Below are positions 1 through 64,000 of a DNA stretch of 64,000 nt, one piece after another. Both the position numbers and the translations under genes were made by a program. The notes below the pieces were generated by a model, which was given only the letters and a program-made list of their open reading frames with translations, did no database searches and was not told the origin of the DNA. The stretch is taken from assembly GCF_020215705.1 (NCBI RefSeq), contig NZ_JAIWNB010000020.1, positions 124,001 through 188,000 of the forward strand, written 5' to 3'. Source of the DNA: Nonomuraea aurantiaca (lineage in GTDB: Bacteria; Actinomycetota; Actinomycetes; Streptosporangiales; Streptosporangiaceae). Position 1 is the stretch's first letter. Every line of letters begins with the position of its first letter.

Positions 1-375
1 GCCGAGCACGAGGTGCTCGGCCTCGATGTACTCGCTGCCCGCCCTGATGGCCGCCTGCTCGGCCTGCACGATGACCGAGCGCGCCCGGTCGGTGTAGCGG
101 GCGTAGGCGCGCAGCTCTTCGGCCAGCCCGCCCTCCTTGGGGACGAACCGTTTCTGGGCGGCCTGCTTGGTCACGCCCATGCTGCGGCCGATGTCGGTCC
201 AGGAGGCGCCGGAGTGCCGGGCCCGGTCGACGAAGTGGCCGATGAGGTGGTCGGCCACCTCGCCCAGGTGCTCGCCCAGCGTCACAGCGTCGGAGAGCTG
301 GCCCAGGGGGTCGCCGTCAGGGTGACGGCTCTTGATCGCGTTGATGAGGTCGTCGAGACGCACGGTCTGATCCAT
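1..375 (-). CDS. HTH/Clp N-terminal domain protein (partial)
   Basis: The start codon at 373-375 is inside the window and the 3' end runs off the left edge, so 125 residues are visible. Residues about 57-78 (SWTDIGRSMGVTKQAAQKRF) form a clear helix-turn-helix of the sigma-like type. From about residue 90 the sequence (YTDRARSVIVQAEQAAIRAG, then YIEAEHLVLG) matches the first half of the Clp N-terminal repeat that binds substrates or adaptors in ClpA/ClpC. The visible part has no AAA+ ATPase, so this is probably the small actinobacterial HTH plus Clp-N type rather than a ClpC unfoldase. Two palindromes lie directly upstream (378-422), with the nearer one only 2 bp from the start codon. That leaves no room for a normal ribosome-binding site and suggests autoregulation (inference). 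Confidence 0.75.
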   Translation of the reverse strand, partial: MDQTVRLDDLINAIKSRHPDGDPLGQLSDAVTLGEHLGEVADHLIGHFVDRARHSGASWTDIGRSMGVTKQAAQKRFVPKEGGLAEELRAYARYTDRARSVIVQAEQAAIRAGSEYIEAEHLVLG

Positions 376-377
376 GG

Positions 378-422
378 GTCAACCTTAGGTTGACGATGCC
401 CGATCGTCAACCTTTGGTTGAC
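378..422 (-). promoter_or_regulatory. Double palindromic operator upstream of the HTH/Clp-N gene
   Basis: Two copies of GTCAACC-N3-GGTTGAC are seen: GTCAACCTTAGGTTGAC at 378-394 and GTCAACCTTTGGTTGAC at 406-422. Their centres are 28 bp apart. The first lies 2 bp before the start codon of the HTH/Clp-N gene; the second overlaps the glpK stop codon (407-409). Perfect arms, tandem arrangement and position point to a repressor or activator site, most simply for the HTH protein itself. The binding protein is an inference. Confidence 0.7.
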
Positions 423-1897
423 GCTAGTGCGACGGCCGTCCGCCACCGCTCGTACGCGGCGTCGTCGCGGGCTCCCGGCTCGAAACGGCGGTCGAGCCGC
501 CACGTCTCGCGCAGCTCGTCCGCCGACTCCCACACGCCCGAGCCGAGACCCGCCAGGAACGCCGCCCCGAGCGCGGTCGTCTCCTGGACCACCGGCCGCT
601 CCACGACCGTGCCGAGCTGGTCGGCCTGCAACTGCATGAGCAGGTCGTTGCCGCTGGCCCCGCCGTCGGCCTTGAGCACCGGCCCGGAGCCGCCCGTCAT
701 CACGCCCCCCGTCATCACGCCGCCCGTCATCACCTCGACCACGTCGCGCACCTCGAAGGCGATCGCCTCCAGCGTCGCCCTGACCAGATGGGCCCTGGTC
801 GTGCCGCGCGTGATGCCGGTGATCAGGCCGCGCGCCTCCGGATCCCAGTACGGTGCGCCGAGCCCGGTCAGGGCGGGCACGAACACCACGCCGCCGCTGT
901 CGGGCACCGTGCGGGCCACCGCCTCCGACTCCGGCGCGGTGCCGATCAGGCCCAGCCCGTCGCGCAGCCACTGCACGGCCGCGCCGGTCACGAAGACCGA
1001 GCCCTCCAGCGCGTACGTGATGTCTCCCGACGGCGTCTGCCAGGCGACGCTGGTGAGCAGGCCCGCGTCGGAGCGGACGATCTCGCCGCCGGTGTTGGCC
1101 AGGATGAACGAACCGGTGCCGTAGGTGCACTTCACCTCGCCCACCCGGAAACACGTCTGCCCGAACAGCGCCGCCTGCTGGTCGCCCGCCACGCCGCTGA
1201 TCGGCAGGCCGAGCCCGAGGAACGCGCCGGGGTCGGTCTGACCGAGCGCGCCGTAACTGGGCACGATCTCCGGCAGGGCGGTCTCGGGCACCCCGAACAG
1301 CTCGCACAGCTCGGGCTCCCATGATCCGGACGCCAGGCCGTACAGCAGGGTGCGCGAGGCGTTGGACGGGTCGGTCACGTGGCGCGCGCCCCCGGTGAGC
1401 CGGGCGATCAGGTAGGAGTCGACGGTGCCCACCGCCACTTCGCCCGACAGCACGCCCTCCCACGAGCTCCGGTCGTGCTCGGCCAGCCAGGTCAGCTTCG
1501 AGGCGGTGAAGTAGGGGTCGAGCCGCAGGCCGGTCAGCTCCGAGACGCGCGGCTCGTGGCCGGCCGAGCGCAGCCGCTCGCAGATGCCCGCGGTGCGTCG
1601 GTCCTGCCAGACGATCGCGCGGCGTGGCGCCGCCAGGGTGCGCCTGTCCCACAGGACCGCGGTCTCCCGCTGGTTGGTGATGCCGAGGCAGGCCGGCCTG
1701 GACGTGGCCGCGCGCAGGGCCGCCGCGCAGGCGCTCAGCGTGGCCTGCCAGATGTCCTCGGGGTTGTGCTCGACCCGGCCGGGCTCGGGGAAGTGCTGGG
1801 CGAACTCCTCGTAGCCCCTGGACTCGATCCGGCCGTCCTCGGTGACGACGAGCGCCGTCACCCCCGTCGTCCCGGCGTCTATGGCCAACACACTCAC
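407..1897 (-). CDS. glpK: Glycerol kinase (FGGY family)
   Basis: This 496-residue protein phosphorylates glycerol to sn-glycerol 3-phosphate with ATP in the cytoplasm. It has the FGGY kinase pattern: the N-terminal phosphate loop LAIDAGTTGVTA, the glycerol kinase signatures HFPEPGRVEHNPEDIW and ITNQRETAVLWDRRT, the catalytic-Asp region VAGDQQAALFGQ, and the C-terminal ADGGASGNDLLMQ motif. The length is usual for the family (about 500). No glycerol facilitator or glpD is next to it. The oddity is a run of three VMTGG units just before the ADGG motif, encoded by a 15-bp tandem repeat at 694-738; typical enzymes have a non-repetitive segment there. FGGY kinases for other polyols are possible, but the signatures favour glycerol. 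Confidence 0.93.
   Translation of the reverse strand: MSVLAIDAGTTGVTALVVTEDGRIESRGYEEFAQHFPEPGRVEHNPEDIWQATLSACAAALRAATSRPACLGITNQRETAVLWDRRTLAAPRRAIVWQDRRTAGICERLRSAGHEPRVSELTGLRLDPYFTASKLTWLAEHDRSSWEGVLSGEVAVGTVDSYLIARLTGGARHVTDPSNASRTLLYGLASGSWEPELCELFGVPETALPEIVPSYGALGQTDPGAFLGLGLPISGVAGDQQAALFGQTCFRVGEVKCTYGTGSFILANTGGEIVRSDAGLLTSVAWQTPSGDITYALEGSVFVTGAAVQWLRDGLGLIGTAPESEAVARTVPDSGGVVFVPALTGLGAPYWDPEARGLITGITRGTTRAHLVRATLEAIAFEVRDVVEVMTGGVMTGGVMTGGSGPVLKADGGASGNDLLMQLQADQLGTVVERPVVQETTALGAAFLAGLGSGVWESADELRETWRLDRRFEPGARDDAAYERWRTAVALASTKG
694..738. repeat. 15-bp tandem repeat inside glpK (3 copies)
   Basis: The core CCGTCATCAC recurs at 694, 709 and 724 with an exact 15-bp period. The third copy diverges in its last bases. 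On the coding strand it yields three VMTGG units. The reading frame is kept, so the expansion looks tolerated. Confidence 0.85.
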
Positions 1898-2070
1898 GAA
1901 ATCGCCTCCCGGAAAGGGCTTCCGCTCACTACGCTCGCGTTTGGTCTAGACCACTGCCCGCGTGGACGGGCAGAATTGCGATCCAGGTCGTGAAACCGTT
2001 CGGAGAATCTTAGTGATCCTCGTGCCGGCTCCATCGGCATGCGCCTCGATCGCCGGGGACATGCGCCGCC

Positions 2071-2673
2071 TCACGCTGCCTCGAAGGCGGCCCGGAGCGC
2101 GGCCCTGGCTCTCCGGGCGGCCGAGCGCCGGCCGTACAACCGGGCGCAGAGCGAGGTGAGGACCTCCGCCATGTCACGCAACAGCTCGTCGTCGACCCGG
2201 GCGCCGGGGACGGCGCCGGACTCGCCGGCCTCCGCGTCGTCGATGACCACGATCCGGCGGCCGGTGGCCTCCAGCGCGGCCGACAGCTGCTCCAGCCCGA
2301 ACCGGGCGAGCCGGTCGCGGCGCTCGACCACGATCACGCCCACGGACGCGTCGCGCAGCAGGCGGGCCAGCTTCGGCCGGTCGCCGTCCATGCCCGAGCC
2401 GACCTCGCCGACGACCTCGGTGACGGTTAGGCCCATCGCGGTGGCCGCGCGGACCACGCGGGCCGCCTGCCGGTCGAGCTCGGCGAGCTGGTCGGTGCCG
2501 GACACCCTGCAGTACGCGACCGTCCGGCCCGTGACCTCGGCCGTCCGATCGAGGACCATGTACCTACCGGTGGCGGTCTTGACCACCGGGACGGGCATCT
2601 TCCCGTCTCGCGCCCACTGCCAGGCGGTCTGGTAATGCACGCCGTTCCGCCGCGCCCACTCCGAGAGCTTCAC
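2071..2673 (-). CDS. tnpA: IS607-family serine recombinase (TnpA), orphan
   Basis: The 200-residue protein has the IS607 TnpA layout. A short MerR-like HTH (residues about 3-27, LSEWARRNGVHYQTAWQW) is followed by a serine-recombinase catalytic domain. The catalytic serine is probably S58 in VAYCRVSGTDQ, and the arginine-rich helix VVERRDRLARFG is present. These enzymes normally act with a tnpB (RNA-guided nuclease) partner encoded directly downstream. Here the downstream sequence goes straight to glpK, with no tnpB and no recognisable reRNA region. It is therefore a tnpA-only element or the remnant of a longer one. An imperfect inverted repeat, TCTCAG at 2684-2689 and CTGAGA at 2697-2702, sits just upstream and could be part of its operator. 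Element ends could not be defined. Confidence 0.85.
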   Translation of the reverse strand: MKLSEWARRNGVHYQTAWQWARDGKMPVPVVKTATGRYMVLDRTAEVTGRTVAYCRVSGTDQLAELDRQAARVVRAATAMGLTVTEVVGEVGSGMDGDRPKLARLLRDASVGVIVVERRDRLARFGLEQLSAALEATGRRIVVIDDAEAGESGAVPGARVDDELLRDMAEVLTSLCARLYGRRSAARRARAALRAAFEAA

Positions 2674-2751
2674 ATATCGACAATCTCAGACGAAGACTGA
2701 GAAGAGCTGATGTTTTCACTAACGGCAAGAAACCCATAGGAGGAACCCGTC

Positions 2752-3777
2752 ATGCGAATCGGAGTGCTCACCGGGGGCGGCGACTGTCCCGGACTCAACG
2801 CGGTGATCAGGGCGGTCGTACGGAAGGGGGTGAGCGTCTACGGCCACGAGTTCGTCGGGTTCCGTGACGGCTGGCGCGGCCCGCTCGAAGGCGACACGAT
2901 GCCGTTGGACATCCAGGCCGTACGAGGCATCCTTCCGCGGGGTGGCACGATTCTCGGCTCCTCGCGCACCAACCCCATCAAGATCGAGGGGGGCGTCGAC
3001 CGCATCAAGGAGAACCTGGCGGCCACCGGCGTCGACGCGCTGATCGCCATCGGCGGCGAGGACACCCTCGGCGTCGCCAGGCAGCTCTACGAGCGTGACG
3101 TCAAGGTCGTCGGCGTGCCCAAGACGATCGACAACGACCTGTCGGGCACCGACTACACCTTCGGCTTCGACACCGCCGTCAACATCGCGACGGAGGCCAT
3201 CGACCGCCTGCACACCACCGCCGAGTCCCACCACCGGGCGCTCATCTGCGAGGTCATGGGCCGGCACGCGGGCTGGATCGCGCTGCACGCGGGCATGGCG
3301 GGCGGCGCCAACGTCATCCTGATCCCCGAGCGGCCGTTCGACATCGACCGCGTCTGCGAGTACGTCGAGTCGCGCTTCCGCACCCGCTACTCGCCGATCC
3401 TCGTGGTCGCCGAGGGCGCGCACCCGATCGAGGGTCAGATCGCGCTGCAGGCCGGCGAGCTCGACGCGTTCGGCCACGTACGGCTCGGCGGCATCGGCGA
3501 GGTGCTGGCCAAGGAGATCGAGAAGCGCACCGGCAAGGAGGCCCGCACCACCGTGCTCGGCCACATCCAGCGCGGTGGCACCCCGACGGCCTACGACCGG
3601 GTCCTGGCCACCAGGTTCGGCCTGCAGGCGATCGACGCGGTGCACGAGGGCGACTACGGCATCATGGTGGCGCTGCGCGGCACCGACATGGTCCGCGTCG
3701 GGCTCGACGTGGCGACGGCCGAGCTCAAGACGGTGCCGGTGTCCCGCTACGCGGAGGCCGAGGTGTTCTTCGGCTGA
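2752..3777 (+). CDS. pfkA: 6-phosphofructokinase, probably PPi-dependent
   Basis: This is a 341-residue group A phosphofructokinase that converts fructose 6-phosphate to fructose 1,6-bisphosphate. The ATG at 2752 follows a strong ribosome-binding site, AGGAGG. Seen motifs are the N-terminal LTGGGDCPGLNAVIRA phosphate site, IGGEDTLG, PKTIDNDLSGTDYTFGFDTA with catalytic Asp127, EVMGRHAGWIA, and GHIQRGGTP. Residue 104 is Asp and residue 124 is Lys. In this family Gly104 marks ATP enzymes, while Asp104 with Lys124 marks pyrophosphate-dependent enzymes such as that of Amycolatopsis methanolica. I therefore predict PPi use, which would make the step reversible. It stands alone, with a likely shared terminator downstream. 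Confidence 0.92.
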   Translation: MRIGVLTGGGDCPGLNAVIRAVVRKGVSVYGHEFVGFRDGWRGPLEGDTMPLDIQAVRGILPRGGTILGSSRTNPIKIEGGVDRIKENLAATGVDALIAIGGEDTLGVARQLYERDVKVVGVPKTIDNDLSGTDYTFGFDTAVNIATEAIDRLHTTAESHHRALICEVMGRHAGWIALHAGMAGGANVILIPERPFDIDRVCEYVESRFRTRYSPILVVAEGAHPIEGQIALQAGELDAFGHVRLGGIGEVLAKEIEKRTGKEARTTVLGHIQRGGTPTAYDRVLATRFGLQAIDAVHEGDYGIMVALRGTDMVRVGLDVATAELKTVPVSRYAEAEVFFG

Positions 3778-3847
3778 TTGAAAGCGGCTTGCAAGCGGGC
3801 GGCCGTAGCTTCTGTATCAGCGGGGTTACCGCTACAACCCCCTCAGG

Positions 3848-3900
3848 GTACGGCTTGCGCCGCGGCGAGTCGGCGGCCCACCACGCGCCGCAAGCCGTAC
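3848..3900. terminator. Bidirectional hairpin between pfkA and MHYT gene
   Basis: Inverted 12-bp arms GTACGGCTTGCG (3848-3859) and CGCAAGCCGTAC (3889-3900) flank a 29-nt loop that is itself GC-rich. The hairpin sits between two convergent genes, so a shared terminator is the simplest reading. There is no clear U tract, as is common in this GC range. Confidence 0.55.
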
Positions 3901-3912
3901 CTATGACATAGC

Positions 3913-4785
3913 TCAAGAGCGGGGCGTGCCGAAGAGATCCACATCCGGCGCGCCCCCGTTTTGTGCCGTCCGGGCCCCACCCTGTGGCTGCGGCCCTTGG
4001 GGCTTCACCGGCAAGGGGCGTCCCTCCAGCCGGGCGCGGAACTCCGCCTCCCGGTGCAGCTCCTTCTCCGAGGGCGAGAGCATGACGGTGAGCAGCAGCC
4101 CCATGGTGATCACGCTGAGCCCCACGATCAGCGGCAGCAGGAAGTCGATGGCCTTCGCGCCGGTGACCGGCCCCGCCAGGTCGTGCGCGTGCACCGACAT
4201 CCCGTACATCCCCGTGTAGTGCATGCCGGTCACCGCGACACCCATGACCAGCGCCGCGCCGCCGATCTTGAGCGCGCCGCGGACCCGCAGGGTGAACCAG
4301 AGCGCGACGGTGGCCGCGGCGATCGCGATGAGCACCGACAGTGCCACGAACAGCGGGTCGTAGGTGACGTCCCCCGCCATGTTCATCGCGGACATGCCCA
4401 GGTAGTGCATGCCGGCCACGCCGATGCCCGTCAGGACGCCGCCGCCGATCAGGTACGGGGCGCGCTCGCCGCCGCGCCAGACCACGAACAGCCCGGCGCC
4501 GACCACCACGACCGCGAGCACCGCGGAGGCCGCGGTGAGCGGCATGTCATAGCGGATCACCGTCCCCTGCACCGAGAAACCCAGCATGGCGATGAAGTGC
4601 ATCGTCCAGATGCCGGTGCCGCCGATGGCCACCGCCGCGCCCGCCAGCCAGTAGCGGGCCTCCCTGGCGCTGACCAGCCGGGCCCGCGAGGTCAGCAGCA
4701 GGCCGAGCATGGACCCGATGCTGGACATGCCGTAGGCGACGAGGAGAGTCAGGGGCCCATAGGAGAAGTGGTCAATCGGCGACAT
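3913..4785 (-). CDS. MHYT-domain integral membrane protein
   Basis: About 290 residues, nearly all membrane-spanning, with three MHYT-type motifs at the ends of helices: MHFIAM, MHYLGM and MHYTGMYGM. The MHYT domain is a seven-helix membrane sensor module proposed to bind a metal such as copper and to sense oxygen, NO or CO. Unlike many MHYT proteins it has no GGDEF/EAL or kinase output; only a short Pro/Gly-rich cytoplasmic tail follows. I place the start at ATG 4785; a GTG two codons upstream is less likely. It is a tandem paralogue of the next gene (4848-5894), separated by 62 bp, and both are read leftward. Confidence 0.85.
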   Translation of the reverse strand: MSPIDHFSYGPLTLLVAYGMSSIGSMLGLLLTSRARLVSAREARYWLAGAAVAIGGTGIWTMHFIAMLGFSVQGTVIRYDMPLTAASAVLAVVVVGAGLFVVWRGGERAPYLIGGGVLTGIGVAGMHYLGMSAMNMAGDVTYDPLFVALSVLIAIAAATVALWFTLRVRGALKIGGAALVMGVAVTGMHYTGMYGMSVHAHDLAGPVTGAKAIDFLLPLIVGLSVITMGLLLTVMLSPSEKELHREAEFRARLEGRPLPVKPQGPQPQGGARTAQNGGAPDVDLFGTPRS

Positions 4786-4847
4786 ACGCACACACGTCCC
4801 TTAGAGGTGAATAAGGGAGTATGAGCAGGGCTCAGGGGATTTTGCAA

Positions 4848-5894
4848 CTACCTCCGTCTCATTTTGGAACGTGGCGAGTCTTGCTGGAACCCCTGCTGCT
4901 GCGGGGATGTAGGCGCGCCCAAGATCGATTGCGGCTCGGGGACGGGGGCGCCGAAGATCGGTTGTGGCTCGGGGACGGGGGCGCCGAAGACCGGTTGCGG
5001 CCGAGCCGATTGCGGCTGGACGGGCCGTTGCTGGACGGGCCGCTGCTGGACCGGCTGCTGCGGGGCGGGCCGCGGGTGAAGGGGAGTGGGGGCGGGGTAG
5101 GGCTGCGGCTCTTGGCCGGCGCGCCGGCGCTGCTCCAGCCGGGCGACCAGCTCGGCGTCCTCGGACAGCTCCTCCTCCGACGGCGACAGGATGACCATGA
5201 GCAGCATGGTCAGCGTGATCAGGCTGATCACGGTCATGAGCGGCACGAGGAAGTCGAGGGCGTCGGCGCCCGGCACGGCGCTGGGCTCGGCGTCAACTGT
5301 GACCAGCATCGCGTACATGCCGGTGTAGTGCATGCCCGAGACGGCCACGCCCATGACCAGCGCCGCGCCGGCGATCCAGATGGGGCGCTTGACCCGCATC
5401 GTGAACCACAGGGCCACGGTCGCGGCGATCACGGCGATCGCGACGGAGGCGGCCACCACTCTGCGGTCATAGGAGACGTGCGCGGACATGTTCATCGCGT
5501 ACATGCCGAGGTAGTGCATGCTGGCCACGCCCAGGCCGGTCAGCAGGCCGCCGCCGAGGAGGGCGAGCAGCCGGCCGCCGCCGTACGAGACCAGGAAAAG
5601 CCCGGTGCCGACGACCACGATGGCCACGACGGCGGAGGCGACCGTCAGCGGCACGTCGTACTTGATCTGGGTGCCCTCGACCTCGAAGCCCATCATGCCG
5701 ATGAAGTGCATGACCCAGATGCCGGTGCCGCCGATGGAGATGGCCGCCCCGATGAGCCACCGAATCCGCGAGGCGCCTCGCGAGGCATGCGCCTGAGCGG
5801 TCAGCCGCAGTCCGAGCATCGACCCTATGCACGACATCACGTATGCCAGGAGCGGCGTGAGCGGGCCGTGGGTGAAATGGTTAACAGCGGACAT
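4848..5894 (-). CDS. MHYT-domain membrane protein with repetitive Pro/Gln-rich tail
   Basis: A 348-residue paralogue of the neighbouring MHYT protein, with the motifs MHFIGM, MHYLGMYAMN and MHYTGMYAM in its seven-helix N-terminal part (residues 1 to about 245). The C-terminal 90 residues are low-complexity and repetitive: PVQQR units, then three imperfect copies of FGAPVPEPQ. That tail is probably cytoplasmic and disordered, and part of the size difference from its partner is repeat expansion. No catalytic output domain is present. The start at ATG 5894 is divergent from the histidine kinase at 6008, leaving a 113-bp shared promoter region. A link to that kinase is possible but unproven. Confidence 0.85.
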   Translation of the reverse strand: MSAVNHFTHGPLTPLLAYVMSCIGSMLGLRLTAQAHASRGASRIRWLIGAAISIGGTGIWVMHFIGMMGFEVEGTQIKYDVPLTVASAVVAIVVVGTGLFLVSYGGGRLLALLGGGLLTGLGVASMHYLGMYAMNMSAHVSYDRRVVAASVAIAVIAATVALWFTMRVKRPIWIAGAALVMGVAVSGMHYTGMYAMLVTVDAEPSAVPGADALDFLVPLMTVISLITLTMLLMVILSPSEEELSEDAELVARLEQRRRAGQEPQPYPAPTPLHPRPAPQQPVQQRPVQQRPVQPQSARPQPVFGAPVPEPQPIFGAPVPEPQSILGAPTSPQQQGFQQDSPRSKMRRR

Positions 5895-6007
5895 TCAGTC
5901 AGTTTCCTTGCATTAGGGGTTACCGGATTGTGCCAGCTGGCCTGTCCGATTCACATAGATATCTCGACTATCTGTCAACCTGTAATGTCGGAACGTGAGA
6001 AGGGCTC

Positions 6008-7111
6008 ATGGGTATCGAGAGGCCGTTCTGGCGCGCGATCGCGGTCTTCCGCGTCGCCTCGCTGCTGTACGCGGCGGTGTTGATGGCGCAGCACCGTGGC
6101 TACGCGGAGCCGCTCACGGGGTGGCTGGTGATCGGCGTCATGGCGCTGTGGACGGCCGCGGCGATCTTCGCGTACTCCGTCGAGGCGCTGCGCCGGTGGC
6201 CGCTGCTCGTGCTCGATCTCCTGGTGGCCGTGGCCTGCCTGCTCGCTTCGCCGTACGCGCAGGGCGCGCAGCAGCCCGGCGAGGACACCATGCCGGTCCC
6301 GGCCACCTGGATCGCGGGCCCGGTGCTGGCCTGGGCGGTGCACGGCGGCCGGCGGCTCGGCACGGTGGCCGCGGCCGTCGTGGCGGCGGCGGACTTATGG
6401 CTGCGGATCCACGGCCCCGACGCGCCCGTCCTGATCAACGGGGCGGTGCTGCTGTTCATGACGGGTGTGGTGGTCGGCCACGTGGCGCGGCTGGCCAAGC
6501 GGGCCGAGGAGCGCATGCAACGGGCCGTCGAGATGGAGGCGGCGCAGCGCGAACGCGATCGGCTGGCGCGGGACGTCCACGACTCGGTCCTCCAGGTCCT
6601 GGCGCTGGCCCGGCGCCGCGGCCAGGAGCTGGGCGGGGAGGCGGCGGAGCTGGGCCGGCTCGCCGGGCAGCAGGAATCGGCCCTGCGCTCGCTGTTCATC
6701 CGGCCCGCGTCCCCGCTGCCCGCCGGGGTGGCGGATCTGCGGGCGCTGCTCATGCGGTACGGCTCTGACTACGTGACGATCTCGACCCCGGCGACGCCCC
6801 TGGCACTGCCGGGGGCGGTGGCGGAGCAGACGGCGGCGGCCGTGGGGGCGGCTCTGGACAACGTCCGGGCGCACTGCGGGGCGGCGGCGCGGGCGTGGGT
6901 GTTCGCCGAGTCGGGGGAGGGCACGGTGACGGTCAGCGTCCGCGACGAGGGGCCGGGGATTCCGGCCGGCCGGTTGGAGGAGGCGGCCGCGGCCGGGCGG
7001 TTGGGCGTCTCCCAGTCCATTCGCGGGCGCGTGGAGGGTCTGGGCGGGCGAGTCTCGATCACCAGCGTCCCGGGAGAGGGGACGGAGATCGAGCTGACGG
7101 TGCCTGCCTAG
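6008..7111 (+). CDS. Sensor histidine kinase (NarL-partner type)
   Basis: A 367-residue membrane histidine kinase. Four to five hydrophobic helices lie within residues 10-160, then a short coiled coil (RAEERMQRAVEMEAAQRERD) and the HisKA_3-type box LARDVHDSVLQVLAL with predicted phospho-acceptor His191. A C-terminal ATPase domain follows, with DNVRAHCGAA in the N-box position, DEGPGIPAG as G1 and GEGTEIEL. The layout resembles MacS-type actinobacterial kinases. The ATG at 6008 is preceded by GAGAAGGG. The cognate regulator follows at 7301, after a 189-bp gap with no gene. The signal is not known. Confidence 0.88.
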   Translation: MGIERPFWRAIAVFRVASLLYAAVLMAQHRGYAEPLTGWLVIGVMALWTAAAIFAYSVEALRRWPLLVLDLLVAVACLLASPYAQGAQQPGEDTMPVPATWIAGPVLAWAVHGGRRLGTVAAAVVAAADLWLRIHGPDAPVLINGAVLLFMTGVVVGHVARLAKRAEERMQRAVEMEAAQRERDRLARDVHDSVLQVLALARRRGQELGGEAAELGRLAGQQESALRSLFIRPASPLPAGVADLRALLMRYGSDYVTISTPATPLALPGAVAEQTAAAVGAALDNVRAHCGAAARAWVFAESGEGTVTVSVRDEGPGIPAGRLEEAAAAGRLGVSQSIRGRVEGLGGRVSITSVPGEGTEIELTVPA

Positions 7112-7300
7112 GGCGGGGACCACCGATGGTTCGTCACGCGACCGTCTCGGTCTCTGTGACGGTCTGTGGTGGCTCGGGTCCCTTGGGAGGGATGCCCCTG
7201 CGAGGGAAGAGGCGGGCGGTCCGTCGTGGCAGGGGGCCATGGGGGGACGTCGGGGGAGTGGGAGGAGACGGGCCGTCGTCGCGACCTTAGAGTGGCGGCC

Positions 7301-7942
7301 ATGGTGCGGGTGATGGTGGTGGATGACCATCCGATGTGGCGCGACGGGGTTGCCAGGGATCTGGCCGAGGCGGGCTACGAGGTGGTCGCCGCCGTGGGCG
7401 AGGGGCGTCAGGCGCTCCGGGTGGCCGGGGCGGTCCTGCCCGAGGTGGTGGTGCTCGATCTGCGGCTGCCCGACATGTCGGGGGCGGAGGTGGCCGAAGG
7501 GCTGGCCGGGATGTCGGTGCCGCCGAGAGTGCTGGTGCTGTCGGCCAGTGCCGAGCAGGACGACGTGCTGGATGCCGTCAAGGCAGGCGCTTCCGGATAT
7601 CTGGTGAAGTCGGCGAGCCGGGAGGAGTTCCTCGAAGCCGTACGGCGGACCGCGGACGGTGACGCGGTGTTCACGCCCGGTCTGGCCGGGCTCGTGCTGG
7701 GGGAGTACCGGCGGCTCGCCGCCCAGCCTGCGCCGGCCGAGGGACCCCGGCTGACCGAGCGGGAGACCGAGGTGCTGCGGCTGGTCGCCAAGGGCCTGTC
7801 CTACCGGCAGATCGCCGACCGGCTCGTGCTCTCGCACCGGACCGTACAGAACCACGTTCAGAACACGCTCCAGAAGCTTCAGCTCCACAACCGGGTAGAA
7901 CTGGTGCGATATGCGATCGAGCAGGGGCTCGACGCGGACTAA
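7301..7942 (+). CDS. NarL/FixJ-type response regulator
   Basis: A 213-residue two-domain regulator. The receiver domain begins VRVMVVDDHPMWRDGV, with phospho-acceptor Asp53 in VVVLDLRLPDMSG and the conserved Lys in SGYLVKSAS. The C-terminal LuxR-type HTH is TERETEVLRLVAKGLSYRQI followed by LVLSHRTVQNHVQN. I chose the ATG at 7301 because the receiver fold starts immediately after it; a longer in-frame extension upstream has no similarity to the family. It pairs with the kinase at 6008-7111. No target gene is evident nearby. Confidence 0.9.
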   Translation: MVRVMVVDDHPMWRDGVARDLAEAGYEVVAAVGEGRQALRVAGAVLPEVVVLDLRLPDMSGAEVAEGLAGMSVPPRVLVLSASAEQDDVLDAVKAGASGYLVKSASREEFLEAVRRTADGDAVFTPGLAGLVLGEYRRLAAQPAPAEGPRLTERETEVLRLVAKGLSYRQIADRLVLSHRTVQNHVQNTLQKLQLHNRVELVRYAIEQGLDAD

Positions 7943-8000
7943 ACTCGGTGGGTCGAGGCGTTGGCCTCGGAGCGTCCCCATCACTCCCGGAGGTTCTGCC

Positions 8001-9197
8001 ATGTCGATGTCCGCCCTGGGCGAGCCATGCGTTCTGCTCAAGCTGGGCGAGATCGTCCTCAAAGGTAAGAACCGCGACATTTTCGAACGCCGTCTGGTCG
8101 ACAACATCCGCGAAGCCGTCAAGGAGCTCGGCCTCAAGCTCGACGTGCGCAAGCGGCACGGCGTCATCGCGATCTTCCTGCCCGACGGCGCCACGGCCGA
8201 GCAGTCGGAGACCGTGGCCAAGCGGGTCGCCGACGTGCCCGGCCTGGTCTGGATCCACTCCGCCTGGCGGGTCGCCAAGGACCCCGACTCCGTGCTCAAG
8301 GCGAGCCTGGAGCTGGTGGCCGAGCGCGAGGAGGTCAAGCGCGGAGCCACGTTCGCGGTGCGCTCCCGCCGTCGCGACAAGCGCTTCCCGCTGCGCTCCA
8401 ACGAGCTCGACCGGCTCGTCGGCGGCGCCATCAACGACGAGTACGGCCTGCCCGTCAACCTGAAGAACCCGGAGCTGACCGTCTCCATCGAGGTCGACAA
8501 GGACGAGGTGTTCGTCTTCACCGGTGGCATCCCCGGCCAGGGCGGCCTGCCGGTCGGCAGCAGCGGCCGGGCACTGGTGCTCATGTCGGGCGGCATCGAC
8601 TCGCCGGTGGCCGCCTACCGGATGATGCGCCGGGGTCTGCACGTCGACTTCCTGCACTTCTCGGGCATCCCATTCACCACGTCCGAGTCGATCTACAAGG
8701 CGTACGCGCTGGTCAGGAAGCTTGACCGGTTCCAGGGCCGGTCGCGGCTGTGGGTGGTGCCGTTCGGCAAGGCCCAGCAGTCGATCCGCACGTCCGGCCA
8801 GGACCGGCTCGCGGTGATCGCCCAGCGCCGGCTCATGCTCAAGACGGCCGAGGAGGTCGCGCACCGCATCCGCGCCGCCGCGCTGATCACCGGTGACGCC
8901 CTCGGCCAGGTCTCGTCCCAGACGCTGACCAACATCACGGCCCAGGACCACGCCGTCGAGCTGCCGATCCTGCGCCCGCTGGTGGGCTGGGACAAGACGG
9001 AGATCATGGCCGAGGCCCGGCGCATCGGCACGCTGGAGATCTCCGAGCTGCCCGACGAGGACTGCTGCACGCTGCTGGCCCCCAAGCGGGCCGAGACGCG
9101 CGCGAAGATCGAGGATCTCAAGCAGATCGAGAAGCGGCTGGACGCCGAGGAGCTGGCCGTCCAGCTGGCCGACTCGATCCAGGAGTACAAGCTCTGA
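8001..9197 (+). CDS. thiI: tRNA 4-thiouridine synthase / thiazole sulfurtransferase ThiI
   Basis: The 398-residue protein adenylates U8 of tRNA for 4-thiouridine formation and in some bacteria also feeds sulfur to thiamin thiazole synthesis. It shows an N-terminal ferredoxin-like/THUMP region (residues 1-165, including LKLGEIVLKGKNRDIFERRL) and a PP-loop ATPase domain with the signature LMSGGIDSPVAAY. The C-terminal rhodanese domain of the E. coli enzyme is absent, as in most Gram-positive ThiI. The ATG at 8001 is preceded by CGGAGG; in-frame upstream sequence overlaps the preceding regulator gene. A perfect hairpin follows the stop. Confidence 0.93.
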   Translation: MSMSALGEPCVLLKLGEIVLKGKNRDIFERRLVDNIREAVKELGLKLDVRKRHGVIAIFLPDGATAEQSETVAKRVADVPGLVWIHSAWRVAKDPDSVLKASLELVAEREEVKRGATFAVRSRRRDKRFPLRSNELDRLVGGAINDEYGLPVNLKNPELTVSIEVDKDEVFVFTGGIPGQGGLPVGSSGRALVLMSGGIDSPVAAYRMMRRGLHVDFLHFSGIPFTTSESIYKAYALVRKLDRFQGRSRLWVVPFGKAQQSIRTSGQDRLAVIAQRRLMLKTAEEVAHRIRAAALITGDALGQVSSQTLTNITAQDHAVELPILRPLVGWDKTEIMAEARRIGTLEISELPDEDCCTLLAPKRAETRAKIEDLKQIEKRLDAEELAVQLADSIQEYKL

Positions 9198-9210
9198 GCC
9201 TGAGCTGAGG

Positions 9211-9250
9211 CCGGGCCGCCCGTGGGGGACCATTCCGTTGGGCGGCCCGG
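9211..9250. terminator. Perfect hairpin terminator between thiI and YiaA/B gene
   Basis: Eleven-base arms CCGGGCCGCCC (9211-9221) and GGGCGGCCCGG (9240-9250) enclose an 18-nt loop, 13 bp past the thiI stop and before the 3' end of the convergent YiaA/B gene. Probably a bidirectional terminator. Confidence 0.75.
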
Positions 9251-9278
9251 TCTCAGGCCGGTGAGAGCGCCGGCCGCG

Positions 9279-9569
9279 TCAGGACGCGTCCACCCTGAAC
9301 GGGTCGTGCTCGGCGAGCAGCTTGTCCAGGCGGGCCTGGTCGACGCGGGTGCTGACGCCCGACAGCTCCTGACGGTCGCGTACGACCTTGCTGAGCGTGA
9401 TGGTCGAGGTGATGACGTACAGGACGCCCAAGGCGAGGAAGGCCCTGATCCACCCGGAGGCCGGGAGGTAGACCAGGGCGAGCACCACGGACGACACGGA
9501 GACGCCGAACGACAGCATGGCCTGGACATAGTAGGCGGTGGTCTGAGTGGGTTGGATGGGCTTCGTCAT
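9279..9569 (-). CDS. YiaA/YiaB-family two-helix inner membrane protein
   Basis: A small membrane protein of 96 residues from the ATG at 9569. Residues about 12-55 contain two hydrophobic helices (YYVQAMLSFGVSVSSVVLAL and WIRAFLALGVLYVITSTI) matching the YiaA/B two-helix domain, followed by a charged cytoplasmic tail. Function of the family is unknown. The start is uncertain: ATGs at 9578 and 9596 are also in frame, and an AGGA lies just before the former. It is monocistronic, between two hairpins. Confidence 0.75.
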   Translation of the reverse strand: MTKPIQPTQTTAYYVQAMLSFGVSVSSVVLALVYLPASGWIRAFLALGVLYVITSTITLSKVVRDRQELSGVSTRVDQARLDKLLAEHDPFRVDAS

Positions 9570-9628
9570 GCCGACCATCGTCCTGCTGGGCGACATGTCG
9601 GCACATGGGGTGACGTACTCAAGTTACT

Positions 9629-9672
9629 GATGAGTACGGCCGACCTGGCGCGTGCTGCCGGCCGTACTCATC
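9629..9672. terminator. Hairpin downstream of DAHP synthase gene
   Basis: Thirteen-base perfect arms GATGAGTACGGCC (9629-9641) and GGCCGTACTCATC (9660-9672) with an 18-nt loop lie 10 bp past the DAHP synthase stop. This fits its transcription terminator. Confidence 0.7.
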
Positions 9673-9681
9673 CCAGGCGGA

Positions 9682-10713
9682 TCAGACCGTCAGCGCGGCG
9701 GCCGCCGTCTTGCCGAGCAGCGGCGGGAAGTCCCGCATGACCTGGGCCAGCTCGCCCAGATCGGTGTCGACCAGCGCCTGCGGCCCGTCGACGATCGCCT
9801 GCTCGGGATGCGGGTGCACGTCGATGATGACCCCGTCGGCGCCCACGGCGATCGCCGCCCGCGTCAGCGGCAGCACCAGGTCGCGCTGACCGCCCGAGTG
9901 CGACGGGTCGACGATCACCGGCAGGTGCGACAGCCGCTGCGCCACCGGCACCGCCGAGACGTCGAGGGTGTTGCGCGTGGCGGTCTCGAACGTCCTGATA
10001 CCGCGCTCGCACAGCACGATGTCGAGGTTGCCGCGCTGCGCGATGTACTCGGCGGCCATCAGCCACTCCTCGATCGTCGAGCTCATGCCGCGCTTGAGCA
10101 TGACCGGCCGGCCCGCCGCGCCGACCGCCTGCAGCAGCGCGAAGTTCTGCGCGTTGCGGGTGCCGACCTGCAGCATGTCCGCGTACGAGGCGACCAGGGC
10201 GACGTCCTGCGCGTCGACCACCTCGGTGACGATCGGCAACCCGGTCTCCTCGCGCACCTCGGCGAGGATGCGCAGGCCCTGCTCGCCCAGCCCTTGGAAG
10301 GCGTACGGCGAGGTGCGGGGCTTGAAGGCGCCCCCGCGCAGCAGGGTCGCGCCCGCCGCCATGGCCATCCTGGCCGCCTCCAGCGTCTGCTGGGGCGTCT
10401 CCACCGCGCACGGCCCCGCGATCAGCGTCACGGTGCCGGGGCCGATCGGCACGCCGCCCACGTGGACCGTGGAGCGTTCGGGATGGTTCTCCCTGCTCAC
10501 CAGCTTGTAGGGGGTGCTCACCCGCATCACCTCGCGCACCCCCGGCATGCCGCGCAGGCTCGCCTCGTCGAGCTGGGTCACATCGCCCACCAGCCCGACG
10601 ATCGTGCGCCGTACACCCCTGCTCACGAACGCCTCTACCCCGGCCGCCTGGACGACCGCGACGATCGACGCGATGTCATCCCCGGTTGCCTCCTGGCCCA
10701 TCACGATCACCAT
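9682..10713 (-). CDS. aroF: 3-deoxy-7-phosphoheptulonate (DAHP) synthase, type I-beta
   Basis: This 343-residue enzyme condenses phosphoenolpyruvate and erythrose 4-phosphate, the first step of the shikimate pathway. Residues 1-70 form a small ferredoxin-like domain (MVIVMGQEATGDDIASIVAV) as in Thermotoga-type I-beta enzymes. The barrel follows, with LIAGPCAVET, LLRGGAFKPRTSPYAFQG, LKRGMSSTIEEWL, LCERGIRTFE and VIVDPSHSGGQRD. Actinobacteria often have the plant-like type II enzyme, so this may be a second isoenzyme. A GGAG ribosome-binding site precedes ATG 10713. Its 5' leader encodes an aromatic-rich peptide and a strong hairpin, so expression is probably set by aromatic amino acid supply through attenuation. 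Confidence 0.93.
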   Translation of the reverse strand: MVIVMGQEATGDDIASIVAVVQAAGVEAFVSRGVRRTIVGLVGDVTQLDEASLRGMPGVREVMRVSTPYKLVSRENHPERSTVHVGGVPIGPGTVTLIAGPCAVETPQQTLEAARMAMAAGATLLRGGAFKPRTSPYAFQGLGEQGLRILAEVREETGLPIVTEVVDAQDVALVASYADMLQVGTRNAQNFALLQAVGAAGRPVMLKRGMSSTIEEWLMAAEYIAQRGNLDIVLCERGIRTFETATRNTLDVSAVPVAQRLSHLPVIVDPSHSGGQRDLVLPLTRAAIAVGADGVIIDVHPHPEQAIVDGPQALVDTDLGELAQVMRDFPPLLGKTAAAALTV

Positions 10714-10756
10714 CTGCTGCTCCTTCGATCAAGCGCGGAAATAGCCCTGGAAACGC

Positions 10757-10794
10757 CGAAAGGCCCCGGGTCCATGTGGACCCGGGGCCTTTCG
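10757..10794 (-). terminator. Attenuator hairpin in the aroF leader
   Basis: An almost loop-less 18-bp perfect stem runs from CGAAAGGCCCCGGGTCCA (10757-10774) to its complement (10777-10794). It lies between the leader peptide stop and the aroF ribosome-binding site, which is the position of an attenuator. The segment GGCGAAC (10800-10794 on the minus strand) abuts its 5' arm and is complementary to the distal arm of the upstream hairpin, giving a plausible antiterminator. The U tract after the stem is weak. Confidence 0.8.
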
Positions 10795-10806
10795 TTCGCC
10801 TGTCTG

Positions 10807-10875
10807 CTAGCGCAGCGTCAGGTGGCGAACGGACTCGGGTCCGTCGCCATACCAAAACACGAACGCTTTACGCAT
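10807..10875 (-). CDS. Aromatic leader peptide of aroF
   Basis: A 22-codon ORF from ATG 10875 to TAG 10807 on the minus strand, 93 bp upstream of aroF. Near its start it reads KAFVFWYG, so Phe, Phe, Trp and Tyr fall within five codons; all three products of the pathway are sampled. Directly after these codons the RNA can form a strong hairpin inside the leader (GGCGACGGAC with GTCCGTTCGCC, 10824-10849), then an antiterminator segment and the terminator at 10757-10794. There is no ribosome-binding site. A -10-like TACGAT at 10883-10888 lies 7 nt before the ATG, which would give a leaderless transcript starting at the start codon. The layout is that of a classical amino acid attenuator; the function is inferred. 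Confidence 0.8.
   Translation of the reverse strand: MRKAFVFWYGDGPESVRHLTLR
10824..10849 (-). promoter_or_regulatory. Pause hairpin (1:2) of the aroF attenuator
   Basis: Within the leader ORF, GGCGACGGAC and GTCCG-T-TCGCC pair over 10 bp with one bulged base around a 4-nt loop. It begins immediately after the Trp-Tyr codons, so a ribosome stalled there would mask the proximal arm. That would free the distal arm (GTTCGCC) to pair with GGCGAAC (10800-10794) and block the terminator. Pairings were read by eye. Confidence 0.65.
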
Positions 10876-10964
10876 AGTCGCCATCGTAGCGCACCGCACC
10901 CGCGCGCGAGGCAGGCAAGGGCCGATGGCAGGATGGCCCAAGACCACGGAAACCGGCGAGGGGA

Positions 10965-11567
10965 GTGTACGTGGAGGAATCGCGGCTGCCTCCGGGCCAG
11001 TACGTCCCGCGCGGCCGGCCGGTGATCCACTACGGCAGGGTGCCGCAGTTCCGGCCCGAAAGCTGGGACTTCCGCGTCTTCGGAGCCACCGCCTCCGGCG
11101 AGGAGCACCGCTTCACCTGGCCGGAGTTCGAGAGCCTGCCCCGCACCGGCGTCATCGCGGATTTCCACTGCGTCACCAAGTTCTCGATCATGGGCAACGA
11201 GTGGCGGGGGGTCAGCCCGGCGACGATCGTCGCGGCGGCCCCGCCCGATCCGGGCGTGCGGCACGTGATGATCTGGGCCGAGTACGGCTACAGCGCCAAT
11301 CTCCGGATGTCCGACTTCACCGCCCCGGACACGCTGTTCGCCATGGAGCTGGACGACAAGCCGATCAGCGCCGACCGGGGCTTCCCCGTACGCGCCGTCG
11401 TGCCCCACCTGTACGCGTGGAAGAGCGTCAAATGGGTGCGGGCCATCGAGTATCTCCTCGAAGATCGCCGAGGCTTCTGGGAGGAACGCGGCTACCACAA
11501 CGTGGCCGATCCCTGGCGCGAGCAACGCTACTCCTACCAGGAAGAACCCGGCGAGGGCCCTCCGTAG
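10965..11567 (+). CDS. Sulfite oxidase-like molybdopterin-dependent protein
   Basis: A 200-residue protein matching the single-domain molybdopterin-binding fold of the sulfite oxidase/YedY group. It contains FHCVTKFSIMGNEWRGV with the conserved Cys that ligates molybdenum, and GYPVR-like GFPVRAVVPHLYAWKSVKWV followed by a Trp/Tyr-rich C-terminus. There is no signal peptide or Tat motif and no haem domain, so it resembles the short cytoplasmic actinobacterial type. Substrate is unknown. GTG 10965 directly abuts GAGGGGA; GTG 10971 is better spaced and could be the true start. It lies downstream of, and divergent from, the aroF leader promoter, and 44 bp before the LytS-type kinase gene. Confidence 0.82.
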   Translation: MYVEESRLPPGQYVPRGRPVIHYGRVPQFRPESWDFRVFGATASGEEHRFTWPEFESLPRTGVIADFHCVTKFSIMGNEWRGVSPATIVAAAPPDPGVRHVMIWAEYGYSANLRMSDFTAPDTLFAMELDDKPISADRGFPVRAVVPHLYAWKSVKWVRAIEYLLEDRRGFWEERGYHNVADPWREQRYSYQEEPGEGPP

Positions 11568-11611
11568 GGTTTCCGCCCGAACACGGTCCGTTGTTGGCTA
11601 CGGTTGCCCGC

Positions 11612-12784
11612 ATGTCGACCACCGCGTGCGTGGTGCTGTCCTGCCTGACCTTCGTCCTCGGCTACGCCGTCGCCCTGGTGTCGCGGGGACATCGGGAGCC
11701 GCGCGAGCCGTCCGATCCGGCCGGGCCGCCCCCGGGTGACTGGAAGGACGAGGCGACGTACACGGCGCTGCACATCGCGGCGCTGGCGGCCCCCTCGCTG
11801 CGCGCCGGGCTGAACCGCGACTCGGCCCGCAAGGCCGTACGCCATCTGCACGCCCTGCTCGGCACCTACGCCGTCGCGATCACCTCGACCGAGGCGGCGC
11901 TGGCCTGGGACGGCCCGTGCACCGACGAGGTGCTCACCTACGCCCGCACCGCGCTGGCGTCCGGGCGGCCGCAGGTGTTCGCCGGGGAGCCGTACGGCGC
12001 GGTCGTGGTGCCGCTGCTGGTCGACGGCAAGCTCGTCGGCACGCTGGCGGCCTTCGACCAGGAGGTGAGCGCGGCGCTGGTGCGTACCGTCACCGAGGTC
12101 GGCCGGTGGGTGTCGGGCCAACTGGAGCTGGCCGAGCTCGACACCTCGCGGCGGCGCGCGCTGGAGGCGGAGATGCGCGCCCTGCGGGCGCAGATCTCGC
12201 CGCACTTCATCTACAACGCGCTGACCACGATCGCCTCCTTCGTCCGCACCGACCCGGCGCGGGCCCGGGAGCTGCTGCTGGACTTCGCCGACTTCGCCCG
12301 GTACGCGCTGCGCCGGGCGCACGACTTCACCACCCTGGCCGACGAGCTGACCTGCGTGGACCGCTACCTGCTGCTGGAGCGGGCGCGCTTCGGCGACCGG
12401 CTGCGCTTCAGCGTGCAGGTGGCGCCGGAGGTGCTGCCGGTGCCCGTGCCGTTCCTGTGCCTGCAACCGCTGGTGGAGAACGCGATCAAGCACGGCATGG
12501 GCAGCCGCGGCGGCGTCGGCCAGGTGCGCGTGGTGGCCCGCGACGCCGGGCCGGAGGCGCACATCACGGTGGAGGACGACGGCACCGGCATGGACCCGGA
12601 GCACGTCAGGCGGGTGCTCGACGACGACCCGAGGCGCGAGGGCAACGGCATCGGCCTGGCCAACGTGGACGTGCGGATGCGCCAGATCTACGGAGACGGC
12701 TACGGGCTGGTGGTGGAGACGGCGCTGGGGTCGGGCACCACCGTGCGGCTCCGGGTGCCCAAGACGCGCCTCAGCTCTCTGTAG
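11612..12784 (+). CDS. LytS-type sensor histidine kinase
   Basis: A 390-residue kinase of the His_kinase/LytS family. It has one N-terminal membrane helix (residues about 5-24), a GAF-like region (about 55-165, including YGAVVVPLLVDGKLVGTLAAF), then LRAQISPHFIYNALTTIASF, where the His of SPHFIYN is the phospho-acceptor, and an ATPase domain with LQPLVENAIKHG and DDGTGMDP. The ATG at 11612 is the first plausible start; the long in-frame extension upstream overlaps the preceding gene and has no similarity. It pairs with the LytTR regulator 57 bp downstream. In other actinobacteria such pairs often sit next to a cation/acetate symporter, which is absent here. Confidence 0.9.
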   Translation: MSTTACVVLSCLTFVLGYAVALVSRGHREPREPSDPAGPPPGDWKDEATYTALHIAALAAPSLRAGLNRDSARKAVRHLHALLGTYAVAITSTEAALAWDGPCTDEVLTYARTALASGRPQVFAGEPYGAVVVPLLVDGKLVGTLAAFDQEVSAALVRTVTEVGRWVSGQLELAELDTSRRRALEAEMRALRAQISPHFIYNALTTIASFVRTDPARARELLLDFADFARYALRRAHDFTTLADELTCVDRYLLLERARFGDRLRFSVQVAPEVLPVPVPFLCLQPLVENAIKHGMGSRGGVGQVRVVARDAGPEAHITVEDDGTGMDPEHVRRVLDDDPRREGNGIGLANVDVRMRQIYGDGYGLVVETALGSGTTVRLRVPKTRLSSL

Positions 12785-12841
12785 TCAATTATTCGCGCTG
12801 CGTGCGCAAGTGGCTTGTGACCTCAGCGTTATTAAGGCAGC

Positions 12842-13591
12842 GTGGTGGTCATGCTGCGTGTGCTGGCCGTCGACGATGAGCTGCCCGCTTTGGAAGAACT
12901 GGCCTACTTGCTCCGCAAGGACGCCAGGATTGAGCGGGTCACGACCGCGAGCGACGGCGTCGCGGCCCTGCAGGGGATGGTCCAGATGATCGGGACCGGC
13001 GAGCGGCTCGACGGGGTGTTCCTCGACATCCGGATGCCCGGCATCGACGGGCTCGACCTGGCCAAGCTCGTCGGCGGCTTCCCCAGCCCGCCCAGGCTGG
13101 TGTTCGTCACGGCGCACGAGGACTGCGCGGTGCGGGCGTTCGAGCTGGAGGCCGTCGACTACCTGCTGAAACCGGTCCGGGCCGAGCGGCTGGCCGAGGC
13201 GGTGCGCCGGCTGGAGGTGGCCGTGGCGCCGGTCGCCGAGCCGGCCCTCGACGACGTGATCCCGGTTGAGCTGAGCGGGATCACCAGGTTCGTCCCGCAG
13301 CAGGCGGTCTGGTACGCCGAGGCGAAGGGCGACTATGTGCGCCTGCACACGGTCGACGGCAGCTACCTCGTACGCATGTCCCTGGCGGCGCTGGAGCGGC
13401 GCTGGGCCGACGCCGGGTTCATCCGGGTGCACCGCAGCACCCTCGTCTCCGCCAGGCACGTGAGCGAGCTCAGGTTCGAGGGCGGCAGGGTGATGCTGAC
13501 CGTCGGCACCCAGACGCTCCAGGTGAGCAGGCGGCACAGCCGCCAGGTGCGCGAGCAGCTGGTCCGCCAGCATCGCGGCGCCATCTCCTGA
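12842..13591 (+). CDS. LytTR-family response regulator
   Basis: A 249-residue regulator. The receiver domain starts LRVLAVDDELPALEELAYLL, with the phospho-acceptor Asp in GVFLDIRMPGIDGLD and the conserved Lys in VDYLLKPV. The C-terminal LytTR DNA-binding domain (residues about 150-245) contains VWYAEAKGDYVRLHT, FIRVHRSTLVSARHV and VSRRHSRQVREQL. LytTR proteins usually bind direct repeats upstream of their targets. GTG 12842 is used here; ATG 12851 is an alternative. It forms a pair with the LytS-type kinase upstream. Confidence 0.9.
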   Translation: MVVMLRVLAVDDELPALEELAYLLRKDARIERVTTASDGVAALQGMVQMIGTGERLDGVFLDIRMPGIDGLDLAKLVGGFPSPPRLVFVTAHEDCAVRAFELEAVDYLLKPVRAERLAEAVRRLEVAVAPVAEPALDDVIPVELSGITRFVPQQAVWYAEAKGDYVRLHTVDGSYLVRMSLAALERRWADAGFIRVHRSTLVSARHVSELRFEGGRVMLTVGTQTLQVSRRHSRQVREQLVRQHRGAIS

Positions 13592-14090
13592 CCCCGCCGC
13601 GGCGTCGTCTCCTGACCCGCCGCGGTGCCATCTTCTGGCCCGTTGCGCCGCCCGTTTCCCGGGCGGGGTGGGCGTGAATGCGGGGAGTGTGAACGGCCCC
13701 CCGCGCGGTGCGCCGCGCCGGGCGTTTTCTCCGTGATGGTGGCGAGTTCCCTGGTCACACCGGGTCGGGTGTCTCCCGGGCGGCCGCACGGCCGTTGTGT
13801 TGGAGATCGCGCGGGCGCGGAAGCGACCGTTCGTCGTGCCGGAGTCACCGTTCGTCGCACGCGTACGCTCCGTATGGCGATGACTACAGACCGTTCGACG
13901 AGCTGTCCGTAAACGGGGGTTCGCCCGCAAGATCGCGACCGTAGTGTTTGCGCATCGGAAGCCACCCGGCGCATCGGGGGGGACGGGCCGAAAGGCTCGC
14001 TGATTAGTCTGATGCGTCGGATCCTCCGGTGACCGCGCAGGTCACCACGGCTGTCGGGCCCTCTACCGGGGGGCAGGGCCCGCCTGCCGA
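13592..14090. other. Gene-free stretch with short degenerate repeats
   Basis: No convincing coding sequence on either strand. The first 60 bp carry imperfect copies of a GCCATCTCCTGACCCGCCGC-like unit that begins in the last codons of the LytTR gene and is repeated at about 13605 and 13625. The rest shows no structure I can assign. Confidence 0.5.
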
Positions 14091-14184
14091 GCACGTGTGG
14101 GACGCCCGCTGTGGCCGCGGAATGGACCGCGATCCGGCCTTACGGGGGTGGCCGGATCGCGAGAGCGGGCGTCCCGACACGTGC
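14091..14184. terminator. Long two-part hairpin between convergent genes
   Basis: Outer arms 14091-14110 (starting GCACGTGTGGGACG) and 14164-14184 pair over 20 bp with a single bulge. Inside them GCGATCCGGCC (14129-14139) and GGCCGGATCGC (14150-14160) pair over 11 bp. The structure lies 21 bp from the 3' end of the endonuclease IV gene. A terminator is likely, but its size and nested form are unusual, so a mobile palindromic unit is also possible. Confidence 0.6.
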
Positions 14185-14204
14185 ACCAAGGCCCCACGGG
14201 GCGG

Positions 14205-15047
14205 TTACGGCTCGTCGCGGAGCCTCTTGAGGGTGGCGATGTCCTCGCGGTGCTTGTCGGCCTTCCCCGGCGTCTCGATGCAGATCGGGACGCCCGCCAC
14301 GGCCGGGTGCCGCATGAGCTCGGCGAACGGCTGGGCGCCGATGTGCCCCGCGCCGATGTTCTCGTGGCGGTCCTTCTTCGAGCCGCACAAATCCTTGGAG
14401 TCGTTGGCGTGGATCAGCTTCAGCCGCCCCGGCGCGATCGCGTGCAGCGCGTCGAACGTCTCCTTGACCCCGCTCGCCGCGACCAGGTCGTGCCCGGCCG
14501 AGAAGGCGTGGCAGGTGTCGAGGCAGATGTTGGCCCGCGGGTGCCAGTCGAGCGCCGCCAGGTAGGGCTCCAGATCCTGCACCGTGGCGCAGAGCATCGC
14601 CCCCTGGCCCGCCATCGGCTCCAGCAGCAGGTCGGGGCCGCCCTCGGGGATCTCGTCGAGCAGCGGCAGCAGGTGCTCGCGCAGCTGGCGCAGCGCGTCG
14701 TCGCGCGGCTGCGTCACCGCCGAGCCCGTGTGCACCACGACTCCCTTGGCGCCGACCTCGGCGCCGCGGCGGAGCGTGTAGCGGACGAGCGCGATGGTGC
14801 CGGCCACCGTCTCGGGGTTGGGCGAGCCGAAGTTGGCCAGGTAGGGGACGTGCACGAAGGTGTCGACACCCGACGCGGCCAGCGCGGCGTCCTCTTCGGG
14901 CTTGCCCGGTGTGAGGGCCCAGGCGCGCGGGTTGGTGACGAACACCTGGATCATCTCGGCGCCGATCTCGGCCATGTACGCGAGACCGCCCGTCGCCAGG
15001 CCGCCCGCGACGGAGACGTGCCCGCCGATGAGAGAGGTTGGGGTCAT
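14205..15047 (-). CDS. nfo: Endonuclease IV (AP endonuclease)
   Basis: A 280-residue TIM-barrel AP endonuclease that cleaves DNA 5' of abasic sites in base excision repair, with three metals in the active site. Recognisable parts are IGGHVSVAGGLATG, QVFVTNPRAW, VHVPYLANFGSP, VVVHTGSAV, LLLEPMAGQG, ICLDTCHAFSAGHD, IHANDSKDLCGSKKDRHENIG and CIETPGK. These include the His, Glu and Asp metal ligands. The ATG at 15047 is used; upstream in-frame codons look non-coding. It is divergent from the purine block that starts at 15203. Confidence 0.92.
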   Translation of the reverse strand: MTPTSLIGGHVSVAGGLATGGLAYMAEIGAEMIQVFVTNPRAWALTPGKPEEDAALAASGVDTFVHVPYLANFGSPNPETVAGTIALVRYTLRRGAEVGAKGVVVHTGSAVTQPRDDALRQLREHLLPLLDEIPEGGPDLLLEPMAGQGAMLCATVQDLEPYLAALDWHPRANICLDTCHAFSAGHDLVAASGVKETFDALHAIAPGRLKLIHANDSKDLCGSKKDRHENIGAGHIGAQPFAELMRHPAVAGVPICIETPGKADKHREDIATLKRLRDEP

Positions 15048-15202
15048 GATGCCTATCAGTTTAGGCGGGTGGCGGAGCGGGCCGGCCGGGCGGGATATCC
15101 GCCGAACTTGGAGCATGACACGAAAAGTCCTAGCCAACCGCTGGACCACTTGAGAGTTCTTGCGGATGGACCGGGCACCACGCGGGTGTGTGTACTGCTG
15201 CT

Positions 15203-15688
15203 ATGCCCAACACGCTCACCGGTCTGGCCGGGTTCAACGCCCGGGAGGACGCCGAGGCGGCGCTGCTCGCCTGCTGCGCCTCCCGCGCCTTCGCCAGGTC
15301 CGTCGCCGCCCGGCGCCCCTACAGTGACCCGGACCGGCTCGCCGCCGCCGCCGACGCGGCCGTGCGCGGCCTGGCCTGGCCCGACGTCCTCGAAGCGCTC
15401 AGCGCTCACCCCAGGATCGGGGAGCGCGCCGAGAGCGCCTGGTCCAGGCAGGAGCAGTCGGGCGTCCAGGACGACACGCGCGCCGAGCTGGCCGAGGGCA
15501 ACCGGTCGTACGAGGACCGTTTCGGCCACGTCTACCTGATCTGCGCCACCGGCCTGACGGGCGCCGAGATGCTGGCCAGGCTGCGCGAACGCCTGCTCCA
15601 CGACGAGGAGACCGAACGCGCCACCGTCCGCGACGAGCTGGCCAAGATCACCAGACTGCGCCTGGTCAAGCTGCTGGAGGGGTCCTGA
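15203..15688 (+). CDS. uraD: OHCU decarboxylase
   Basis: A 161-residue all-helical enzyme that decarboxylates 2-oxo-4-hydroxy-4-carboxy-5-ureidoimidazoline to S-allantoin, the last step of the uricase pathway. The motif EALSAHPRIGER, with the catalytic His-Pro-Arg-Ile-Gly, and the conserved FGHVYLICATG segment are present. The ATG at 15203 begins MPNTLTGLAGFN, typical of the family. It is the first gene of a rightward operon; the stop overlaps the start of uraH (TGATG). Confidence 0.92.
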   Translation: MPNTLTGLAGFNAREDAEAALLACCASRAFARSVAARRPYSDPDRLAAAADAAVRGLAWPDVLEALSAHPRIGERAESAWSRQEQSGVQDDTRAELAEGNRSYEDRFGHVYLICATGLTGAEMLARLRERLLHDEETERATVRDELAKITRLRLVKLLEGS

Positions 15689-15987
15689 TGAGCTTCTCCA
15701 CGCACGTCCTGAACGCCGTCACCGGCCGCCCCGCCGCGGGAGTGGCCGTACGGCTGGAGCACGAGGGCGAGGTCGTGGCCGATGGCCGCACCGACGAAGA
15801 CGGCCGGATCAAGGGCTGGCACCCCGGCGCCGGCGTCCACCGGGTGGTCTTCGACACCGGCGCGTACCTGCCCGAGACGTTCTACCCCGAGGTCGTCATC
15901 ACCTTCACCGTGACGGACCCGGCCGCGCACTATCACGTGCCGCTGCTGCTCAGCCCGTTCGCCTACTCCACCTATCGAGGGAGCTAG
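15688..15987 (+). CDS. uraH: 5-hydroxyisourate hydrolase (transthyretin-like)
   Basis: A 99-residue transthyretin-like protein that hydrolyses 5-hydroxyisourate to OHCU. It begins with the family signature FSTHVLNAVTGRPAAGVAV, has RTDEDGRI in the middle and ends with the diagnostic YRGS (SPFAYSTYRGS). It overlaps uraD by one base, and the urate oxidase gene follows after 3 bp. With those two it completes the conversion of urate to allantoin. Confidence 0.94.
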   Translation: MSFSTHVLNAVTGRPAAGVAVRLEHEGEVVADGRTDEDGRIKGWHPGAGVHRVVFDTGAYLPETFYPEVVITFTVTDPAAHYHVPLLLSPFAYSTYRGS

Positions 15988-15990
15988 AAC

Positions 15991-16863
15991 GTGCCCGACG
16001 TCATCCTGGGTCCCAACCGCTACGGCAAGGCGGAGACCAGGCTCGTCCGCGTCGTCCGGGAGGGCGGCGTCCACCACCTGAAGGACCTGAGCGTCAGCTC
16101 CTCCCTCTCCGGCGACATGGCGGCCGTCCACCTGACCGGTGACAACGCCACCGTGCTGCCGACCGACTCGCAGAAGAACACCGTCTACGCCTTCGCCAAG
16201 AAGCACGGCGTCGACCAGATCGAGGACTTCGCGCTGCTGCTGGCCAGGCATTTCGTCGAGTCGCAGCCGCCGATCCACCACGCCAGGGTGGAGATCGAGG
16301 AGTACGCCTGGGAGCGGATCGGCGGCGACCGGCCGCACTCGTTCGCGCGCAAGGGCGGCGAGGTGCGCACCTGCGTCGTCCACCACGACCGCGACGGCCG
16401 CACGACCGTGGTCTCCGGCCTGAAGGACCTGGTCGTGCTCAACTCGACGGGCTCGGAGTTCCACGGCTACATCCAGGACGAGTACACCACGCTGCCACCG
16501 GCCACCGACCGCGTCCTCGCCACCGCCGTGGCCGCCCGGTGGCGCCACGCCGCCGAAGGGTCCGCGTACGGCAAGTCGTACGAGGAGGTACGGCGATGCC
16601 TGCTGGAGGCGTTCGCCGACACGCACAGCCTGTCGCTGCAGCAGACGCTGTACGCGATGGGAAAACGGGTACTGGACACCCGTGGCGAGGTCTGCGAGAT
16701 CAGGTTCGCGATGCCGAACAAGCACCACTTCCTGGTGGACCTCTCGCCGTTCGGCCTGGACAACGACAACGAGGTCTACTTCGCGGCCGACCGCCCCTAT
16801 GGCCTGATCGAGGGCGGCGTGCTGCGCGAGGACGCCCCTGACGCCGCATTCGCCTGGGAGTAG
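15991..16863 (+). CDS. uao: Urate oxidase (cofactor-free uricase)
   Basis: A 290-residue T-fold uricase that oxidises urate to 5-hydroxyisourate with O2. It has the two repeated T-fold halves: LGPNRYGKAETRLVRV, LTGDNATVLPTDSQKNTVYAF, then VLNSTGSEFHGYIQDEYTTL (urate-binding region) and FAMPNKHHFLVDL. The catalytic Lys and Thr correspond to RYGKAETR and PTDSQKNT. It uses a GTG start 3 bp after uraH. Downstream the xanthine-dehydrogenase-type subunits begin after 4 bp, so the operon covers xanthine or 8-oxopurine to allantoin. Confidence 0.95.
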   Translation: MPDVILGPNRYGKAETRLVRVVREGGVHHLKDLSVSSSLSGDMAAVHLTGDNATVLPTDSQKNTVYAFAKKHGVDQIEDFALLLARHFVESQPPIHHARVEIEEYAWERIGGDRPHSFARKGGEVRTCVVHHDRDGRTTVVSGLKDLVVLNSTGSEFHGYIQDEYTTLPPATDRVLATAVAARWRHAAEGSAYGKSYEEVRRCLLEAFADTHSLSLQQTLYAMGKRVLDTRGEVCEIRFAMPNKHHFLVDLSPFGLDNDNEVYFAADRPYGLIEGGVLREDAPDAAFAWE

Positions 16864-16867
16864 AGCG

Positions 16868-17728
16868 ATGGAATTCCTGCGCCCCACGACATGGGACGAG
16901 GCGCTGGCCGCCAAGGCGGACCGGCCCGGGGCCATGCCCATCCAGGGCGGCACCGACGTGATGGTCGAGATCAACTTCGACGTACGACGGCCGGAGGCGC
17001 TGCTGGACCTGACCCGCGTGCCCGAGCTGCGTACCTGGTCCCTGGAGGACGGCCGCTACCGGGTGGGGGCCGCCGTGTCGTACACCACGATCATCGAGGA
17101 GCTCAGCGGCCCGCTGCCGGGACTGGCGCAGGCGTCGCGGACGGTCGGCTCGCCGCAGATCCGCAACCGCGGCTCGGTCGGCGGCAACCTCGGCGCGGCC
17201 TCGCCCGCCGGAGACAGCCACCCGCCGCTGCTCGCCGCCGGGGCGGTGATCGAGGTGGAGTCACGCGACGGCGGCGTCAGGATGATCCCCGCGCACGAGT
17301 TCTACCTGGGCGTCAAGCGATCCGCGCTGCGGCCGGACGAGCTGATCAGGGCCGTCCACCTCGAAGCCGCCACCGGCCCCCAATACTTCTCCAAGGTCGG
17401 CACCCGCAACGCCATGGTCATCGCGGTGTGCTCCTTCGCGGTCGCGCTGCATCCGGGGGAGAGGCGGGTCGGCACCGGCCTAGGCTCGGCCGCGCCCACG
17501 CCGCGCAGGGCGCTGGAGGCGGAGGAGTTCCTGCGCCGCGAGCTCGACTGGAGCGCCCGGCTCGACCCCGCCGTGCTGAAGCGGTTCGGCGAGCTGTGCG
17601 CCCGGGCCGCCTCGCCGATCGACGACGTGCGCGGCACCGCCGACTACCGCAGGCACGCCATCGGCGTGATGGCCCGCCGCACACTGACCTGGGCCTGGAA
17701 CGACTACCGAGGAAGGAGGGCCGCCTGA
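16868..17728 (+). CDS. Xanthine dehydrogenase family FAD-binding subunit
   Basis: A 286-residue FAD subunit of the molybdenum hydroxylase family (XdhB/CoxM type). It opens with FLRPTTWDEALAA, has the FAD-binding stretches MPIQGGTDVMVEIN and RNRGSVGGNLGAASPAGDSHPPLLA, and ends with the typical C-terminal domain (DVRGTADYRRHAIGVMARR). It passes electrons from the 2Fe-2S subunit to FAD and NAD. Its stop overlaps the 2Fe-2S gene by one base. The matching large molybdopterin subunit is not in this window. Confidence 0.92.
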   Translation: MEFLRPTTWDEALAAKADRPGAMPIQGGTDVMVEINFDVRRPEALLDLTRVPELRTWSLEDGRYRVGAAVSYTTIIEELSGPLPGLAQASRTVGSPQIRNRGSVGGNLGAASPAGDSHPPLLAAGAVIEVESRDGGVRMIPAHEFYLGVKRSALRPDELIRAVHLEAATGPQYFSKVGTRNAMVIAVCSFAVALHPGERRVGTGLGSAAPTPRRALEAEEFLRRELDWSARLDPAVLKRFGELCARAASPIDDVRGTADYRRHAIGVMARRTLTWAWNDYRGRRAA

Positions 17729-18201
17729 TGCGCGTCACCTTCACCGTCAACGGCCGCGAGGAGTGCGCCGACGACGTGTGGGAGGGCGAGAGCCTCCTGT
17801 ACGTGCTGCGCGAGCGGGTCGGCCTGCCCGGCTCCAAGAACGCCTGCGAGCAGGGCGAATGCGGATCGTGCACGGTCTATCTCGACGGTACGCCGGTCTG
17901 CGCCTGCCTCGTCGCCGCCGGGCAGGCCGAGGGCCGCCAGGTGCGTACCGTCGAGGGCCTGGCCGAGGGAGACCGGCTAGACCCCGTGCAGGAGGCGTTC
18001 GTCGAGAGCGGCGCGGTGCAGTGCGGCTTCTGCACGCCCGGCCTGATCGTGCAGACGCACGACCTGCTGGAGCGCGTGGACCGGCCGTCCGACGCGGAGA
18101 TCCGCGAGGCCCTCGCGGGCAACCTGTGCCGCTGCACCGGGTACGAGAAGATCTTGGACGCGGTACGGCTGGCGGCCGAGCGAAAGGCGGCGACCAGGTG
18201 A
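17728..18201 (+). CDS. Xanthine dehydrogenase family 2Fe-2S subunit
   Basis: A 157-residue protein with two 2Fe-2S clusters. The plant-ferredoxin-like cluster is in CEQGECGSCTVYLDGTPVCAC and the second cluster in AVQCGFCTPGLIVQ plus GNLCRCTGYEKI. These are hallmarks of the small iron-sulfur subunit of xanthine dehydrogenase and related hydroxylases. The ATG at 17728 overlaps the FAD gene stop, and its own stop overlaps the GTG of the deaminase gene. The next gene is not the usual molybdopterin subunit, which is unexpected for such an operon. Confidence 0.93.
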   Translation: MRVTFTVNGREECADDVWEGESLLYVLRERVGLPGSKNACEQGECGSCTVYLDGTPVCACLVAAGQAEGRQVRTVEGLAEGDRLDPVQEAFVESGAVQCGFCTPGLIVQTHDLLERVDRPSDAEIREALAGNLCRCTGYEKILDAVRLAAERKAATR

Positions 18202-19607
18202 CCTCTCCCACGCGGCCCGGCTCTGTGCAGATCGACAACGTCTACATCGCGCCTGTTGCCGGACCGGAAATCGAGTCCGGATATATCCGTATCGAGGGTG
18301 ATCTGATCACCGGCCTCGGCCCCATGACCGAGGCGCCCGCCACCCCACCGGCCGGCCGGATCGACGGCACCGGCTGCCTGGCCACGCCCGGCCTGGTCAA
18401 CACCCACCACCACCTCTACCAGTGGGCCTCGCAGGGCCTCGCCCAGGACGCGACGCTGTTCGAGTGGCTGGTGGCCCTCTACCCCGTGTGGGCCGCCATG
18501 GACGCCGAGGTCGTCAGGGGCGCGGCCGGCGCGGGGCTCGGCCACCTGGCCCTGTCCGGCTGCACCACCTCCAGCGACCACCACTACGTCTTCCCCAAGG
18601 GCCGCGGCGACCTGCTCGCCGCCGAGATCGAGGCGGCGCGCGAGCTGGGCATCCGCTTCCACCCGGCCCGCGGCTCCATGGACAGGGGCCAGTCGCAGGG
18701 CGGTCTGCCCCCGGAGGTCGTCGTCGAGCGGCTCGACGAGATCCTCGCCGCCACCGCCGAGGCCGTCGACGTCCACCACGACCCGTCGTTCTCCTCGAAG
18801 CTGCGGATCGCGGTGGCGCCCTGCTCGCCGTTCTCGGTGAGCGGTGAGCTGATGACCGAGGCCGCCGCCCTCGCCAGGGACCGGGGAGTGCGCCTGCACA
18901 CCCACCTGGCCGAGACGCTGGACGAGGAGGAGCACTGCCGCGCGCAGTTCGGCATGCGGCCCGTCGAGTACATGGACAAGCTCGGCTGGCTCGGCCCCGA
19001 CGTGTGGTTCGCCCACGCGGTGCACCTCAGCGACGCCGACATCGGCAAGCTCGCCGCCACCGGCACCGGCTCCGCGCACTGCCCCTCCTCGAACGGCCGG
19101 CTCGGCGCCGGAATCGCCCGGGTGTCGGAGATGCTGCGCCGCGGCGCGAACGTCGGCCTCGGCGTGGACGGCAGCGCCTCCTCGGAGCTGACCACGCTGT
19201 CCGGCGAGATGCGGCAGGCACTGCTGTTCCAGCGGGCCGTGTACGGTCCCGGCGCGCTGACCGCCCGGCAGGCGCTCGAACTCGCCACCCTCGGCGGAGC
19301 CCGCAACCTCGGCCGTGCGGACGAGCTGGGCACGCTCGAGGCGGGCAAGCTCGCGGACATCGCGCTGTGGCGGGTGGACGAGCCGTTCGCCTCGGCGGTG
19401 ACCGACCCGGTCTGCCGCCTGGTCTTCGCCACCCGCCAGCCGCCGCTGGCCCGGCTGCTGGTCGGCGGCGAGACGGTCGTCGAGGACGACGAGCTCAGAA
19501 CCGTCGCCCATGACGCCGCCGGCCGCGCGGGCGCCGAGGCCCACCGCCGCCTGACCCGGCTTGCTGAGAAGCACGGCATCACCGCCACCAAGGAGATCCA
19601 CCGGTAA
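18198..19607 (+). CDS. 8-oxoguanine deaminase (amidohydrolase)
   Basis: A 469-residue zinc amidohydrolase of the AtzB/8-oxoguanine deaminase group, converting 8-oxoguanine to urate. Metal-ligand motifs are TPGLVNTHHHLYQW, LHTHLAET and VWFAHAVHL, with the substrate-recognising CPSSNGRLGAG and the late Asp in GLGVDGSASSE. Its place between xanthine-dehydrogenase-type subunits and urate catabolic genes supports a purine substrate. Guanine or another aminopurine is possible. GTG 18198 overlaps the preceding stop (GTGA). A long in-frame upstream extension is an artefact of reading through the 2Fe-2S gene in another frame. Confidence 0.88.
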   Translation: MTSPTRPGSVQIDNVYIAPVAGPEIESGYIRIEGDLITGLGPMTEAPATPPAGRIDGTGCLATPGLVNTHHHLYQWASQGLAQDATLFEWLVALYPVWAAMDAEVVRGAAGAGLGHLALSGCTTSSDHHYVFPKGRGDLLAAEIEAARELGIRFHPARGSMDRGQSQGGLPPEVVVERLDEILAATAEAVDVHHDPSFSSKLRIAVAPCSPFSVSGELMTEAAALARDRGVRLHTHLAETLDEEEHCRAQFGMRPVEYMDKLGWLGPDVWFAHAVHLSDADIGKLAATGTGSAHCPSSNGRLGAGIARVSEMLRRGANVGLGVDGSASSELTTLSGEMRQALLFQRAVYGPGALTARQALELATLGGARNLGRADELGTLEAGKLADIALWRVDEPFASAVTDPVCRLVFATRQPPLARLLVGGETVVEDDELRTVAHDAAGRAGAEAHRRLTRLAEKHGITATKEIHR

Positions 19608-19902
19608 CCACGCCCGCGCGGGCTCCCCGCCGTCCGGCCGAGCCCTGTGTGCCGGGTTCTGTCGTGAATCGCGCGGTGGGCGCGTGCCTCAGGCGTCGTC
19701 GCGCTTGCGTTCGCGGTAGGCGCGGACCTTGGCGATGCTGCCGCAGCCGCGTCCGTCCGGGCCGCCCGCGGCTGATCTGGACGACCCGGTCGGCGGCGCC
19801 GGACGCCAGTTCGAGCCGCCGCATGCCGGGATGTGATGATGAATCGTCGCGTCTCCCCGGAGGCGGGGCCGTTCGCCGTTCGTCATCGTGTGGGAGTTCG
19901 TA
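19608..19902. other. Intergenic region before glycerate kinase
   Basis: About 295 bp without a convincing gene. On the minus strand the stretch 19689-19830 reads as a short Arg/Lys-rich tail ending RGCGSIAKVRAYRERKRDD preceded by ACGGSNW, but no start or family could be assigned. The promoter of the downstream genes may lie at its right end. Confidence 0.4.
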
Positions 19903-21042
19903 GTGGTTGAGCATGTGCTCGTTGCCCCCGACAAGTTCAAGGGGTCGCTGACCGCCGCCGAGGTGGCGGCCCATGTGTCGGCGGGGCTGGGCGTACCGGC
20001 GATAGAGCTGCCCGTCGCCGATGGGGGAGACGGCACCGTGGACGCGGTCGTGGCCTGTGGGTTCACCCGCGTCTCCCGCCAGGTCACCGGGCCCACGGGC
20101 GAGCCCGTCCAGGCTTCGTACGCGCGGCGCGGGGACACGGCCGTCGTCGAGCTCGCCGAGGCGTCCGGCCTGCGCCGTCTCCCCGGCGGGCTCGAGCCGC
20201 TCACCGCCACGAGCTACGGCACCGGCGAGCTCGTCGCCGACGCGATCCGCCAGGGCGCCAAGCGCATCGTGCTGGGCCTGGGCGGCAGCGCCTGCACCGA
20301 CGGGGGCGCCGGCATGGCGCAGGCGCTCGGCGCTCGCTTCCTCGACGCTCAGGGCGACGAGCTCGAGTACGGCGGAGCCGCCCTGAGCAGGCTCGACCGC
20401 ATCGACATCACCGGTTTCACGGATATGTCGGGCATCGAGGTGGTGGTGGCCAGCGACGTCGACAACCCGCTCCTCGGCCCGCACGGCGCCGCGGCCATCT
20501 ACGGCCCGCAGAAGGGCGCGACCCTGGAGGACGTGCCGGTCCTGGACCGGGCGCTCGCCCGCCTCGCCGCCGTCGCCACCCGCACGCACGGTCTCGCGGG
20601 CGCCGTCGAGCACGACGACGTACCCCGCCCGATGGGCGTCGCCGGGGCTCCGGGCGCGGGGGCCGCGGGTGGCGTGGGGTTCGCCGCGCTGGCGTTCCTG
20701 CACGCCGAGGTGCAGCCGGGCATCGACTACCTTCTCGACCTGCTCGGGTTCGGTGAGCAGGTCAAGGGCGCCCGCCTGGTGATCACCGGTGAGGGCTCGC
20801 TGGACGAGCAGTCGTTGCGCGGCAAGGCCCCTGTCGGCGTCGCTCAGGCGGCCGCCAGGGCCGGCGTGCCGGTGGTCGCCGTCTGTGGCCGCCGTACCCT
20901 CTCCGACGCCGAGCTCCGGGCGGCGGGCATCGAGGCCGCCTACGCTCTCACCGACCTGGAGCCCGACCCGGCCCGCTGCATGGCCGACGCCGCCGCGCTC
21001 CTCGAACGCCTGGCCGCCAAGCTCGCCGCCGACCGCCTATGA
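19903..21042 (+). CDS. Glycerate kinase (GarK/GlxK type)
   Basis: A 379-residue glycerate kinase of the GarK fold, phosphorylating D-glycerate to 2-phosphoglycerate. Characteristic parts are VLVAPDKFKGSLTAAEVAAH, PVADGGDGTVDAV, LGLGGSACTDGGAGMAQALG, NPLLGPHGAAAIYGPQKGA and ITGEGSLDEQSLRGKAP. I chose GTG 19903 because GGGAG lies 6 bp upstream; GTG 19888 is in frame too. In a purine block it makes sense as the exit route: glyoxylate from ureidoglycolate becomes tartronate semialdehyde, glycerate and then 2-phosphoglycerate. Confidence 0.92.
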   Translation: MVEHVLVAPDKFKGSLTAAEVAAHVSAGLGVPAIELPVADGGDGTVDAVVACGFTRVSRQVTGPTGEPVQASYARRGDTAVVELAEASGLRRLPGGLEPLTATSYGTGELVADAIRQGAKRIVLGLGGSACTDGGAGMAQALGARFLDAQGDELEYGGAALSRLDRIDITGFTDMSGIEVVVASDVDNPLLGPHGAAAIYGPQKGATLEDVPVLDRALARLAAVATRTHGLAGAVEHDDVPRPMGVAGAPGAGAAGGVGFAALAFLHAEVQPGIDYLLDLLGFGEQVKGARLVITGEGSLDEQSLRGKAPVGVAQAAARAGVPVVAVCGRRTLSDAELRAAGIEAAYALTDLEPDPARCMADAAALLERLAAKLAADRL

Positions 21043-21141
21043 CCAGACGTACGGGGCCGGCCTCTGGCTGGACGTACGAGCTCGGCCTTTGACTGGACAT
21101 ACGGGCCTCGTCCGCCTTCGGACCGGACATATGGCATCGGG
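21041..21141. repeat. Degenerate 25-29 bp tandem repeat upstream of allantoinase
   Basis: Four imperfect units are seen, starting GACCAGACGTACGGGGCC (21041), GGCTGGACGTACGAGCTC (21066), GACTGGACATACGGGCCTC (21091) and GGACCGGACATATGG (21120). The first begins in the stop codon of the glycerate kinase. The shared core is CYGGACRTACG. It fills the gap before the allantoinase ribosome-binding site and could be inert or regulatory. Confidence 0.7.
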
Positions 21142-21163
21142 TTGTGGCGAGGAAGGAGTGGAC

Positions 21164-22474
21164 ATGACCGGCTATGACCTCGTGGTCCGATCGCGCAGGA
21201 CCATCACCCCCGACGGCGAGCGGGCCGCCTCGGTGGCCGTCCGCGACGGCCGGATCGCCGCGGTGGGCGCGTACGGTGACGCCATCGAGGCGGCCGAGGA
21301 CATCGACCTGCGCGATCTCGCGCTGCTGCCCGGCCTGGTCGACACCCACGTGCACGTCAACGAGCCGGGCCGCACCCACTGGGAGGGGTTCGCCTCGGCC
21401 ACCAGGGCGGCCGCCGCGGGCGGGGTCACCACGATCGTGGACATGCCGCTCAACTCGCTCCCGCCCACCGTCACCGTGGACGCGCTCGACGCCAAGCTGC
21501 GTGCCGCCGCCGGGCAGTGCCACGTGGACGTCGGCTTCTGGGGCGGTGCGATCCCCGGCAACATCAAGGACCTGCGCCCGCTGCACGACCGCGGGGTCTA
21601 CGGCTTCAAGTGCTTCCTGTCGCCGTCAGGCGTGGAGGAGTTCCCGCCGCTCAGCCCTTCGGAGGTACGCCCGGCGCTCACGGAGCTCGCCGGGTTCGAC
21701 GGCCTCATGGTCGTACACGCCGAGGACCCGGCGCTGCTCGCCGAGCCGGCAGGTCCGACATACCGCGAGTTCGTGGACTCCCGGCCGGGGGCGGCCGAGC
21801 GCAGCGCGGTCGAGCAGGTGATCCGGCTGGCCAGGGAGACCGGCGCCCGGGTGCACATCCTGCACGTCTCCAGCGCCGACTGCCTGGAGCCGCTGGCCGC
21901 CGCCCAGGCCGAGGGGCTACGCGTCACCGCCGAGACCTGTCCCCACTACCTGACCCTGGCCGCCGAACAGGTGCCCGAGGGCGAGACCGCCTACAAGTGC
22001 TGCCCGCCGATCCGCTCCGCCGCCAACCGCGACCGGCTCTGGGACGGGCTGGCGAGCGGCGTGCTGAGCTGCGTCGTCTCCGACCACTCGCCCGCACCGG
22101 CCGACCTCAAGGTGCCCTCGTTCGCGGCGGCGTGGGGCGGCATCGCCTCGCTCCAGCTCGGCCTGTCCGCCGTGTGGACCGAGGCGTCGCGTCGCGGTCA
22201 CGGGCTGGCCGACGTGGTGCGCTGGATGTCCACCCAACCAGCAGCAATAGCCCATATTTCCGGAAAAGGCGCGATAAAGGTGGGCAACGACGCTGATCTC
22301 GTGGCTTTCGATGCCGTTGCCGTCAACCCGGTCGACGCGGCCCGGCTCCACCACAAGAACCCGGTGACGCCCTACCACGGCCACCTTCTCAAGGGTGCCG
22401 TCCTTACCACCTGGCTCCGCGGCCGGCCCACTGACGGCGTACCGCACGGAGCCTTCCTGATGGGAGAGCAGTAG
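21164..22474 (+). CDS. allB: Allantoinase
   Basis: A 436-residue cyclic amidohydrolase that hydrolyses allantoin to allantoate with a binuclear metal centre. Seen are LPGLVDTHVHVNEPGRTHWEGF (His-X-His), the carbamylated Lys in GFKCFLSPSGVEEF (the allantoinase hallmark), VVHAEDPALL, VHILHVSSADCLEPL, TCPHYLTL and SDHSPAP. ATG 21164 is preceded by GGAAGGAG. Its stop is immediately followed by the allantoicase ATG, so the two are translationally coupled. Confidence 0.95.
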   Translation: MTGYDLVVRSRRTITPDGERAASVAVRDGRIAAVGAYGDAIEAAEDIDLRDLALLPGLVDTHVHVNEPGRTHWEGFASATRAAAAGGVTTIVDMPLNSLPPTVTVDALDAKLRAAAGQCHVDVGFWGGAIPGNIKDLRPLHDRGVYGFKCFLSPSGVEEFPPLSPSEVRPALTELAGFDGLMVVHAEDPALLAEPAGPTYREFVDSRPGAAERSAVEQVIRLARETGARVHILHVSSADCLEPLAAAQAEGLRVTAETCPHYLTLAAEQVPEGETAYKCCPPIRSAANRDRLWDGLASGVLSCVVSDHSPAPADLKVPSFAAAWGGIASLQLGLSAVWTEASRRGHGLADVVRWMSTQPAAIAHISGKGAIKVGNDADLVAFDAVAVNPVDAARLHHKNPVTPYHGHLLKGAVLTTWLRGRPTDGVPHGAFLMGEQ

Positions 22475-23419
22475 ATGCCCGGCTTCACCGCCCTGCCCGA
22501 CCTCGCGCTGCGTACCCTCGGCGGTTCGGTGGTCGCCGCCAGCGACGAGTCCTTCGCCGAGAAGGAGAGCCTGATCAGGCCGGGACGGCCCGGTTTCCAG
22601 GCGGAGACGTTCGGCAGCAAGGGTCAGGTCTACGACGGCTGGGAGACCCGGCGCCGGCGCGAGCCCGGCCACGACTGGGCGATCGTCCGGCTCGGCCTGC
22701 CGGGCGTCGTCCGCGGTGTGGTGATCGACACGGCCTGGTTCAAGGGCAACTACCCGCCGCACGCCTCGGTCGAGGCCGCGGCCGTGGACGGCTACCCGTC
22801 GCCCGCCGAGCTCGCCGACGCCGACTGGGTGGAGATCGTGCCGAGGAGCGACCTCAAGGGGGACGCCGAGCACGCTTTCGAGGTGACCGACGACTCCCGT
22901 TACACGCACGTACGGCTGAACATGTATCCCGACGGCGGGATCGCCCGGTTGCGCGTGCACGGCGAGGTCCGGCCGGATCTGTCCCTCTACGAGGGGCTCA
23001 GCCTCGACCTGGCCGCCCTGGCGAACGGGGGGCGGGTCACCGCCTGCTCCAACGAGTTCTACTCGGCGCCCGACAACGTCCTGGCCCCCGGGCTGGCCCG
23101 CCACCAGGCGGAGGGCTGGGAGACCGCGCGGCGGCGGGAGGCCGGCAACGAGTGGCTGGTCATCCGGCTCGCCGCGCGCGGCGTCATCCGGCTGGCCGAG
23201 ATCGACACCACGAACCTGCTGTTCAACGCGCCCGGATGGGTGTCACTGACCGGGTACGACGGTGACCGTGAGGTCGAGCTGCTGGCCAGGACGCGGCTGC
23301 AGCCCGACACCCCGCACCGGTTCCGCCTGGAGCACGCCGAGCCGGTCACGCGGGTGCGCGTCGACATCTATCCCGACGGGGGGCTGGCAAGGGTCCGGCT
23401 GCACGGCAACCTCGCCTGA
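22475..23419 (+). CDS. alc: Allantoicase
   Basis: A 314-residue protein with the internal duplication of allantoicases. The first half has WETRRRREPGHDWAIVRLGL and the second WETARRREAGNEWLVIRLAA, each within a jelly-roll repeat, and each half ends in a YPDGG(I/L)AR(L/V)R motif. It hydrolyses allantoate to ureidoglycolate and urea. The start ATG directly follows the allB stop. The ureidoglycolate lyase and urease that would finish the pathway are not in the window. Confidence 0.94.
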   Translation: MPGFTALPDLALRTLGGSVVAASDESFAEKESLIRPGRPGFQAETFGSKGQVYDGWETRRRREPGHDWAIVRLGLPGVVRGVVIDTAWFKGNYPPHASVEAAAVDGYPSPAELADADWVEIVPRSDLKGDAEHAFEVTDDSRYTHVRLNMYPDGGIARLRVHGEVRPDLSLYEGLSLDLAALANGGRVTACSNEFYSAPDNVLAPGLARHQAEGWETARRREAGNEWLVIRLAARGVIRLAEIDTTNLLFNAPGWVSLTGYDGDREVELLARTRLQPDTPHRFRLEHAEPVTRVRVDIYPDGGLARVRLHGNLA

Positions 23420-23441
23420 CAGCCGTCGCCCGGCCGTCGGG

Positions 23442-25373
23442 TCACTGCCAGAGGACCACCACCGCGCCGGGCGGCCGCTCGCTGTTGCCCGCCGGGCGCT
23501 GGAACCGTACGACTCCATCGCCCGAGAGCTTGCGGATCTGCACCCTGAAGCCGAGACCCTGTAACTCGTTCCTGGCGTCGCCGGTGTTCTTGCCCACCAC
23601 CGACGGGACGAGCTGGAACTCCTGGTCGTCACGCGCCTCGTTGTCCTGATTGTCGCCGCGGAACCAGTCCCAGAAGTCGGTCTGGCACCGGGACACCGTG
23701 ATCATGGCCTGCGCGCCCTTGTCGACCTCGGCCTTGGCCTTGGGCGCCTGCGCGATCACCGTGCACGGCTCGGCCTTGTCGTCGACCTCGTTGACCTGCA
23801 CCTGGAAGCCCTGGGTGCCGAGGTAGTTGGCCGCCTCGTCCTTGGGCATGCCGCCGACGTCGGGCATCACGAGCCCCGCGCTGACGTAGAGGTTGACCTT
23901 CGAGTTCTCCTTGACCTTCTCGCCCACGTCGGGCGAGGTGCGGATCACCTTGCCGCGCTCGATCTCCTGGTTGGCCTGCCGGGCGACGCGGTTGACGTCG
24001 AGCCCGGCCTTGCCGATCGCGGTGCGGGCCTCGGGCTCGGACATGCCCTCGACGTTGGGCACCAGCACCCGCTTCGGACCCAGCGAGGGCACCAGCGTGA
24101 GGGCCGCGCCCCGCTCGACCTCGACGTTGCGCCCCGGGTCGGTGCGCAGCACGAGACCCTCGGCGACCTTCTCGTCGTGCTCGCCGGGGGCCGTCTTCAC
24201 CTGGAAGCCCTGGGCGGCGGCGGTCCTCTGGGCGACCTTCAGGTCCTGGCCGACCAGCTCGGGCACCGGGACGTACGTGGTCTGCGAGAAGTACCAGCCC
24301 GTCAGCGCCACCGCCACCACCATGACCACGGCGAGCGCGACCAGGAACCAGTTGGGCTTGAAACCGGCGCGCCGCGCGGGCATCTCCTCGCGCGGCTGGA
24401 TCAACGTGTGGTTGGCCGCCACCTGCGTCATCGCGTGCGGCGCGGGGGCGGGTCTGGCGCCTGGCATCGAGTACGGCATGGAGCGCGCCCCGGACGCCCC
24501 CGAGTGCGTGGGTGGCGTGGTCGTACGGGGCAGCATGCGGTGCGCGTCCACGGCGGCCACCAGCATCGCGGTCGCGTCGGCGGGACGGTCGTCGGGGGCG
24601 CGGGCCGTGGCGTGCGTCACCAGCGTGTCGATCAGCGGCGGCACCTCCGGCACCACGGAGGACGGCGGCGGCACGGTGTCGTGGACGTGGCGGTAGGCCA
24701 CCGACATCGGCGTCTCGCCGTCGTAGGGCTGCTCACCGGTCACCAGCTCGAACAGCATGATGCCCGCCGCGTAGACGTCGCTGCGCACGTCGGCGCCGCC
24801 GGTCATGACCTGCTCGGGCGACATGTAGCCGATCGTGCCGATCATCACGCCGGTGCGGGTCTGGTTGGTCGCCTCGATCGCGCGGGCCAGGCCGAAGTCC
24901 ACCACCTTGACCCGGCCGTCGTCGGTGAGCAGGACGTTCTCGGGCTTGACGTCGCGGTGCACCATGCCGGCCTGATGGGCCGCGCCCAAGGCCGCGAGCA
25001 CCGGTATCATGATCTCCAGCGCCTCGCGGGCGGGCAGCCTGCCCCGGTCGCGCAGGGTGTCGCGGAGCGTCCTGCCGGGGACGTACTCCATCGACAGATA
25101 GACCACGTCACCGTCGGTGCCCTGGTCGAAGACGTGCACCACGTTGGGGTGCGAGAGGCTGGCCACGGACTTGGCCTCGCCGATGAACCGCCGCACGAAC
25201 GCCGGGTCCTCGGCGAGCGAGCGATGCATGACCTTCAGCGCGACCGTGCGGTCAAGCCGGACGTCGAGCGCCAGGTAGACGGTCGCCATACCGCCCCGCG
25301 CGATCCGGGACTCGATGCGATAACGCCCATCGAGCAGCCGTCCGACGAGAGGGTCCGCTGTCGTCGTGTCCAC
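23442..25373 (-). CDS. pknL: PASTA-domain serine/threonine protein kinase (PknL-like)
   Basis: A 643-residue receptor kinase. The cytoplasmic kinase domain (residues about 12-275) has GGMATVYLALD, VHRDVKPENVLL with the catalytic Asp, VDFGLARA and MSPEQVMTGGADVRSDVYAAG. A Pro/Ala linker and one transmembrane helix (WFLVALAVVMVVAVALTGWY) follow, then four extracellular PASTA repeats that bind muropeptides. The GTG at 25373 is chosen because the kinase fold starts just after it. An Rv2175c homologue lies 4 kb away. In M. tuberculosis PknL phosphorylates Rv2175c, so the neighbourhood supports the PknL assignment; the M. tuberculosis PknL lacks PASTA repeats. Confidence 0.9.
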   Translation of the reverse strand: MDTTTADPLVGRLLDGRYRIESRIARGGMATVYLALDVRLDRTVALKVMHRSLAEDPAFVRRFIGEAKSVASLSHPNVVHVFDQGTDGDVVYLSMEYVPGRTLRDTLRDRGRLPAREALEIMIPVLAALGAAHQAGMVHRDVKPENVLLTDDGRVKVVDFGLARAIEATNQTRTGVMIGTIGYMSPEQVMTGGADVRSDVYAAGIMLFELVTGEQPYDGETPMSVAYRHVHDTVPPPSSVVPEVPPLIDTLVTHATARAPDDRPADATAMLVAAVDAHRMLPRTTTPPTHSGASGARSMPYSMPGARPAPAPHAMTQVAANHTLIQPREEMPARRAGFKPNWFLVALAVVMVVAVALTGWYFSQTTYVPVPELVGQDLKVAQRTAAAQGFQVKTAPGEHDEKVAEGLVLRTDPGRNVEVERGAALTLVPSLGPKRVLVPNVEGMSEPEARTAIGKAGLDVNRVARQANQEIERGKVIRTSPDVGEKVKENSKVNLYVSAGLVMPDVGGMPKDEAANYLGTQGFQVQVNEVDDKAEPCTVIAQAPKAKAEVDKGAQAMITVSRCQTDFWDWFRGDNQDNEARDDQEFQLVPSVVGKNTGDARNELQGLGFRVQIRKLSGDGVVRFQRPAGNSERPPGAVVVLWQ

Positions 25374-25544
25374 CCCGCTGAGTTTACGGGCGTTTTGCCA
25401 CTGGCAAGGCCTGACCATCCGAAACCGATGCCGAGCCGTGCTCCTTGGAACGCGCCTATCTGGAACATAACCGGACATTTCCTGTCCCCCGCCCCGCGGC
25501 CCCCACCGCGCGCGGTGGGCTTGGCCACGGACCGTCTTCGGGGA

Positions 25545-26558
<1,014 letters not shown>

Positions 26559-26562
<4 letters not shown>

Positions 26563-28052
26563 GAAATATCCCGATACCTCAGCGGCGAGCACAGCTCCGC
26601 GAGCTCGCTCTCCTCGCCCAGCAAGATGGCCGCCGTGAGCGGCGCCAGCAACACCCCGCCCCGGTGATGCCCGGTGGCCAGCACCAGCCCCGGCGTGCCG
26701 CTGGGCCCGATGAGCGGGACGTTGTCCGGAGTGCCCGGCCGCAGCCCCGCCACCACGTCGGCGATCTCCAGCTCGGTGACGCCCGGCACCAGCTCGTGGG
26801 CGTCCCGCAGCAGCTCGTACAGTCCGCCCGCCGTCACCCTCGTGTCGAACCCCAGCTCCTCCTGCGTCGCCCCGACCACCAGCTCACCGTCACCCCTCGG
26901 CACGAGGTACACGGACTTCCCGTGCACCGTCCCGCGTACGCACCTGCCGAGCAGCGGCTGGGGGGAGCGCAGCCGCATGATCTGCCCCTTGACCGGCCGC
27001 ACCGGGACATCGGCCAGCCCGGCACTCCACGCCCCGGCCGCCAGCACGACCCGCTCGCCCCGGATCTCGGCGGGAATGTCCGCAAGCGGGGGGCCCTGGT
27101 CCGGAGCGGTCGTCCGGTCCTGGGTGATTGTCCCGTCCTGGGTGATTGTCCGGTCCGGGGTGACTGTCCGGTCCGGGGTGACTGTCTGAGGGACGGTTGT
27201 CCCGTCCGGGGTGGGTGTTTGGTCTGGGGTGGCTGTCTGGTTCGGGACGGCTGTCCCGTCCGGGGTGGGCGTCCGGTTCGGGGTGGGCGTCCGGTCCGAG
27301 GGTGCGAGGCGTACGCCCACGACCTGGTCGCCTTGGTCGCCGCCCCGGAGCAGTTCGCTGACGCGAGCCCGGATGATCGGGACGCCCAGCCGGTCGAGTG
27401 CGGTCAGGAGCGCGGCGGTGACGCGGCGCGGGTCCACCCAGGCGTCTCCCCGGGCCAGCAGCCCACCGCGTACGGAGGGTGCCAGCATGGGCTCCAGCCG
27501 GCGGCACTCGCGCCCGGTCAGCCGCTCGACCGGCAGCCCCAGCTTCTCCATGAACGCGGCCAGCTCACCGAGCGCCGCCAGATCGTCGGCCCCGAACGCC
27601 ACGGCCAGCGTCCCGTCGACCCGGAAGTCCAGCCCGGCCCGCGCGGCCTCGCTGAGCCCGCTCACGACCGCTGCGGACGCCCCGGCCTCATCAAGGCGGT
27701 TGGCGGGTTCCGGACCGGCATCGAGGCCGACATCGGAGGCGGCAGGTCCCGTACCGGCATCGAGGCCGCCCCCGCCAAGGCGGTTGGCGGCGGGTCTCGT
27801 ACCGGCATCGAGGCCGGCGTCAGCGGCGAGTTCGGTGGCGAAGGACGGCCAGCGGCGCAGTGCGGCGAGGCCCAGCCGGAGCAGCGGCTCCTCCGTGTAC
27901 GTGACCTCGCTCACCGGCGCCAGCATGCCCGCCGCCGCGTGCGAGGCCCCAGAGGCCGGAGCGGGGTCGACCACGGTGACCGGCCGTCCCGAGCGGGACA
28001 GGCGCCAGGCGATGGACAGCCCGACGATCCCGCCGCCTACGACGATGTCCAC
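26559..28052 (-). CDS. thiO: Glycine oxidase ThiO with repeat expansions
   Basis: A 497-residue FAD-dependent amine oxidase that makes dehydroglycine for thiazole synthesis. It has the N-terminal dinucleotide motif VDIVVGGGIVGLSIAWRLSRSG, ASGASHAAAGMLAPVSE, RGDAWVDPRRVTAALL, VRPVKGQIMRLRSP and the C-terminal GLRPGTPDNVPLIGPS plus ATGHHRGGVLLAP. The family is usually about 370-400 residues; the extra length is two repetitive inserts. One (residues about 85-125) is Ala/Gly/Pro-rich with LDAG units. The other (residues about 250-320) has TPD(R/G/Q)T-type units. The start is GTG 28052 with AAGGGAG upstream; an ATG at 28073 lies inside the TPP riboswitch. It is first in thiOSG. Confidence 0.9.
27095..27310. 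repeat. Degenerate 12-18 bp tandem repeat inside thiO (TPDRT units)
   Basis: About 14 imperfect units resembling GTCCGGTCCGGGGTG or GTCCCGTCCTGGGTG run through the middle of thiO. Several adjacent pairs are nearly identical, such as GGGTGACTGTCCGGTCCG twice near 27155-27190. On the coding strand they give DRTVTP, DGTITQ and NQTATP units. The insert falls between conserved FAD-fold segments. Confidence 0.8.
27694..27825. repeat. Second repeat in thiO, about 40-48 bp units
   Basis: The phrase ACCGGCATCGAGGCCG recurs at about 27710, 27752 and 27800, and CAAGGCGGTTGGCGG occurs twice. On the coding strand this gives LDAG and ANRL units near residues 85-125 of ThiO. It is a separate expansion from the TPDRT tract. 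Confidence 0.7.
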
Positions 28053-28061
28053 GTCCGCTCC

Positions 28062-28152
28062 CTTCGCCGGCATGATCCGGATCAGGTGTCTTGCGGTCGA
28101 AGGCCCGGTGCAGCCTTCCTCTCAGCCCGGTAACGGCCGGACTCCCGCGCGT
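28062..28152 (-). promoter_or_regulatory. TPP riboswitch (THI element) upstream of thiOSG
   Basis: On the minus strand the leader has the conserved THI-box elements in order: GCGCGGGAGTCC, then CCGGGCTGAGAGGAAGGCTGC (the CUGAGA core), and the 3' half ACCTGATCCGGATCATGCC followed by GGCGAAGGGA. Its 3' edge overlaps the ribosome-binding site AAGGGAG of thiO, which fits translational control by thiamin pyrophosphate. Boundaries are approximate. Confidence 0.93.
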
Positions 28153-28204
28153 CTTACGTCTCCACCCTACGGCCTCGGCGCGACGCCCAGGCACGGGCCC
28201 GGTT

Positions 28205-29380
28205 ATGGTCTTGAACGTGAATCATGTGGTGGTGGCAGGCGCCGGTCTGGCCGGCGTACGGAGTGTCGAGGCGCTGCGCGCGAAAGGGTTCGACGGCAGG
28301 ATCACGCTGATCGGGCAGGAACGGCACCGGCCGTACGACCGGCCACCCCTGTCGAAGGCGGTCCTGTCCGGCAGCAGTGACTCCAGCTTCGTCGACGCCG
28401 ACCTCGCCATGCTGGAGGTGGACTTCTGGCCGGGCGTCTCGGCCAAGGCGCTGCGTCCCGGCGTCGTCGAGACCACCGAGGGCGAACTCGGCTACGACGG
28501 CCTGGTGATCGCCACCGGCGCCGAGCCGATCACGCTGCCCGGCGACGGCCGGCAACACGTGCTGCGCACCCTCGACGACGCGCTGGAGCTGCGCGCCCGG
28601 CTCGTCAAGGGCGCCCGCGTGGTGATCATCGGCGCCGGTTGGATCGGCGCTGAGGTGGCCACGGCCGCCCGCCGGGCCGGCTGCGAGGTGACCGTGATCG
28701 AGGCGGGCCCCACCCCGCTCGCCCAGGCGGTCGGCCCCGAGATCGGCGCCCGCACCCAGGGCTGGTACGAGGGCATCGACCTGCGGCTCGACACCCTGGT
28801 CGGCTCCGTGGACGACGGCGGCGTGACGCTCGCGGACGGCAGCCTCATCGAGGCGCACGTGGTCGTCACCGGCGTCGGCGTACGCCCGGCCGTCGGCTGG
28901 CTCGCGGGCTCCGGCATCGACCTGGACAACGGCGTCGTCACCGACGAGCACCTGCGCACCTCCCTGCCGAACGTCGTGGCCGTGGGCGACTGCGCCGCCT
29001 GGTGGTCGCGCCGGTTCGAGACCAGGCTGAGGGTCGAGCACTGGGACGCCGCGCTCAACTCGCCCGAGGTGGCCGCCGCCACGCTGCTGGGTGTGGAGGC
29101 CGCCTACGACCCGGTGCCCTATTTCTGGTCCGAGCAGTTCGGCCACATGGTCCAGTACGCGGGCCACCACCCGGCCGGAGACCGCCTCCTCTACCGAGGC
29201 GAACTCGGCGGAAAGTGGTCGGCCTGCTGGCTCACCTCGGAGGACACCCTGGCCGCGGTACTCGCCGTGGACCGGCCGCGAGACCTAGTCCAGGGCCGAA
29301 GAATCATCGAAGCCGGACACCGCGTGGACGCCGAACGCCTGGTAGATCCCGACGTCTCCCTACGGGATTGTGTTGTTTGA
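28205..29380 (+). CDS. NAD(P)H:ferredoxin reductase-like FAD oxidoreductase
   Basis: A 391-residue flavoprotein of the rhodocoxin/putidaredoxin reductase family, which moves electrons from NAD(P)H through FAD to a ferredoxin. It has an N-terminal FAD motif VVVAGAGLAGVRSVEALR, RPPLSKAVLSG, the ATG motif VIATGAEP, the NAD-binding motif VVIIGAGWIGAEVATAARR and the C-terminal VVAVGDCAAWW. It could serve P450 systems such as the one at 58 kb, but no linkage supports that. It is divergent from thiOSG across the riboswitch region. The start may be ATG 28205 or GTG 28217. Confidence 0.88.
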   Translation: MVLNVNHVVVAGAGLAGVRSVEALRAKGFDGRITLIGQERHRPYDRPPLSKAVLSGSSDSSFVDADLAMLEVDFWPGVSAKALRPGVVETTEGELGYDGLVIATGAEPITLPGDGRQHVLRTLDDALELRARLVKGARVVIIGAGWIGAEVATAARRAGCEVTVIEAGPTPLAQAVGPEIGARTQGWYEGIDLRLDTLVGSVDDGGVTLADGSLIEAHVVVTGVGVRPAVGWLAGSGIDLDNGVVTDEHLRTSLPNVVAVGDCAAWWSRRFETRLRVEHWDAALNSPEVAAATLLGVEAAYDPVPYFWSEQFGHMVQYAGHHPAGDRLLYRGELGGKWSACWLTSEDTLAAVLAVDRPRDLVQGRRIIEAGHRVDAERLVDPDVSLRDCVV

Positions 29381-29410
29381 GCAAGCACGCCATGTGGTAG
29401 TTGTGGTTTC

Positions 29411-29785
29411 GTGACGCTTTCTGTTGCGCAGATCGACCGGGAGACCGACCAACTCGTCGCCGAGTGGCTCACTCTCCCCGAAGTGGCCGCGCGCCTCGAC
29501 CTCTCGATAGGGCGGGCCAAGCAACTCCTCAAGGACCGGAAACTGCTCGGTGTGCGCCGGGGTGGTGGTGGGCCACAAGTGCCCGCGGTGTTCCTTGACG
29601 GAAAGGACGTGATGAAGGGTCTGCCCGGCACGCTCTCCGTGCTGCGCGACTCCGGTTATGACGACATCGAGTCGCTCCGCTGGCTCTTCACACCCGACGA
29701 CTCCCTGCCCGGCTCGCCCGTCGACGCCATCAGGGCCGGTCGCCACACCGAGGTCAAGCGGCGTGCCCAAGCCCTCGCTTTCTGA
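29411..29785 (+). CDS. Rv2175c-family DNA-binding protein
   Basis: A 124-residue protein matching Rv2175c of M. tuberculosis. It has a winged HTH ([20 protein letters not shown] then [14 protein letters not shown]) and a conserved C-terminal domain ([20 protein letters not shown] then [20 protein letters not shown]). In mycobacteria the homologue is a substrate of the kinase PknL, phosphorylated near its N-terminus, which blocks DNA binding. The visible N-terminus has T2 and S4 as candidate sites (inference). It starts with GTG 29411. Its last 23 bp overlap the thiE start in another frame. Confidence 0.88.
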
Positions 29786-30398
29786 CGCCCGGCTCTACCT
29801 CTGCACGGACGGCCGTCGCGAACGCGGTGACCTGGCCGACTTCCTCGACGCGGTGCTGGCCGCGGGCGTGGACATCGTCCAGTTGCGGGAGAAGGGGCTG
29901 GAGGCGCGCGAAGAGCTCGCGCTCCTCGAGGTCTTCCGCGACGCCTGCGACCGGCACGGCCGGCTGCTGGCGGTCAACGACCGGGCCGACATCGCGTACG
30001 CCGCCCGGCCCGACGTGCTCCACCTGGGGCAGGACGATCTTCCGGTGAAGGTCGCGCGAGAGATACTCGGCGACGACGTCTTCATCGGACGGTCCACCCA
30101 CTCCGTGGCCGAGGCGTCCGCCGCGGCCGTGGAGGAGGGCGTCGACTACTTCTGCTGCGGTCCCGTCTGGCCGACGCCGACGAAGCCGGGCCGCCACGCG
30201 CCGGGGCCGTCGCTGCTCCGGCACGCGGCGTCGCTCGGCAGCGGGCGGCCGTGGTTCGCCATCGGCGGCATCGACCTGGGCAATCTTGACCAGGTCCGGT
30301 CGTACGGGGCCGAACGGGTCGTAGTAGTACGCGCCATCACGGAGGCTGACGATCCGGGCGCCGCGGCAGCGGAGTTCGCCAAGCGCCTGGCCGGCTGA
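29763..30398 (+). CDS. thiE: Thiamin-phosphate synthase
   Basis: A 211-residue TIM barrel that joins the pyrimidine and thiazole halves into thiamin phosphate. Family motifs are [70 protein letters not shown] and [12 protein letters not shown]. The start is GTG 29763, inside the end of the Rv2175c homologue, so translation is coupled. Other thi genes (thiOSG) lie 1.7 kb away on the other strand. There is no separate riboswitch before thiE. Confidence 0.93.
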
Positions 30399-30407
30399 CA
30401 GACGCGC

Positions 30408-30429
30408 GCGGGCGCCGCCCGGCGCCCGC
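30408..30429. terminator. Hairpin after thiE
   Basis: Nine-base arms GCGGGCGCC (30408-30416) and GGCGCCCGC (30421-30429) with a GCCC loop, 9 bp past the thiE stop. Likely terminator between convergent thiE and the prenyl synthetase gene. Confidence 0.7.
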
Positions 30430-30439
30430 CGCGCCCTAC

Positions 30440-30569
30440 TCAGCTCGTCGCGTGAGGCGGCGGGTCGTACGCGCGGCCGCTCAGCGGTGTGCGTGAGGTC
30501 GCTCAGACGCGCCTGAAAGTACAGGCCGCTCAAACGCGCTTGAAAGTGACAGGTCGTACAGGTGGCCGC
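30440..30569. repeat. Degenerate repeats between thiE and polyprenyl synthetase
   Basis: Two kinds of interleaved unit are present: GTGTGCGTGAGGT or TTGTGCGTGAGGT (about 30485 and 30575), and CGCTCAGACGCGCCTGAAAG or CGCTCAAACGCGCTTGAAAG (about 30500 and 30530). All are imperfect copies. The tract reaches the last codons of the prenyl synthetase gene. Confidence 0.65.
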
Positions 30570-31637
30570 TCAGGTTGTGCGTGAGGTGGCGGCCACCGCC
30601 AGGTCCGACAGGGCCGCGCGGGCGTCCGGTGTGATGGGCGCCTTGCCGAGGTACGTCAGCGCCTCGCCGAGGTAGTCGCCGATCATGTCCTCGCACTGGC
30701 GCAGCGCCCCGGTGCCCTCGATGATGCCCCGCAGCACGGTCACCCCGTGCTCGTCGAGGCCGGGGTCGCCGAGCAGGGCGCGCACGTTCTCGGCGTCGCC
30801 GGGTGAAGCCGCTGCCAGCGTCCGGGCGACGAGCATCGTCCGCTTGCCCTCGCGCAGGTCGTCGCCCGCCGGTTTGCCGGTCTGCGCCGGGTCGCCGAAC
30901 ACGCCCAGGATGTCGTCGCGCAGCTGGAAGGCGATGCCGACCCGCCGGCCGTACTCCATGCAGAGCTCGTCCATCCACGGCTCCAGGCCGCCGGCGGCGA
31001 GCACCAGGCCGAGGCGGAGCGGTTGTTCGACGGAGTATTTGCCGCTCTTGTAGAGGGCGACGCGCAGGGCGGACTCGAAGGTGTTCTCGCCGTGCGCCTG
31101 CTCCAGCAGGTCGAGATATTGGCCACACATCAGCTCGGTGCGCATGTGGTCGTGCACCGGCTGGGCCGCCGACAGCGACTCGGGCGGCAGGCCGCTGCTG
31201 CGCCACATCTCGCCGGACCAGATCAGCAGCAGGTTGCCCAGCAGGATCGCCGCGCCCTCCCCGAACTGCTCCGCCGAGCCGTGCCAGCCCGACTTCTCAT
31301 GGATGGCCTCGAAGCGGCGGTGCGCGGACGGCATGCCCCTGCGCAGGTCGCTCTTGTCCATCACGTCGTCGTGCACCAGCGCGCTGGCCTGGAGCAGCTC
31401 CAGCGAGGCGGCGGCGGTGAAGATCTCGGGCACGTCGGTGCCGCCCGCGCCCCGCCACCCCCAGTAGCAGAAGGCCGGGCGCAGCCGCTTGCCGCCGGAC
31501 AGCAGGTCGTCGGCGGCCGCGCGGAGGGGCTCGAGCTCGGTGTCGCCGGGGGCGGGCAGCTGCCGTTGGACGAACGTCCGCAGCGCGGCGTCCACCTTGG
31601 TACGCAGGGCGTCCAGGCTCGCGGCGTCAGTGGTCAT
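30570..31637 (-). CDS. Polyprenyl diphosphate synthase (IdsA-type)
   Basis: A 355-residue trans-prenyltransferase that extends allylic diphosphates with isopentenyl diphosphate. The first Asp-rich motif is [15 protein letters not shown] and the second is [11 protein letters not shown], with GGKRLRPAF at the IPP site and the conserved FQLRDD. The bulky residues before DDVMD suggest a short-chain product (C15-C20), but chain length cannot be fixed from sequence. ATG 31637 begins the conserved part. It corresponds to idsA2 (Rv2173) in the mycobacterial neighbourhood that also carries a MetF-like gene, Rv2175c and pknL, as here. It is divergent from metF with 73 bp between. Confidence 0.9.
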
Positions 31638-31710
31638 GCCTCTGAGACTAGTGGCCGGGCGGCCGAGCCGGATCTCCAGGGACGGGGCTTGTGGCGGTAG
31701 CCTGGGTCTC

Positions 31711-32634
31711 ATGGCGCTTGGTCGACCCTCCATCCTGCCCGATCGTGTTCCCACCGTCCGTGAGCTTCTCGCGTCCGGTGGCCGGTCGTTCTCCTTCGAA
31801 TTCTTCCCGCCGAAGACGGACGAGGGGGAACGGCAGCTGTGGCGGGCGATCAGAGAGCTCGAGTCGCTGCGGCCGACGTTCGTGTCCGTGACCTATGGCG
31901 CGGGCGGCTCCAGCCGTGACCGCACCGTCGACATCGTCGAACGGCTGGCCCACGACACCACGCTCACCCCTGTGGCGCATTTCACCGCGGTCAACCACTC
32001 GATCCGCGAGCTGCGCCACCTGATCGGCCGCTTCGCGGACGCGGGGGTGCGCAACATCCTCGCCGTGCGGGGCGACCCTCCCGGCGACCCGACGGGCGAG
32101 TGGGTCCAGCACCCTGAAGGCGTCCTCTACGCCGAGGAGCTTGTGCGGCTGATCCGGCAGGTGGGCGACTTCTGCGTGGGCGTGGCGGCGTTCCCGTACA
32201 AACACCCGCGCTCGCCGTCGATCGAGTCCGACACCGACTTCTTCGTACAGAAGTGCCGGGCCGGGGCCGACTACGCGATCACCCAGATGTTCTTCCAAGC
32301 CGACGACTACCTGCGGCTGCGCGACCGGGTGGCGGAGCAGGGGTGTGACACGCCGATCATCCCGTGCATCATGCCGGTCACGCAGATGAGCACGATCGCC
32401 AGGTCGGAGCAGCTGTCGGGGGCGCCGTTCCCGGCGGAGCTGGCGGCCCGCTTCGAGGCGGTGGCCGACGACCCGGCGGCCGTGCGGCGGCTGGGCATCG
32501 ACCACGGGGTGGAGCTCTGCCAGCGGCTGCTGAATGAGGGCGCGCCGGGGATCCACTTCATCACCTTCAACCGGTCCAGCGCGACGCGAGAGGTGTTCGA
32601 GCGCCTCTCGGTGGTCGAGGCGCTGTCCGCGTGA
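31711..32634 (+). CDS. metF: Methylenetetrahydrofolate reductase
   Basis: A 307-residue flavin-dependent TIM barrel producing 5-methyl-THF for methionine synthesis. It has [18 protein letters not shown] with the catalytic Glu, [62 protein letters not shown] and [17 protein letters not shown] 31711 is the first in-frame start compatible with the family. It is divergent from the prenyl synthetase gene. Confidence 0.93.
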
Positions 32635-32642
32635 CCCGGCGC

Positions 32643-33047
32643 TGAGCTGGCCGTTCGTGATAATCGGGCCGTTCGTGCGGACGTCTGTGTTGGTCCGGCC
32701 GTTCATGCGGGGGGACAAGCAGTCTTTTGTACGGCAAGCCCGGTGGGCCGCTGGCCGCCGACCGGGGCTGAGGTCTGTCCAGGGTTACGCTTACGAGGTT
32801 CCCCGGCTTGCCGCCGTTACGACTCGTCCCTTGGCCATCTAGATCCTTGGTGTGGGGAGGGAAGAAGGCCCTGGCGAGGGAGAGCCGATTCGGGGGAGCG
32901 GAAGAACGGACACCCGGTAAGGGGGTCTCGTGCCGGTGCTCCGCCCGCAGGGGGATCGGGCGGATGGCCGGTTGCCCTACGTAGTGAAGATTGCCCAGAG
33001 TGACGGGCGGCAAACCACAGGTCACGAGAGGGCCATGACACGCCGGT
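32643..33047. repeat. Gene-free gap with GGCCGTTCRTG repeats
   Basis: About 405 bp between convergent metF and a secreted-protein gene. The left end (32650-32710) has three spaced copies of GGCCGTTCRTG, the first two only about 18 bp apart. The remainder shows no gene or clear terminator. Confidence 0.5.
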
Positions 33048-33572
33048 TCACCTTCCGGTCTGGTCGAAGAACTGCCAGATGCTGAACCTGCGCACGTAGA
33101 CAGGCATGGCGTCCCGGCCGAGCACCCGGATGTGCCTGATGCGGGTCTTCTGGTTCATCTTGACCTTCACGCACTTCAGGTACGCACCGTGGAATCCAGG
33201 CAGGGCGGAGTAGGAGATGGACACGGCGCGGTGCGCCAGACCTCGGTCGGAGAGTCCCAGCCCCACCTCCCGGTAGAGGCGCCTCGACCCCTTCAGGGCG
33301 AACGCCGTGGAGCCGATGAGCGCGTGGTTCGCCTTCGGAGGGCAGTGCACGAAGATCCGGACGTGGCTGGCCTGGCGGGGATCCCACGGGAGGACGCGGA
33401 GCGACGGGACGTTCTTCAGCGCCGGGGGGATGGCGGTCTTGGAGCTCTTCTGGCTGGTGCTCGCGGTCGATGTGGGGGTGGGGCTGGGTGTGGGCGTGGG
33501 GGTCGGCTCGGGCGGGCTGCCCTGGCTCACCAGGAGAGTGGCGGCCACTCCGATTCGGGTGACGAGACGCAT
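33048..33572 (-). CDS. Secreted protein of unknown function
   Basis: A 174-residue protein with a short N-terminal hydrophobic segment (MRLVTRIGVAATLLVSQG) that could be a signal peptide. A Pro/Thr/Ser linker (PTPTPTPSPTPTS) follows, then a conserved-looking domain of about 120 residues with VRIFVHCPPKANHALIGSTA and ending IWQFFDQTGR. There are two Cys in the domain. I do not recognise a family. The linker-plus-domain design is typical of exported actinobacterial proteins anchored at or released from the envelope. Confidence 0.6.
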   Translation of the reverse strand: MRLVTRIGVAATLLVSQGSPPEPTPTPTPSPTPTSTASTSQKSSKTAIPPALKNVPSLRVLPWDPRQASHVRIFVHCPPKANHALIGSTAFALKGSRRLYREVGLGLSDRGLAHRAVSISYSALPGFHGAYLKCVKVKMNQKTRIRHIRVLGRDAMPVYVRRFSIWQFFDQTGR

Positions 33573-33740
33573 AGGTTCCTCCTGCCGGACGTCCGGGTGG
33601 TGCGACGTGGGCGTCGGTGCAGGGGGAGGTGCCCGGGGGTTGGCGCGGATGGGGGCGCCAGGTTGATCGTCTTCATTATGGCGGTGGTGTCGTGCACAGG
33701 GCGGAGCCGCGCTGGAACGGCCGGGATTCGCCCGTCGCCG

Positions 33741-34301
33741 TCACAGGGGGAGGGGTCTGCCCACGATCGCGTACTGCTCGTAGCCGCCCGGGAAGAGGAA
33801 CGGGCTCAGCAGGTCGGTGAAGCCCATGCTGGCGTACAGGTGGCGGGCCGTGGTGGGGCGGTCGTGGGTGGACAGGACCGCCGAACGTTCGCGGCGGCCC
33901 GCGCACAGGGTGGCGATCATCGCCCGGCCGATGCCCTTGCCCTGGTAGTCGGGGTGCATGTGGATCTCGGCCAGTTCGAACGCGTTGCCCAGCCAGGCTT
34001 CGGCGACCTCCCTGCCCGCCTGTTTCTCCAGCGCGCGGAACACGACGTCGTGCCACCACTGGCCCGGCGCGCCCCGGAAGCCGTAGGCGAAGCCGACGAT
34101 CTTCGAGGGGTACGCCCCCGACTCCCCACGCAATTCAGCGAAATAGCACTGGAAAAATGGGTATGTCCCGTGATTCCGCATGATGGCCTTACGGCCGGTG
34201 ATCTGGTCCGAGGGCGGGCGCATGGCGGCGGCGTAGATGTCGATCACCGTGTCCAGGTGTTCGGTGAACTCCGCCTGTCCCGCCCCACGAAACTCGATCA
34301 C
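33741..34301 (-). CDS. GNAT-family N-acetyltransferase
   Basis: A 186-residue acetyl-CoA-dependent acyltransferase. The acetyl-CoA motif A is ELAEIHMHPDYQGKGIGRAM, with Q/RxxGxG/A, and the C-terminal STHDRPTTARHLYASMGF is also typical. The N-terminus VIEFRGAGQAEFTEHLDTVIDIYAAAM is family-like, so GTG 34301 is chosen although no ribosome-binding site is visible. It follows the YbaK-type gene after 10 bp and is probably co-transcribed. Substrate unknown. Confidence 0.82.
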   Translation of the reverse strand: MIEFRGAGQAEFTEHLDTVIDIYAAAMRPPSDQITGRKAIMRNHGTYPFFQCYFAELRGESGAYPSKIVGFAYGFRGAPGQWWHDVVFRALEKQAGREVAEAWLGNAFELAEIHMHPDYQGKGIGRAMIATLCAGRRERSAVLSTHDRPTTARHLYASMGFTDLLSPFLFPGGYEQYAIVGRPLPL

Positions 34302-34311
34302 GCGTCGCACA

Positions 34312-34788
34312 CTACTCGACGTCCACGGGGGTGCCACCGGTGATTCGCACCAGCTCATCGAATGTGGTGGGAAAGACCGTGAGCGGATGCCCGCCGGCGG
34401 CCCATACGACCTCGTGCTTGCTCAGCCAGTTGTCCACCAGGGTCCGCACCGGGGCCGGATGCCCGACGGGCGCGACGCCGCCGATCGGCTGGCCCGTCGC
34501 CGCCCTGACGAACTCCGGCGTCGCCCGCCGTACCCTTTGGACCCCCGCCGTGCGGGCGATCAGCTCGACGTCGACGCGATGCGCGCCGCTGGTCAGCACC
34601 AGGAGCGGGGTGCCGTCCGCGTCGAAGATGAGGCTATTGGCGATGGCGCCGACCTCACAGCCGACCTGCGCGGCGGCGGTGGCCGCAGTGGGGGCTTTTT
34701 CCGGCAATACGATGATTTCTCCCTCGGCGCCTAGTGCGCGGAGCGCGGTTTCCACCAGAACGGCGTTGGCAGGCAACTTCTCAGGCAT
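34312..34788 (-). CDS. YbaK/EbsC-family aminoacyl-tRNA deacylase-like protein
   Basis: A 158-residue protein of the YbaK/ProX superfamily of trans-editing domains that clear mischarged tRNA. It shows the conserved pattern VGCEVGAIANSLIFDADGTPL with the family Lys position replaced by Asn, GQPIGGVAPVGHPAPVRTLVD and VWAAGGHPLTVFPTTFDELV. In Cys-tRNA(Pro) deacylase YbaK a Lys in the first motif is important; here the residue differs, so the substrate may not be the same. ATG 34788 is used. The first gene of a leftward pair with the GNAT gene. Confidence 0.85.
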   Translation of the reverse strand: MPEKLPANAVLVETALRALGAEGEIIVLPEKAPTAATAAAQVGCEVGAIANSLIFDADGTPLLVLTSGAHRVDVELIARTAGVQRVRRATPEFVRAATGQPIGGVAPVGHPAPVRTLVDNWLSKHEVVWAAGGHPLTVFPTTFDELVRITGGTPVDVE

Positions 34789-34863
34789 GGGCACACTCTA
34801 AACAGGTTGACCATTGCATTACCCTGACATGGTCCTTTGATCAAAATGTTCATGGTTTGAGAG

Positions 34864-35709
34864 GTGGTACGGGTGGGGGATCGACGGCTGCCCGGCGTGG
34901 CTGCTCTCATGACGGCCGGCGCCCTAGTCCTGACGGGGTGCGGTACGACCGTCACCCATGCGCGGTCGGCGGCAGCGCCCGCGATCGTTTCCATCACAAC
35001 GACACCCATCCCAACGACACCCACCGCGGCGGCGCCGAGTGTGGCGGCCTCCGAGGCGGGGCCCACCACGACCGTCGCCGCGCCCAAGAAGACGCTCAAG
35101 CTGGGCGCCAAGGGCAAAGCGGTCACCTGGCTGCAGACGCGCCTCAAAGAGCTCGGCTACCGGCCGGGCCGGGCCGACGGCAGCTACGGCGGGTCGACGA
35201 TGACGGCCGTGTGGGCCTTCCAGAAGGTGAACGGCATCCGGCCCACCAGCACGATCGCCAAGCGCACGTGGACCGCGCTGGAGAACCCCAGGACCCCCAA
35301 GATCCTGGTCAGGAACGGCCGGCCGACCCGCGCCGAGGTCAACCTGACCAAGCAGATCATGGTCCTGTACATCGACGGCCAGGTGAAGCTGATCACCCAC
35401 ATCTCCTCCGGCAGCGGCGTCCCGTACTGCGAGACGGCGACATGGCAGGGCAAGAGCCAGCGCTTCTGCGGCTCGGCCAGGACGCCCACGGGTGACTTCA
35501 AGACGACGTGGCGGGCCAAGGGCTGGCACAGGTCGTACCTGGGGCAGCTGTACAACCCGATCTTCTTCAACGGCGGCATCGCGTTCCACGGTGCGCTGTC
35601 GGTGCCGCTGTACCCGGCGTCTCACGGGTGCGTGCGGATGCCGATGAACGTGGCGGTCGAGCTGCCCGGGCTGCTCGGCAAGGGCGTGCCGGTGCACGTG
35701 CGACGCTAG
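34864..35709 (+). CDS. L,D-transpeptidase lipoprotein with peptidoglycan-binding domain
   Basis: About 281 residues. The N-terminal signal has a lipobox ALVLTGCG, so it is probably a lipoprotein. A Thr/Pro/Ala-rich linker is followed by a PG_binding_1 domain (residues about 75-135, LGAKGKAVTWLQTRLKELGY) and a YkuD catalytic domain (residues about 155-281). The catalytic signature is HGALSVPLYPASHGCVRMPM, with His and Cys as the active pair. Such enzymes form 3-3 crosslinks in peptidoglycan. GTG 34864 is listed; GTG 34873, 8 bp after GAGAGG, is equally plausible. Divergent from the YbaK gene. Confidence 0.9.
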   Translation: MVRVGDRRLPGVAALMTAGALVLTGCGTTVTHARSAAAPAIVSITTTPIPTTPTAAAPSVAASEAGPTTTVAAPKKTLKLGAKGKAVTWLQTRLKELGYRPGRADGSYGGSTMTAVWAFQKVNGIRPTSTIAKRTWTALENPRTPKILVRNGRPTRAEVNLTKQIMVLYIDGQVKLITHISSGSGVPYCETATWQGKSQRFCGSARTPTGDFKTTWRAKGWHRSYLGQLYNPIFFNGGIAFHGALSVPLYPASHGCVRMPMNVAVELPGLLGKGVPVHVRR

Positions 35710-35788
35710 CCTCGCCGGTGACAGGTCCGTGAGCTTCGGGAGGTTCCCGTCCGGAGTTCGCGGACCTTTCGGCATCCGGGGTCGGCGC

Positions 35789-36505
35789 TTACGACGGCCC
35801 CGGCGCGCTCTCTGGCGGCCGGTCGGCGGGAGAGCCGGGGGTGATCAACCCCGTCTCGTACGCGAGCACGACCGCCTGAACCCGGTCCCTGAGGCCGAGC
35901 TTGGACAGGATGCGGGCGACGTGGGTCTTCACCGTCGTCGGGCTGAGGCTCAGCCGCTCAGCGAGTTCGGCGTTGCTCAGCCCGGTGGCGAGCAGGCGCA
36001 ACACCTCCAGCTCCCGGGGCGTCAGCTCCGACAGGTCGCGGTGAACGGCCGCCCTGGCCTCGTCACGGCGGGCGAAGCGTTCGACCAGGCGGCGGGTGAT
36101 CGACGGGGCGAGCAGGGCGTCACCCGCGCGGACCAGGCGCACCGCGGCCACCAGGTGCTCGGGTGTGACGTCCTTGAGCAGGAACGCGCTGGCCCCCATG
36201 GTGAGCGCCGCGTAGACATAGTGATCGAGGTCGTAGGTGGTCAGGATGAGGACACGGGTCTCGTCCGCGGCGCCTGCCGTGATCTGCCGGGTGGCTTCGA
36301 GGCCGTCCATCTCCGGCATCCGGATGTCCATCAGCACCACGTCGGGCCGGGTGCGCCGGACCGCGGCGACGGCTTCGGCGCCGTTGGCCGCCTCGGCCGC
36401 CACCTCGATGCCGTCGGCGGCGAGGATCATCCCGAATCCGCTGCGTACCAGCGCCTGGTCGTCGGCGATGACCACACGCAGCGGCCGGTTCACGTGGTCG
36501 TCCAT
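35789..36505 (-). CDS. NarL/FixJ-type response regulator
   Basis: A 238-residue regulator. The receiver domain has VVIADDQALVRSGFGMIL, the phospho-acceptor Asp in VVLMDIRMPEMDGLE and AFLLKDVTPEHL. The C-terminal LuxR HTH is TPRELEVLRLLATGLSNAEL then SLSPTTVKTHVARILSK. It starts inside the 3' end of the kinase gene (16-bp overlap), so the two form one operon, kinase first. Target genes are not evident; the lipase-like gene divergent from the kinase is a candidate. Confidence 0.9.
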   Translation of the reverse strand: MDDHVNRPLRVVIADDQALVRSGFGMILAADGIEVAAEAANGAEAVAAVRRTRPDVVLMDIRMPEMDGLEATRQITAGAADETRVLILTTYDLDHYVYAALTMGASAFLLKDVTPEHLVAAVRLVRAGDALLAPSITRRLVERFARRDEARAAVHRDLSELTPRELEVLRLLATGLSNAELAERLSLSPTTVKTHVARILSKLGLRDRVQAVVLAYETGLITPGSPADRPPESAPGPS

Positions 36506-37812
36506 GGAACCCTTGCCTTGATCTGGTAGCCGCCGTCGCTCCTGGGTCCCGCCTCCAGGGTGCCGTCGTAGAGCGCGAGCCGCTCGCGTAGCCCGATCAG
36601 GCCCCTGCCCTGGCCGTCTCCGGCGCGCATCGCCTGCCTGCCGCCGGTGTCGGTGACCTCGATCTCCAGCCAGCCGCCGCTGTGGCCGATCATGACGGAC
36701 GCCGCGGCGCCGGCCGCGTGCTTGATCGTGTTGGTCAATGCCTCCTGTACGACGCGGTACGCGGCCAGGTCCACCCCCGGCGGCAGCGGGCCGGGCGGTG
36801 GTGAGACCTCGACGCTGACCGGTACGCCGGCGTCGCGAACCCGTTTGATCAAGGAGTCCAGCTGGTCGAGTCCCGGTTGTGGTTCGAGCCCGTCGGCGCT
36901 GCTTGCCCCCCGCGCGCTTTCCGGACCGGCGAGCAGGCCCATGACGTGGCGGAGTTCGGCCATGGCGGCCCGGCCGCCGGCCTCGACCGCCAGCATGGCC
37001 TGCTTCGACCGATCCGGGGCGGTGTCCATGACCTTGCGCGCCGCTCCGGCCTGGATGACCATCACGTTCACATTGTGGGTGACGACGTCGTGGAGTTCGC
37101 CGGCGATCCGGGCGCGCTCCACCTCGACGGCCCGGCGCATGCCCTCCTCCTGAGCCTGCCGCAGTGCGGCGATCTGTCGCCTCCAGGACCGGCCGAGACT
37201 CGCGGCGACTCCAGCGCTGAGCAGTACCACGAACGGGCCCAGCCAGCTCGGCAACGGCGGTACGGAGTCCTGGAAGGCGGCGCCGGCCAGGAAGGTCGCG
37301 AGGGCGAGGCCGCCCATCGCCGCCGCCCGGTGACGACTGTGGGCCACGGCGCCATAGGCGGCGATGGCGAAGGTCAGCACGGTGATCCAGGTCGCGTCGT
37401 CAGCGGTGGCCAATGCCGCGACCAGCACCACCCCGAAGGTGGTCAGCGGATACAGCCGCCGTACCGCCAGCGGCAACGCTGTCAGCACCACCAGGAGGGG
37501 AAGCGGGCCCGGCGGGTCGTCGGCGGGGGGATCGACCGACCGGACCAGGCTGTCGGGCCGGACATCGCCGCTTCGTGGCTGCGGAGTGGGCCGCAGTTTC
37601 AAGGGCTCCATCAGGGAGTGTTGCCGCACGTCGACGCGGCGGAGATCACCGTCGGTCGTGCTCGCCGTCGCGGCCACCGCGACAACGGTCAGCAGGATCG
37701 CGAGCAGCAGGTCGGCGAGGAGTGATCGGTGCGAGGGCCGGGCGGGTTTCTGCTCGGGGCGCAGCACATCCAGCCCGAGCTGCCACCATCCACGTCGTTC
37801 GCTCACTGTCAC
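36490..37812 (-). CDS. Sensor histidine kinase (HisKA_3 type)
   Basis: A membrane kinase of about 440 residues. It has one N-terminal helix, an extracellular segment rich in Pro/Arg (residues about 55-100), four further hydrophobic helices to about residue 190, a coiled-coil linker, then IAGELHDVVTHNVNVMVIQAG with the phospho-acceptor His, and the ATPase domain with VVQEALTNTIKHAAGA and GRGLIGLRERLALYDG. GTG 37812 fits the conserved start (TVSERRGWW); a longer form from 37887 is possible. It pairs with the overlapping downstream regulator. Confidence 0.88.
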   Translation of the reverse strand: MTVSERRGWWQLGLDVLRPEQKPARPSHRSLLADLLLAILLTVVAVAATASTTDGDLRRVDVRQHSLMEPLKLRPTPQPRSGDVRPDSLVRSVDPPADDPPGPLPLLVVLTALPLAVRRLYPLTTFGVVLVAALATADDATWITVLTFAIAAYGAVAHSRHRAAAMGGLALATFLAGAAFQDSVPPLPSWLGPFVVLLSAGVAASLGRSWRRQIAALRQAQEEGMRRAVEVERARIAGELHDVVTHNVNVMVIQAGAARKVMDTAPDRSKQAMLAVEAGGRAAMAELRHVMGLLAGPESARGASSADGLEPQPGLDQLDSLIKRVRDAGVPVSVEVSPPPGPLPPGVDLAAYRVVQEALTNTIKHAAGAAASVMIGHSGGWLEIEVTDTGGRQAMRAGDGQGRGLIGLRERLALYDGTLEAGPRSDGGYQIKARVPWTTT

Positions 37813-38048
37813 TGATGCATTGTCCCGGCTGCGCGGTACGTCCGCGTCAGCCTCGGTGCCGGGGCCCGACGTTCTCCAGGAGTACATCGCAGGGATGACA
37901 CGGCTGGAAATCCTCCCCGAGAAGGGGCCGATATCGGCATGACAGCCGACGCGGGCGAATCTCCTCCGCGCATAGCTTGCTTGCTGCCATCGGCCGCCCG
38001 TGAAGACTCCATCGAGGCGGCCGCTCCCATCCGGAAGGACAACAGTTC

Positions 38049-39290
38049 ATGGGTCATGTGATGAATCCGGCGCGCCGAGGCGTCACCGCCATCGCGGCTC
38101 TGCTCGCCTTCGCGGCCGTCACCTCCTGCGCTCCCGCGTCCGGGCCGGCCCGGTCCGACGGCCCCTTGCGCACGCCGTCGCCTGCGAGGCCCGTCTCCGC
38201 CGGTCTGGCGTCTCCCCGGAGCGGTACACCGTACCTGCCCAAACCGACCGGGTCCCAGCCGGTCGGCACCACGTCCTTGTACCTCAAGGACACCTCCCGC
38301 GCCGACCCCTGGGTGCCCGGCGTGAAGGCGAGGGAACTCATGGTCTCCCTGTGGTACCCGGCGAAACCCCGCGGCCGGAAGCCGGCTCCGTACATGACGC
38401 CCAAGGAATCAGAACTCCTCATGAAAGACGGGGAGATAACCGGTGTGCCGCTCGACCTGCTCAGCAAGACGCGGACCAACGCGACCACCGACGCGGAACC
38501 GGCGGGTCATCGGCGTGGACTGCCGCTGGTGGTGCTCTCCCCTGGCTTCACCGAGCCCCGGAGCTCGCTCACCGCACTGGCCGAGGACCTGGCGAGCAGG
38601 GGTTACGCGGTGGTCTCCATCAGCCACACGTACGAGACCGCGACGAGTTTCCCCGGCGGACGGATCACCACCTGCATGGCCTGCGAGGTCAAGGCGAAGG
38701 ATCAGACGTTCTGGGACAAGGTTGGCGCGACCAGAGCGGCCGACGTCTCCTTCGTGCTGGACGCACTGACCGGCGCGCACCCCGGATGGAAGAGCGCCGC
38801 GCTGATCGACCCGTCCAGAATCGCGATGGCCGGTCACTCGGCGGGCGGCGCGAGCGCCGTGGGGGCCATGCTCAAGGATCCGAGGGTACGCGCCGGGATC
38901 GACATCGACGGCACCGCGTTCGTCCCGGTTCCGGAGAGCGGGTTGTCGCGGCCGTTCCTCTTCCTGGGCGCGCAGGCGAAACACAGCCCGGGCGGAAAGG
39001 ACGTCTCGTGGGACGGCGTCTGGCGGAACCTGACCGGATGGAAGCGCTGGCTCGTGGTGGCGGGGGCAGAGCACGTCTCGTTCACCGACATCGCCGTGCT
39101 GGGCGAACAGATCGGCATCTACCGGAACACCGACCTGCCCCCTGCCCGCTCCATGGGGATCACCCGCACGTACGTGGCGGCGTTCTTCGACCTGCACCTG
39201 CGCGCGAAGCCGCAGCCGCTGCTCAACGCGCGGTCACCCCGTTTCCCTGACGTCAAGCTGTGTGACGTCGAGCAGAAGACGTGCGCCTAG
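38049..39290 (+). CDS. Secreted alpha/beta hydrolase (PAF-acetylhydrolase-like lipoprotein)
   Basis: A 413-residue protein with a lipoprotein signal (ALLAFAAVTSCAP) after ATG 38049, which has GGAAGGAC upstream. The body matches bacterial PAF-acetylhydrolase/lipase proteins: LMVSLWYPAKPRG, LPLVVLSPGFTEPRSS, the nucleophile elbow MAGHSAGGASA with Ser, an Asp in AGIDIDGTAF and a His in AGAEHVSFTD. Substrate could be short-chain or oxidised lipid esters. It is divergent from the kinase gene and may belong to its regulon. Confidence 0.85.
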   Translation: MGHVMNPARRGVTAIAALLAFAAVTSCAPASGPARSDGPLRTPSPARPVSAGLASPRSGTPYLPKPTGSQPVGTTSLYLKDTSRADPWVPGVKARELMVSLWYPAKPRGRKPAPYMTPKESELLMKDGEITGVPLDLLSKTRTNATTDAEPAGHRRGLPLVVLSPGFTEPRSSLTALAEDLASRGYAVVSISHTYETATSFPGGRITTCMACEVKAKDQTFWDKVGATRAADVSFVLDALTGAHPGWKSAALIDPSRIAMAGHSAGGASAVGAMLKDPRVRAGIDIDGTAFVPVPESGLSRPFLFLGAQAKHSPGGKDVSWDGVWRNLTGWKRWLVVAGAEHVSFTDIAVLGEQIGIYRNTDLPPARSMGITRTYVAAFFDLHLRAKPQPLLNARSPRFPDVKLCDVEQKTCA

Positions 39291-39437
39291 AACCCCTACT
39301 CAGCCCCTGGAGATGAGGTGCGGAGGGCCTTTTCCTCCGCCGTGCCCCTGAATATCCCGACTTCCCTGGCCGAAATCACCGCAGGCGTCCTGTCATGGGA
39401 GTCCCGGACCCCACCCCCCACCGAGAGGTGCTGTGCC

Positions 39438-39780
39438 ATGCGGAGACGCCTGCGTGCCGGAGCGGCGCTGGCCGCCGTCCTCGTGCTGAGCCTGACGGCG
39501 CCGCCCGTCGCGGCGCGGTCACGGCAGGTCACGGAGCAGGTCGTCCCGGGGCTCAGGCGGCCGGTCGAGCTGATCGTGGACGAGTGGGGTGTTCCGCACA
39601 TCTACGCCCAGAACACCGATGACCTCTTCCTCGCCCAGGGATTCAACGCCGCCAGGGACCGGCTGTTCCAGATCGACCTCTGGCGACGCCGCGGCCTGGG
39701 AGAGCTCTCGGCGCTGTTCGCCCCCACCTATGTGGAGCAGGACAAGGCGACGCGGATGTTCCTCGGAGCGGCACGCCGAA
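39438..39780 (+). pseudogene. Penicillin acylase family N-terminal remnant
   Basis: From ATG 39438 (after GAGAGG) comes a signal peptide (MRRRLRAGAALAAVLVLSLT) and about 85 residues with clear similarity to the start of penicillin-acylase-type Ntn hydrolases: VELIVDEWGVPHIYAQNTDD, LFLAQGFNAARDRLFQIDLW and RRRGLGELSALFAPTYVEQD. The family has about 700-800 residues. Here similarity stops near 39780, before the autocatalytic Ser of the beta chain. The sequence then runs in frame into a methyltransferase. It is a truncated remnant, or the 5' part of a chance fusion. Confidence 0.75.
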
Positions 39781-39821
39781 AGCACGATCAAGCTGCTCCC
39801 GCGGCGGTAGCTTTGCGGGTC

Positions 39822-40418
39822 ATGTCGTTCAATCACAATGACCACTATCATCCGCTTCTGCTCAAGCAGATTCCCGAGGGCGCCGGGACCGCCCTGGACG
39901 TGGGCTGCGGGAGCGGGCTGTTCGCGCGGCGGCTGGCCGCGAGAGGGCTGGTGGTCGACGCGATCGACTCCTCCGCCGAGGCCGTCGAGGCGGCCCGCTC
40001 GATTCCGGGTCCCGTACGGTACGAGCGGGCCGACATCGCGGTGGCCGAGCTGCCGCGCGGAAAGTACGACTTCGTCTCGTGCCTGGCCAGCATCCACCAC
40101 GTGCCCTTCGAGACGGTGAGCCTGCTACGCGAGTCGCTCGCTCCCGGTGGGGTGCTCGCGATCCTCGGCTGCTACCGGGAGAGCACGCCCGCGGACTACG
40201 CGGTCAGCCTGTGCGCGGCGCCGGTGAACGCGGTCGCCCGCCTCCTTTCGGCGGCCCGTCCGCAGGAGGAGGCGCCCACCGAGATGGTGGTCGCCAAGGC
40301 CATGATGACGCTGCCGGAGATCACGGCCGAAGCGGCGACACTGCTGCCCGGCGCCTCGATCCGCCGCCTGCTGTTCTGGCGTTACCTGCTCGTCTTCAGG
40401 GAGCCGGGCCAGAACTGA
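39822..40418 (+). CDS. Class I SAM-dependent methyltransferase
   Basis: A 198-residue methyltransferase from ATG 39822. The SAM-binding motif I is ALDVGCGSGLFARRLA, with VDAIDSSAEAVEAAR as motif II, DFVSCLASIHHVPF, and LRESLAPGGVLAILGCYR as post-motif III. Substrate is unknown. No ribosome-binding site is seen before this ATG. The reading frame is open upstream into the penicillin acylase remnant from 39438, so translation may begin there and give a 326-residue secreted-type chimera. A SAM enzyme would not be expected to work outside the cell, so independent initiation is more likely. The stop is only 4 bp from the end of the convergent aldo/keto reductase gene. Confidence 0.8.
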   Translation: MSFNHNDHYHPLLLKQIPEGAGTALDVGCGSGLFARRLAARGLVVDAIDSSAEAVEAARSIPGPVRYERADIAVAELPRGKYDFVSCLASIHHVPFETVSLLRESLAPGGVLAILGCYRESTPADYAVSLCAAPVNAVARLLSAARPQEEAPTEMVVAKAMMTLPEITAEAATLLPGASIRRLLFWRYLLVFREPGQN

Positions 40419-40422
40419 TCAG

Positions 40423-41313
40423 CTAGGTTCCGAGGTCCTGCCAGAGGGCGTCCGGCACGGGGTGGTCCAGAGCGGCCAGGTTGTCGGTGATCTGGCCCGG
40501 TTCGTGGGCGCCGACGAGGATCGAGTGGACCGCGGGATGCTGGAACGGGAACTGAAGGGCCGCGGCCGTGATCGGGACCTCGTGCTCCTGGCAGGCCGCC
40601 GCGATCCGCCGCACCTCCTCGGAGGCGTCGGCCGGCGGCCCGGCCAGCTCGCCGCGGTGCAGCAGGCTGGCCGCCACGACGGGGATGGCCCGCTCCTGGC
40701 ACAGCGGCAACAGCTCCTCGAACGCCGACCGGCGCAGCAGCGTGCACTGGTTGGCGGCGAGCAGGAGGTCCGGGTCGGCGCGCTTGACGAAGTCGACGAG
40801 CATCCGCGACTGGTTCATGCCGACGCCGATCGCCCGCACCACACCCTGGGCGCGCAGGTCCGCCAGGGCGGGGTAGGCCTCGTCCAGGGCCTGCGGCCAG
40901 TGGTGGTCGGGGTCGTGGATGAGCAGGATGTCGATCCGGTCCAGGCCGAGGCGGTCCAGGGAGTCCGAGACGCTGCGCAGGACGCCGTCGCGGGTGAAGT
41001 CCCACTCGACGTGCCGATCGTCGGGCACCGCGAAGATGCCCGCGTCACGCGACCCGTTGGAGCCGGGCCGGACCAGGCGGCCGACCTTGGTCGACAGGAG
41101 GTAATCCGACCGGGGCCGGCCGCGCAGCGCCTTGCCCAGGCGCTGCTCTGCCAGGCCGAAGCCGTAGAAGGGGGCGGTGTCGAAATAGCGGACCCCGGCC
41201 GCCCAGGCCGTGTCGATGACGGCCTGGGCCTGGGCGTCGGAGATGGGATGGAGGTAGTTCCCAAGGGGTCCGCCGCCCAGGCCCACCCTGGGGAGGGCTA
41301 GGGGCGGGGTCAC
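40423..41313 (-). CDS. Aldo/keto reductase
   Basis: A 296-residue NADPH-dependent oxidoreductase of the AKR superfamily, closest in pattern to D-threo-aldose 1-dehydrogenase/L-fucose dehydrogenase-like proteins. Seen: GGGPLGNYLHPISDAQAQAV, YFDTAPFYGFGLAEQRLGKA with the catalytic Asp/Tyr, LLSTKVGRLVRPG with the catalytic Lys, and LLIHDPDH. It starts with GTG 41313, 21 bp after the previous AKR gene. As the last gene of the sugar operon it may oxidise or reduce a released monosaccharide; an L-fucose or galactose dehydrogenase role would fit the nearby glycosidases (inference). Confidence 0.88.
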   Translation of the reverse strand: MTPPLALPRVGLGGGPLGNYLHPISDAQAQAVIDTAWAAGVRYFDTAPFYGFGLAEQRLGKALRGRPRSDYLLSTKVGRLVRPGSNGSRDAGIFAVPDDRHVEWDFTRDGVLRSVSDSLDRLGLDRIDILLIHDPDHHWPQALDEAYPALADLRAQGVVRAIGVGMNQSRMLVDFVKRADPDLLLAANQCTLLRRSAFEELLPLCQERAIPVVAASLLHRGELAGPPADASEEVRRIAAACQEHEVPITAAALQFPFQHPAVHSILVGAHEPGQITDNLAALDHPVPDALWQDLGT

Positions 41314-41334
41314 GCCGGCACCACCGGGGTGCGG

Positions 41335-42327
41335 CTACGCATCGACACCCGCTTCCTTGGCGGCTCGGTCGATCTGGGACAGTTCGTCGTCGGTGAAGTC
41401 GAGCCGGTCGACGGCCGCGACGTTCGCCTCCAACTGCTCGGGGCTCGACGCGCCCACGAGGACCGAGGTGATGCGCGGGTCCCGCAGCGCCCAGGCCAGC
41501 GCCAGCTGGGCCACCGACTGGCCGCGGGCCGAGGCCACCTCGCCCAGCGCGCGGACGAAGGCCAGCACTTCGGGCGTGACCCGGTCGGTGGTGAGGAAGC
41601 GCCCCTCGGCCGCCCGCGAGTCCGCCGGGATGCCGTTCAGGTAGCGGTCGGTCAGCAGGCCCTGCGCCAGCGGCGAGTAGACGACGCAACCGACGCCCTC
41701 CTGCTCCAGCACGCCCAGCAGCGACTCCTCGATGCGCCGGTTGAGCAGGGAATACGCCGGTTGGTGCACGAGCAGCGGGGTGCCGAGCCCGCGCAGCAGC
41801 CGGGCGGCCTCCGCCGTACGCTCGGGGGAGAAGTTGGAGACCCCGGCGTAGAGGACCCGGCCGGTGCGCACCATGTGGTCGAGCGTGCTCACCTGCTCTT
41901 CCAGCGGCGTCTCCTCGTCGTCGCGGTGCAGGTAGAAGATGTCCACGAAGTCCAGGCCGAGCCGGTCCAGCGAGCGGTCGAGCGTGGCCAGCAGGTGCTT
42001 GCGCGAGTTGCCCTTGCCGTAGGGGCCGTCCCACATGGGGTTGCTGCCCTTGGTGGTGACCACGATCTCGTCGCGGTGGCCGCGCAGGTCCTGGCGGAAG
42101 ATCGTGCCGAACGTCGACTCGGCGGCGCCGAGCGGCGGGCCGTACCTGTCGGCGATGTCGAAGTGGGTGATGCCAAGGTCGAGCGCCTTGTGCAGGATCG
42201 CCCGCTGGCTGTCCAGCGGCTTGCCGCCGCCGAAGTTGTGCCACAGGCCCAGCGAGACCGCGGGCAGTCGCAGCCCGCTCCGGCCACATCTCCTGTACGG
42301 CTGGCGTTCGTAGTTCAAACAGCTCAC
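41335..42327 (-). CDS. Aldo/keto reductase (YghZ/L-glyceraldehyde 3-phosphate reductase-like)
   Basis: A 330-residue AKR of the AKR14/Kv-beta-like group. Motifs: RCGRSGLRLPAVSLGLWHNF, THFDIADRYGPPLGAAES with the catalytic Asp/Tyr, IVVTTKGSNPMWDGPYG, IFYLHRDDEETPLEE with the active-site His, HQPAYSLLNRRIE and VLVGASSPEQLEAN. GTG 42327 overlaps the stop of the upstream permease gene (GTGA), so it belongs to the importer operon. Members detoxify small aldehydes or act on L-glyceraldehyde 3-phosphate. Its linkage to importers suggests use of a sugar-derived aldehyde. Confidence 0.9.
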   Translation of the reverse strand: MSCLNYERQPYRRCGRSGLRLPAVSLGLWHNFGGGKPLDSQRAILHKALDLGITHFDIADRYGPPLGAAESTFGTIFRQDLRGHRDEIVVTTKGSNPMWDGPYGKGNSRKHLLATLDRSLDRLGLDFVDIFYLHRDDEETPLEEQVSTLDHMVRTGRVLYAGVSNFSPERTAEAARLLRGLGTPLLVHQPAYSLLNRRIEESLLGVLEQEGVGCVVYSPLAQGLLTDRYLNGIPADSRAAEGRFLTTDRVTPEVLAFVRALGEVASARGQSVAQLALAWALRDPRITSVLVGASSPEQLEANVAAVDRLDFTDDELSQIDRAAKEAGVDA

Positions 42328-43235
42328 CTTCCTGCGATTCCGGTCAGCGTGACGCCCCGGATGAACGTTTTCTGGGCCAGGAAAAAGACGATAAGGATGG
42401 GCATCATGGAGATGATCGAGACGGCCATCATCTGGTTGTACTGAGTAACGTACTGGCCGCTGAACATCCCCAGCCCCTGCGCGAGGGTGATCTTGTCCAT
42501 CGACCGGAGGTAGATGGAGTTCTCCAGATACTGGTTCCAGTTCCCGACGAAGGAGAACAGGCAGATCGCCGCGATCGCCGGCCTGGCCAGCGGCAGCATG
42601 ACGCTCCACAGGATGCGCAGTTCCGAGGCGCCGTCGATGCGGGCGGCGTCGATGAGCTCCTGCGGGATCGTGGTGAAGAACTGCCGCAGCAGGAAGATGT
42701 AGAGCGCCACGCCGAAGAACTCCGGCACGATCAGCGGCAGATAGGTGTCCACCCAGCCGAGCTTGGAGAACATGATGAACTTCGGCACCAGGGTGATCTC
42801 ACGGGGGATCATCATGGTCGCCATCAGCGCGCCGAACATGATGCCGGCCGCCGGCGCCCGCATCCTGGCGAAGGCGTAGGCGGGCAGCACGCAGGAGATG
42901 AGGTTGCCGGCCATGGACAGCCCGGTGATCACGATGGTGTTCACCAGGAACTTCGTGAACGGCAACGAGCCCGACCAGCCCTTGATGTAATTCTCGAAGT
43001 GGAAGGAGTCGGGCAGCCACTGCGGCGGGAAGGCCAGGTTGTCCGCGTCGGACTTCAGCGAGGTGGTCAGCATCCACAGGAACGGCAGCAGGAACATCGC
43101 CGAGCTGACGATGAGCAGGACATAGGCGCCGGTGCGCCGGATCCGCCTGATCCGATCGGCCTGCTCCGAGGTCAGGGGCGGCCCCTGCCTGGTGCGCGCG
43201 GGCGCCCGATCATGCGCCGCGGTCTCGACGAGCAT
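42324..43235 (-). CDS. Carbohydrate ABC transporter permease (MsmG type)
   Basis: A 303-residue inner-membrane permease of the MalG/MsmG group with six hydrophobic helices. The EAA loop that contacts the ATPase is FFTTIPQELIDAARIDGASE followed by LPLARPAIAA. The N-terminal PFLWMLTTSLK segment is typical. It works with the MalF-type permease and the binding protein encoded just upstream. No ATPase gene is present, which is common in actinobacteria where a shared MsiK-type ATPase serves many importers. Confidence 0.93.
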   Translation of the reverse strand: MLVETAAHDRAPARTRQGPPLTSEQADRIRRIRRTGAYVLLIVSSAMFLLPFLWMLTTSLKSDADNLAFPPQWLPDSFHFENYIKGWSGSLPFTKFLVNTIVITGLSMAGNLISCVLPAYAFARMRAPAAGIMFGALMATMMIPREITLVPKFIMFSKLGWVDTYLPLIVPEFFGVALYIFLLRQFFTTIPQELIDAARIDGASELRILWSVMLPLARPAIAAICLFSFVGNWNQYLENSIYLRSMDKITLAQGLGMFSGQYVTQYNQMMAVSIISMMPILIVFFLAQKTFIRGVTLTGIAGR

Positions 43236-43244
43236 CGGCGTACC

Positions 43245-44144
43245 TCACTTGAATTCGTAGTGCACCCAGCGCCTGGCCAGGCTGAACTGGATCGCGGTCA
43301 CGGCGATGACCAGCACGAACATCGCCCATGACAGCGTTGCCGCGTAGCCCATGTCGAAATAGACGAAGGCGTGCCGGTAGATGTAGAGGCCCAGCACCAT
43401 CGTGGCGTTGCCGGGGCCGCCCTCGGTCATGACGAGGATGAGCACGTAGCTCTGCAGGGCGGCGATGAACCCGGTCACCACGTTGAAGAAGATGACCGGC
43501 GACATCATCGGCACCGTCACGCTCCAGAACCGGCGCCACCACCCGGCGCCGTCGATCTCGGCCGCCTCGTAGAGCGTCTTCGGGATGCCCTGCAGGCCGG
43601 CCAGGTAGATGACGATCGTGTTGCCCGCGCCCCACACGCTCATCAGCACGAGCCCGGGGATGGCCCACTCCTGTGAGGCCAGCCACCCGGGGCCCTGGAT
43701 GCCGATCGAGGCCAGCACCTTGTTGATCAGTCCGTAGTCGGGGTGCAGGATGTTCAGCCACAGCAGCGCGGTGGCCAGGCCCGACACCACCGAGGGCAGG
43801 TACATCACGGTACGGAACAGGCCCTGGAAGCGCAGCGGCTGGTTGAGCAGCAGCGCCAGCAGGAACGTGAACGTCACGCCGAGCGCCACCGCGCCCGCGC
43901 CGTACTCCACGGTGTTCCCGATCGACTCCCAGAACTCGGGGTCGTTGACCATGCGCTCGTAATTGGCCAGACCCACCCAGGTCGGCGACTGGAGCAGGTT
44001 CCACTTCATGAAGCTGAGCACCACCGCGGCCAGGATCGGGCCCACGCTGAACAGCACGAACCCGATCGTCCACGGCGAGGTGAACAGGTAGAAGCGCCGC
44101 GCCTCCCTGCGGGCCAGAGTGCCGCGGGCGCTCACCGCGGTCAT
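43245..44144 (-). CDS. Carbohydrate ABC transporter permease (MsmF type)
   Basis: A 299-residue MalF/UgpA-type permease with six transmembrane helices. It begins RREARRFYLFTSPWTIGFVLF, contains VMYLPSVVSGLATALLWLNI and the EAA loop LQGIPKTLYEAAEIDGAGWW, and ends FSLARRWVHYEFK. ATG 44144 overlaps the stop of the binding-protein gene (ATGA); the second permease follows after 9 bp. Part of a complete importer minus its ATPase. Confidence 0.93.
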   Translation of the reverse strand: MTAVSARGTLARREARRFYLFTSPWTIGFVLFSVGPILAAVVLSFMKWNLLQSPTWVGLANYERMVNDPEFWESIGNTVEYGAGAVALGVTFTFLLALLLNQPLRFQGLFRTVMYLPSVVSGLATALLWLNILHPDYGLINKVLASIGIQGPGWLASQEWAIPGLVLMSVWGAGNTIVIYLAGLQGIPKTLYEAAEIDGAGWWRRFWSVTVPMMSPVIFFNVVTGFIAALQSYVLILVMTEGGPGNATMVLGLYIYRHAFVYFDMGYAATLSWAMFVLVIAVTAIQFSLARRWVHYEFK

Positions 44145-45568
44145 GCGATCTTGTTCTCGCTGAGAACCGGCGTGACCTTGCCGGCCATCTCCTTCAACGC
44201 GTCGTCCACGCCGATCTTGCCGAGCTGTGCCCGTTCCCAGATCGGTACGGCGGTGTCCACGACCTTCTTGTTGGCCGGCAACCGCAGCACGCCGTCGTCC
44301 GAGGCGTAGTCGGCCATGATCTTCTTGACCAGGTCCGCCTCCTCCGCCGGGATGCCGAGCGCCTTGGCGTTGTCCTCCCACGCGGACTGGCGGGCCGGCG
44401 CGGCGATCCGGCGGAACTTGTAGCCGGAGGCGGACAGGTACTCGTGCATGTAGATGAAGGCGGCGTCCTTGTTCTGCGACGAGGCCGACATCACCAGCGC
44501 GCTGCCCACGGCCGGGGTGGTGCGGCCCTGCGGCCCCTTGGGCATCTGCGTGGCGCCCCACTTGAACGCCTTCTGCTTGGACAGCTCCAGCATGACCCAC
44601 GCGCCGTTGAGGAACAGGGCCGCGTGCCCGGACTTGAACGGATCGACCTTCTCCAGCAGTTGCAGCTCGGCCAGGCTCGGTACCGCCTTGTCCTTGAGCA
44701 GCAGGTCCAGCCAGCGGGCCATGACGTCCCTGGCGTTCGGCTCGGTGATCATCACCTTGGACTCGGCCGCGTCCAGGAACCGCCCGCCGTACGGCATCAG
44801 GTACACGGAGCTCAGGTCCGGCGCCGGCTTGGGCATCGGCGAGACACCGTAGATCTTCTCCGCCCCCGACCCGCTGGTCATCTTCTTGGCCGTCTCGAAG
44901 AGCTTGTCCCACGTCCAGCTCTCGTCCGGGTACTTCAGCCCGGCCTTGTCGAACAGGTCCTTGTTGTAGAAGAGCAGCTTGGGCGCCATGTCGGTGGGCA
45001 GCCCGTACAGCTTGCCGTCCCGCTTGAAGTAGCCGAGCCCATGCTGCGGGATGTCGTTCATGTCGAACTCGGGGGTCTTGGCGATGTAGTCGTCCAGCGG
45101 CTGCAGGACCTTGTTGGCGATGAGGTTCTGCGTCCAGGAGTAGTGGTTGTAGAGCACGTCGGGCAGCGTGCCGCCGGCGGCCTGCGCCATGTACTTGGTG
45201 AGGAACTGGTCGAACGGCGCCGACTCGCGCTTGATCTCGATGTTCGGGTGGCGCTTTTTGAAGAAGAAGTCGAACTGCGCGTTGCGTACCTCGGTGACGG
45301 CGTCCGTGGTGAACGCCAGCGTGATCACGACCTTGGACGCCGGGTCGGGCACGTCCGTCTTCGGCCAGGTCAGCGAGTTGTTGAGCTGCTCGGCCTCCTC
45401 GAACGGCCAGTCATCGCTGGCCGGCCGGTTCGGGTCGATCACTTGCGCGCCCGACTTGACCGGGGCTGCGGCCTGCTTCGACTGACGGCTGTCGCCGCAG
45501 GCGGACAGCGCGGGCATGGCCGCGGCCGCCACTGCCAGGGCCAGCATCTGCCGGCGGTTCATCTCCAT
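44141..45568 (-). CDS. Extracellular sugar-binding lipoprotein
   Basis: A 475-residue family 1 solute-binding protein. The signal MNRRQMLALAVAAAAMPALS ends in the lipobox SAC at Cys24. Typical SBP features are the FFFKKRHPNIEIKRESAPFD strand-helix start, YMAQAAGGTLPDVLYNH, and FLNGAWVMLELSKQKAFKWG near the hinge. It would deliver oligosaccharides to the two permeases encoded downstream. The ligand is not known; adjacent enzymes suggest fucosyl, galactosyl or uronate-containing oligosaccharides. Confidence 0.92.
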   Translation of the reverse strand: MEMNRRQMLALAVAAAAMPALSACGDSRQSKQAAAPVKSGAQVIDPNRPASDDWPFEEAEQLNNSLTWPKTDVPDPASKVVITLAFTTDAVTEVRNAQFDFFFKKRHPNIEIKRESAPFDQFLTKYMAQAAGGTLPDVLYNHYSWTQNLIANKVLQPLDDYIAKTPEFDMNDIPQHGLGYFKRDGKLYGLPTDMAPKLLFYNKDLFDKAGLKYPDESWTWDKLFETAKKMTSGSGAEKIYGVSPMPKPAPDLSSVYLMPYGGRFLDAAESKVMITEPNARDVMARWLDLLLKDKAVPSLAELQLLEKVDPFKSGHAALFLNGAWVMLELSKQKAFKWGATQMPKGPQGRTTPAVGSALVMSASSQNKDAAFIYMHEYLSASGYKFRRIAAPARQSAWEDNAKALGIPAEEADLVKKIMADYASDDGVLRLPANKKVVDTAVPIWERAQLGKIGVDDALKEMAGKVTPVLSENKIA

Positions 45569-45581
45569 GGGGGTGGACCTT

Positions 45582-46545
45582 TCAGAGGAAGAGCTCGATC
45601 ACCGGTATCGCCACGTCCGGGCGCTGGACCGGGAGCTGGAGGGTGAGGGTCTCGGGTGGCAGCGCGCCCAGCTTCTTGTGGCCGCTGTCGAAGGCCGGAT
45701 CGGGGATCAGCGGACGGATCTCCGAGGCGTCGTTGAGCAACTGCGCGTAGCGGACCTTGCCCGCCGGCCCCGGCAGGTGCAGATGCCGGGGGTCGAACGC
45801 GCCGCGCCCGTCGGGGCCGACGTTGAGCAACAGGTTGCCGTTGTTGGAGACGGAGTCGATCAGCATGCAGCTTCCGGACCAGCGCGGCCGGCTCCGCCGA
45901 GCGCCAGTCGGCCGCGCCCTTGGCGCCGGGCGTGGGCTTCCCGTTACGGCGCCTCTTGGTGGAGGAGAAGTCAAACCACATGGTGTCGATGCGGCCGTAG
46001 CGCGTCAGCAGCTCTTCGACCTGGCCATGCAAATAGGCCTGATATTTCGCGATGTTTCGGTCATTATTGGAGACACCTTCACGCCACGCGGGGTGCAACC
46101 CGTCAATGGGGAAGCCAGGGTGATGCCAGTCGAGCAGCGAGTGGTAGAAGCCCACGCCGAGCCCCCGGGCGCGGAAGGCGTCCACGATCGGGCCGACCAG
46201 GTCCTTCCCGTGGGGCGTGTGCGCCACCGAGTAGTCGGTGAGCGCCGAGTCCCACAGGCAGAAGCCGTCGTGGTGCTTGGTCGTGAGCACCATGTAGCGC
46301 ATCCCCGCTCCGGCGGCGGCCTCGGCCCAGGCGTCCGGGTCGAACAGGTCGGGCGAGAAGTGGTCGAAGTAGGGCTGGTACTGCTCGTCCGTGAGCCGCT
46401 CCCGCTGCTTGACCCACTTGTGGCGAGCGGCGAGCGCGTACAGGCCCCAGCGGATGAACAGCCCGAAGCGTTGCTGCCGGAATTCGGCCAGCCGAGCGGG
46501 AGAGATCCGATGTGTTGATCCGTCATCATCCGATGCGTGGGGCAT
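45582..46545 (-). pseudogene. Alpha-L-fucosidase (GH29), internally deleted and frameshifted
   Basis: The 5' part (46545 to about 45872) encodes the GH29 barrel start: RFGLFIRWGLYALAARHKWV, MRYMVLTTKHHDGFCLWDS, VGFYHSLLDWHHPGFP and RIDTMWFDFSS, then ends at AALVRKL. Immediately afterwards a different frame supplies the far C-terminal part of the barrel, MLIDSVSNNGNLLLNVGPDG, to the stop at 45582. About 130-150 residues normally between these segments are missing, including the region expected to hold the acid/base residue, and the frame is lost. It is a broken gene at the head of the importer operon. A sequencing error could explain a frameshift but not the missing middle. Confidence 0.82.
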
Positions 46546-46564
46546 GGCCGTACCGTAGACCTGG

Positions 46565-46587
46565 TAATTAACTTCGTCAAGAATTGA
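46565..46587. promoter_or_regulatory. ROK-type operator between fucosidase and GH97 genes
   Basis: The palindromic core TTAACTTCGTCAA (46568-46580) sits in a 23-bp block that matches the block at 55183-55205 at all but one position. It lies 20 bp upstream of the fucosidase start and before the divergent GH97 gene. It is probably bound by the ROK repressor encoded at 53999-55174. Confidence 0.75.
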
Positions 46588-46588
46588 A

Positions 46589-46604
46589 TTGAAAGCGCTT
46601 GCAA
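46589..46604. promoter_or_regulatory. LacI-type operator-like palindrome
   Basis: TTGAAAGCGCTTGCAA is a near-perfect palindrome around the CG centre typical of LacI-family operators. It directly follows the ROK-type site. No LacI-family gene is present in the window, so the regulator would be encoded elsewhere. Dual control of the divergent operons is inferred. Confidence 0.5.
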
Positions 46605-46729
46605 CCTAGGCTCAGGCACGTTGTGAGGAGCTCAGTGGGGTCGGCGTCGGCCGCCCTGCCCGAGTCGGCGGGCCCGAACGGGTTGCCGATGAGTTCGGCT
46701 CACTCCTCCTATCTCTGCTTGGAGGCCCT

Positions 46730-48475
46730 GTGTCGCAATGGACGCTCAGTGACGAAGACCTGGAAGTCGAGATCGCGCTCTCGGCCGAGGGCGAGCCGAC
46801 CCTGGAGGTGCGGCGCGACGGCCGGGTGGTGGTGCGGCCGTCCAGACTGGGCCTGCGGGCCGCGCACGAGGACCTGAGCGCCGGCCTGGCCTTCGACGGG
46901 ATGTCGTCCAGGCAGGTGACGGAGTCCTATCAGACGGTGACCGGCAAGCGGCGCGAGCACCGCTACACGGCCAAGGAGTGGACGCTGTCGTTCACCAAGG
47001 GCGCGCACCGGCTCCACCTGGAGGTGCGGATCGGCGGCCACGGCGTGGCGTACCGGTACGTGGTGCCGTGGACCGGACCGGTGACCATAATTGACGAAAT
47101 TTCGGAGTATGTGGTGCCGGAGGAGGCCCGTGCGGTGCTCCTGCCGTACGAGAACGGGCGCTGCGACTACGAGGAGATCCACCGGCACGGCCCGGTCGCC
47201 GACGCCGAGCCCATCCTGTACGGCTACCCGTCGCTCTTCCAGATCGGCGACACCTGGCTGATGGTCACCGAGTCGAACCTGGACAGCGGCTACGCGGGCA
47301 CCCGGCTGCGCTTCGACGGCCACGCCTTCCGCCTCGACCTGCCCGACCCGTACGTGACGGCGGCCAGCCCGCTCGTCACCCCGTGGCGCACGATGATCAT
47401 CGGTGAGCTGGCCACGATCGTCGCCAGCGACCTGGTGACCAGCCTGGCGGCGCCCTCGGCGGTGGACGACACCTCGTGGATCCGGCCCGGCGCGGCGGCC
47501 TGGTCGTGGTGGTCCGACGGCCCCTCCACCCGCGACCTGGACGAGCAGAAGCGCTGGGTCGACTTCGCCGCCGCGCACGGCTGGCCGTACGTGCTGGCCG
47601 ACGCCGGATGGAACAAGCAGTGGATGCCCGAGCTGATCGCCTACGCCGCGGCCAGGAACGTCGGCGTCTGGCTCTGGTCGCACTGGCAGCACGTCGACAC
47701 CGAGCTGGAGCACCGCGAGAAGCTCGCGCTCTGGAAGGAGTGGGGCGCCGTCGGCGTCAAGATCGACTTCACCGAGTCCGACGGCCAGGACCGGATGCGC
47801 TGGTTCGACGCCATCCTGGCCGCCACCGCCCGGCTGAAGCTCATGGTCGTCTTCCACGGCGGCACGATCCCGCGCGGCACCGAGCGCACCTGGCCGCAGT
47901 TCATGACCGCGGAGGCGGTCAAGGGCGCCGAGTGGATCAAGCCGAAGCCCGGCAAGCTGCCGCTCTACCCGCCCACGCACTACCTGTCGCTCGCGTTCAC
48001 CCGCAATGTGCAGGGCCCGATGGACTTCACCCCGTGCACCTTCACCGCGGTCCGCACCATCTCCGCCGGATTCGAGCTCGCGCTATCCGTGATCTTCGAA
48101 TCGGGCGTCCAGCACTTCGCCGACGGCATCGAGGCCTACGAGGCCAGGCCCGAGGCGCTGCGGCTGCTGTCCGGAGTCCCCACCTCATGGGACGACACGC
48201 GGCTGCTGTCCGGCGACCCCGCCGACCACATCCTGCTGGCCAGGAGGAGCGGCGGCGAATGGTACGTCGGCGCGGGCGTGTCGGGCGAGGCCCGCACGCT
48301 CACCGTGCCGCTCGACTTCCTGGACGAAGGGGCGTGGACGGCCGAGATCTACCGGGACGCCCCCGACGACGGCATCCTCGCCGAGACGGCGACGGTATCG
48401 GCCGGGGGCAAGCTCGACCTCGCCGTATCCCCCAACGGCGGGTTCACGCTCCATCTGAGGAGAGAGACTCCATGA
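46730..48475 (+). CDS. Glycoside hydrolase family 97 protein
   Basis: A 581-residue enzyme with the GH97 layout: an N-terminal beta-sandwich (residues 1 to about 255), a central barrel, and a C-terminal beta domain. The barrel contains WSWWSDGPSTRDLDEQKRWV, YVLADAGWNKQWMPEL, VWLWSHWQH and GVKIDFTESDGQDRM, whose Asp (about residue 345) is the candidate nucleophile of retaining members. MVVFHGGTIPRGTERTWPQF is characteristic. Known GH97 enzymes are alpha-glucosidases or alpha-galactosidases, mainly from Bacteroidetes. There is no signal peptide, so it should act in the cytoplasm on imported oligosaccharides. GTG 46730 follows TTGGAGG. First gene of a rightward operon. Confidence 0.9.
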   Translation: MSQWTLSDEDLEVEIALSAEGEPTLEVRRDGRVVVRPSRLGLRAAHEDLSAGLAFDGMSSRQVTESYQTVTGKRREHRYTAKEWTLSFTKGAHRLHLEVRIGGHGVAYRYVVPWTGPVTIIDEISEYVVPEEARAVLLPYENGRCDYEEIHRHGPVADAEPILYGYPSLFQIGDTWLMVTESNLDSGYAGTRLRFDGHAFRLDLPDPYVTAASPLVTPWRTMIIGELATIVASDLVTSLAAPSAVDDTSWIRPGAAAWSWWSDGPSTRDLDEQKRWVDFAAAHGWPYVLADAGWNKQWMPELIAYAAARNVGVWLWSHWQHVDTELEHREKLALWKEWGAVGVKIDFTESDGQDRMRWFDAILAATARLKLMVVFHGGTIPRGTERTWPQFMTAEAVKGAEWIKPKPGKLPLYPPTHYLSLAFTRNVQGPMDFTPCTFTAVRTISAGFELALSVIFESGVQHFADGIEAYEARPEALRLLSGVPTSWDDTRLLSGDPADHILLARRSGGEWYVGAGVSGEARTLTVPLDFLDEGAWTAEIYRDAPDDGILAETATVSAGGKLDLAVSPNGGFTLHLRRETP

Positions 48476-49284
48476 TCAAGCGCCTGAGCGGCACCCTCGC
48501 CGCCATCACCCTCGTCTCATTATCGGCGGCACCCGCCTCCGCCTCCGACGCCGCGGCCGTCTGGACGCAGCGCTGGAACCCGAACCCGGCCAACCAGACG
48601 GTCGCCCAGGCCTTCGAGGGCATCGAGGACGACCGCTCCGACTCCCACCCCGGTGTCACCCACATCTACGTCTCCGGCGACGCCTACCGCTTCGACATGC
48701 ACACCCAGGACCGCGACGGCGACGACCGGCAGCGCAACGAGGTCAAGGGCATGCGGACGAGCAGCAGCTCGTACATCAAGATCCTCAAGAACCAGGTCTG
48801 GCGCATCTCCTACCAGCTGTACATCCCGACCTCGCTCGACGCGACCAGCTCCTTCACCCACATCGCGCAGATGAAGGTGCCCGGCTCCGGTGCGCCCCTC
48901 TACACGATGTCGCTGCCCATTTCGGGCGGCACCCCGAAGATCAACGTCCGCTACTGGGACGAGGACGAGCAGACGCACGAGGTCGGCAACACCAACCTGA
49001 ACCCGATCCAGGGCAAGTGGCTCGACACCACCTTCGAGTTCAAGGCGTCGGACAGCGGCTACCTGCGCTGGACGCTCAAGGACGGCTCGACGACCCTGGT
49101 CGACAAGCGCCTGGACAACACCGACCTCTGGCGCGCCGACACCGACTACCTCCGGCCCAAGTGGGGCATCTACCGCAGCATCAAGAGCTCCGGGCTGCAG
49201 AACACGTACCTGCTGGTCAGAAACCTGCGCGCCGAACAGCAGACCGCCAGCGCGGCCGACACCGACGAGGTAGCCAACCCGTGA
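48472..49284 (+). CDS. Secreted polysaccharide-lyase-like protein 1
   Basis: A 270-residue exported protein: a signal peptide (LSGTLAAITLVSLSAAPASA) and one jelly-roll domain. Conserved parts are RQRNEVKGMRTSSSSYIKIL, WRISYQLYIPTSLDATSSFT, HIAQMKVPGSGAPLYTMSLP, and LRPKWGIYRSIKSSGLQNTY. This pattern fits the heparin-lyase-I-like polysaccharide lyase domain (Pfam Polysacc_lyase); the R-x-E and K-x-G-I-Y-R segments line the usual active cleft. Substrate unknown. ATG 48472 overlaps the GH97 stop (ATGA-type). The next gene encodes a close homologue, so the pair arose by tandem duplication. Confidence 0.8.
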   Translation: MIKRLSGTLAAITLVSLSAAPASASDAAAVWTQRWNPNPANQTVAQAFEGIEDDRSDSHPGVTHIYVSGDAYRFDMHTQDRDGDDRQRNEVKGMRTSSSSYIKILKNQVWRISYQLYIPTSLDATSSFTHIAQMKVPGSGAPLYTMSLPISGGTPKINVRYWDEDEQTHEVGNTNLNPIQGKWLDTTFEFKASDSGYLRWTLKDGSTTLVDKRLDNTDLWRADTDYLRPKWGIYRSIKSSGLQNTYLLVRNLRAEQQTASAADTDEVANP

Positions 49285-50522
49285 AGAAGTACGGCGCCCG
49301 CCTGGCGGGCGCGCTCGCCACGCTCGCCCTGATCGCGACCGCCACCCCCGCGGTGGCGGCCCGCACTCCCACCCCGTCGGAGGGGCCGTCACAGACCCAG
49401 ACGGCCCGGCCGCCGCGCTGGGAGCTGCGCTGGGACCCGAGCGTCAAGAAGGACGGTGTCAAGGCGTTCGAGGCGCTGGAGGACGACCGGCGCGGCTCCC
49501 ATCCCGAGGGCCTGCCGCACGTCTCCACCGACAAGGACGCCTGGCGGTTCACCGCCCACCTGGAGGACCGCGACGGTTCCGACCGCATGCGCAACGAGGT
49601 ACGCGGCATGCGCGACCACGAGGGCGCCCCGCTGGAGATCCGCAAGGACGAGACCTGGCGGATCAGCTACCGCATGTACATCCCGGACACCCTCGACGCG
49701 ACCACCTCCTTCACCCACATCTGGCAGCTCAAGAACTCCGACGTCGGCACCCCGATCGCGCAGATCTCGCTGCCGGTCATCGGGGGCGTGCAGAAGATCG
49801 CGGCCCGCTACTGGACGCTGCCGGACAACGCCTCGCACGACTTCGCCACCGCCGACCTGGAGCCCATCCAGAACAAGTGGGTGACCAGCACGCTGGAGTT
49901 CAAGTCGAGCGACGACGGCTACATGCGCTGGACCCTGGCCGACGGCCGCCGGACGATCGCCGACCAGAAGATCGAGCACATCGACCTGTGGTGGACCCAG
50001 GAGCAGTACAACCGCCCCAAGTGGGGCATCTACCGCAGCATCAAGAGCGCCGGGCTGCAGGAGACGTACCTGCTGGTCAAGGACCTCAAGGCGTGGCAGC
50101 TCGGCCCGGCGACGCCGCCGGTCAAGCTGCCGGCGCCGGACCGGAGCCCGGGCGTCTATGAGGCCGAGCGGGTGGGCAACGTGTGGGAGGGCGCGGCCGA
50201 GCCCGCCTACTGCGCGGTCTGCTCGGGCGGCAGGAAGGTGATCCTCATCGGCGGCAACGTCTACGACTACGCCGTGGTCAAGGGCGTGCTGTCGGAGACC
50301 AGCGGCACCCGGCGGATGACCGTGCACGCGCTGGTGGACGGCGCGCAGACGTTCGCGGTCAGCGTCAACGGGGCCGACTCCATCCAGGTGCCGATGACCG
50401 GGACCAAGGACACGGTGACGACCACGACCGTGCCGGTGGACCTGGTGGCCGGGGTCAACACGATCCGGTTCTTCGGCCTGACGGCCAGGGGACCCGAGCT
50501 GGACAAGATCGTCATCAGCTGA
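49281..50522 (+). CDS. Secreted polysaccharide-lyase-like protein 2 with C-terminal carbohydrate-binding module
   Basis: A 413-residue exported protein. The signal peptide is ARLAGALATLALIATATPAVA, then a linker, then a jelly-roll domain (residues about 47-275) paralogous to the preceding protein: RMRNEVRGMRDHEGAPLEIR, WRISYRMYIPDTLDATTSFT, RPKWGIYRSIKSAGLQETYL. A Pro linker leads to a C-terminal beta domain of about 130 residues (VYEAERVGNVWEGAAEPAYC to LDKIVIS) of the CBM6/35 type. GTG 49281 overlaps the previous stop. A perfect hairpin at 50527 follows. Together the two proteins probably attack an extracellular acidic polysaccharide. Confidence 0.8.
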   Translation: MKKYGARLAGALATLALIATATPAVAARTPTPSEGPSQTQTARPPRWELRWDPSVKKDGVKAFEALEDDRRGSHPEGLPHVSTDKDAWRFTAHLEDRDGSDRMRNEVRGMRDHEGAPLEIRKDETWRISYRMYIPDTLDATTSFTHIWQLKNSDVGTPIAQISLPVIGGVQKIAARYWTLPDNASHDFATADLEPIQNKWVTSTLEFKSSDDGYMRWTLADGRRTIADQKIEHIDLWWTQEQYNRPKWGIYRSIKSAGLQETYLLVKDLKAWQLGPATPPVKLPAPDRSPGVYEAERVGNVWEGAAEPAYCAVCSGGRKVILIGGNVYDYAVVKGVLSETSGTRRMTVHALVDGAQTFAVSVNGADSIQVPMTGTKDTVTTTTVPVDLVAGVNTIRFFGLTARGPELDKIVIS

Positions 50523-50526
50523 GCCC

Positions 50527-50561
50527 GTACGGCCCGCGCCCAGCCGGGGCGCGGGCCGTAC
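50527..50561 (+). terminator. Perfect hairpin after polysaccharide-lyase gene 2
   Basis: Fourteen-base arms GTACGGCCCGCGCC (50527-50540) and GGCGCGGGCCGTAC (50548-50561) with a 7-nt loop, 4 bp after the stop. The right arm motif GGGCCGTACCAC recurs at about 50586, so the gap to the next gene is also slightly repetitive. Confidence 0.75.
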
Positions 50562-50619
50562 CACGCCCGTATGGCCTGGGAGCGGGCCGTACCACCCCCT
50601 TAGGACGGAGTCAGGCCCC

Positions 50620-52203
50620 ATGGCACACGACCTCAGCAGACGCGGTCTACTCGTGGCGGGCGGCGCGCTGGCCCTCGCGGCGGCGACCGGCGCCGCCCCC
50701 GCCGGCGCCGGCACCTTCTGGCAGTCCAAGCTGCTCTCCTACGACCGGCGCGGGCGCCTGACCTACGCCCAGGACGCCGAGGGCAACCGGCTGCCGGACT
50801 TCAGCCATGCCGGATACCGCAACGGCGAGCGGCCGATCCCGTGGGCGCGGGTGGTCAAGGCCATCCGGCCGGTCGAGGGCGACAACACCGCCCACGTCCA
50901 GGCGGCCCTCGACGAGATCGCGGCGCTGCCCCGCGAGCGGCGCGGCGCGCTGCTCCTGCTGCCCGGCCTCTACCCGGTCGCCGGAACCCTGTACGTACGC
51001 GCCGACGGCATGGTGCTGCGCGGCAGCGGCGACGGCGAGGATCCGGCGGGCAACACGATCATCAAGGCCACCGGCAACAACCCCAAGGACCGCGACGTGA
51101 TCGTGGTCGGCGGCACGGCGGCGGGCGGCTGGGCGGGGGAGGTGCCGGGCACCCGTACCGACATCACCACGGACTTCGTGCAGGTGGGCGCGCGCGAGTT
51201 CGAGGTGGCGAACGCCGGTTCGCTGCGGCCCGGCGACAACATCGTGATCTATCACCCGTGCTCGGAGGGGTGGCTGAAGGCCATTGACTACGGCGGCCAC
51301 GACGTGGGCCCGGCCTGGCAGGTGGGCGAGCACCCGATCATCTACAACCGCTACATCCGCGAGATCTCCGGCAACCGGCTGAAGATCGACGTGCCCGTGC
51401 TCAACCACCTGAACCGGGCGCTGTCCCAGTCGTCGGTCTACAAGTGGGACCGGGCCGGGCTCGTCACCCAGGTGGGCGTCGAGCGGCTGCGCGTGGACAT
51501 CGAGTACCACGGCGACCCCGAGCAGGACGAGGACCACGCCTACAACGCGATCGTGCTGCTGCGCACCGAGGACTCGTGGGTGCGCGACTGCACGATGCTG
51601 CACTTCACCCAGGCCGGGGTGGCCACCCAGGAGACGACCCGCGCCACGGTCGAGAACTGCCGGGCCATCGACCCCGTCAGCATCGTCACGGGCAGCAGGC
51701 GGTACAACTTCAACACCTACGTCTACTCCCAGCAGGTGCTCTTCCGCGACTGCCACGCCTACAAGTCGCGGCACGCCTTCGTCTCCAACGGGCACAGCAC
51801 GGTCTCGGGCGTGGTGTTCCTGCGCGGCACGGCCGAGTACGCGCTGAACTCCAGCGAGGGCCACCGCCGCTGGTCCCAGGGCCTGCTCTACGACGGGCAC
51901 CGCGACATCGACCCGCACTACGACTACACGCTGGGCCTGTACAACCGGGGCCGCTACGGCACCTCGCACGGCTGGTCGGCGGCGCACTCGGTGGCCTGGC
52001 GGTGTGACGTGTCGACCAGCCGGCTCATCGTCCAGAAGCCGCCGACGGCCCAGAACTACGCGATCGGCTGCCTGGGGACGGTCACCGGAGACGGCCCCTT
52101 CCAGCAGCCCGCCGGGTACATCGAGGGCACCGGGCAGCCGGGGCTCCTGCCGCCCTCGTTGTACGAGGCGCAGTTCCTCGACCGCCTACGAGGCGGCTTC
52201 TGA
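50620..52203 (+). CDS. Tat-exported right-handed beta-helix protein
   Basis: A 527-residue protein with a twin-arginine signal (LSRRGLLVAGGALALAAATG). The mature part looks like a pectate-lyase-type parallel beta-helix: DNTAHVQAALDEIAALPRER at the start, LLLPGLYPVAGTLYVRADGM, VLRGSGDGEDPAGNTIIKA, then helical-coil repeats such as DSWVRDCTMLHFTQAGVATQ and VLFRDCHAYKSRHAFVSNGH. I cannot assign a substrate; lyase or hydrolase activity on an acidic polysaccharide is plausible. It follows the two lyase-like genes. Its 3' end overlaps the convergent glycosidase gene by 18 bp. Confidence 0.78.
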   Translation: MAHDLSRRGLLVAGGALALAAATGAAPAGAGTFWQSKLLSYDRRGRLTYAQDAEGNRLPDFSHAGYRNGERPIPWARVVKAIRPVEGDNTAHVQAALDEIAALPRERRGALLLLPGLYPVAGTLYVRADGMVLRGSGDGEDPAGNTIIKATGNNPKDRDVIVVGGTAAGGWAGEVPGTRTDITTDFVQVGAREFEVANAGSLRPGDNIVIYHPCSEGWLKAIDYGGHDVGPAWQVGEHPIIYNRYIREISGNRLKIDVPVLNHLNRALSQSSVYKWDRAGLVTQVGVERLRVDIEYHGDPEQDEDHAYNAIVLLRTEDSWVRDCTMLHFTQAGVATQETTRATVENCRAIDPVSIVTGSRRYNFNTYVYSQQVLFRDCHAYKSRHAFVSNGHSTVSGVVFLRGTAEYALNSSEGHRRWSQGLLYDGHRDIDPHYDYTLGLYNRGRYGTSHGWSAAHSVAWRCDVSTSRLIVQKPPTAQNYAIGCLGTVTGDGPFQQPAGYIEGTGQPGLLPPSLYEAQFLDRLRGGF

Positions 52204-53991
52204 GTCCAGGTCCAGCCGGAGCAGCCCGCCGGTGGGCACCGTGATCGTGTGCGTGCCGGGGGACAGCTCCAGCGTCGTGTCGTCCACCGTACGGCCCCGG
52301 CAGGTCTGGACCCTGGCGCGGGCCGTACCGGAGTGGCCGACCTGGAGCAGCACGTCGGCCGAGTCGTCGGCGTTGGCCAGCCAGAACGTGCCCGTCGCCG
52401 GCACCGCCACGGGCAACGGCGCGTAGCGGGCGGTGATCACCGTGTCTGCCGAACGGGCCGTGACCTGCGGATAGACCAGGTCCGGGCGGGCCGGCTCGAA
52501 CGCGCCGCGCTGCAGCACATCGGCGTGCTCTTTGACGAAGCCCAGCCAGAACCGCAGCACCTCCAGCTGCGCGGGCGTCTGCGTGGTGAGGTCCACCGAG
52601 ATCTGCGGGACCGCGAACAGCACGTTGACCAGCTGCGCCGCGACCCGCTCCGGGGTCTCGTCCGGGTGCCACATCAGCATGTCGGCGTGCACGGCCAGTG
52701 GCCCGGCGATCAGGCGCAGGTCCACCGTGCGCTGGCGGTTGTGCGCGGGGCTGAGCGGGCAGTCCGAGGCGCGGACCATCGTCGCGTACGGCCACAGCCC
52801 CGGGCTCACGTACGGCTGGCGCAGCTCGACCAGGCAGTCCCGGGGGAGCATGGCCAGCAGCCTGCGCACGCCCTCGTTGACGGTCGCGCAGTCGGCCTCG
52901 GGCCCCGGCTCGGGCGGGTCCTCGACGGCGAACTGGTCGATGAAGTCGATCTTCAGGCCGTCCATGCCCCACTCCTGGACCGCGCGGTTCAGGTGGCCGG
53001 CCAGGAGCTCGCGGATGTAGGGGTAGCGCGGGTCGACGATGACCGCGTTCATGTGCTCCTTGTAGGCCAGCGAGTAGGGCTGTACGCGGTCCCAGAGCGC
53101 GGTGTGGCGGCCGACGAACGGCAGGGCGTACCAGAGCAGGTAGGCGAGCCCCGCCTGCTTGACCGCCGCCACGTGTCCCGAAATATCGGGAAAAGACTTG
53201 GCGGACGGCTCCCACTCGCCGACGTGCCCGTAACCGCGCCCGCGGTCGTCGCTGTGCCAGCCGTCGTCCACGATGATCGCCTCGCAGCCCAGCTCGGCCG
53301 CCGGGCCCGCCTGCCGCTCCACGCTCGCGGCGTCGACGTGTTGCTGCATGGCGTACCAGGTCGAGTACGCGGGCATCCGCGCCACCCCGGGCACCTCTCC
53401 CGACGGGCCGCGCCACCCCTCGGCCTCGTCCGTACGCTTGCAGGCGTTGCCGCGCCACCACTCGGCCACGTCCGCGAGTGTGCGGGCGAAGGGCCGTCCG
53501 GTGAGGTCGAGCCGCAGCACCAGGCCGGTGCCGGGCTCGGCGTCGTGCTCGGCCCAGAAGCCGAAGTCCCCGGTCTCCTCCACCACCCCGGTGCGGATGT
53601 GCACCGGCCGGACCACCTCGCCGACGGCGTACGTGCACAGGGACACGTCACCGGCGCCCACCAGGCAGCCCACGGGGGCGTTCTTCTCCAGAGCGGCCAC
53701 CCGGGGCCGGCGCCAGAACGGCGGCAGCCCTCTGTGCTCGCCGCCGTCGGGCGCCCAGAAGGCCGTGGCGGCCACGCACGGCACCCGCCACGCCACGCGG
53801 ACGATGGCCGGCCGGTCCGGGGTGATCCGCACCTCGTGGACGCCCGCGGCGTCCTTGGTGACGGTCCACGTCAGCTCGGCCGCCGCCGTCGCCGTCAGCT
53901 CCGTCGCACCCGCGCGCAGGCGCGCCTCGCGGGTCTCGCCCGGAGCCCGGTCGTGCGGCTGCCAGACCCCGGTCGTCGCGGTCACTGCCAT
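52186..53991 (-). CDS. Clan GH-D glycosidase (GH36/alpha-galactosidase-like)
   Basis: A 601-residue cytoplasmic enzyme with an N-terminal beta-sandwich and a barrel related to melibiases. Seen: YSTWYAMQQHVDAASVERQA, EAIIVDDGWHSDDRGRGYGH, YLLWYALPFVG and MDGLKIDFIDQF, whose Asp (about residue 345) would be the nucleophile. The Asp in VRASDCPLSPAHNRQ (about residue 408) is the candidate acid/base. It is divergent in sequence from the GH36 enzyme at 55238, so specificity may differ (for example alpha-galactosyl versus beta-L-arabinopyranosyl). It starts 7 bp after the ROK regulator stop and is probably co-transcribed with it. Confidence 0.82.
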   Translation of the reverse strand: MAVTATTGVWQPHDRAPGETREARLRAGATELTATAAAELTWTVTKDAAGVHEVRITPDRPAIVRVAWRVPCVAATAFWAPDGGEHRGLPPFWRRPRVAALEKNAPVGCLVGAGDVSLCTYAVGEVVRPVHIRTGVVEETGDFGFWAEHDAEPGTGLVLRLDLTGRPFARTLADVAEWWRGNACKRTDEAEGWRGPSGEVPGVARMPAYSTWYAMQQHVDAASVERQAGPAAELGCEAIIVDDGWHSDDRGRGYGHVGEWEPSAKSFPDISGHVAAVKQAGLAYLLWYALPFVGRHTALWDRVQPYSLAYKEHMNAVIVDPRYPYIRELLAGHLNRAVQEWGMDGLKIDFIDQFAVEDPPEPGPEADCATVNEGVRRLLAMLPRDCLVELRQPYVSPGLWPYATMVRASDCPLSPAHNRQRTVDLRLIAGPLAVHADMLMWHPDETPERVAAQLVNVLFAVPQISVDLTTQTPAQLEVLRFWLGFVKEHADVLQRGAFEPARPDLVYPQVTARSADTVITARYAPLPVAVPATGTFWLANADDSADVLLQVGHSGTARARVQTCRGRTVDDTTLELSPGTHTITVPTGGLLRLDLDSEAAS

Positions 53992-53998
53992 TCCTGAG

Positions 53999-55174
53999 TC
54001 ACTGGCGCTCCTGGAGGGTGAAGAAGGTCTGGATGGCGACCGAGGCCGCGCCGCGCGCCCACTGCTCGAAGGGCCGGGGACGGAGGAAGATCCGGCAGTC
54101 GGCCGCCGCCCCGAAGGCCTGGCTCGCGAACGACCGGCTGATCTGCTCCTCGAACAGGTCGTAGGCCGCCAGCCCCTGCACGTCGCCGGTCACGATGATG
54201 CGCTCGGGCCCGATCAGGTTCGCCATGGCCGCCATGGCCAGCCCGATCGCGTGCCCGGCCCTGGCGAACACCTCGCGCGCCGCCACGTCGCCCGCGTGGG
54301 CGGCGTCGATGGCCGCGTCGATGGTCAGCGACGCGTCGCCGGTGGCCTCGCGGACCGCGGCCACGATGGGCGCGGTGCCGGCGATCGCCTCGACGCAGCC
54401 GCGTCCCCCGCAGTGGCACGCGGGCTCCTCGCCGCCGACCGGGACGTGCCCGATCTCCCCGGCGACGCCGTGCGAGCCGGCCACGATCCGGTCGTTCACC
54501 ACCAGCCCACAGCCGATCCCCACCCCCACCGTGACCACCGCGAACGACGACGCACCGATGCCCTCGCCGAACCACTGCTCGGCCACGGTGAGGGACTTGA
54601 CGTCGTTCTCGAGCGTGACCCGCAGACCCGTCGCCTCGGCGGCCAGCCGGGCCAGCGGCACCTGCCGCCAGTTGAGGAAGGGGGAGTAGCGCACCATGCC
54701 GTGCGCCTTGTCCACGTCGCCCGACACGGCCAGGCCCAGCGCGTGACAGCGCTGCCGGTAGGCCGGGTCGGCGGCGAGCAGCTCGGCCACGAGGTCGGCC
54801 AGCGTCGCCACCACGTCCTCGGGCGACGAGGCCGTCAGCGGGCGGTGCGCGGCGACGAGCACCTGGGCGCGCAGGTCGGTGACGACGCCGATGAGCTCGT
54901 CGTCGGTGATCTTCACGCCGGTGAAGAACTCCCGGTCCGGCTTGATGGCCAGCGGGCTGGCCGGACGGCCCGCGCCGGGCCCCGGCCGGTCCGTGGCCTC
55001 CAGCTCTTCCAGATAGCCCGCCTCGATGAACGGGCGCGCCGCCTTGGTGACGGCGGCGGACGACAGCCCCGTCCGCCTGGCGATCTCCACCCGGGAGACC
55101 GGCCCCTGCGTCAGGACCATGGTGAACACGGTGGCCGCCGCGGGAGTGGTGAGCGGTGCAGGCATGATGGGCAT
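53999..55174 (-). CDS. ROK-family transcriptional repressor
   Basis: A 391-residue regulator with an N-terminal winged HTH (VSRVEIARRTGLSSAAVTKA) and a ROK sugar-kinase-like sensor domain: LENDVKSLTVAEQWFG, VTVGVGIGCGLVVND, AGEIGHVPVGG and the zinc motif CHCGGRGCVEA. ATG 55174 lies 8 bp from the operator, which suggests a very short leader and autorepression; ATG 55165 is the alternative. The same operator core lies between the fucosidase and GH97 genes, so this repressor probably controls the whole carbohydrate locus. It is first in a two-gene operon with the glycosidase gene downstream. Confidence 0.92.
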   Translation of the reverse strand: MPIMPAPLTTPAAATVFTMVLTQGPVSRVEIARRTGLSSAAVTKAARPFIEAGYLEELEATDRPGPGAGRPASPLAIKPDREFFTGVKITDDELIGVVTDLRAQVLVAAHRPLTASSPEDVVATLADLVAELLAADPAYRQRCHALGLAVSGDVDKAHGMVRYSPFLNWRQVPLARLAAEATGLRVTLENDVKSLTVAEQWFGEGIGASSFAVVTVGVGIGCGLVVNDRIVAGSHGVAGEIGHVPVGGEEPACHCGGRGCVEAIAGTAPIVAAVREATGDASLTIDAAIDAAHAGDVAAREVFARAGHAIGLAMAAMANLIGPERIIVTGDVQGLAAYDLFEEQISRSFASQAFGAAADCRIFLRPRPFEQWARGAASVAIQTFFTLQERQ

Positions 55175-55182
55175 CGTAACAC

Positions 55183-55205
55183 TAATTAACTTCGTTAAGA
55201 ATTGA
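55183..55205. promoter_or_regulatory. ROK operator between the regulator and alpha-galactosidase genes
   Basis: The palindrome TTAACTTCGTTAA (55186-55198), with arms TTAAC and GTTAA around TTC, is the centre of a 23-bp block shared with 46565-46587 with one mismatch. It lies between the divergent ROK and GH36 genes, as expected for autoregulation plus control of the enzyme. Confidence 0.8.
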
Positions 55206-55237
55206 TTCGAAGGGCCCATCGATCTAGGCTCCGGGGC

Positions 55238-57298
55238 ATGCCTTCGGTGACCTTCGACGCGGCCAGCCGTACGTATCTGCTGCCTACCTCAACCACCAGC
55301 TACGTCCTCGGGCTCGACGCCGACGATACCCCCGTCCACCTGCACTGGGGACCTCTTCTGACCCAGGAGCAGGCGGCGTCGCTGCCGCGCCCGGCGGCAC
55401 CTCCCGCGAGCAGTTTCGACGGCGCAGGACCGGCCGAGGAACTCGGCACCGAGGCGGGAGCCCGCTTCGGCACTCCGTCGCTGCAGATCGCCTTTCCCGA
55501 TGGGTCCCGGGGCGTCGACTGGCGCCATCTCGGTCACACGATCGACGGGGGACACCTGACGGTCCACTTCCGGGACGCCGTCCAGCCGTTCGAGGTGGAC
55601 CTGCACTACCGGGTGCGCGGCGACGTCCTGGAACGGTGGACCGCGCTGCGCTCCGAGGTGCCCGTGACGATCCTGCGGTGCGACTCGGCCGCGTGGAGCG
55701 TTCCGCCGCTGCCCGGTTACCGGCTCAGCCACGCCGTCGGCGGGTGGAGCGCCGAGCACGGGCTGCGCCGTACCGACCTCACCGTGGGCGAGACGACGCT
55801 GACCAGCAGGCGTGGGCTGAGCAGCCACCACGCGAACCCGTGGCTCACCGTCGACGGCGGCGACGCGGGCGAGCGCCACGGCGAGGTGTGGAGCTGCGCG
55901 CTCGCCTGGAGCGGCAGCTGGCGCATCACGGTCACCCGCGACCCCTCGGGGAACGCGGGGTGGACGGGCGGGTTCGGCCACGAGGGCCTCACCTGGCGGC
56001 TGGAGCCGGGGGAGGAGTGGGTGACGCCGGTGTTCGCCGGCGTCTACGCGCCCGACGGGTTCGGCGGGGCCAGCCGCCGCTGGCACGACCACGTCACCGG
56101 GTACGTGCTGCCCGAGCCGGACGAGCTGCGCCCGGTGGTCTACAACGCCTGGGAGGCCGTCGGGTTCGACGTGGCCGAGTCGAACCAGAAGGAGCTGGCC
56201 GCGCTCGCCGCCCGTGCGGGGGTGGAGCTGTTCGTCATGGACGACGCGTGGTTCGGCGGGCGCACCGGCGACAGCGCTGGGCTCGGCGACTGGTGGCCGA
56301 ACCCGGACCGCTTCCCCTCCGGGCTGGCCCCGCTCATCGACGAGGTGCACGGGCTGGGCATGCGGTTCGGCCTCTGGGTCGAGCCCGAGATGGTCAACCC
56401 CGACAGCGACCTCTACCGCGCCCACCCCGACTGGGTGCTGCACATGCCCGGCCGCCCGCGCACGCTGCTGCGCAACCAGCTCGTCCTCAACTTCGCCCGG
56501 CCCGACGTCGCGGACTGGGCGCACAAGTGGCTCCACCGGCTGGTCGGCGACCACGGCGTGGACTTCCTGAAGTGGGACTTCAACCGGGCCTTCACCGAGG
56601 CGGGCTGGCCCGGCGCCGCCGACCAGGACCGGCTCTGGATCGACCACGTGCGAGCCGTCTACTCGATCATGGACCGGCTCCGCGCCGACCATCCGCACCT
56701 GCGCATCGAGGCGTGCGCGGGTGGCGGCGGCCGTACCGACCTGGGCATGCTGGCCCGTACCGACCAGGTGTGGACCTCCGACAACACCGACGCCCACGAC
56801 CGCGTCGCCATCCAGCACGGCTTCAGCCAGATCTACCCGGCCCGCGTGATGGCCGCCTGGGTGACCGACAGCCCGAACCCGCTCACCCGCCGCGTCACCC
56901 CGATCAGCTTCCGCTTCCACGTCGCCATGGCCGGCGCGCTCGGCCTCGGTGGCGACCTGCTGAAGTGGAGCCCGGCCGAGCTGGCCGAGGCGGCCGCGCT
57001 GGTCGCCGTCTACAAGGACATCAGGCCCGTCGTCCAGCTCGGGCGGCAGGACAGGCTCGAGTACGGGGTGCAGTACACCTACGGGGACCGGACGGTCGTC
57101 CTCGCCTGGCGGGGACCCGTCGCGCACGGGACGCCGCACGTGCCGCTCCGCCTGGCCGGGCTCGACCCGCTGGGCCGCTACCGCGACGAGGACACCGGGC
57201 AGCTGCATCACGGAGCCTTGCTGATGTCGGCGGGCCTGCGGCCGGACCTGCCTCCGGGCGACTACGCCAGCGCACTGATCCGCCTGCGCTCGGTGTAA
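55238..57298 (+). CDS. Alpha-galactosidase (GH36)
   Basis: A 686-residue enzyme with the full GH36 layout: N-terminal supersandwich (to about residue 290), catalytic barrel and C-terminal beta domain. Motifs are VVYNAWEAVGFDVAESNQKE, FVMDDAWFGGRTGDSAGLGD, FGLWVEPEMVNPDSDLY, DFLKWDFNRAFTEAGWPG with the nucleophile Asp (about residue 446), EACAGGGGRTDLGML, and WTSDNTDAHDRVAIQHG with the acid/base Asp (about residue 513). It hydrolyses terminal alpha-galactosyl residues. No signal peptide, so it should act on imported material. The ROK operator lies 33 bp before ATG 55238. Confidence 0.94.
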   Translation: MPSVTFDAASRTYLLPTSTTSYVLGLDADDTPVHLHWGPLLTQEQAASLPRPAAPPASSFDGAGPAEELGTEAGARFGTPSLQIAFPDGSRGVDWRHLGHTIDGGHLTVHFRDAVQPFEVDLHYRVRGDVLERWTALRSEVPVTILRCDSAAWSVPPLPGYRLSHAVGGWSAEHGLRRTDLTVGETTLTSRRGLSSHHANPWLTVDGGDAGERHGEVWSCALAWSGSWRITVTRDPSGNAGWTGGFGHEGLTWRLEPGEEWVTPVFAGVYAPDGFGGASRRWHDHVTGYVLPEPDELRPVVYNAWEAVGFDVAESNQKELAALAARAGVELFVMDDAWFGGRTGDSAGLGDWWPNPDRFPSGLAPLIDEVHGLGMRFGLWVEPEMVNPDSDLYRAHPDWVLHMPGRPRTLLRNQLVLNFARPDVADWAHKWLHRLVGDHGVDFLKWDFNRAFTEAGWPGAADQDRLWIDHVRAVYSIMDRLRADHPHLRIEACAGGGGRTDLGMLARTDQVWTSDNTDAHDRVAIQHGFSQIYPARVMAAWVTDSPNPLTRRVTPISFRFHVAMAGALGLGGDLLKWSPAELAEAAALVAVYKDIRPVVQLGRQDRLEYGVQYTYGDRTVVLAWRGPVAHGTPHVPLRLAGLDPLGRYRDEDTGQLHHGALLMSAGLRPDLPPGDYASALIRLRSV

Positions 57299-57309
57299 TC
57301 GGCCCTGGT

Positions 57310-57912
57310 TCATCCGATTGATGAAAGGCCGCGCAGGGCAAGCTGGGCGGCGCGCACGGCCGCCTCCTCCGCCTGCTCCAGCGACCCGCCCCGGTTGATG
57401 GTGGAGATGACCGCGAGCTTGGTGGCGCCGATCAGCGCGCCCACGGCCGCCGCCGCGTCCACGGGGTCGAGCTCGTCGGAAAAGGCGTCCTCCAGCGCCC
57501 GCGCCAGCTGGAGCTGACTGTCGAACAGCAGATGCAGCGCCCGTGCCTGCAAGGAGGGGACGGTCATGATGAGCCGCATCCGCAGGGGCGCGTCCAACAA
57601 TCGGAAGTCGTCGTCGCTCGCCCACTGCAGGCTCGCCCGTACGAGCCGCAGCAGCAGGTCGCCCACGTGCTCGCCGGGCATCCTGGACGCGATCATCTCC
57701 GTGGCCAGTGCCATGCGCGACGCGCCGTCGAAGAACAGCACGTCCTCCTTACTGGCGAAGTAGCTGAAGAACGTCCGCGTCGACACCTCGGCCTCGGCCG
57801 CGATCTCGGCCAGCGTGGTCTCCTCGAAACCCTTCTCGTCGAACAGCCGGAGCGCGGCATCGATCAGCGCCCGGCGTGTGCGCTGCTTCTTGCGCTCCCG
57901 TAGTCCCACCAT
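57310..57912 (-). CDS. TetR-family transcriptional regulator
   Basis: A 200-residue regulator with the N-terminal TetR HTH (LRERKKQRTRRALIDAALRL then TLAEIAAEAEVSTRTFFSYF) and an all-helical ligand domain. ATG 57912 is chosen because it directly precedes the conserved region. It is divergent from the P450 gene with 100 bp between them, a layout that usually means it represses that gene and itself. A palindrome-like element sits in the gap. Its 3' end is 11 bp from the convergent GH36 gene. Confidence 0.9.
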   Translation of the reverse strand: MVGLRERKKQRTRRALIDAALRLFDEKGFEETTLAEIAAEAEVSTRTFFSYFASKEDVLFFDGASRMALATEMIASRMPGEHVGDLLLRLVRASLQWASDDDFRLLDAPLRMRLIMTVPSLQARALHLLFDSQLQLARALEDAFSDELDPVDAAAAVGALIGATKLAVISTINRGGSLEQAEEAAVRAAQLALRGLSSIG

Positions 57913-57945
57913 GCCGGGAACTGTACCGCCAAAGTTAGGGATTTT

Positions 57946-57971
57946 CATCCATTGAAGTTTTGCAGTGAATG
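57946..57971. promoter_or_regulatory. Candidate TetR operator
   Basis: The imperfect inverted repeat CATCCATTG (57946-57954) and CAGTGAATG (57963-57971) matches at 7 of 9 positions and lies between the divergent TetR and P450 genes. It is the best dyad in the gap; binding is inferred from position only. Confidence 0.4.
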
Positions 57972-58012
57972 AGGTTTTCTGGGGGAGTTGACCACGCGAA
58001 AGGAGTCACATC

Positions 58013-59203
58013 ATGTCGGACCTGACCCTCACCACCACCCGCCAGCGCCCCTTCGACCCGCCCGACGAAATCGCCGAGCTACGAGAACAAACGCCGATCC
58101 ACCGCATGACCTACGCCGACGGGCACCTCGGCTGGATCGTGACCAGCTACGCCGCCGCCCGGGCCATACTCGCCGACGCGCGCTTCAGCAACCGCCCCGA
58201 GCTCATGCACCCGCTGATCCCGGCCCGGATGGAGCTCGCGGGGGACCAGGCGCTCCGCGTGCCGCCCGGGTTCTTCCTGCGCATGGACGCCCCCGAGCAC
58301 ACCCGCTACCGCAAGCTGCTCACCGGCCAGTTCACCGTGCGCAGGATGAAGGAGCTGGAGCCGAGGATCGCCGAGATCACCGACAGCTGCCTGGACGCCA
58401 TGGAGGCCGCGGCCAAGCCGGTGGACCTGGTGCAGGAGTTCGCGCTGCCCATCCCGTCGCTGGTGATCTGCGAGCTGCTCGGGGTGCCGTACGAGGACCG
58501 GGCGCAGTTCCAGGAAGACACCAAGGTGCTCGTCAACCTGGAGATCAAGGCCGAGGACGCCATGGGCGCGATGACGCGCATCTCCGCGTACCTGTACGGG
58601 CTGATCCAGCGCAAGCGCGCGAAGCCGGAGGACGATCTGCTCAGCGGGCTGATCGAGAACGGCGAGCTGAACGACGAGGAGCTCACGGGCGTCGCGTTCC
58701 TGCTGCTGGTGGCCGGCCACGAGACGACCGCGAACATGCTCGGCCTCGGCACGTACGCGCTGCTCACCAATCCCGCCCAGCTCGCCCTCATGCGCGATGA
58801 CCCGTCGGCGGTCGAGAACGGCGTCGAGGAGCTCCTGCGCTACCTCACGATCATCCACCTCGGCCCGGTCAGGAGCGCCCTGGCCGACGTCGAGATCGAG
58901 GGCCGGCTCATCAAGGCCGGCGAATCGGTCGCGATCCACCTCCCGGTGGCCAACCGCGACCCGTCCCGCTTCCCGGACGGCGACGCCCTCGACCTGACCC
59001 GGCCCGCCACCGGCCACCTCACGTTCGGCCACGGCATCCACCAGTGCCTCGGCCAGCAACTGGCCCGGGCCGAGATGCGCATCGCCTACCCGGCGCTCCT
59101 GCGGCGCTTCCCCGGCCTACGCTTGGCCATATCACCGGAGGAGGTGCCGATGCGCTCGGACATGAGCATCTATGGTGTGCACCGCCTCCCTGTCACCTGG
59201 TAG
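58013..59203 (+). CDS. Cytochrome P450 (CYP105-like)
   Basis: A 396-residue soluble P450. The I-helix oxygen-binding motif is LLLVAGHETTANML, the K-helix is GVEELLRYLT, and the haem loop is FGHGIHQCLGQQLARAEM with the axial Cys at about residue 345. The N-terminal LGWIVTSYAAARAILADARF and FFLRMDAPEHTRYRKLL are typical of the bacterial CYP105/CYP107 class. It probably hydroxylates a small hydrophobic substrate. A 3Fe-4S type ferredoxin follows after 4 bp, giving a standard electron-donor pair. ATG 58013 follows AAAGGAG. Confidence 0.94.
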   Translation: MSDLTLTTTRQRPFDPPDEIAELREQTPIHRMTYADGHLGWIVTSYAAARAILADARFSNRPELMHPLIPARMELAGDQALRVPPGFFLRMDAPEHTRYRKLLTGQFTVRRMKELEPRIAEITDSCLDAMEAAAKPVDLVQEFALPIPSLVICELLGVPYEDRAQFQEDTKVLVNLEIKAEDAMGAMTRISAYLYGLIQRKRAKPEDDLLSGLIENGELNDEELTGVAFLLLVAGHETTANMLGLGTYALLTNPAQLALMRDDPSAVENGVEELLRYLTIIHLGPVRSALADVEIEGRLIKAGESVAIHLPVANRDPSRFPDGDALDLTRPATGHLTFGHGIHQCLGQQLARAEMRIAYPALLRRFPGLRLAISPEEVPMRSDMSIYGVHRLPVTW

Positions 59204-59207
59204 GTCA

Positions 59208-59402
59208 ATGATGGAGATCAAGGCAGACACGACGGTGTGCATCGGTGCGGGCATGTGCGCGCTGACGGTGCCGGCGATATTCGACCAGAGCGAGGAGGAG
59301 GGGACCGTGGTGGTCCTCGACTCCACCCCACCGGCCGAACTGGAAGACGCCGTCCGCCGCGCGGTGACGCTGTGCCCGTCAGGCGCCATCTCGGTGGTCT
59401 GA
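59208..59402 (+). CDS. Ferredoxin (3Fe-4S type, P450 partner)
   Basis: A 64-residue ferredoxin like those paired with CYP105 enzymes. Its cluster cysteines are in VCIGAGMCALTVPAIF and TLCPSGAIS; a residue other than Cys at the fourth position implies a 3Fe-4S cluster. It starts at ATG 59208 or 59211, just after the P450 stop, and is translationally close. It carries electrons from a reductase; the only reductase candidate in the window is the flavoprotein at 28205-29380, which is not linked. Confidence 0.92.
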   Translation: MMEIKADTTVCIGAGMCALTVPAIFDQSEEEGTVVVLDSTPPAELEDAVRRAVTLCPSGAISVV

Positions 59403-60279
59403 GACAGCCGCCTGCACGGGTTTTCGCTTTGCTGGTTCCTTCCGCGTCGACGGCGGGTGGCTTTTGTCGTACGGACTGGCCGGCCGTGTTACGGCTCGCC
59501 CAGCCCGAACCTGCCCCGCCGTCGCCGCGACCGTCTTCTGGTGCGACCGTCTATTGGGCTGACCCTGCTACTAGACCGACCACCTATTGGGCCGACCACC
59601 TACCGAATGACCGCCCCACCGGCCCGCTAGCCTCCCCGGTTCCCCGGCCCCACCGGCCCCCCGGTCCCATCCGCCCACCGGCTCTCGGCTGCCGATACTC
59701 AGCGCGGACGCGCCACTCTCGGGGACCAGTCGGGCGCGGACCGCTGACCGTGGATCCCTGGGTGGCCTCTGAGCGCGCTGCCCGCTCCTGCGTTAACCGC
59801 CCCCGTCGGACGGACTCGCACCAAGGGGGCGGACCCCTGCGCGTGCCCTCCGCGTGCCCTCTCGCGTGTCCCCGGTGTGCCTTTCTACGCGTTCTCTGAC
59901 CCGTCCAACCTCCGTCCCGCTGCACGTCGACGGACGTATCGTCCGTCCTCCCGCACGTTGATCGAATCTGTGTTCGTAGAACAGGTTGACACCGAGCGTG
60001 ATCGAAATTATGTTCGACCTAGTGGCGTGAGGCTCGCGGCTCACGTCGTAGGACCTGGTCGCGGGCCGTTCGCTTCCCCCAAGCGAGACCCGCGATCAGG
60101 CTCCAGGGCGAAGGGCGTGTCCTCGTCGTCGGCGGAGACGAGTGGGCGCGTCCTGGCCGGACGGGGTGCGGGGAAGCTCCTCGTCCGGCCAGCCCGGCGG
60201 AATTGTCGGTGGGGTCTGCGAATCTGGCTTCACCGGTGGAGACGCCGGGAGCCGCCATGACTCCAAGGAGGCGCGCAAG
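59403..60279. other. Long gene-free region with short repeats
   Basis: Some 880 bp without a convincing gene. From 59525 to 59610 there are imperfect copies of CGACCGTCTATTGGG and GACCACCTATTGGGCC. Most of the rest is featureless GC-rich sequence. Two SOS-box-like palindromes occur at 59962-60017 and the promoter of the HEPN gene is expected to their right. Confidence 0.5.
59962..60017 (+). promoter_or_regulatory. Two LexA (SOS) box-like palindromes
   Basis: TCGAAATTATGTTCGA (60002-60017) fits the actinobacterial SOS box TCGAAC-N4-GTTCGA with one changed base. TCGAATCTGTGTTCGT (59962-59977) fits with two. They are exactly 40 bp apart on the same side of the DNA helix approximately. The next gene to the right is the HEPN protein at 60280. 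Confidence 0.55.
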
Positions 60280-60726
60280 ATGGCACCAAGGCTCAGCGAT
60301 ACGCAGGGGCCCCGGCTGTCGCCCGCAGTTAGGGCGCACCTGACGGATTCACATTCCTGCCTGGCGGAGGCGACAGCCGCTCGCACCCCGGCATCCCGAT
60401 ACGTGGCAGCGCACCTTGCAGCCCTACGAGCGGCGGCGGCGATCCTGGCCGCCCGTCCACGTCCCATGGAAGGCCGCAGGCGCCGCCTGCGCAGCGCCTG
60501 GGAGCTGCTCCCGGAGGCGGAGCCCAAGCTCGCGGAATGGGCCGCCTACTTCTCGGTGAGCGCCGCCAAGCGCGCCGCCGCCGAGGCCGGCATGGTCCGT
60601 GGCGTCAGCGCGGCCGACGCGGACGAGCTCCTGGCCGAAGCCGACACCTTCGTCGCCGTGGTCCAGGACATCCTGGGCGTCCCTGCTCAACCCCAGCTCC
60701 CGGTCGAGGTCCCCCTGGCCGGCTGA
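60280..60726 (+). CDS. SAV_6107-type HEPN domain protein
   Basis: A 148-residue all-helical protein with features of the SAV_6107 HEPN family: LSPAVRAHLTDSHSCLAEAT, SRYVAAHLAALRAAAAILA, LRSAWELLPEAEPKLAEWAA and VSAADADELLAEADTFVAVV. HEPN domains are often nucleic-acid-linked, some being RNases with an R-X4-6-H motif; I do not see that motif clearly here. In other actinobacteria this family is, as I recall, encoded next to error-prone polymerase genes of the SOS response. Those are not adjacent here, but two SOS-box-like sites lie upstream. ATG 60280 follows AAGGAGG. Confidence 0.78.
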   Translation: MAPRLSDTQGPRLSPAVRAHLTDSHSCLAEATAARTPASRYVAAHLAALRAAAAILAARPRPMEGRRRRLRSAWELLPEAEPKLAEWAAYFSVSAAKRAAAEAGMVRGVSAADADELLAEADTFVAVVQDILGVPAQPQLPVEVPLAG

Positions 60727-61432
60727 CCACACCGCTCGCGCCGCCGACATCGGCGGCGAGTGGGCAGCCGGACAGCTCGAACACGAGCGAACACACCGAC
60801 CCAGGCGAAGGCCAGCAGACCATCCCGACCAAGAACGACCACGCCAACCCGGTGGAAGCAGAGCACGACTCCTGAAGCATGCTCCTGTGGCCCATCCGTT
60901 CCTCCATGGCCGCGCGGCCGAACTCGAGGATGTCTCTGGCGTCACCCGGCTCCCGGACCGACTCTGACCTGAGCAGGACTCCTGATGAGTTCCTTGAGGC
61001 GGCCACTGAGGCTGCGGTACCCCTGCCTGTCGATCCGGACCAGGTCTCCGGCACGCAGCCGGCTGACAGAGGGGCAGCAGCGTCTTGGCGGCCTGGGGAT
61101 CGGCCAGATAGCCGGGGCCGGTCTGGCGGCCACGGCCCCCGCCGGGTCTGACACGGCCTGGCCGTGACCACGGCCCCGCGGTGGCGACGGACCCCGCGTG
61201 GCCACCGCAGGGCCGTGTTAGGCCGACTACAGCGGGCTGGGCCGCACTCGCCCGCTACCGCGAGGCTCCTCGGCCCTTGTCCGACCTCGTCAAGGCCGTG
61301 TTACGCCACTCACGGCAGAAGGGGCGGCGTCGCCGCCGCGTCTCGTCCGTTGTGCGCTAAGTCTCATCCGCGGGTTGTTACGCCGGATACGCGGCTGGTG
61401 TCTCCATGTCGAGTCCACAACACGAGGGAGAC
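60727..61432. other. Gene-poor gap with a possible acyl-CoA synthetase relic
   Basis: About 700 bp with no intact gene. On the minus strand 61061-60978 reads RLRAGDLVRIDRQGYRSLSG followed by RLKELIRS, which resembles the conserved GDLVRxDxxGY...GRxKELI region of AMP-binding acyl-CoA synthetases. The flanks on that strand are not recognisable, so it would be a decayed fragment, or chance. Short degenerate repeats of CGTGGCC and CACGGCC occur at 61150-61215. Confidence 0.35.
61376..61402 (+). promoter_or_regulatory. Candidate ECF41-type promoter
   Basis: TGTTACG (61376-61382), 16 bp, then TGTC (61399-61402) resembles the ECF41 consensus TGTCACA-N16-CGTC with two changes in the -35 element and one in the -10. 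It lies 31 bp before the oxidoreductase start codon, and the sigma factor is encoded just downstream. Confidence 0.45.
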
Positions 61433-62596
61433 ATGATGAACGGCAACGTCGAGGTGGTCGTGATCGGTGGCGGGTACGGGGGAGTGACGGCGGCCAATCG
61501 CCTGGCTCGGCGCGATGGCGTGTCGGTGACCCTGGTCAATCCGCGTCCCGACTTCGTCTCGCGGATCCGCCTGCACCAGCTCGTGACCGGCTCCGATGAC
61601 GCGGTCGAGGACTTCGGTGAGGTCCTGGGCGGGAACGTCCGGCTGGTGGTCGACACCGCGACCTGGATCGACGCCGCAGAGCGCCGGGTGTCGCTGGCGG
61701 GCGGTGGCACGCTCTCGTACGACTATCTCGTCTACGCGGTGGGCAGCGGCGCCGCCGATCCCGGCGTGCCCGGAGCGGCGGAGTTCGCTCATTCGGTGTC
61801 GACCATCGAGGGGGCGCGACGACTGCGGTCGGCGCTGGCCGCGACGCCCGCGACGGCTCCGGTGACCGTGGTCGGGGCCGGCCCGACCGGCCTGGAGACC
61901 GCGGCCGAGCTGGCGGAACTGGGCCGCAAGGTCACCCTGGTCTGCGGCAATGTGCTGGGCCCCTACTTGCATGCCCGAGTCCGCCGTCTGGTCTCTCGCC
62001 GGCTCGCCGAGCTGGGCGTGACCGTCCTCGAAGGTCCCCGCGCGCGAGTGACGGAAGTGACACGCGAGGCGATACGGCTCGACGACGGCCGCGAGCTGCC
62101 CAGCGTGGTGACGATCTGGACCGCGGGATTCCGTGTCCCGGACCTGGCCGCCCGCAGCGGGCTGCGCACCGACGCCCAAGGCCGCCTGCTCACCGACACG
62201 ACGCTGACCAGCGTGGACGACGTGCGCATCGTCGCCGCTGGGGACGCGGCGGCGATGACGGACCGGCCGTTCCGGATGAGCTGCCAGGCCGCCGTGCAGC
62301 TGGGCCCGGGGGCCGCCACCACGATTCTGCGCCGGATCGCGGGGAGAACACCCGCTCCCGTCCGGTTGCTGTTCGCCGGGCAGTGCCTCAGCCTCGGCCG
62401 AAACGAGGGCGTCACCCAGTTCTCCTACCTGAACGACAGGGTGAACGCGCTCCACATCAGCGGGCGGCTCGGTGCCCCCGTCAAGGAGATCGCCTGCCGG
62501 TTCACCCTCAATCAGTTGGTGTCCGGGGCACGCAAGGCCACCTCCCGCGCATCCCACGGCGACAGCGACGACCGCCTGGAAAACGCCTCAGCCTGA
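61433..62596 (+). CDS. NAD(P)/FAD-dependent oxidoreductase (ECF41-associated)
   Basis: A 387-residue flavoprotein of the pyridine nucleotide-disulfide/NDH-2-like group. It has the FAD motif VVVIGGGYGGVTAANRLARR, LSYDYLVYAVGSGAADPGVP, the NAD motif VTVVGAGPTGLETAAELAEL and the late FAD contact VDDVRIVAAGDAAAM. No C-terminal membrane anchor is obvious. Its partner gene is an ECF41 sigma factor 282 bp downstream. ECF41 sigmas are typically next to a carboxymuconolactone decarboxylase, oxidoreductase or epimerase, which this fits. ATG 61433 follows GAGGGA. Confidence 0.88.
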   Translation: MMNGNVEVVVIGGGYGGVTAANRLARRDGVSVTLVNPRPDFVSRIRLHQLVTGSDDAVEDFGEVLGGNVRLVVDTATWIDAAERRVSLAGGGTLSYDYLVYAVGSGAADPGVPGAAEFAHSVSTIEGARRLRSALAATPATAPVTVVGAGPTGLETAAELAELGRKVTLVCGNVLGPYLHARVRRLVSRRLAELGVTVLEGPRARVTEVTREAIRLDDGRELPSVVTIWTAGFRVPDLAARSGLRTDAQGRLLTDTTLTSVDDVRIVAAGDAAAMTDRPFRMSCQAAVQLGPGAATTILRRIAGRTPAPVRLLFAGQCLSLGRNEGVTQFSYLNDRVNALHISGRLGAPVKEIACRFTLNQLVSGARKATSRASHGDSDDRLENASA

Positions 62597-62639
62597 ACAC
62601 CGCACGACGCCGTCCAACACCCGACGCGCCAAGTCCTTT

Positions 62640-62657
62640 CGTCGGGTCGGCCCGACG
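62640..62657 (+). terminator. Short hairpin after the oxidoreductase gene
   Basis: CGTCGGG-TCGG-CCCGACG is a 7-bp perfect stem with a 4-nt loop, 43 bp after the stop. It is a possible terminator separating it from the sigma factor gene. The rest of the 282-bp gap shows no other feature. Confidence 0.45.
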
Positions 62658-62878
62658 GGGTCCGGCCCAAGGAGGACCGAGCCGGAGTGACGGCACACAA
62701 CGCCGCGGCCTCGTGTGCCGTGGCCGGGCACCGAAGCGACATTCCCACCAGCCCGCTCACTCCACCTGGCCTGATCAGTGGGGAGGCTGCTGCCGATGAC
62801 CCCGTCATCGGACCGGGTACATATCCACGGTCTGCTTCCGGCGTGTGAGGCCGACCACGAGAGAGTGAAGCGCACGAC

Positions 62879-63775
62879 ATGAACGACGACGTCACCGACC
62901 CCGCGACCGAGGCCTTCGTCGCCCACCGAGACCTGCTGTTCACCGTCGCCTACGAGATGCTCGGATCGGCGGCGGACGCCGAGGACGTCCTCCAGGAGGC
63001 CTGGCTGCGGTGGGCGAAGGTCGACCTGGCGCAGGTGCGGGACCAGCGCGCCTACCTGGTACGGATCACGACCCGGCAAGCACTCAACCGGCTACGGACC
63101 CTCCAACGGCGCAAGGAGGCCTACGTCGGCCCCTGGCTGCCCGAGCCCCTGCTCACCGCGCCGGACGTGGCCGAGGACGTCGAACTGTCCGAGAACCTCT
63201 CGCTGGCACTCATGTTCATCCTTGAAACCCTCTCACCGACCGAACGCGCCGTCTTCGTGCTGCGCGAGGTCTTCGACTTCGGCTACGACGACATCGCGGC
63301 CGCGATCGGCAAGAGCCCCGCCGCCGCACGCCAGATCGCCTACCGCGCACGCCGGCACGTCGACGCCCGCCGACCGTCCACACCGGTTTCCCCGGAAGAG
63401 ACCCGGGCAGCGCTGGATTCGTTCCAGTCCGCGCTCGTGACCGGGGACCTGCGGGGGCTGCTCGACGTACTCGCCCCGGATGTTGTTTTCGTCAGCGACG
63501 GCGGCGGCCTCAAGCTGGCGGCCCTGCGGCCGGTGGTCGGTGCCGACAAGGTGCTCAGCTACATGGCCGGCAGTCTCGGCAAAGCCGGCGGCACCTTCAC
63601 CAGTGAGCCCACGACGGTCAACGGCAATCCCGCACTCATCCTGCGCCTGGACGACGTGATCGACGGCGTGCTGGCCTTCCGCGTGGACAACGCCCGCGTC
63701 ACGGGCCTCTACTACGTCCGCAACCCCGAAAAACTCACCCGCGTCGAGTCCGAAACCCTCCTCACCTCCCGCTGA
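62879..63775 (+). CDS. sigJ: ECF41-family RNA polymerase sigma factor (SigJ-like)
   Basis: A 298-residue sigma factor. Region 2 is DLLFTVAYEMLGSAADAEDV then LQEAWLRWAKVD, and region 4 is LSPTERAVFVLREVFDFGYD then DIAAAIGKSPAAARQIAYRA. It carries the C-terminal SnoaL-like extension typical of ECF41 (residues about 180-298), with DGGG in VVFVSDGGGLK and the terminal NPEKL. In ECF41 this extension replaces a separate anti-sigma factor and modulates activity. The adjacent oxidoreductase gene, with a plausible ECF41 promoter, is the likely target. Confidence 0.93.
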   Translation: MNDDVTDPATEAFVAHRDLLFTVAYEMLGSAADAEDVLQEAWLRWAKVDLAQVRDQRAYLVRITTRQALNRLRTLQRRKEAYVGPWLPEPLLTAPDVAEDVELSENLSLALMFILETLSPTERAVFVLREVFDFGYDDIAAAIGKSPAAARQIAYRARRHVDARRPSTPVSPEETRAALDSFQSALVTGDLRGLLDVLAPDVVFVSDGGGLKLAALRPVVGADKVLSYMAGSLGKAGGTFTSEPTTVNGNPALILRLDDVIDGVLAFRVDNARVTGLYYVRNPEKLTRVESETLLTSR

Positions 63776-63881
63776 CTCTCCCCCCGACGCGGCAGACGAG
63801 CCCCCCGCACGATCAGCCGGACGACCAGCACGAGCACCCCGCCCCGGGCTCACACCAGCCCCACTGACCAGCGCTTTTTAT

Positions 63882-63949
63882 GGGAGCCCAGGCAAGTGCC
63901 GCCTGCCGAAGGGGCGAGGAGAGTCTTCTCCTTCCCGCCGGCCGCTCCC
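63882..63949 (+). promoter_or_regulatory. Structured 5' leader (three-way junction-like)
   Basis: An outer stem GGGAGC (63882-63887) with GCTCCC (63944-63949) encloses a hairpin CAGGC/GCCTG (63889-63905) and a second hairpin GGCG-AGGAGA/TCTCCT-CGCC (63913-63939, small internal bulge). It ends 24 nt before the next start codon. I could not match it to a known riboswitch class; the pairings were read by eye. Confidence 0.45.
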
Positions 63950-63973
63950 TCTAGAGAAAGTAAGAGCAGACGC

Positions 63974-64000
63974 ATGTCCCACGCCTACCGCAACGCTGTC
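63974..64000 (+). CDS. Start of a gene cut by the window edge
   Basis: ATG 63974 opens a frame of nine codons (MSHAYRNAV) to the end of the window, behind a structured leader. The upstream GAGAAAG is a weak and distant ribosome-binding site. The family cannot be judged from so little sequence. Confidence 0.35.

Follow-up and report, generated by a model that had tools for sequence, protein, structure and literature searches.

A conserved candidate attenuator with a mixed aromatic leader peptide upstream of the type I-beta DAHP synthase gene of Nonomuraea aurantiaca

Does the aroF gene of Nonomuraea aurantiaca lie behind a switch that reads the supply of aromatic amino acids? In the 64,000-nucleotide stretch analysed here (the window), the first-pass annotation had proposed a ribosome-mediated attenuator, with a Phe/Trp/Tyr leader peptide, ahead of a type I-beta DAHP synthase gene. 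This proposal immediately raises two questions. First, is the arrangement of a small ORF and hairpins upstream of aroF a property of the locus or an accident? Second, by which pairings could a ribosome on the leader decide the fate of the transcript? The identity of the gene, the conservation of the ORF, the terminator and the -10 hexamer, and the covarying alternative pairings all support the proposal, and we put at roughly 0.9 the probability that a ribosome-mediated transcription attenuator controls aroF. The anatomy, the conservation, the covariation and the dependence of the folding on ribosome position were computed here; the transcription start, the stalling, the termination and the identity of the amino acids sensed are inferred.

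The aroF product scores 382.5 bits against TIGR01361 (cut-off 267.75), matches PF18152 and PF00793, and has the N-terminal ferredoxin-like domain that, together with a TIGR01361 score above the cut-off, defines type I-beta. Its best-scoring NCBIfam model is NF041229, at 600 bits under the cut-off of 700; this model is named for BagF/FevY, which we take to be antibiotic-cluster enzymes. The neighbours of aroF, thiI and a yiaA/B-domain gene, suggest a housekeeping setting. A type II DAHP synthase is also encoded in the genome (G000:C24). In the upstream sequence examined, no aromatic-codon cluster was found before the type II gene (best 1 in 5 codons) or before the chorismate-mutase-domain ORF of the genome (best 2 in 5). 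A single ORF at G000:C78:354788-355735 (L002, L278) contains a DAHP-synthase-like part (35% identity) followed by a CM_2 chorismate mutase match, the only one found in this genome, and is possibly a fusion of the two.

The 22-codon ORF with consecutive F-V-F-W-Y was read directly from the sequence, and it is the only such ORF in the window. At least four aromatic codons in five occur in 3 of 860 short ORF entries (10-40 codons, ATG or GTG starts, both strands, each nested start counted separately), all three being the leader ORF with alternative starts. The TACGAT hexamer lies, as had been noted, 7 nt before the ATG, and this spacing is kept among relatives: 98 of 134 elements have a TAnnnT motif whose end lies 6-8 nt ahead of the leader start (exactly 7 nt in 66), compared with 0-4 of 134 at five upstream-shifted positions. 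An SD-like 4-mer precedes the leader in 3 of the 134 elements, and an SD-like motif lies next to the aroF start in 82 of 108. The fixed TAnnnT distance and the rarity of SD-like motifs fit the leaderless leader that had been suggested, and the position of the -10 hexamer would place the transcription start at, or 1-2 nt from, the leader ATG. Leaderless starts are reported for several S. lividans leader peptides in passages of PMC8079986. The features of the locus are collected in Table 1.

Table 1. Features of the aroF leader region, in window coordinates.
Feature	Position	Strand	Basis or remark
aroF, type I-beta DAHP synthase, 343 aa	9682..10713	minus	TIGR01361, PF18152, PF00793
Terminator hairpin, perfect 17-bp stem, loop ACAT, weak T-rich tail	10757..10794	minus	folding, covariation
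Partner of A2, CGGGTCC, inside terminator 5' arm	10778..10784	minus	complementarity, covariation
Partner of A1, GGCGAACG, between leader stop and terminator	10793..10800	minus	2 nt common with terminator
Leader peptide ORF MRKAFVFWYGDGPESVRHLTLR	10807..10875	minus	22 codons, ATG 10875, stop TAG 10807
Leader hairpin (1:2), GGCGAC.GGAC / GTCC.GTTCGCC	10824..10848	minus	folding; covariation weakest of four pairings
Antiterminator segment A1, CGTTCGCC	10824..10831	minus	complementary to linker
Antiterminator segment A2, GGACCCG	10836..10842	minus	complementary to terminator 5' arm
Regulatory codons F5-V6-F7-W8-Y9 (TTC GTG TTT TGG TAT)	10849..10863	minus	read from sequence
-10-like hexamer TACGAT	10883..10888	minus	ends 7 nt before leader ATG; predicts leaderless transcript
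Molybdopterin-domain oxidoreductase gene, divergent from leader/aroF	10965-11567	plus	other flank of leader ORF

Between the leader ATG and aroF, the RNA folds at -83.5 kcal/mol (z = -7.0), with none of 200 shuffles as good. Both hairpins of the first-pass annotation were recovered with small corrections. The leader hairpin, given there as 10824-10849, ends at 10848; the terminator at 10757-10794 has the coordinates and the stem as described, with 17 rather than 18 base pairs and an ACAT loop, and in the window a linker of 12 nt separates it from the leader stop. No Rfam family matches the leader at or above its gathering score. The best match below threshold, spanning the linker and the terminator, is to sodF_sRNA and reaches 30.7 bits (E = 0.003) where 46 are required. 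A known RNA family was rejected as the identity of the leader, no Rfam match on it exceeding any cut-off. The only Rfam match above the gathering score in the window is a TPP riboswitch at 28042-28158 on the minus strand.

A terminator hairpin stands between the ORF and the gene, with a tail that is T-rich across the element set and weak in the window: the T fraction in the 8 nt after the stem is 0.47, against 0.10 farther downstream and 0.16 upstream of the leader, and in Nonomuraea aurantiaca the stem is followed by GCGTTTCCAGGG, which holds no T run. This weak U-tract would suit a Rho-dependent attenuator, in which the hairpin alone does not terminate and stalling changes the access of Rho or NusG, and Rho-dependent leader control is reported in Mycobacterium tuberculosis (PMC12810186). 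Against such a mechanism speak the T-enriched tail and the stem itself, which is conserved, GC-rich and nearly perfect and has arms that covary across 24 clusters. We regard Rho dependence as improbable. A hairpin without a good U-run in this species could also point to translational control, either by leader stalling that alters folding near the aroF ribosome-binding site or by reinitiation coupling; control of initiation has been proposed for some actinobacterial RNA elements, the ileS T-boxes, according to a passage of PMC1262725. However, over 108 aroF elements the hairpin ends 17-106 nt (median 48) before the aroF start codon, the SD-like motif lies outside the hairpin in the 82 elements mentioned above, and the tail 3' of the stem is T-rich across the set. 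Translational control is therefore, in our judgement, a shade less probable still.

To what extent is the layout conserved? An automatic test asked for an ORF starting 90-260 nt upstream of the gene, with at least three F/W/Y in five codons, and a hairpin starting no more than 50 nt from its stop. Upstream of aroF it was passed by 59 of the 78 named actinobacterial orthologues whose upstream sequence was long enough, and by none of 390 dinucleotide shuffles; by 24 of 27 loci from a first search of relatives (0 of 135 shuffles); and by 45 of 66 loci from a class sample outside family f19 (0 of 330 shuffles), the locus sets overlapping in species. Within f19 the count was 1 of 20 (0 of 100 shuffles). 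The ORF part of the test alone was passed by 3, 2, 5 and 2 of these 390, 135, 330 and 100 shuffles, respectively. A chance or stray hairpin was rejected as an explanation, given the rarity of the ORF among the 860 short ORFs and the shuffle controls for the layout.

Nineteen of the 78 named loci and 19 of the 20 f19 loci failed the automatic test, and by this measure the predicted leader is lineage-bound. The single f19 positive (L196) was judged a chance hit, and some misses (e.g. L103, L104, L125, L136, L168, L169) look like leaders with fewer aromatic residues or a weaker hairpin. In several f19 loci (L175, L181-L183, L185, L189-L191, L197, L199) the stretch just before aroF holds a conserved reading frame (...ETPGGPPAYAEDL...) that resembles the end of another gene, which would fit the absence of a leader there. 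The layout test covered loci with at least 200 nt upstream, leaving aside L064, L078, L008, L025, L031 and any such loci of the class sample, as well as L204-L206; L114, L118, L123 and the paralogues L201-L203, in which no start was recognised, stand outside the analysis of the relatives' leaders.

A covariance model, R1, was built from 45 leaders and run on a class sample of 296 genomes. At 60 bits or more it gave 31 matches, all lying 18-105 nt upstream of aroF and taking in all 30 aroF-bearing genomes of the window's family, although training sequences came at least from G000 and G011, of this family, and from G035, of another, which match by construction. The next independent match in the window's own genome has E = 0.11.

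The pairings themselves bear on the second question. The first-pass annotation had described a segment GGCGAAC complementary to the distal arm of the leader hairpin, and this is borne out, with GGCGAAC at 10794-10800 facing GTTCGCC. This 2:3 pairing, 8 bp as CGTTCGCC:GGCGAACG, exists and covaries; as the entire antiterminator it was rejected, because it shares just 2 nt with the terminator, a point absent from the first-pass annotation, and leaves 15 of the 17 terminator pairs free, so that on its own it would scarcely stop termination. It was kept as one half. The antiterminator must then also use the terminator 5' arm, and from the complementarities in Table 1 it is likely a composite, in which A1 pairs with the linker and A2 with the terminator 5' arm. 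In the window the composite duplex amounts to -31.3 kcal/mol.

Covariation was assessed by a swap test, in which the partners of a pairing are exchanged between sequence clusters and the double-centred duplex energies are compared with permutations. The main version used 134 elements (108 aroF and 26 chorismate mutase) in 24 clusters, with 8 draws. The terminator arms gave -5.1 kcal/mol (p 0.0002) and the leader distal part with the linker -4.1 kcal/mol (p = 0.0002 in 8 of 8 draws). The leader first arm and loop with the terminator 5' arm gave -1.3 kcal/mol (median p 0.003, range 0.0002-0.025), and the leader hairpin -1.4 kcal/mol (median p 0.009, range 0.0016-0.056). In these four pairings cognate partners bind more strongly than exchanged ones. 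None of the four control pairings was significant: the linker combined with the first arm or with the promoter, the distal part with the terminator arm, and the leader with the promoter. When aroF elements only were used, in 14 clusters, the leader:linker result was unchanged and the leader:terminator-arm result was marginal (median p 0.076); with single-linkage clusters, which lump 60 elements in one, the latter pairing was not significant (p = 0.42). The pairing analysis behind the composite duplex left out L030, L084 and L110, and the 14-cluster test additionally L062, L063 and L075. The 24-cluster test left out these six as well as L196, L255, L137, L167 and L172, together with elements with a hairpin score below 20, aroF elements with fewer than three aromatics in five codons, elements whose leader tail or linker is very short, and exact duplicates, 134 remaining.

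An alignment of 45 leaders gives a closer view of the individual helices. It derives from 55 listed leaders (of 70 elements) with the ten most divergent left out, leans on the Nonomuraea layout, and its counts are of sequences, not of independent events. The A2:terminator-arm helix pairs in 91.7% of cells; at one position A-U occurs in 21 and G-C in 22 of the 45 sequences, and at another G-C in 21 and C-G in 13. The terminator position with the A-U/G-C exchange also changes in its pairing with the 3' arm (C-G 23, U-A 22), so that leader column 60 (A/G) varies together with terminator columns 134 (T/C) and 146 (A/G). Three positions changing together are as expected for the mutually exclusive pairs predicted here, and a single evolutionary event may account for the A/G covariation of A2. 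The A1:linker helix has two-sided changes in 7 of 8 pairs, yet only 63.8% of its cells are paired, in part because other families shift the helix by one base; the leader hairpin pairs in 73.9% of cells. Of five covariation measures, three exceed every one of the 500 shuffles for A1, A2 and the leader hairpin: the fraction of cells that pair, the cells changed on both sides, and the covariation score. The other two, which count the pairs changed on both sides and the types of pair, do not. The upstream regions of type I-beta aroF genes in relatives, where the first-pass annotation had suggested looking for its own refutation, thus hold both conserved aromatic codons and covarying stems: the small ORF recurs at the 59 of 78 loci, and the alternative pairings persist over the 24 clusters.

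How could the ribosome select between these folds? We propose that the first ribosome would translate the leaderless peptide behind RNA polymerase. If charged tRNA-Phe, tRNA-Trp or tRNA-Tyr were scarce, it would stall at codons 5-9 and mask the transcript roughly as far as the leader hairpin begins. The free leader RNA could then pair with the nascent RNA, GGACCCG with CGGGTCC of the terminator 5' arm and A1 with its complement in the linker, and this composite antiterminator would hold the 5' arm during synthesis of the 3' arm, so that the polymerase would enter aroF. With aromatic amino acids plentiful, the ribosome would reach the stop and hide A1 and A2, and the 17-bp hairpin would end transcription. 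The leader thus probably turns DAHP synthase on when Phe, Trp and Tyr run short.

By computation, from covariation and folding, the antiterminator is mutually exclusive with the terminator and follows the position of the ribosome. The nascent RNA was folded as far as the terminator loop after removal of the stretch under the ribosome, whose front edge was assumed to lie 16 nt from the first P-site base. In the window, the leader:terminator-arm part has 8 pairs with the ribosome at Tyr 9 and 2 with the ribosome one codon further on, and no antiterminator forms at the stop. Over the 24 clusters, at least 8 antiterminator pairs form in 22 with the ribosome at the last aromatic codon and in none with the ribosome at the stop codon; the two parts have on average 9.8 and 6.1 pairs at the former position and none at the latter. 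This loss is partly trivial, since less RNA stays free as the ribosome advances. In the full-length window RNA the folding always prefers the terminator, and on this modelling a kinetic switch, of the kind that known attenuators use, would be required.

Which amino acids are sensed? The upstream ORF carries codons for the end products of the pathway, and F is present in 108 of 108 aroF leaders, Y in 107, W in 90 and all three in 89. In the window, folding allows both parts of the antiterminator wherever the A-site stands within codons 5-9; this and the residue counts speak for the first-pass view that one peptide would sense all three end products. It is also quite conceivable, though not what we favour, that only one of them (e.g. 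Phe) is sensed and the others are decoration: Trp is absent from 18 of the 108 aroF leaders, and the Phe-Tyr-Phe aroR leader of C. glutamicum responds to Phe limitation and not to Tyr, according to a passage of a review.

Might the ORF instead encode a functional small protein, with ordinary hairpins beside it? The aromatic core and the YG that follows it are indeed kept as amino acids among the relatives' leaders. However, Nonomuraea reads the CGCC arm as GTT CGC C and Nocardiopsis, in another frame, as GTC GCC, and the arm covaries with the linker, outside the ORF, so that the second half of the leader looks conserved as RNA and not as peptide. We consider a small-protein function very improbable indeed.

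The codons of the leader also differ from those of the gene that it precedes. In 110 distinct aroF leaders, TTT is used 121 times against 89 for TTC, and TAT 102 times against 56 for TAC; in the first 330 codons of 80 aroF genes, the corresponding counts are 0 against 480 and 5 against 355. This preference for TTT and TAT may serve slow decoding, weak structure or a pause.

R1 also matches genomes of family f18, probably Streptomyces, none of which has an aroF match at E 1e-60 in the 296-genome sample. Of the 11 f18 matches fetched, nine lie before a chorismate mutase gene (R1 scores of 45-57 bits) and two before a thrS-like gene; the five chorismate mutases scanned, of which four come from f18 and one from f34, exceed the cut-off of NF005894. 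A protein search gave 29 f18 chorismate mutase loci, all with a leader by inspection, e.g. MLTHPTFLFTYGNRPTGCHGRAA, and Trp occurs in the aromatic core of two (L253, L255). The 26 chorismate mutase leaders in the swap test (25 from f18 and L256) all contain F and Y, and 3 contain W anywhere. Among 20 further chorismate mutase upstream regions from other families, an F/Y leader-like ORF is present in some f16, f17, f6, f34 and f43 genomes and absent from others. A Phe/Tyr leader ORF and a GC-rich hairpin upstream of AroQ chorismate mutase were thus observed at L207-L214, L217, L218 and L227-L256 (f18 and some others), and the literature matches listed hold no description of such a leader. SCO4762, considered as the Streptomyces chorismate mutase, proved to be the wrong gene, being named groEL1 in a passage of PMC4895711; no literature was found for SCO4784. 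A further group of R1 matches (L219-L226, also L215 and L216) consists of Thr-rich leaders with Thr-Thr-Thr, e.g. MKRAAITTTPDSVPAR, and a hairpin upstream of threonyl-tRNA synthetase, the downstream protein having been scanned for one of them (L221).

Since R1 matches before chorismate mutase and thrS genes too, it partly recognises a shared architecture. We lean, by a little, towards the view that one attenuator architecture, widespread among actinobacteria, serves several entry enzymes, the leader codons in each case being matched to the products of the enzyme under control, with a composite-antiterminator readout and TTT/TAT use as part of the sensor. If so, Phe/Trp/Tyr codons would go with DAHP synthase, Phe/Tyr codons, mostly without Trp, with chorismate mutase, whose products do not include Trp, and Thr codons with thrS; the first arm and loop of the leader hairpin would mimic the 3' arm of the terminator. 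The aroF leader itself, if the attenuator reading is true, would be a simple switch on the entry of carbon into the shikimate pathway, the source of aromatic precursors for many natural products, in many actinomycetes. It would also be a natural system in which to ask how several amino acids are integrated by a single leader, and why TTT and TAT, codons otherwise avoided, are chosen in leaders.

The first-pass annotation held that an attenuator for a type I-beta DAHP synthase with a mixed aromatic leader seems little described. The leader of C. glutamicum aroF makes it less novel than that. For the present family, the matches listed from the openly licensed literature on leader peptides of DAHP synthase and chorismate mutase genes, and on those of Streptomyces and Nonomuraea, hold no description of the aroF element. 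PMC2965389 and PMC4833913 gave no relevant passage on aro, DAHP or chorismate, and none of six terms looked for occurs in the transcriptome paper on Nonomuraea gerenzanensis. Among actinobacterial systems, passages of Seliverstov 2005 (PMC1262725) predict trp, trpS and leuS attenuators in Streptomyces and Corynebacterium, which resemble the aroF element in being actinobacterial and having GC-rich terminators. According to the same passages, the Actinobacteria that could be surveyed at the time showed no conserved RNA structures ahead of their phenylalanine and tyrosine operons. The parts of PMC8079986 concerned with S. lividans TK24 list eight leaders, whose dependence is on Leu, Trp, Ala, Ile, Met and Thr; no leader is described there ahead of a DAHP synthase gene, and the term chorismate mutase is absent from that paper; its leaderless leader peptides include thrL before thrS. 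The S. lividans leaders share with the aroF element a leaderless short ORF, a hairpin and a downstream gene, and thrS leaders elsewhere score with R1.

The aroF gene of C. glutamicum probably encodes a different, alpha-type DAHP synthase. The aroR leader and attenuator before it were reportedly described by Neshat et al. in 2014. A Phe-Tyr-Phe leader with attenuation before this gene is mentioned in passages of PMC11802643, PMC4046766 and PMC3890552. By these descriptions, aroR/aroF is the nearest published case: it too has an aromatic leader peptide and a transcription attenuator before a DAHP synthase gene in an actinobacterium, with Phe-Tyr-Phe and no Trp mentioned, the comparison being one of descriptions only.

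The classical models are the trpL and pheL attenuators of E. coli, in which leader codons for the pathway product are followed by a leader hairpin, an antiterminator and a terminator; their function is summarised in a passage of PMC11802643. The aroF element has the same product-matched codons and the same succession of structures, and we conclude that it is real and conserved and very probably a classical attenuator. Unlike the E. coli trp and phe attenuators, its leader is predicted to be leaderless and mixes Phe, Trp and Tyr codons, and its antiterminator would use the first arm and loop of the leader hairpin besides the second arm. The composite antiterminator and the mixed aromatic codons are thus its distinctive points.
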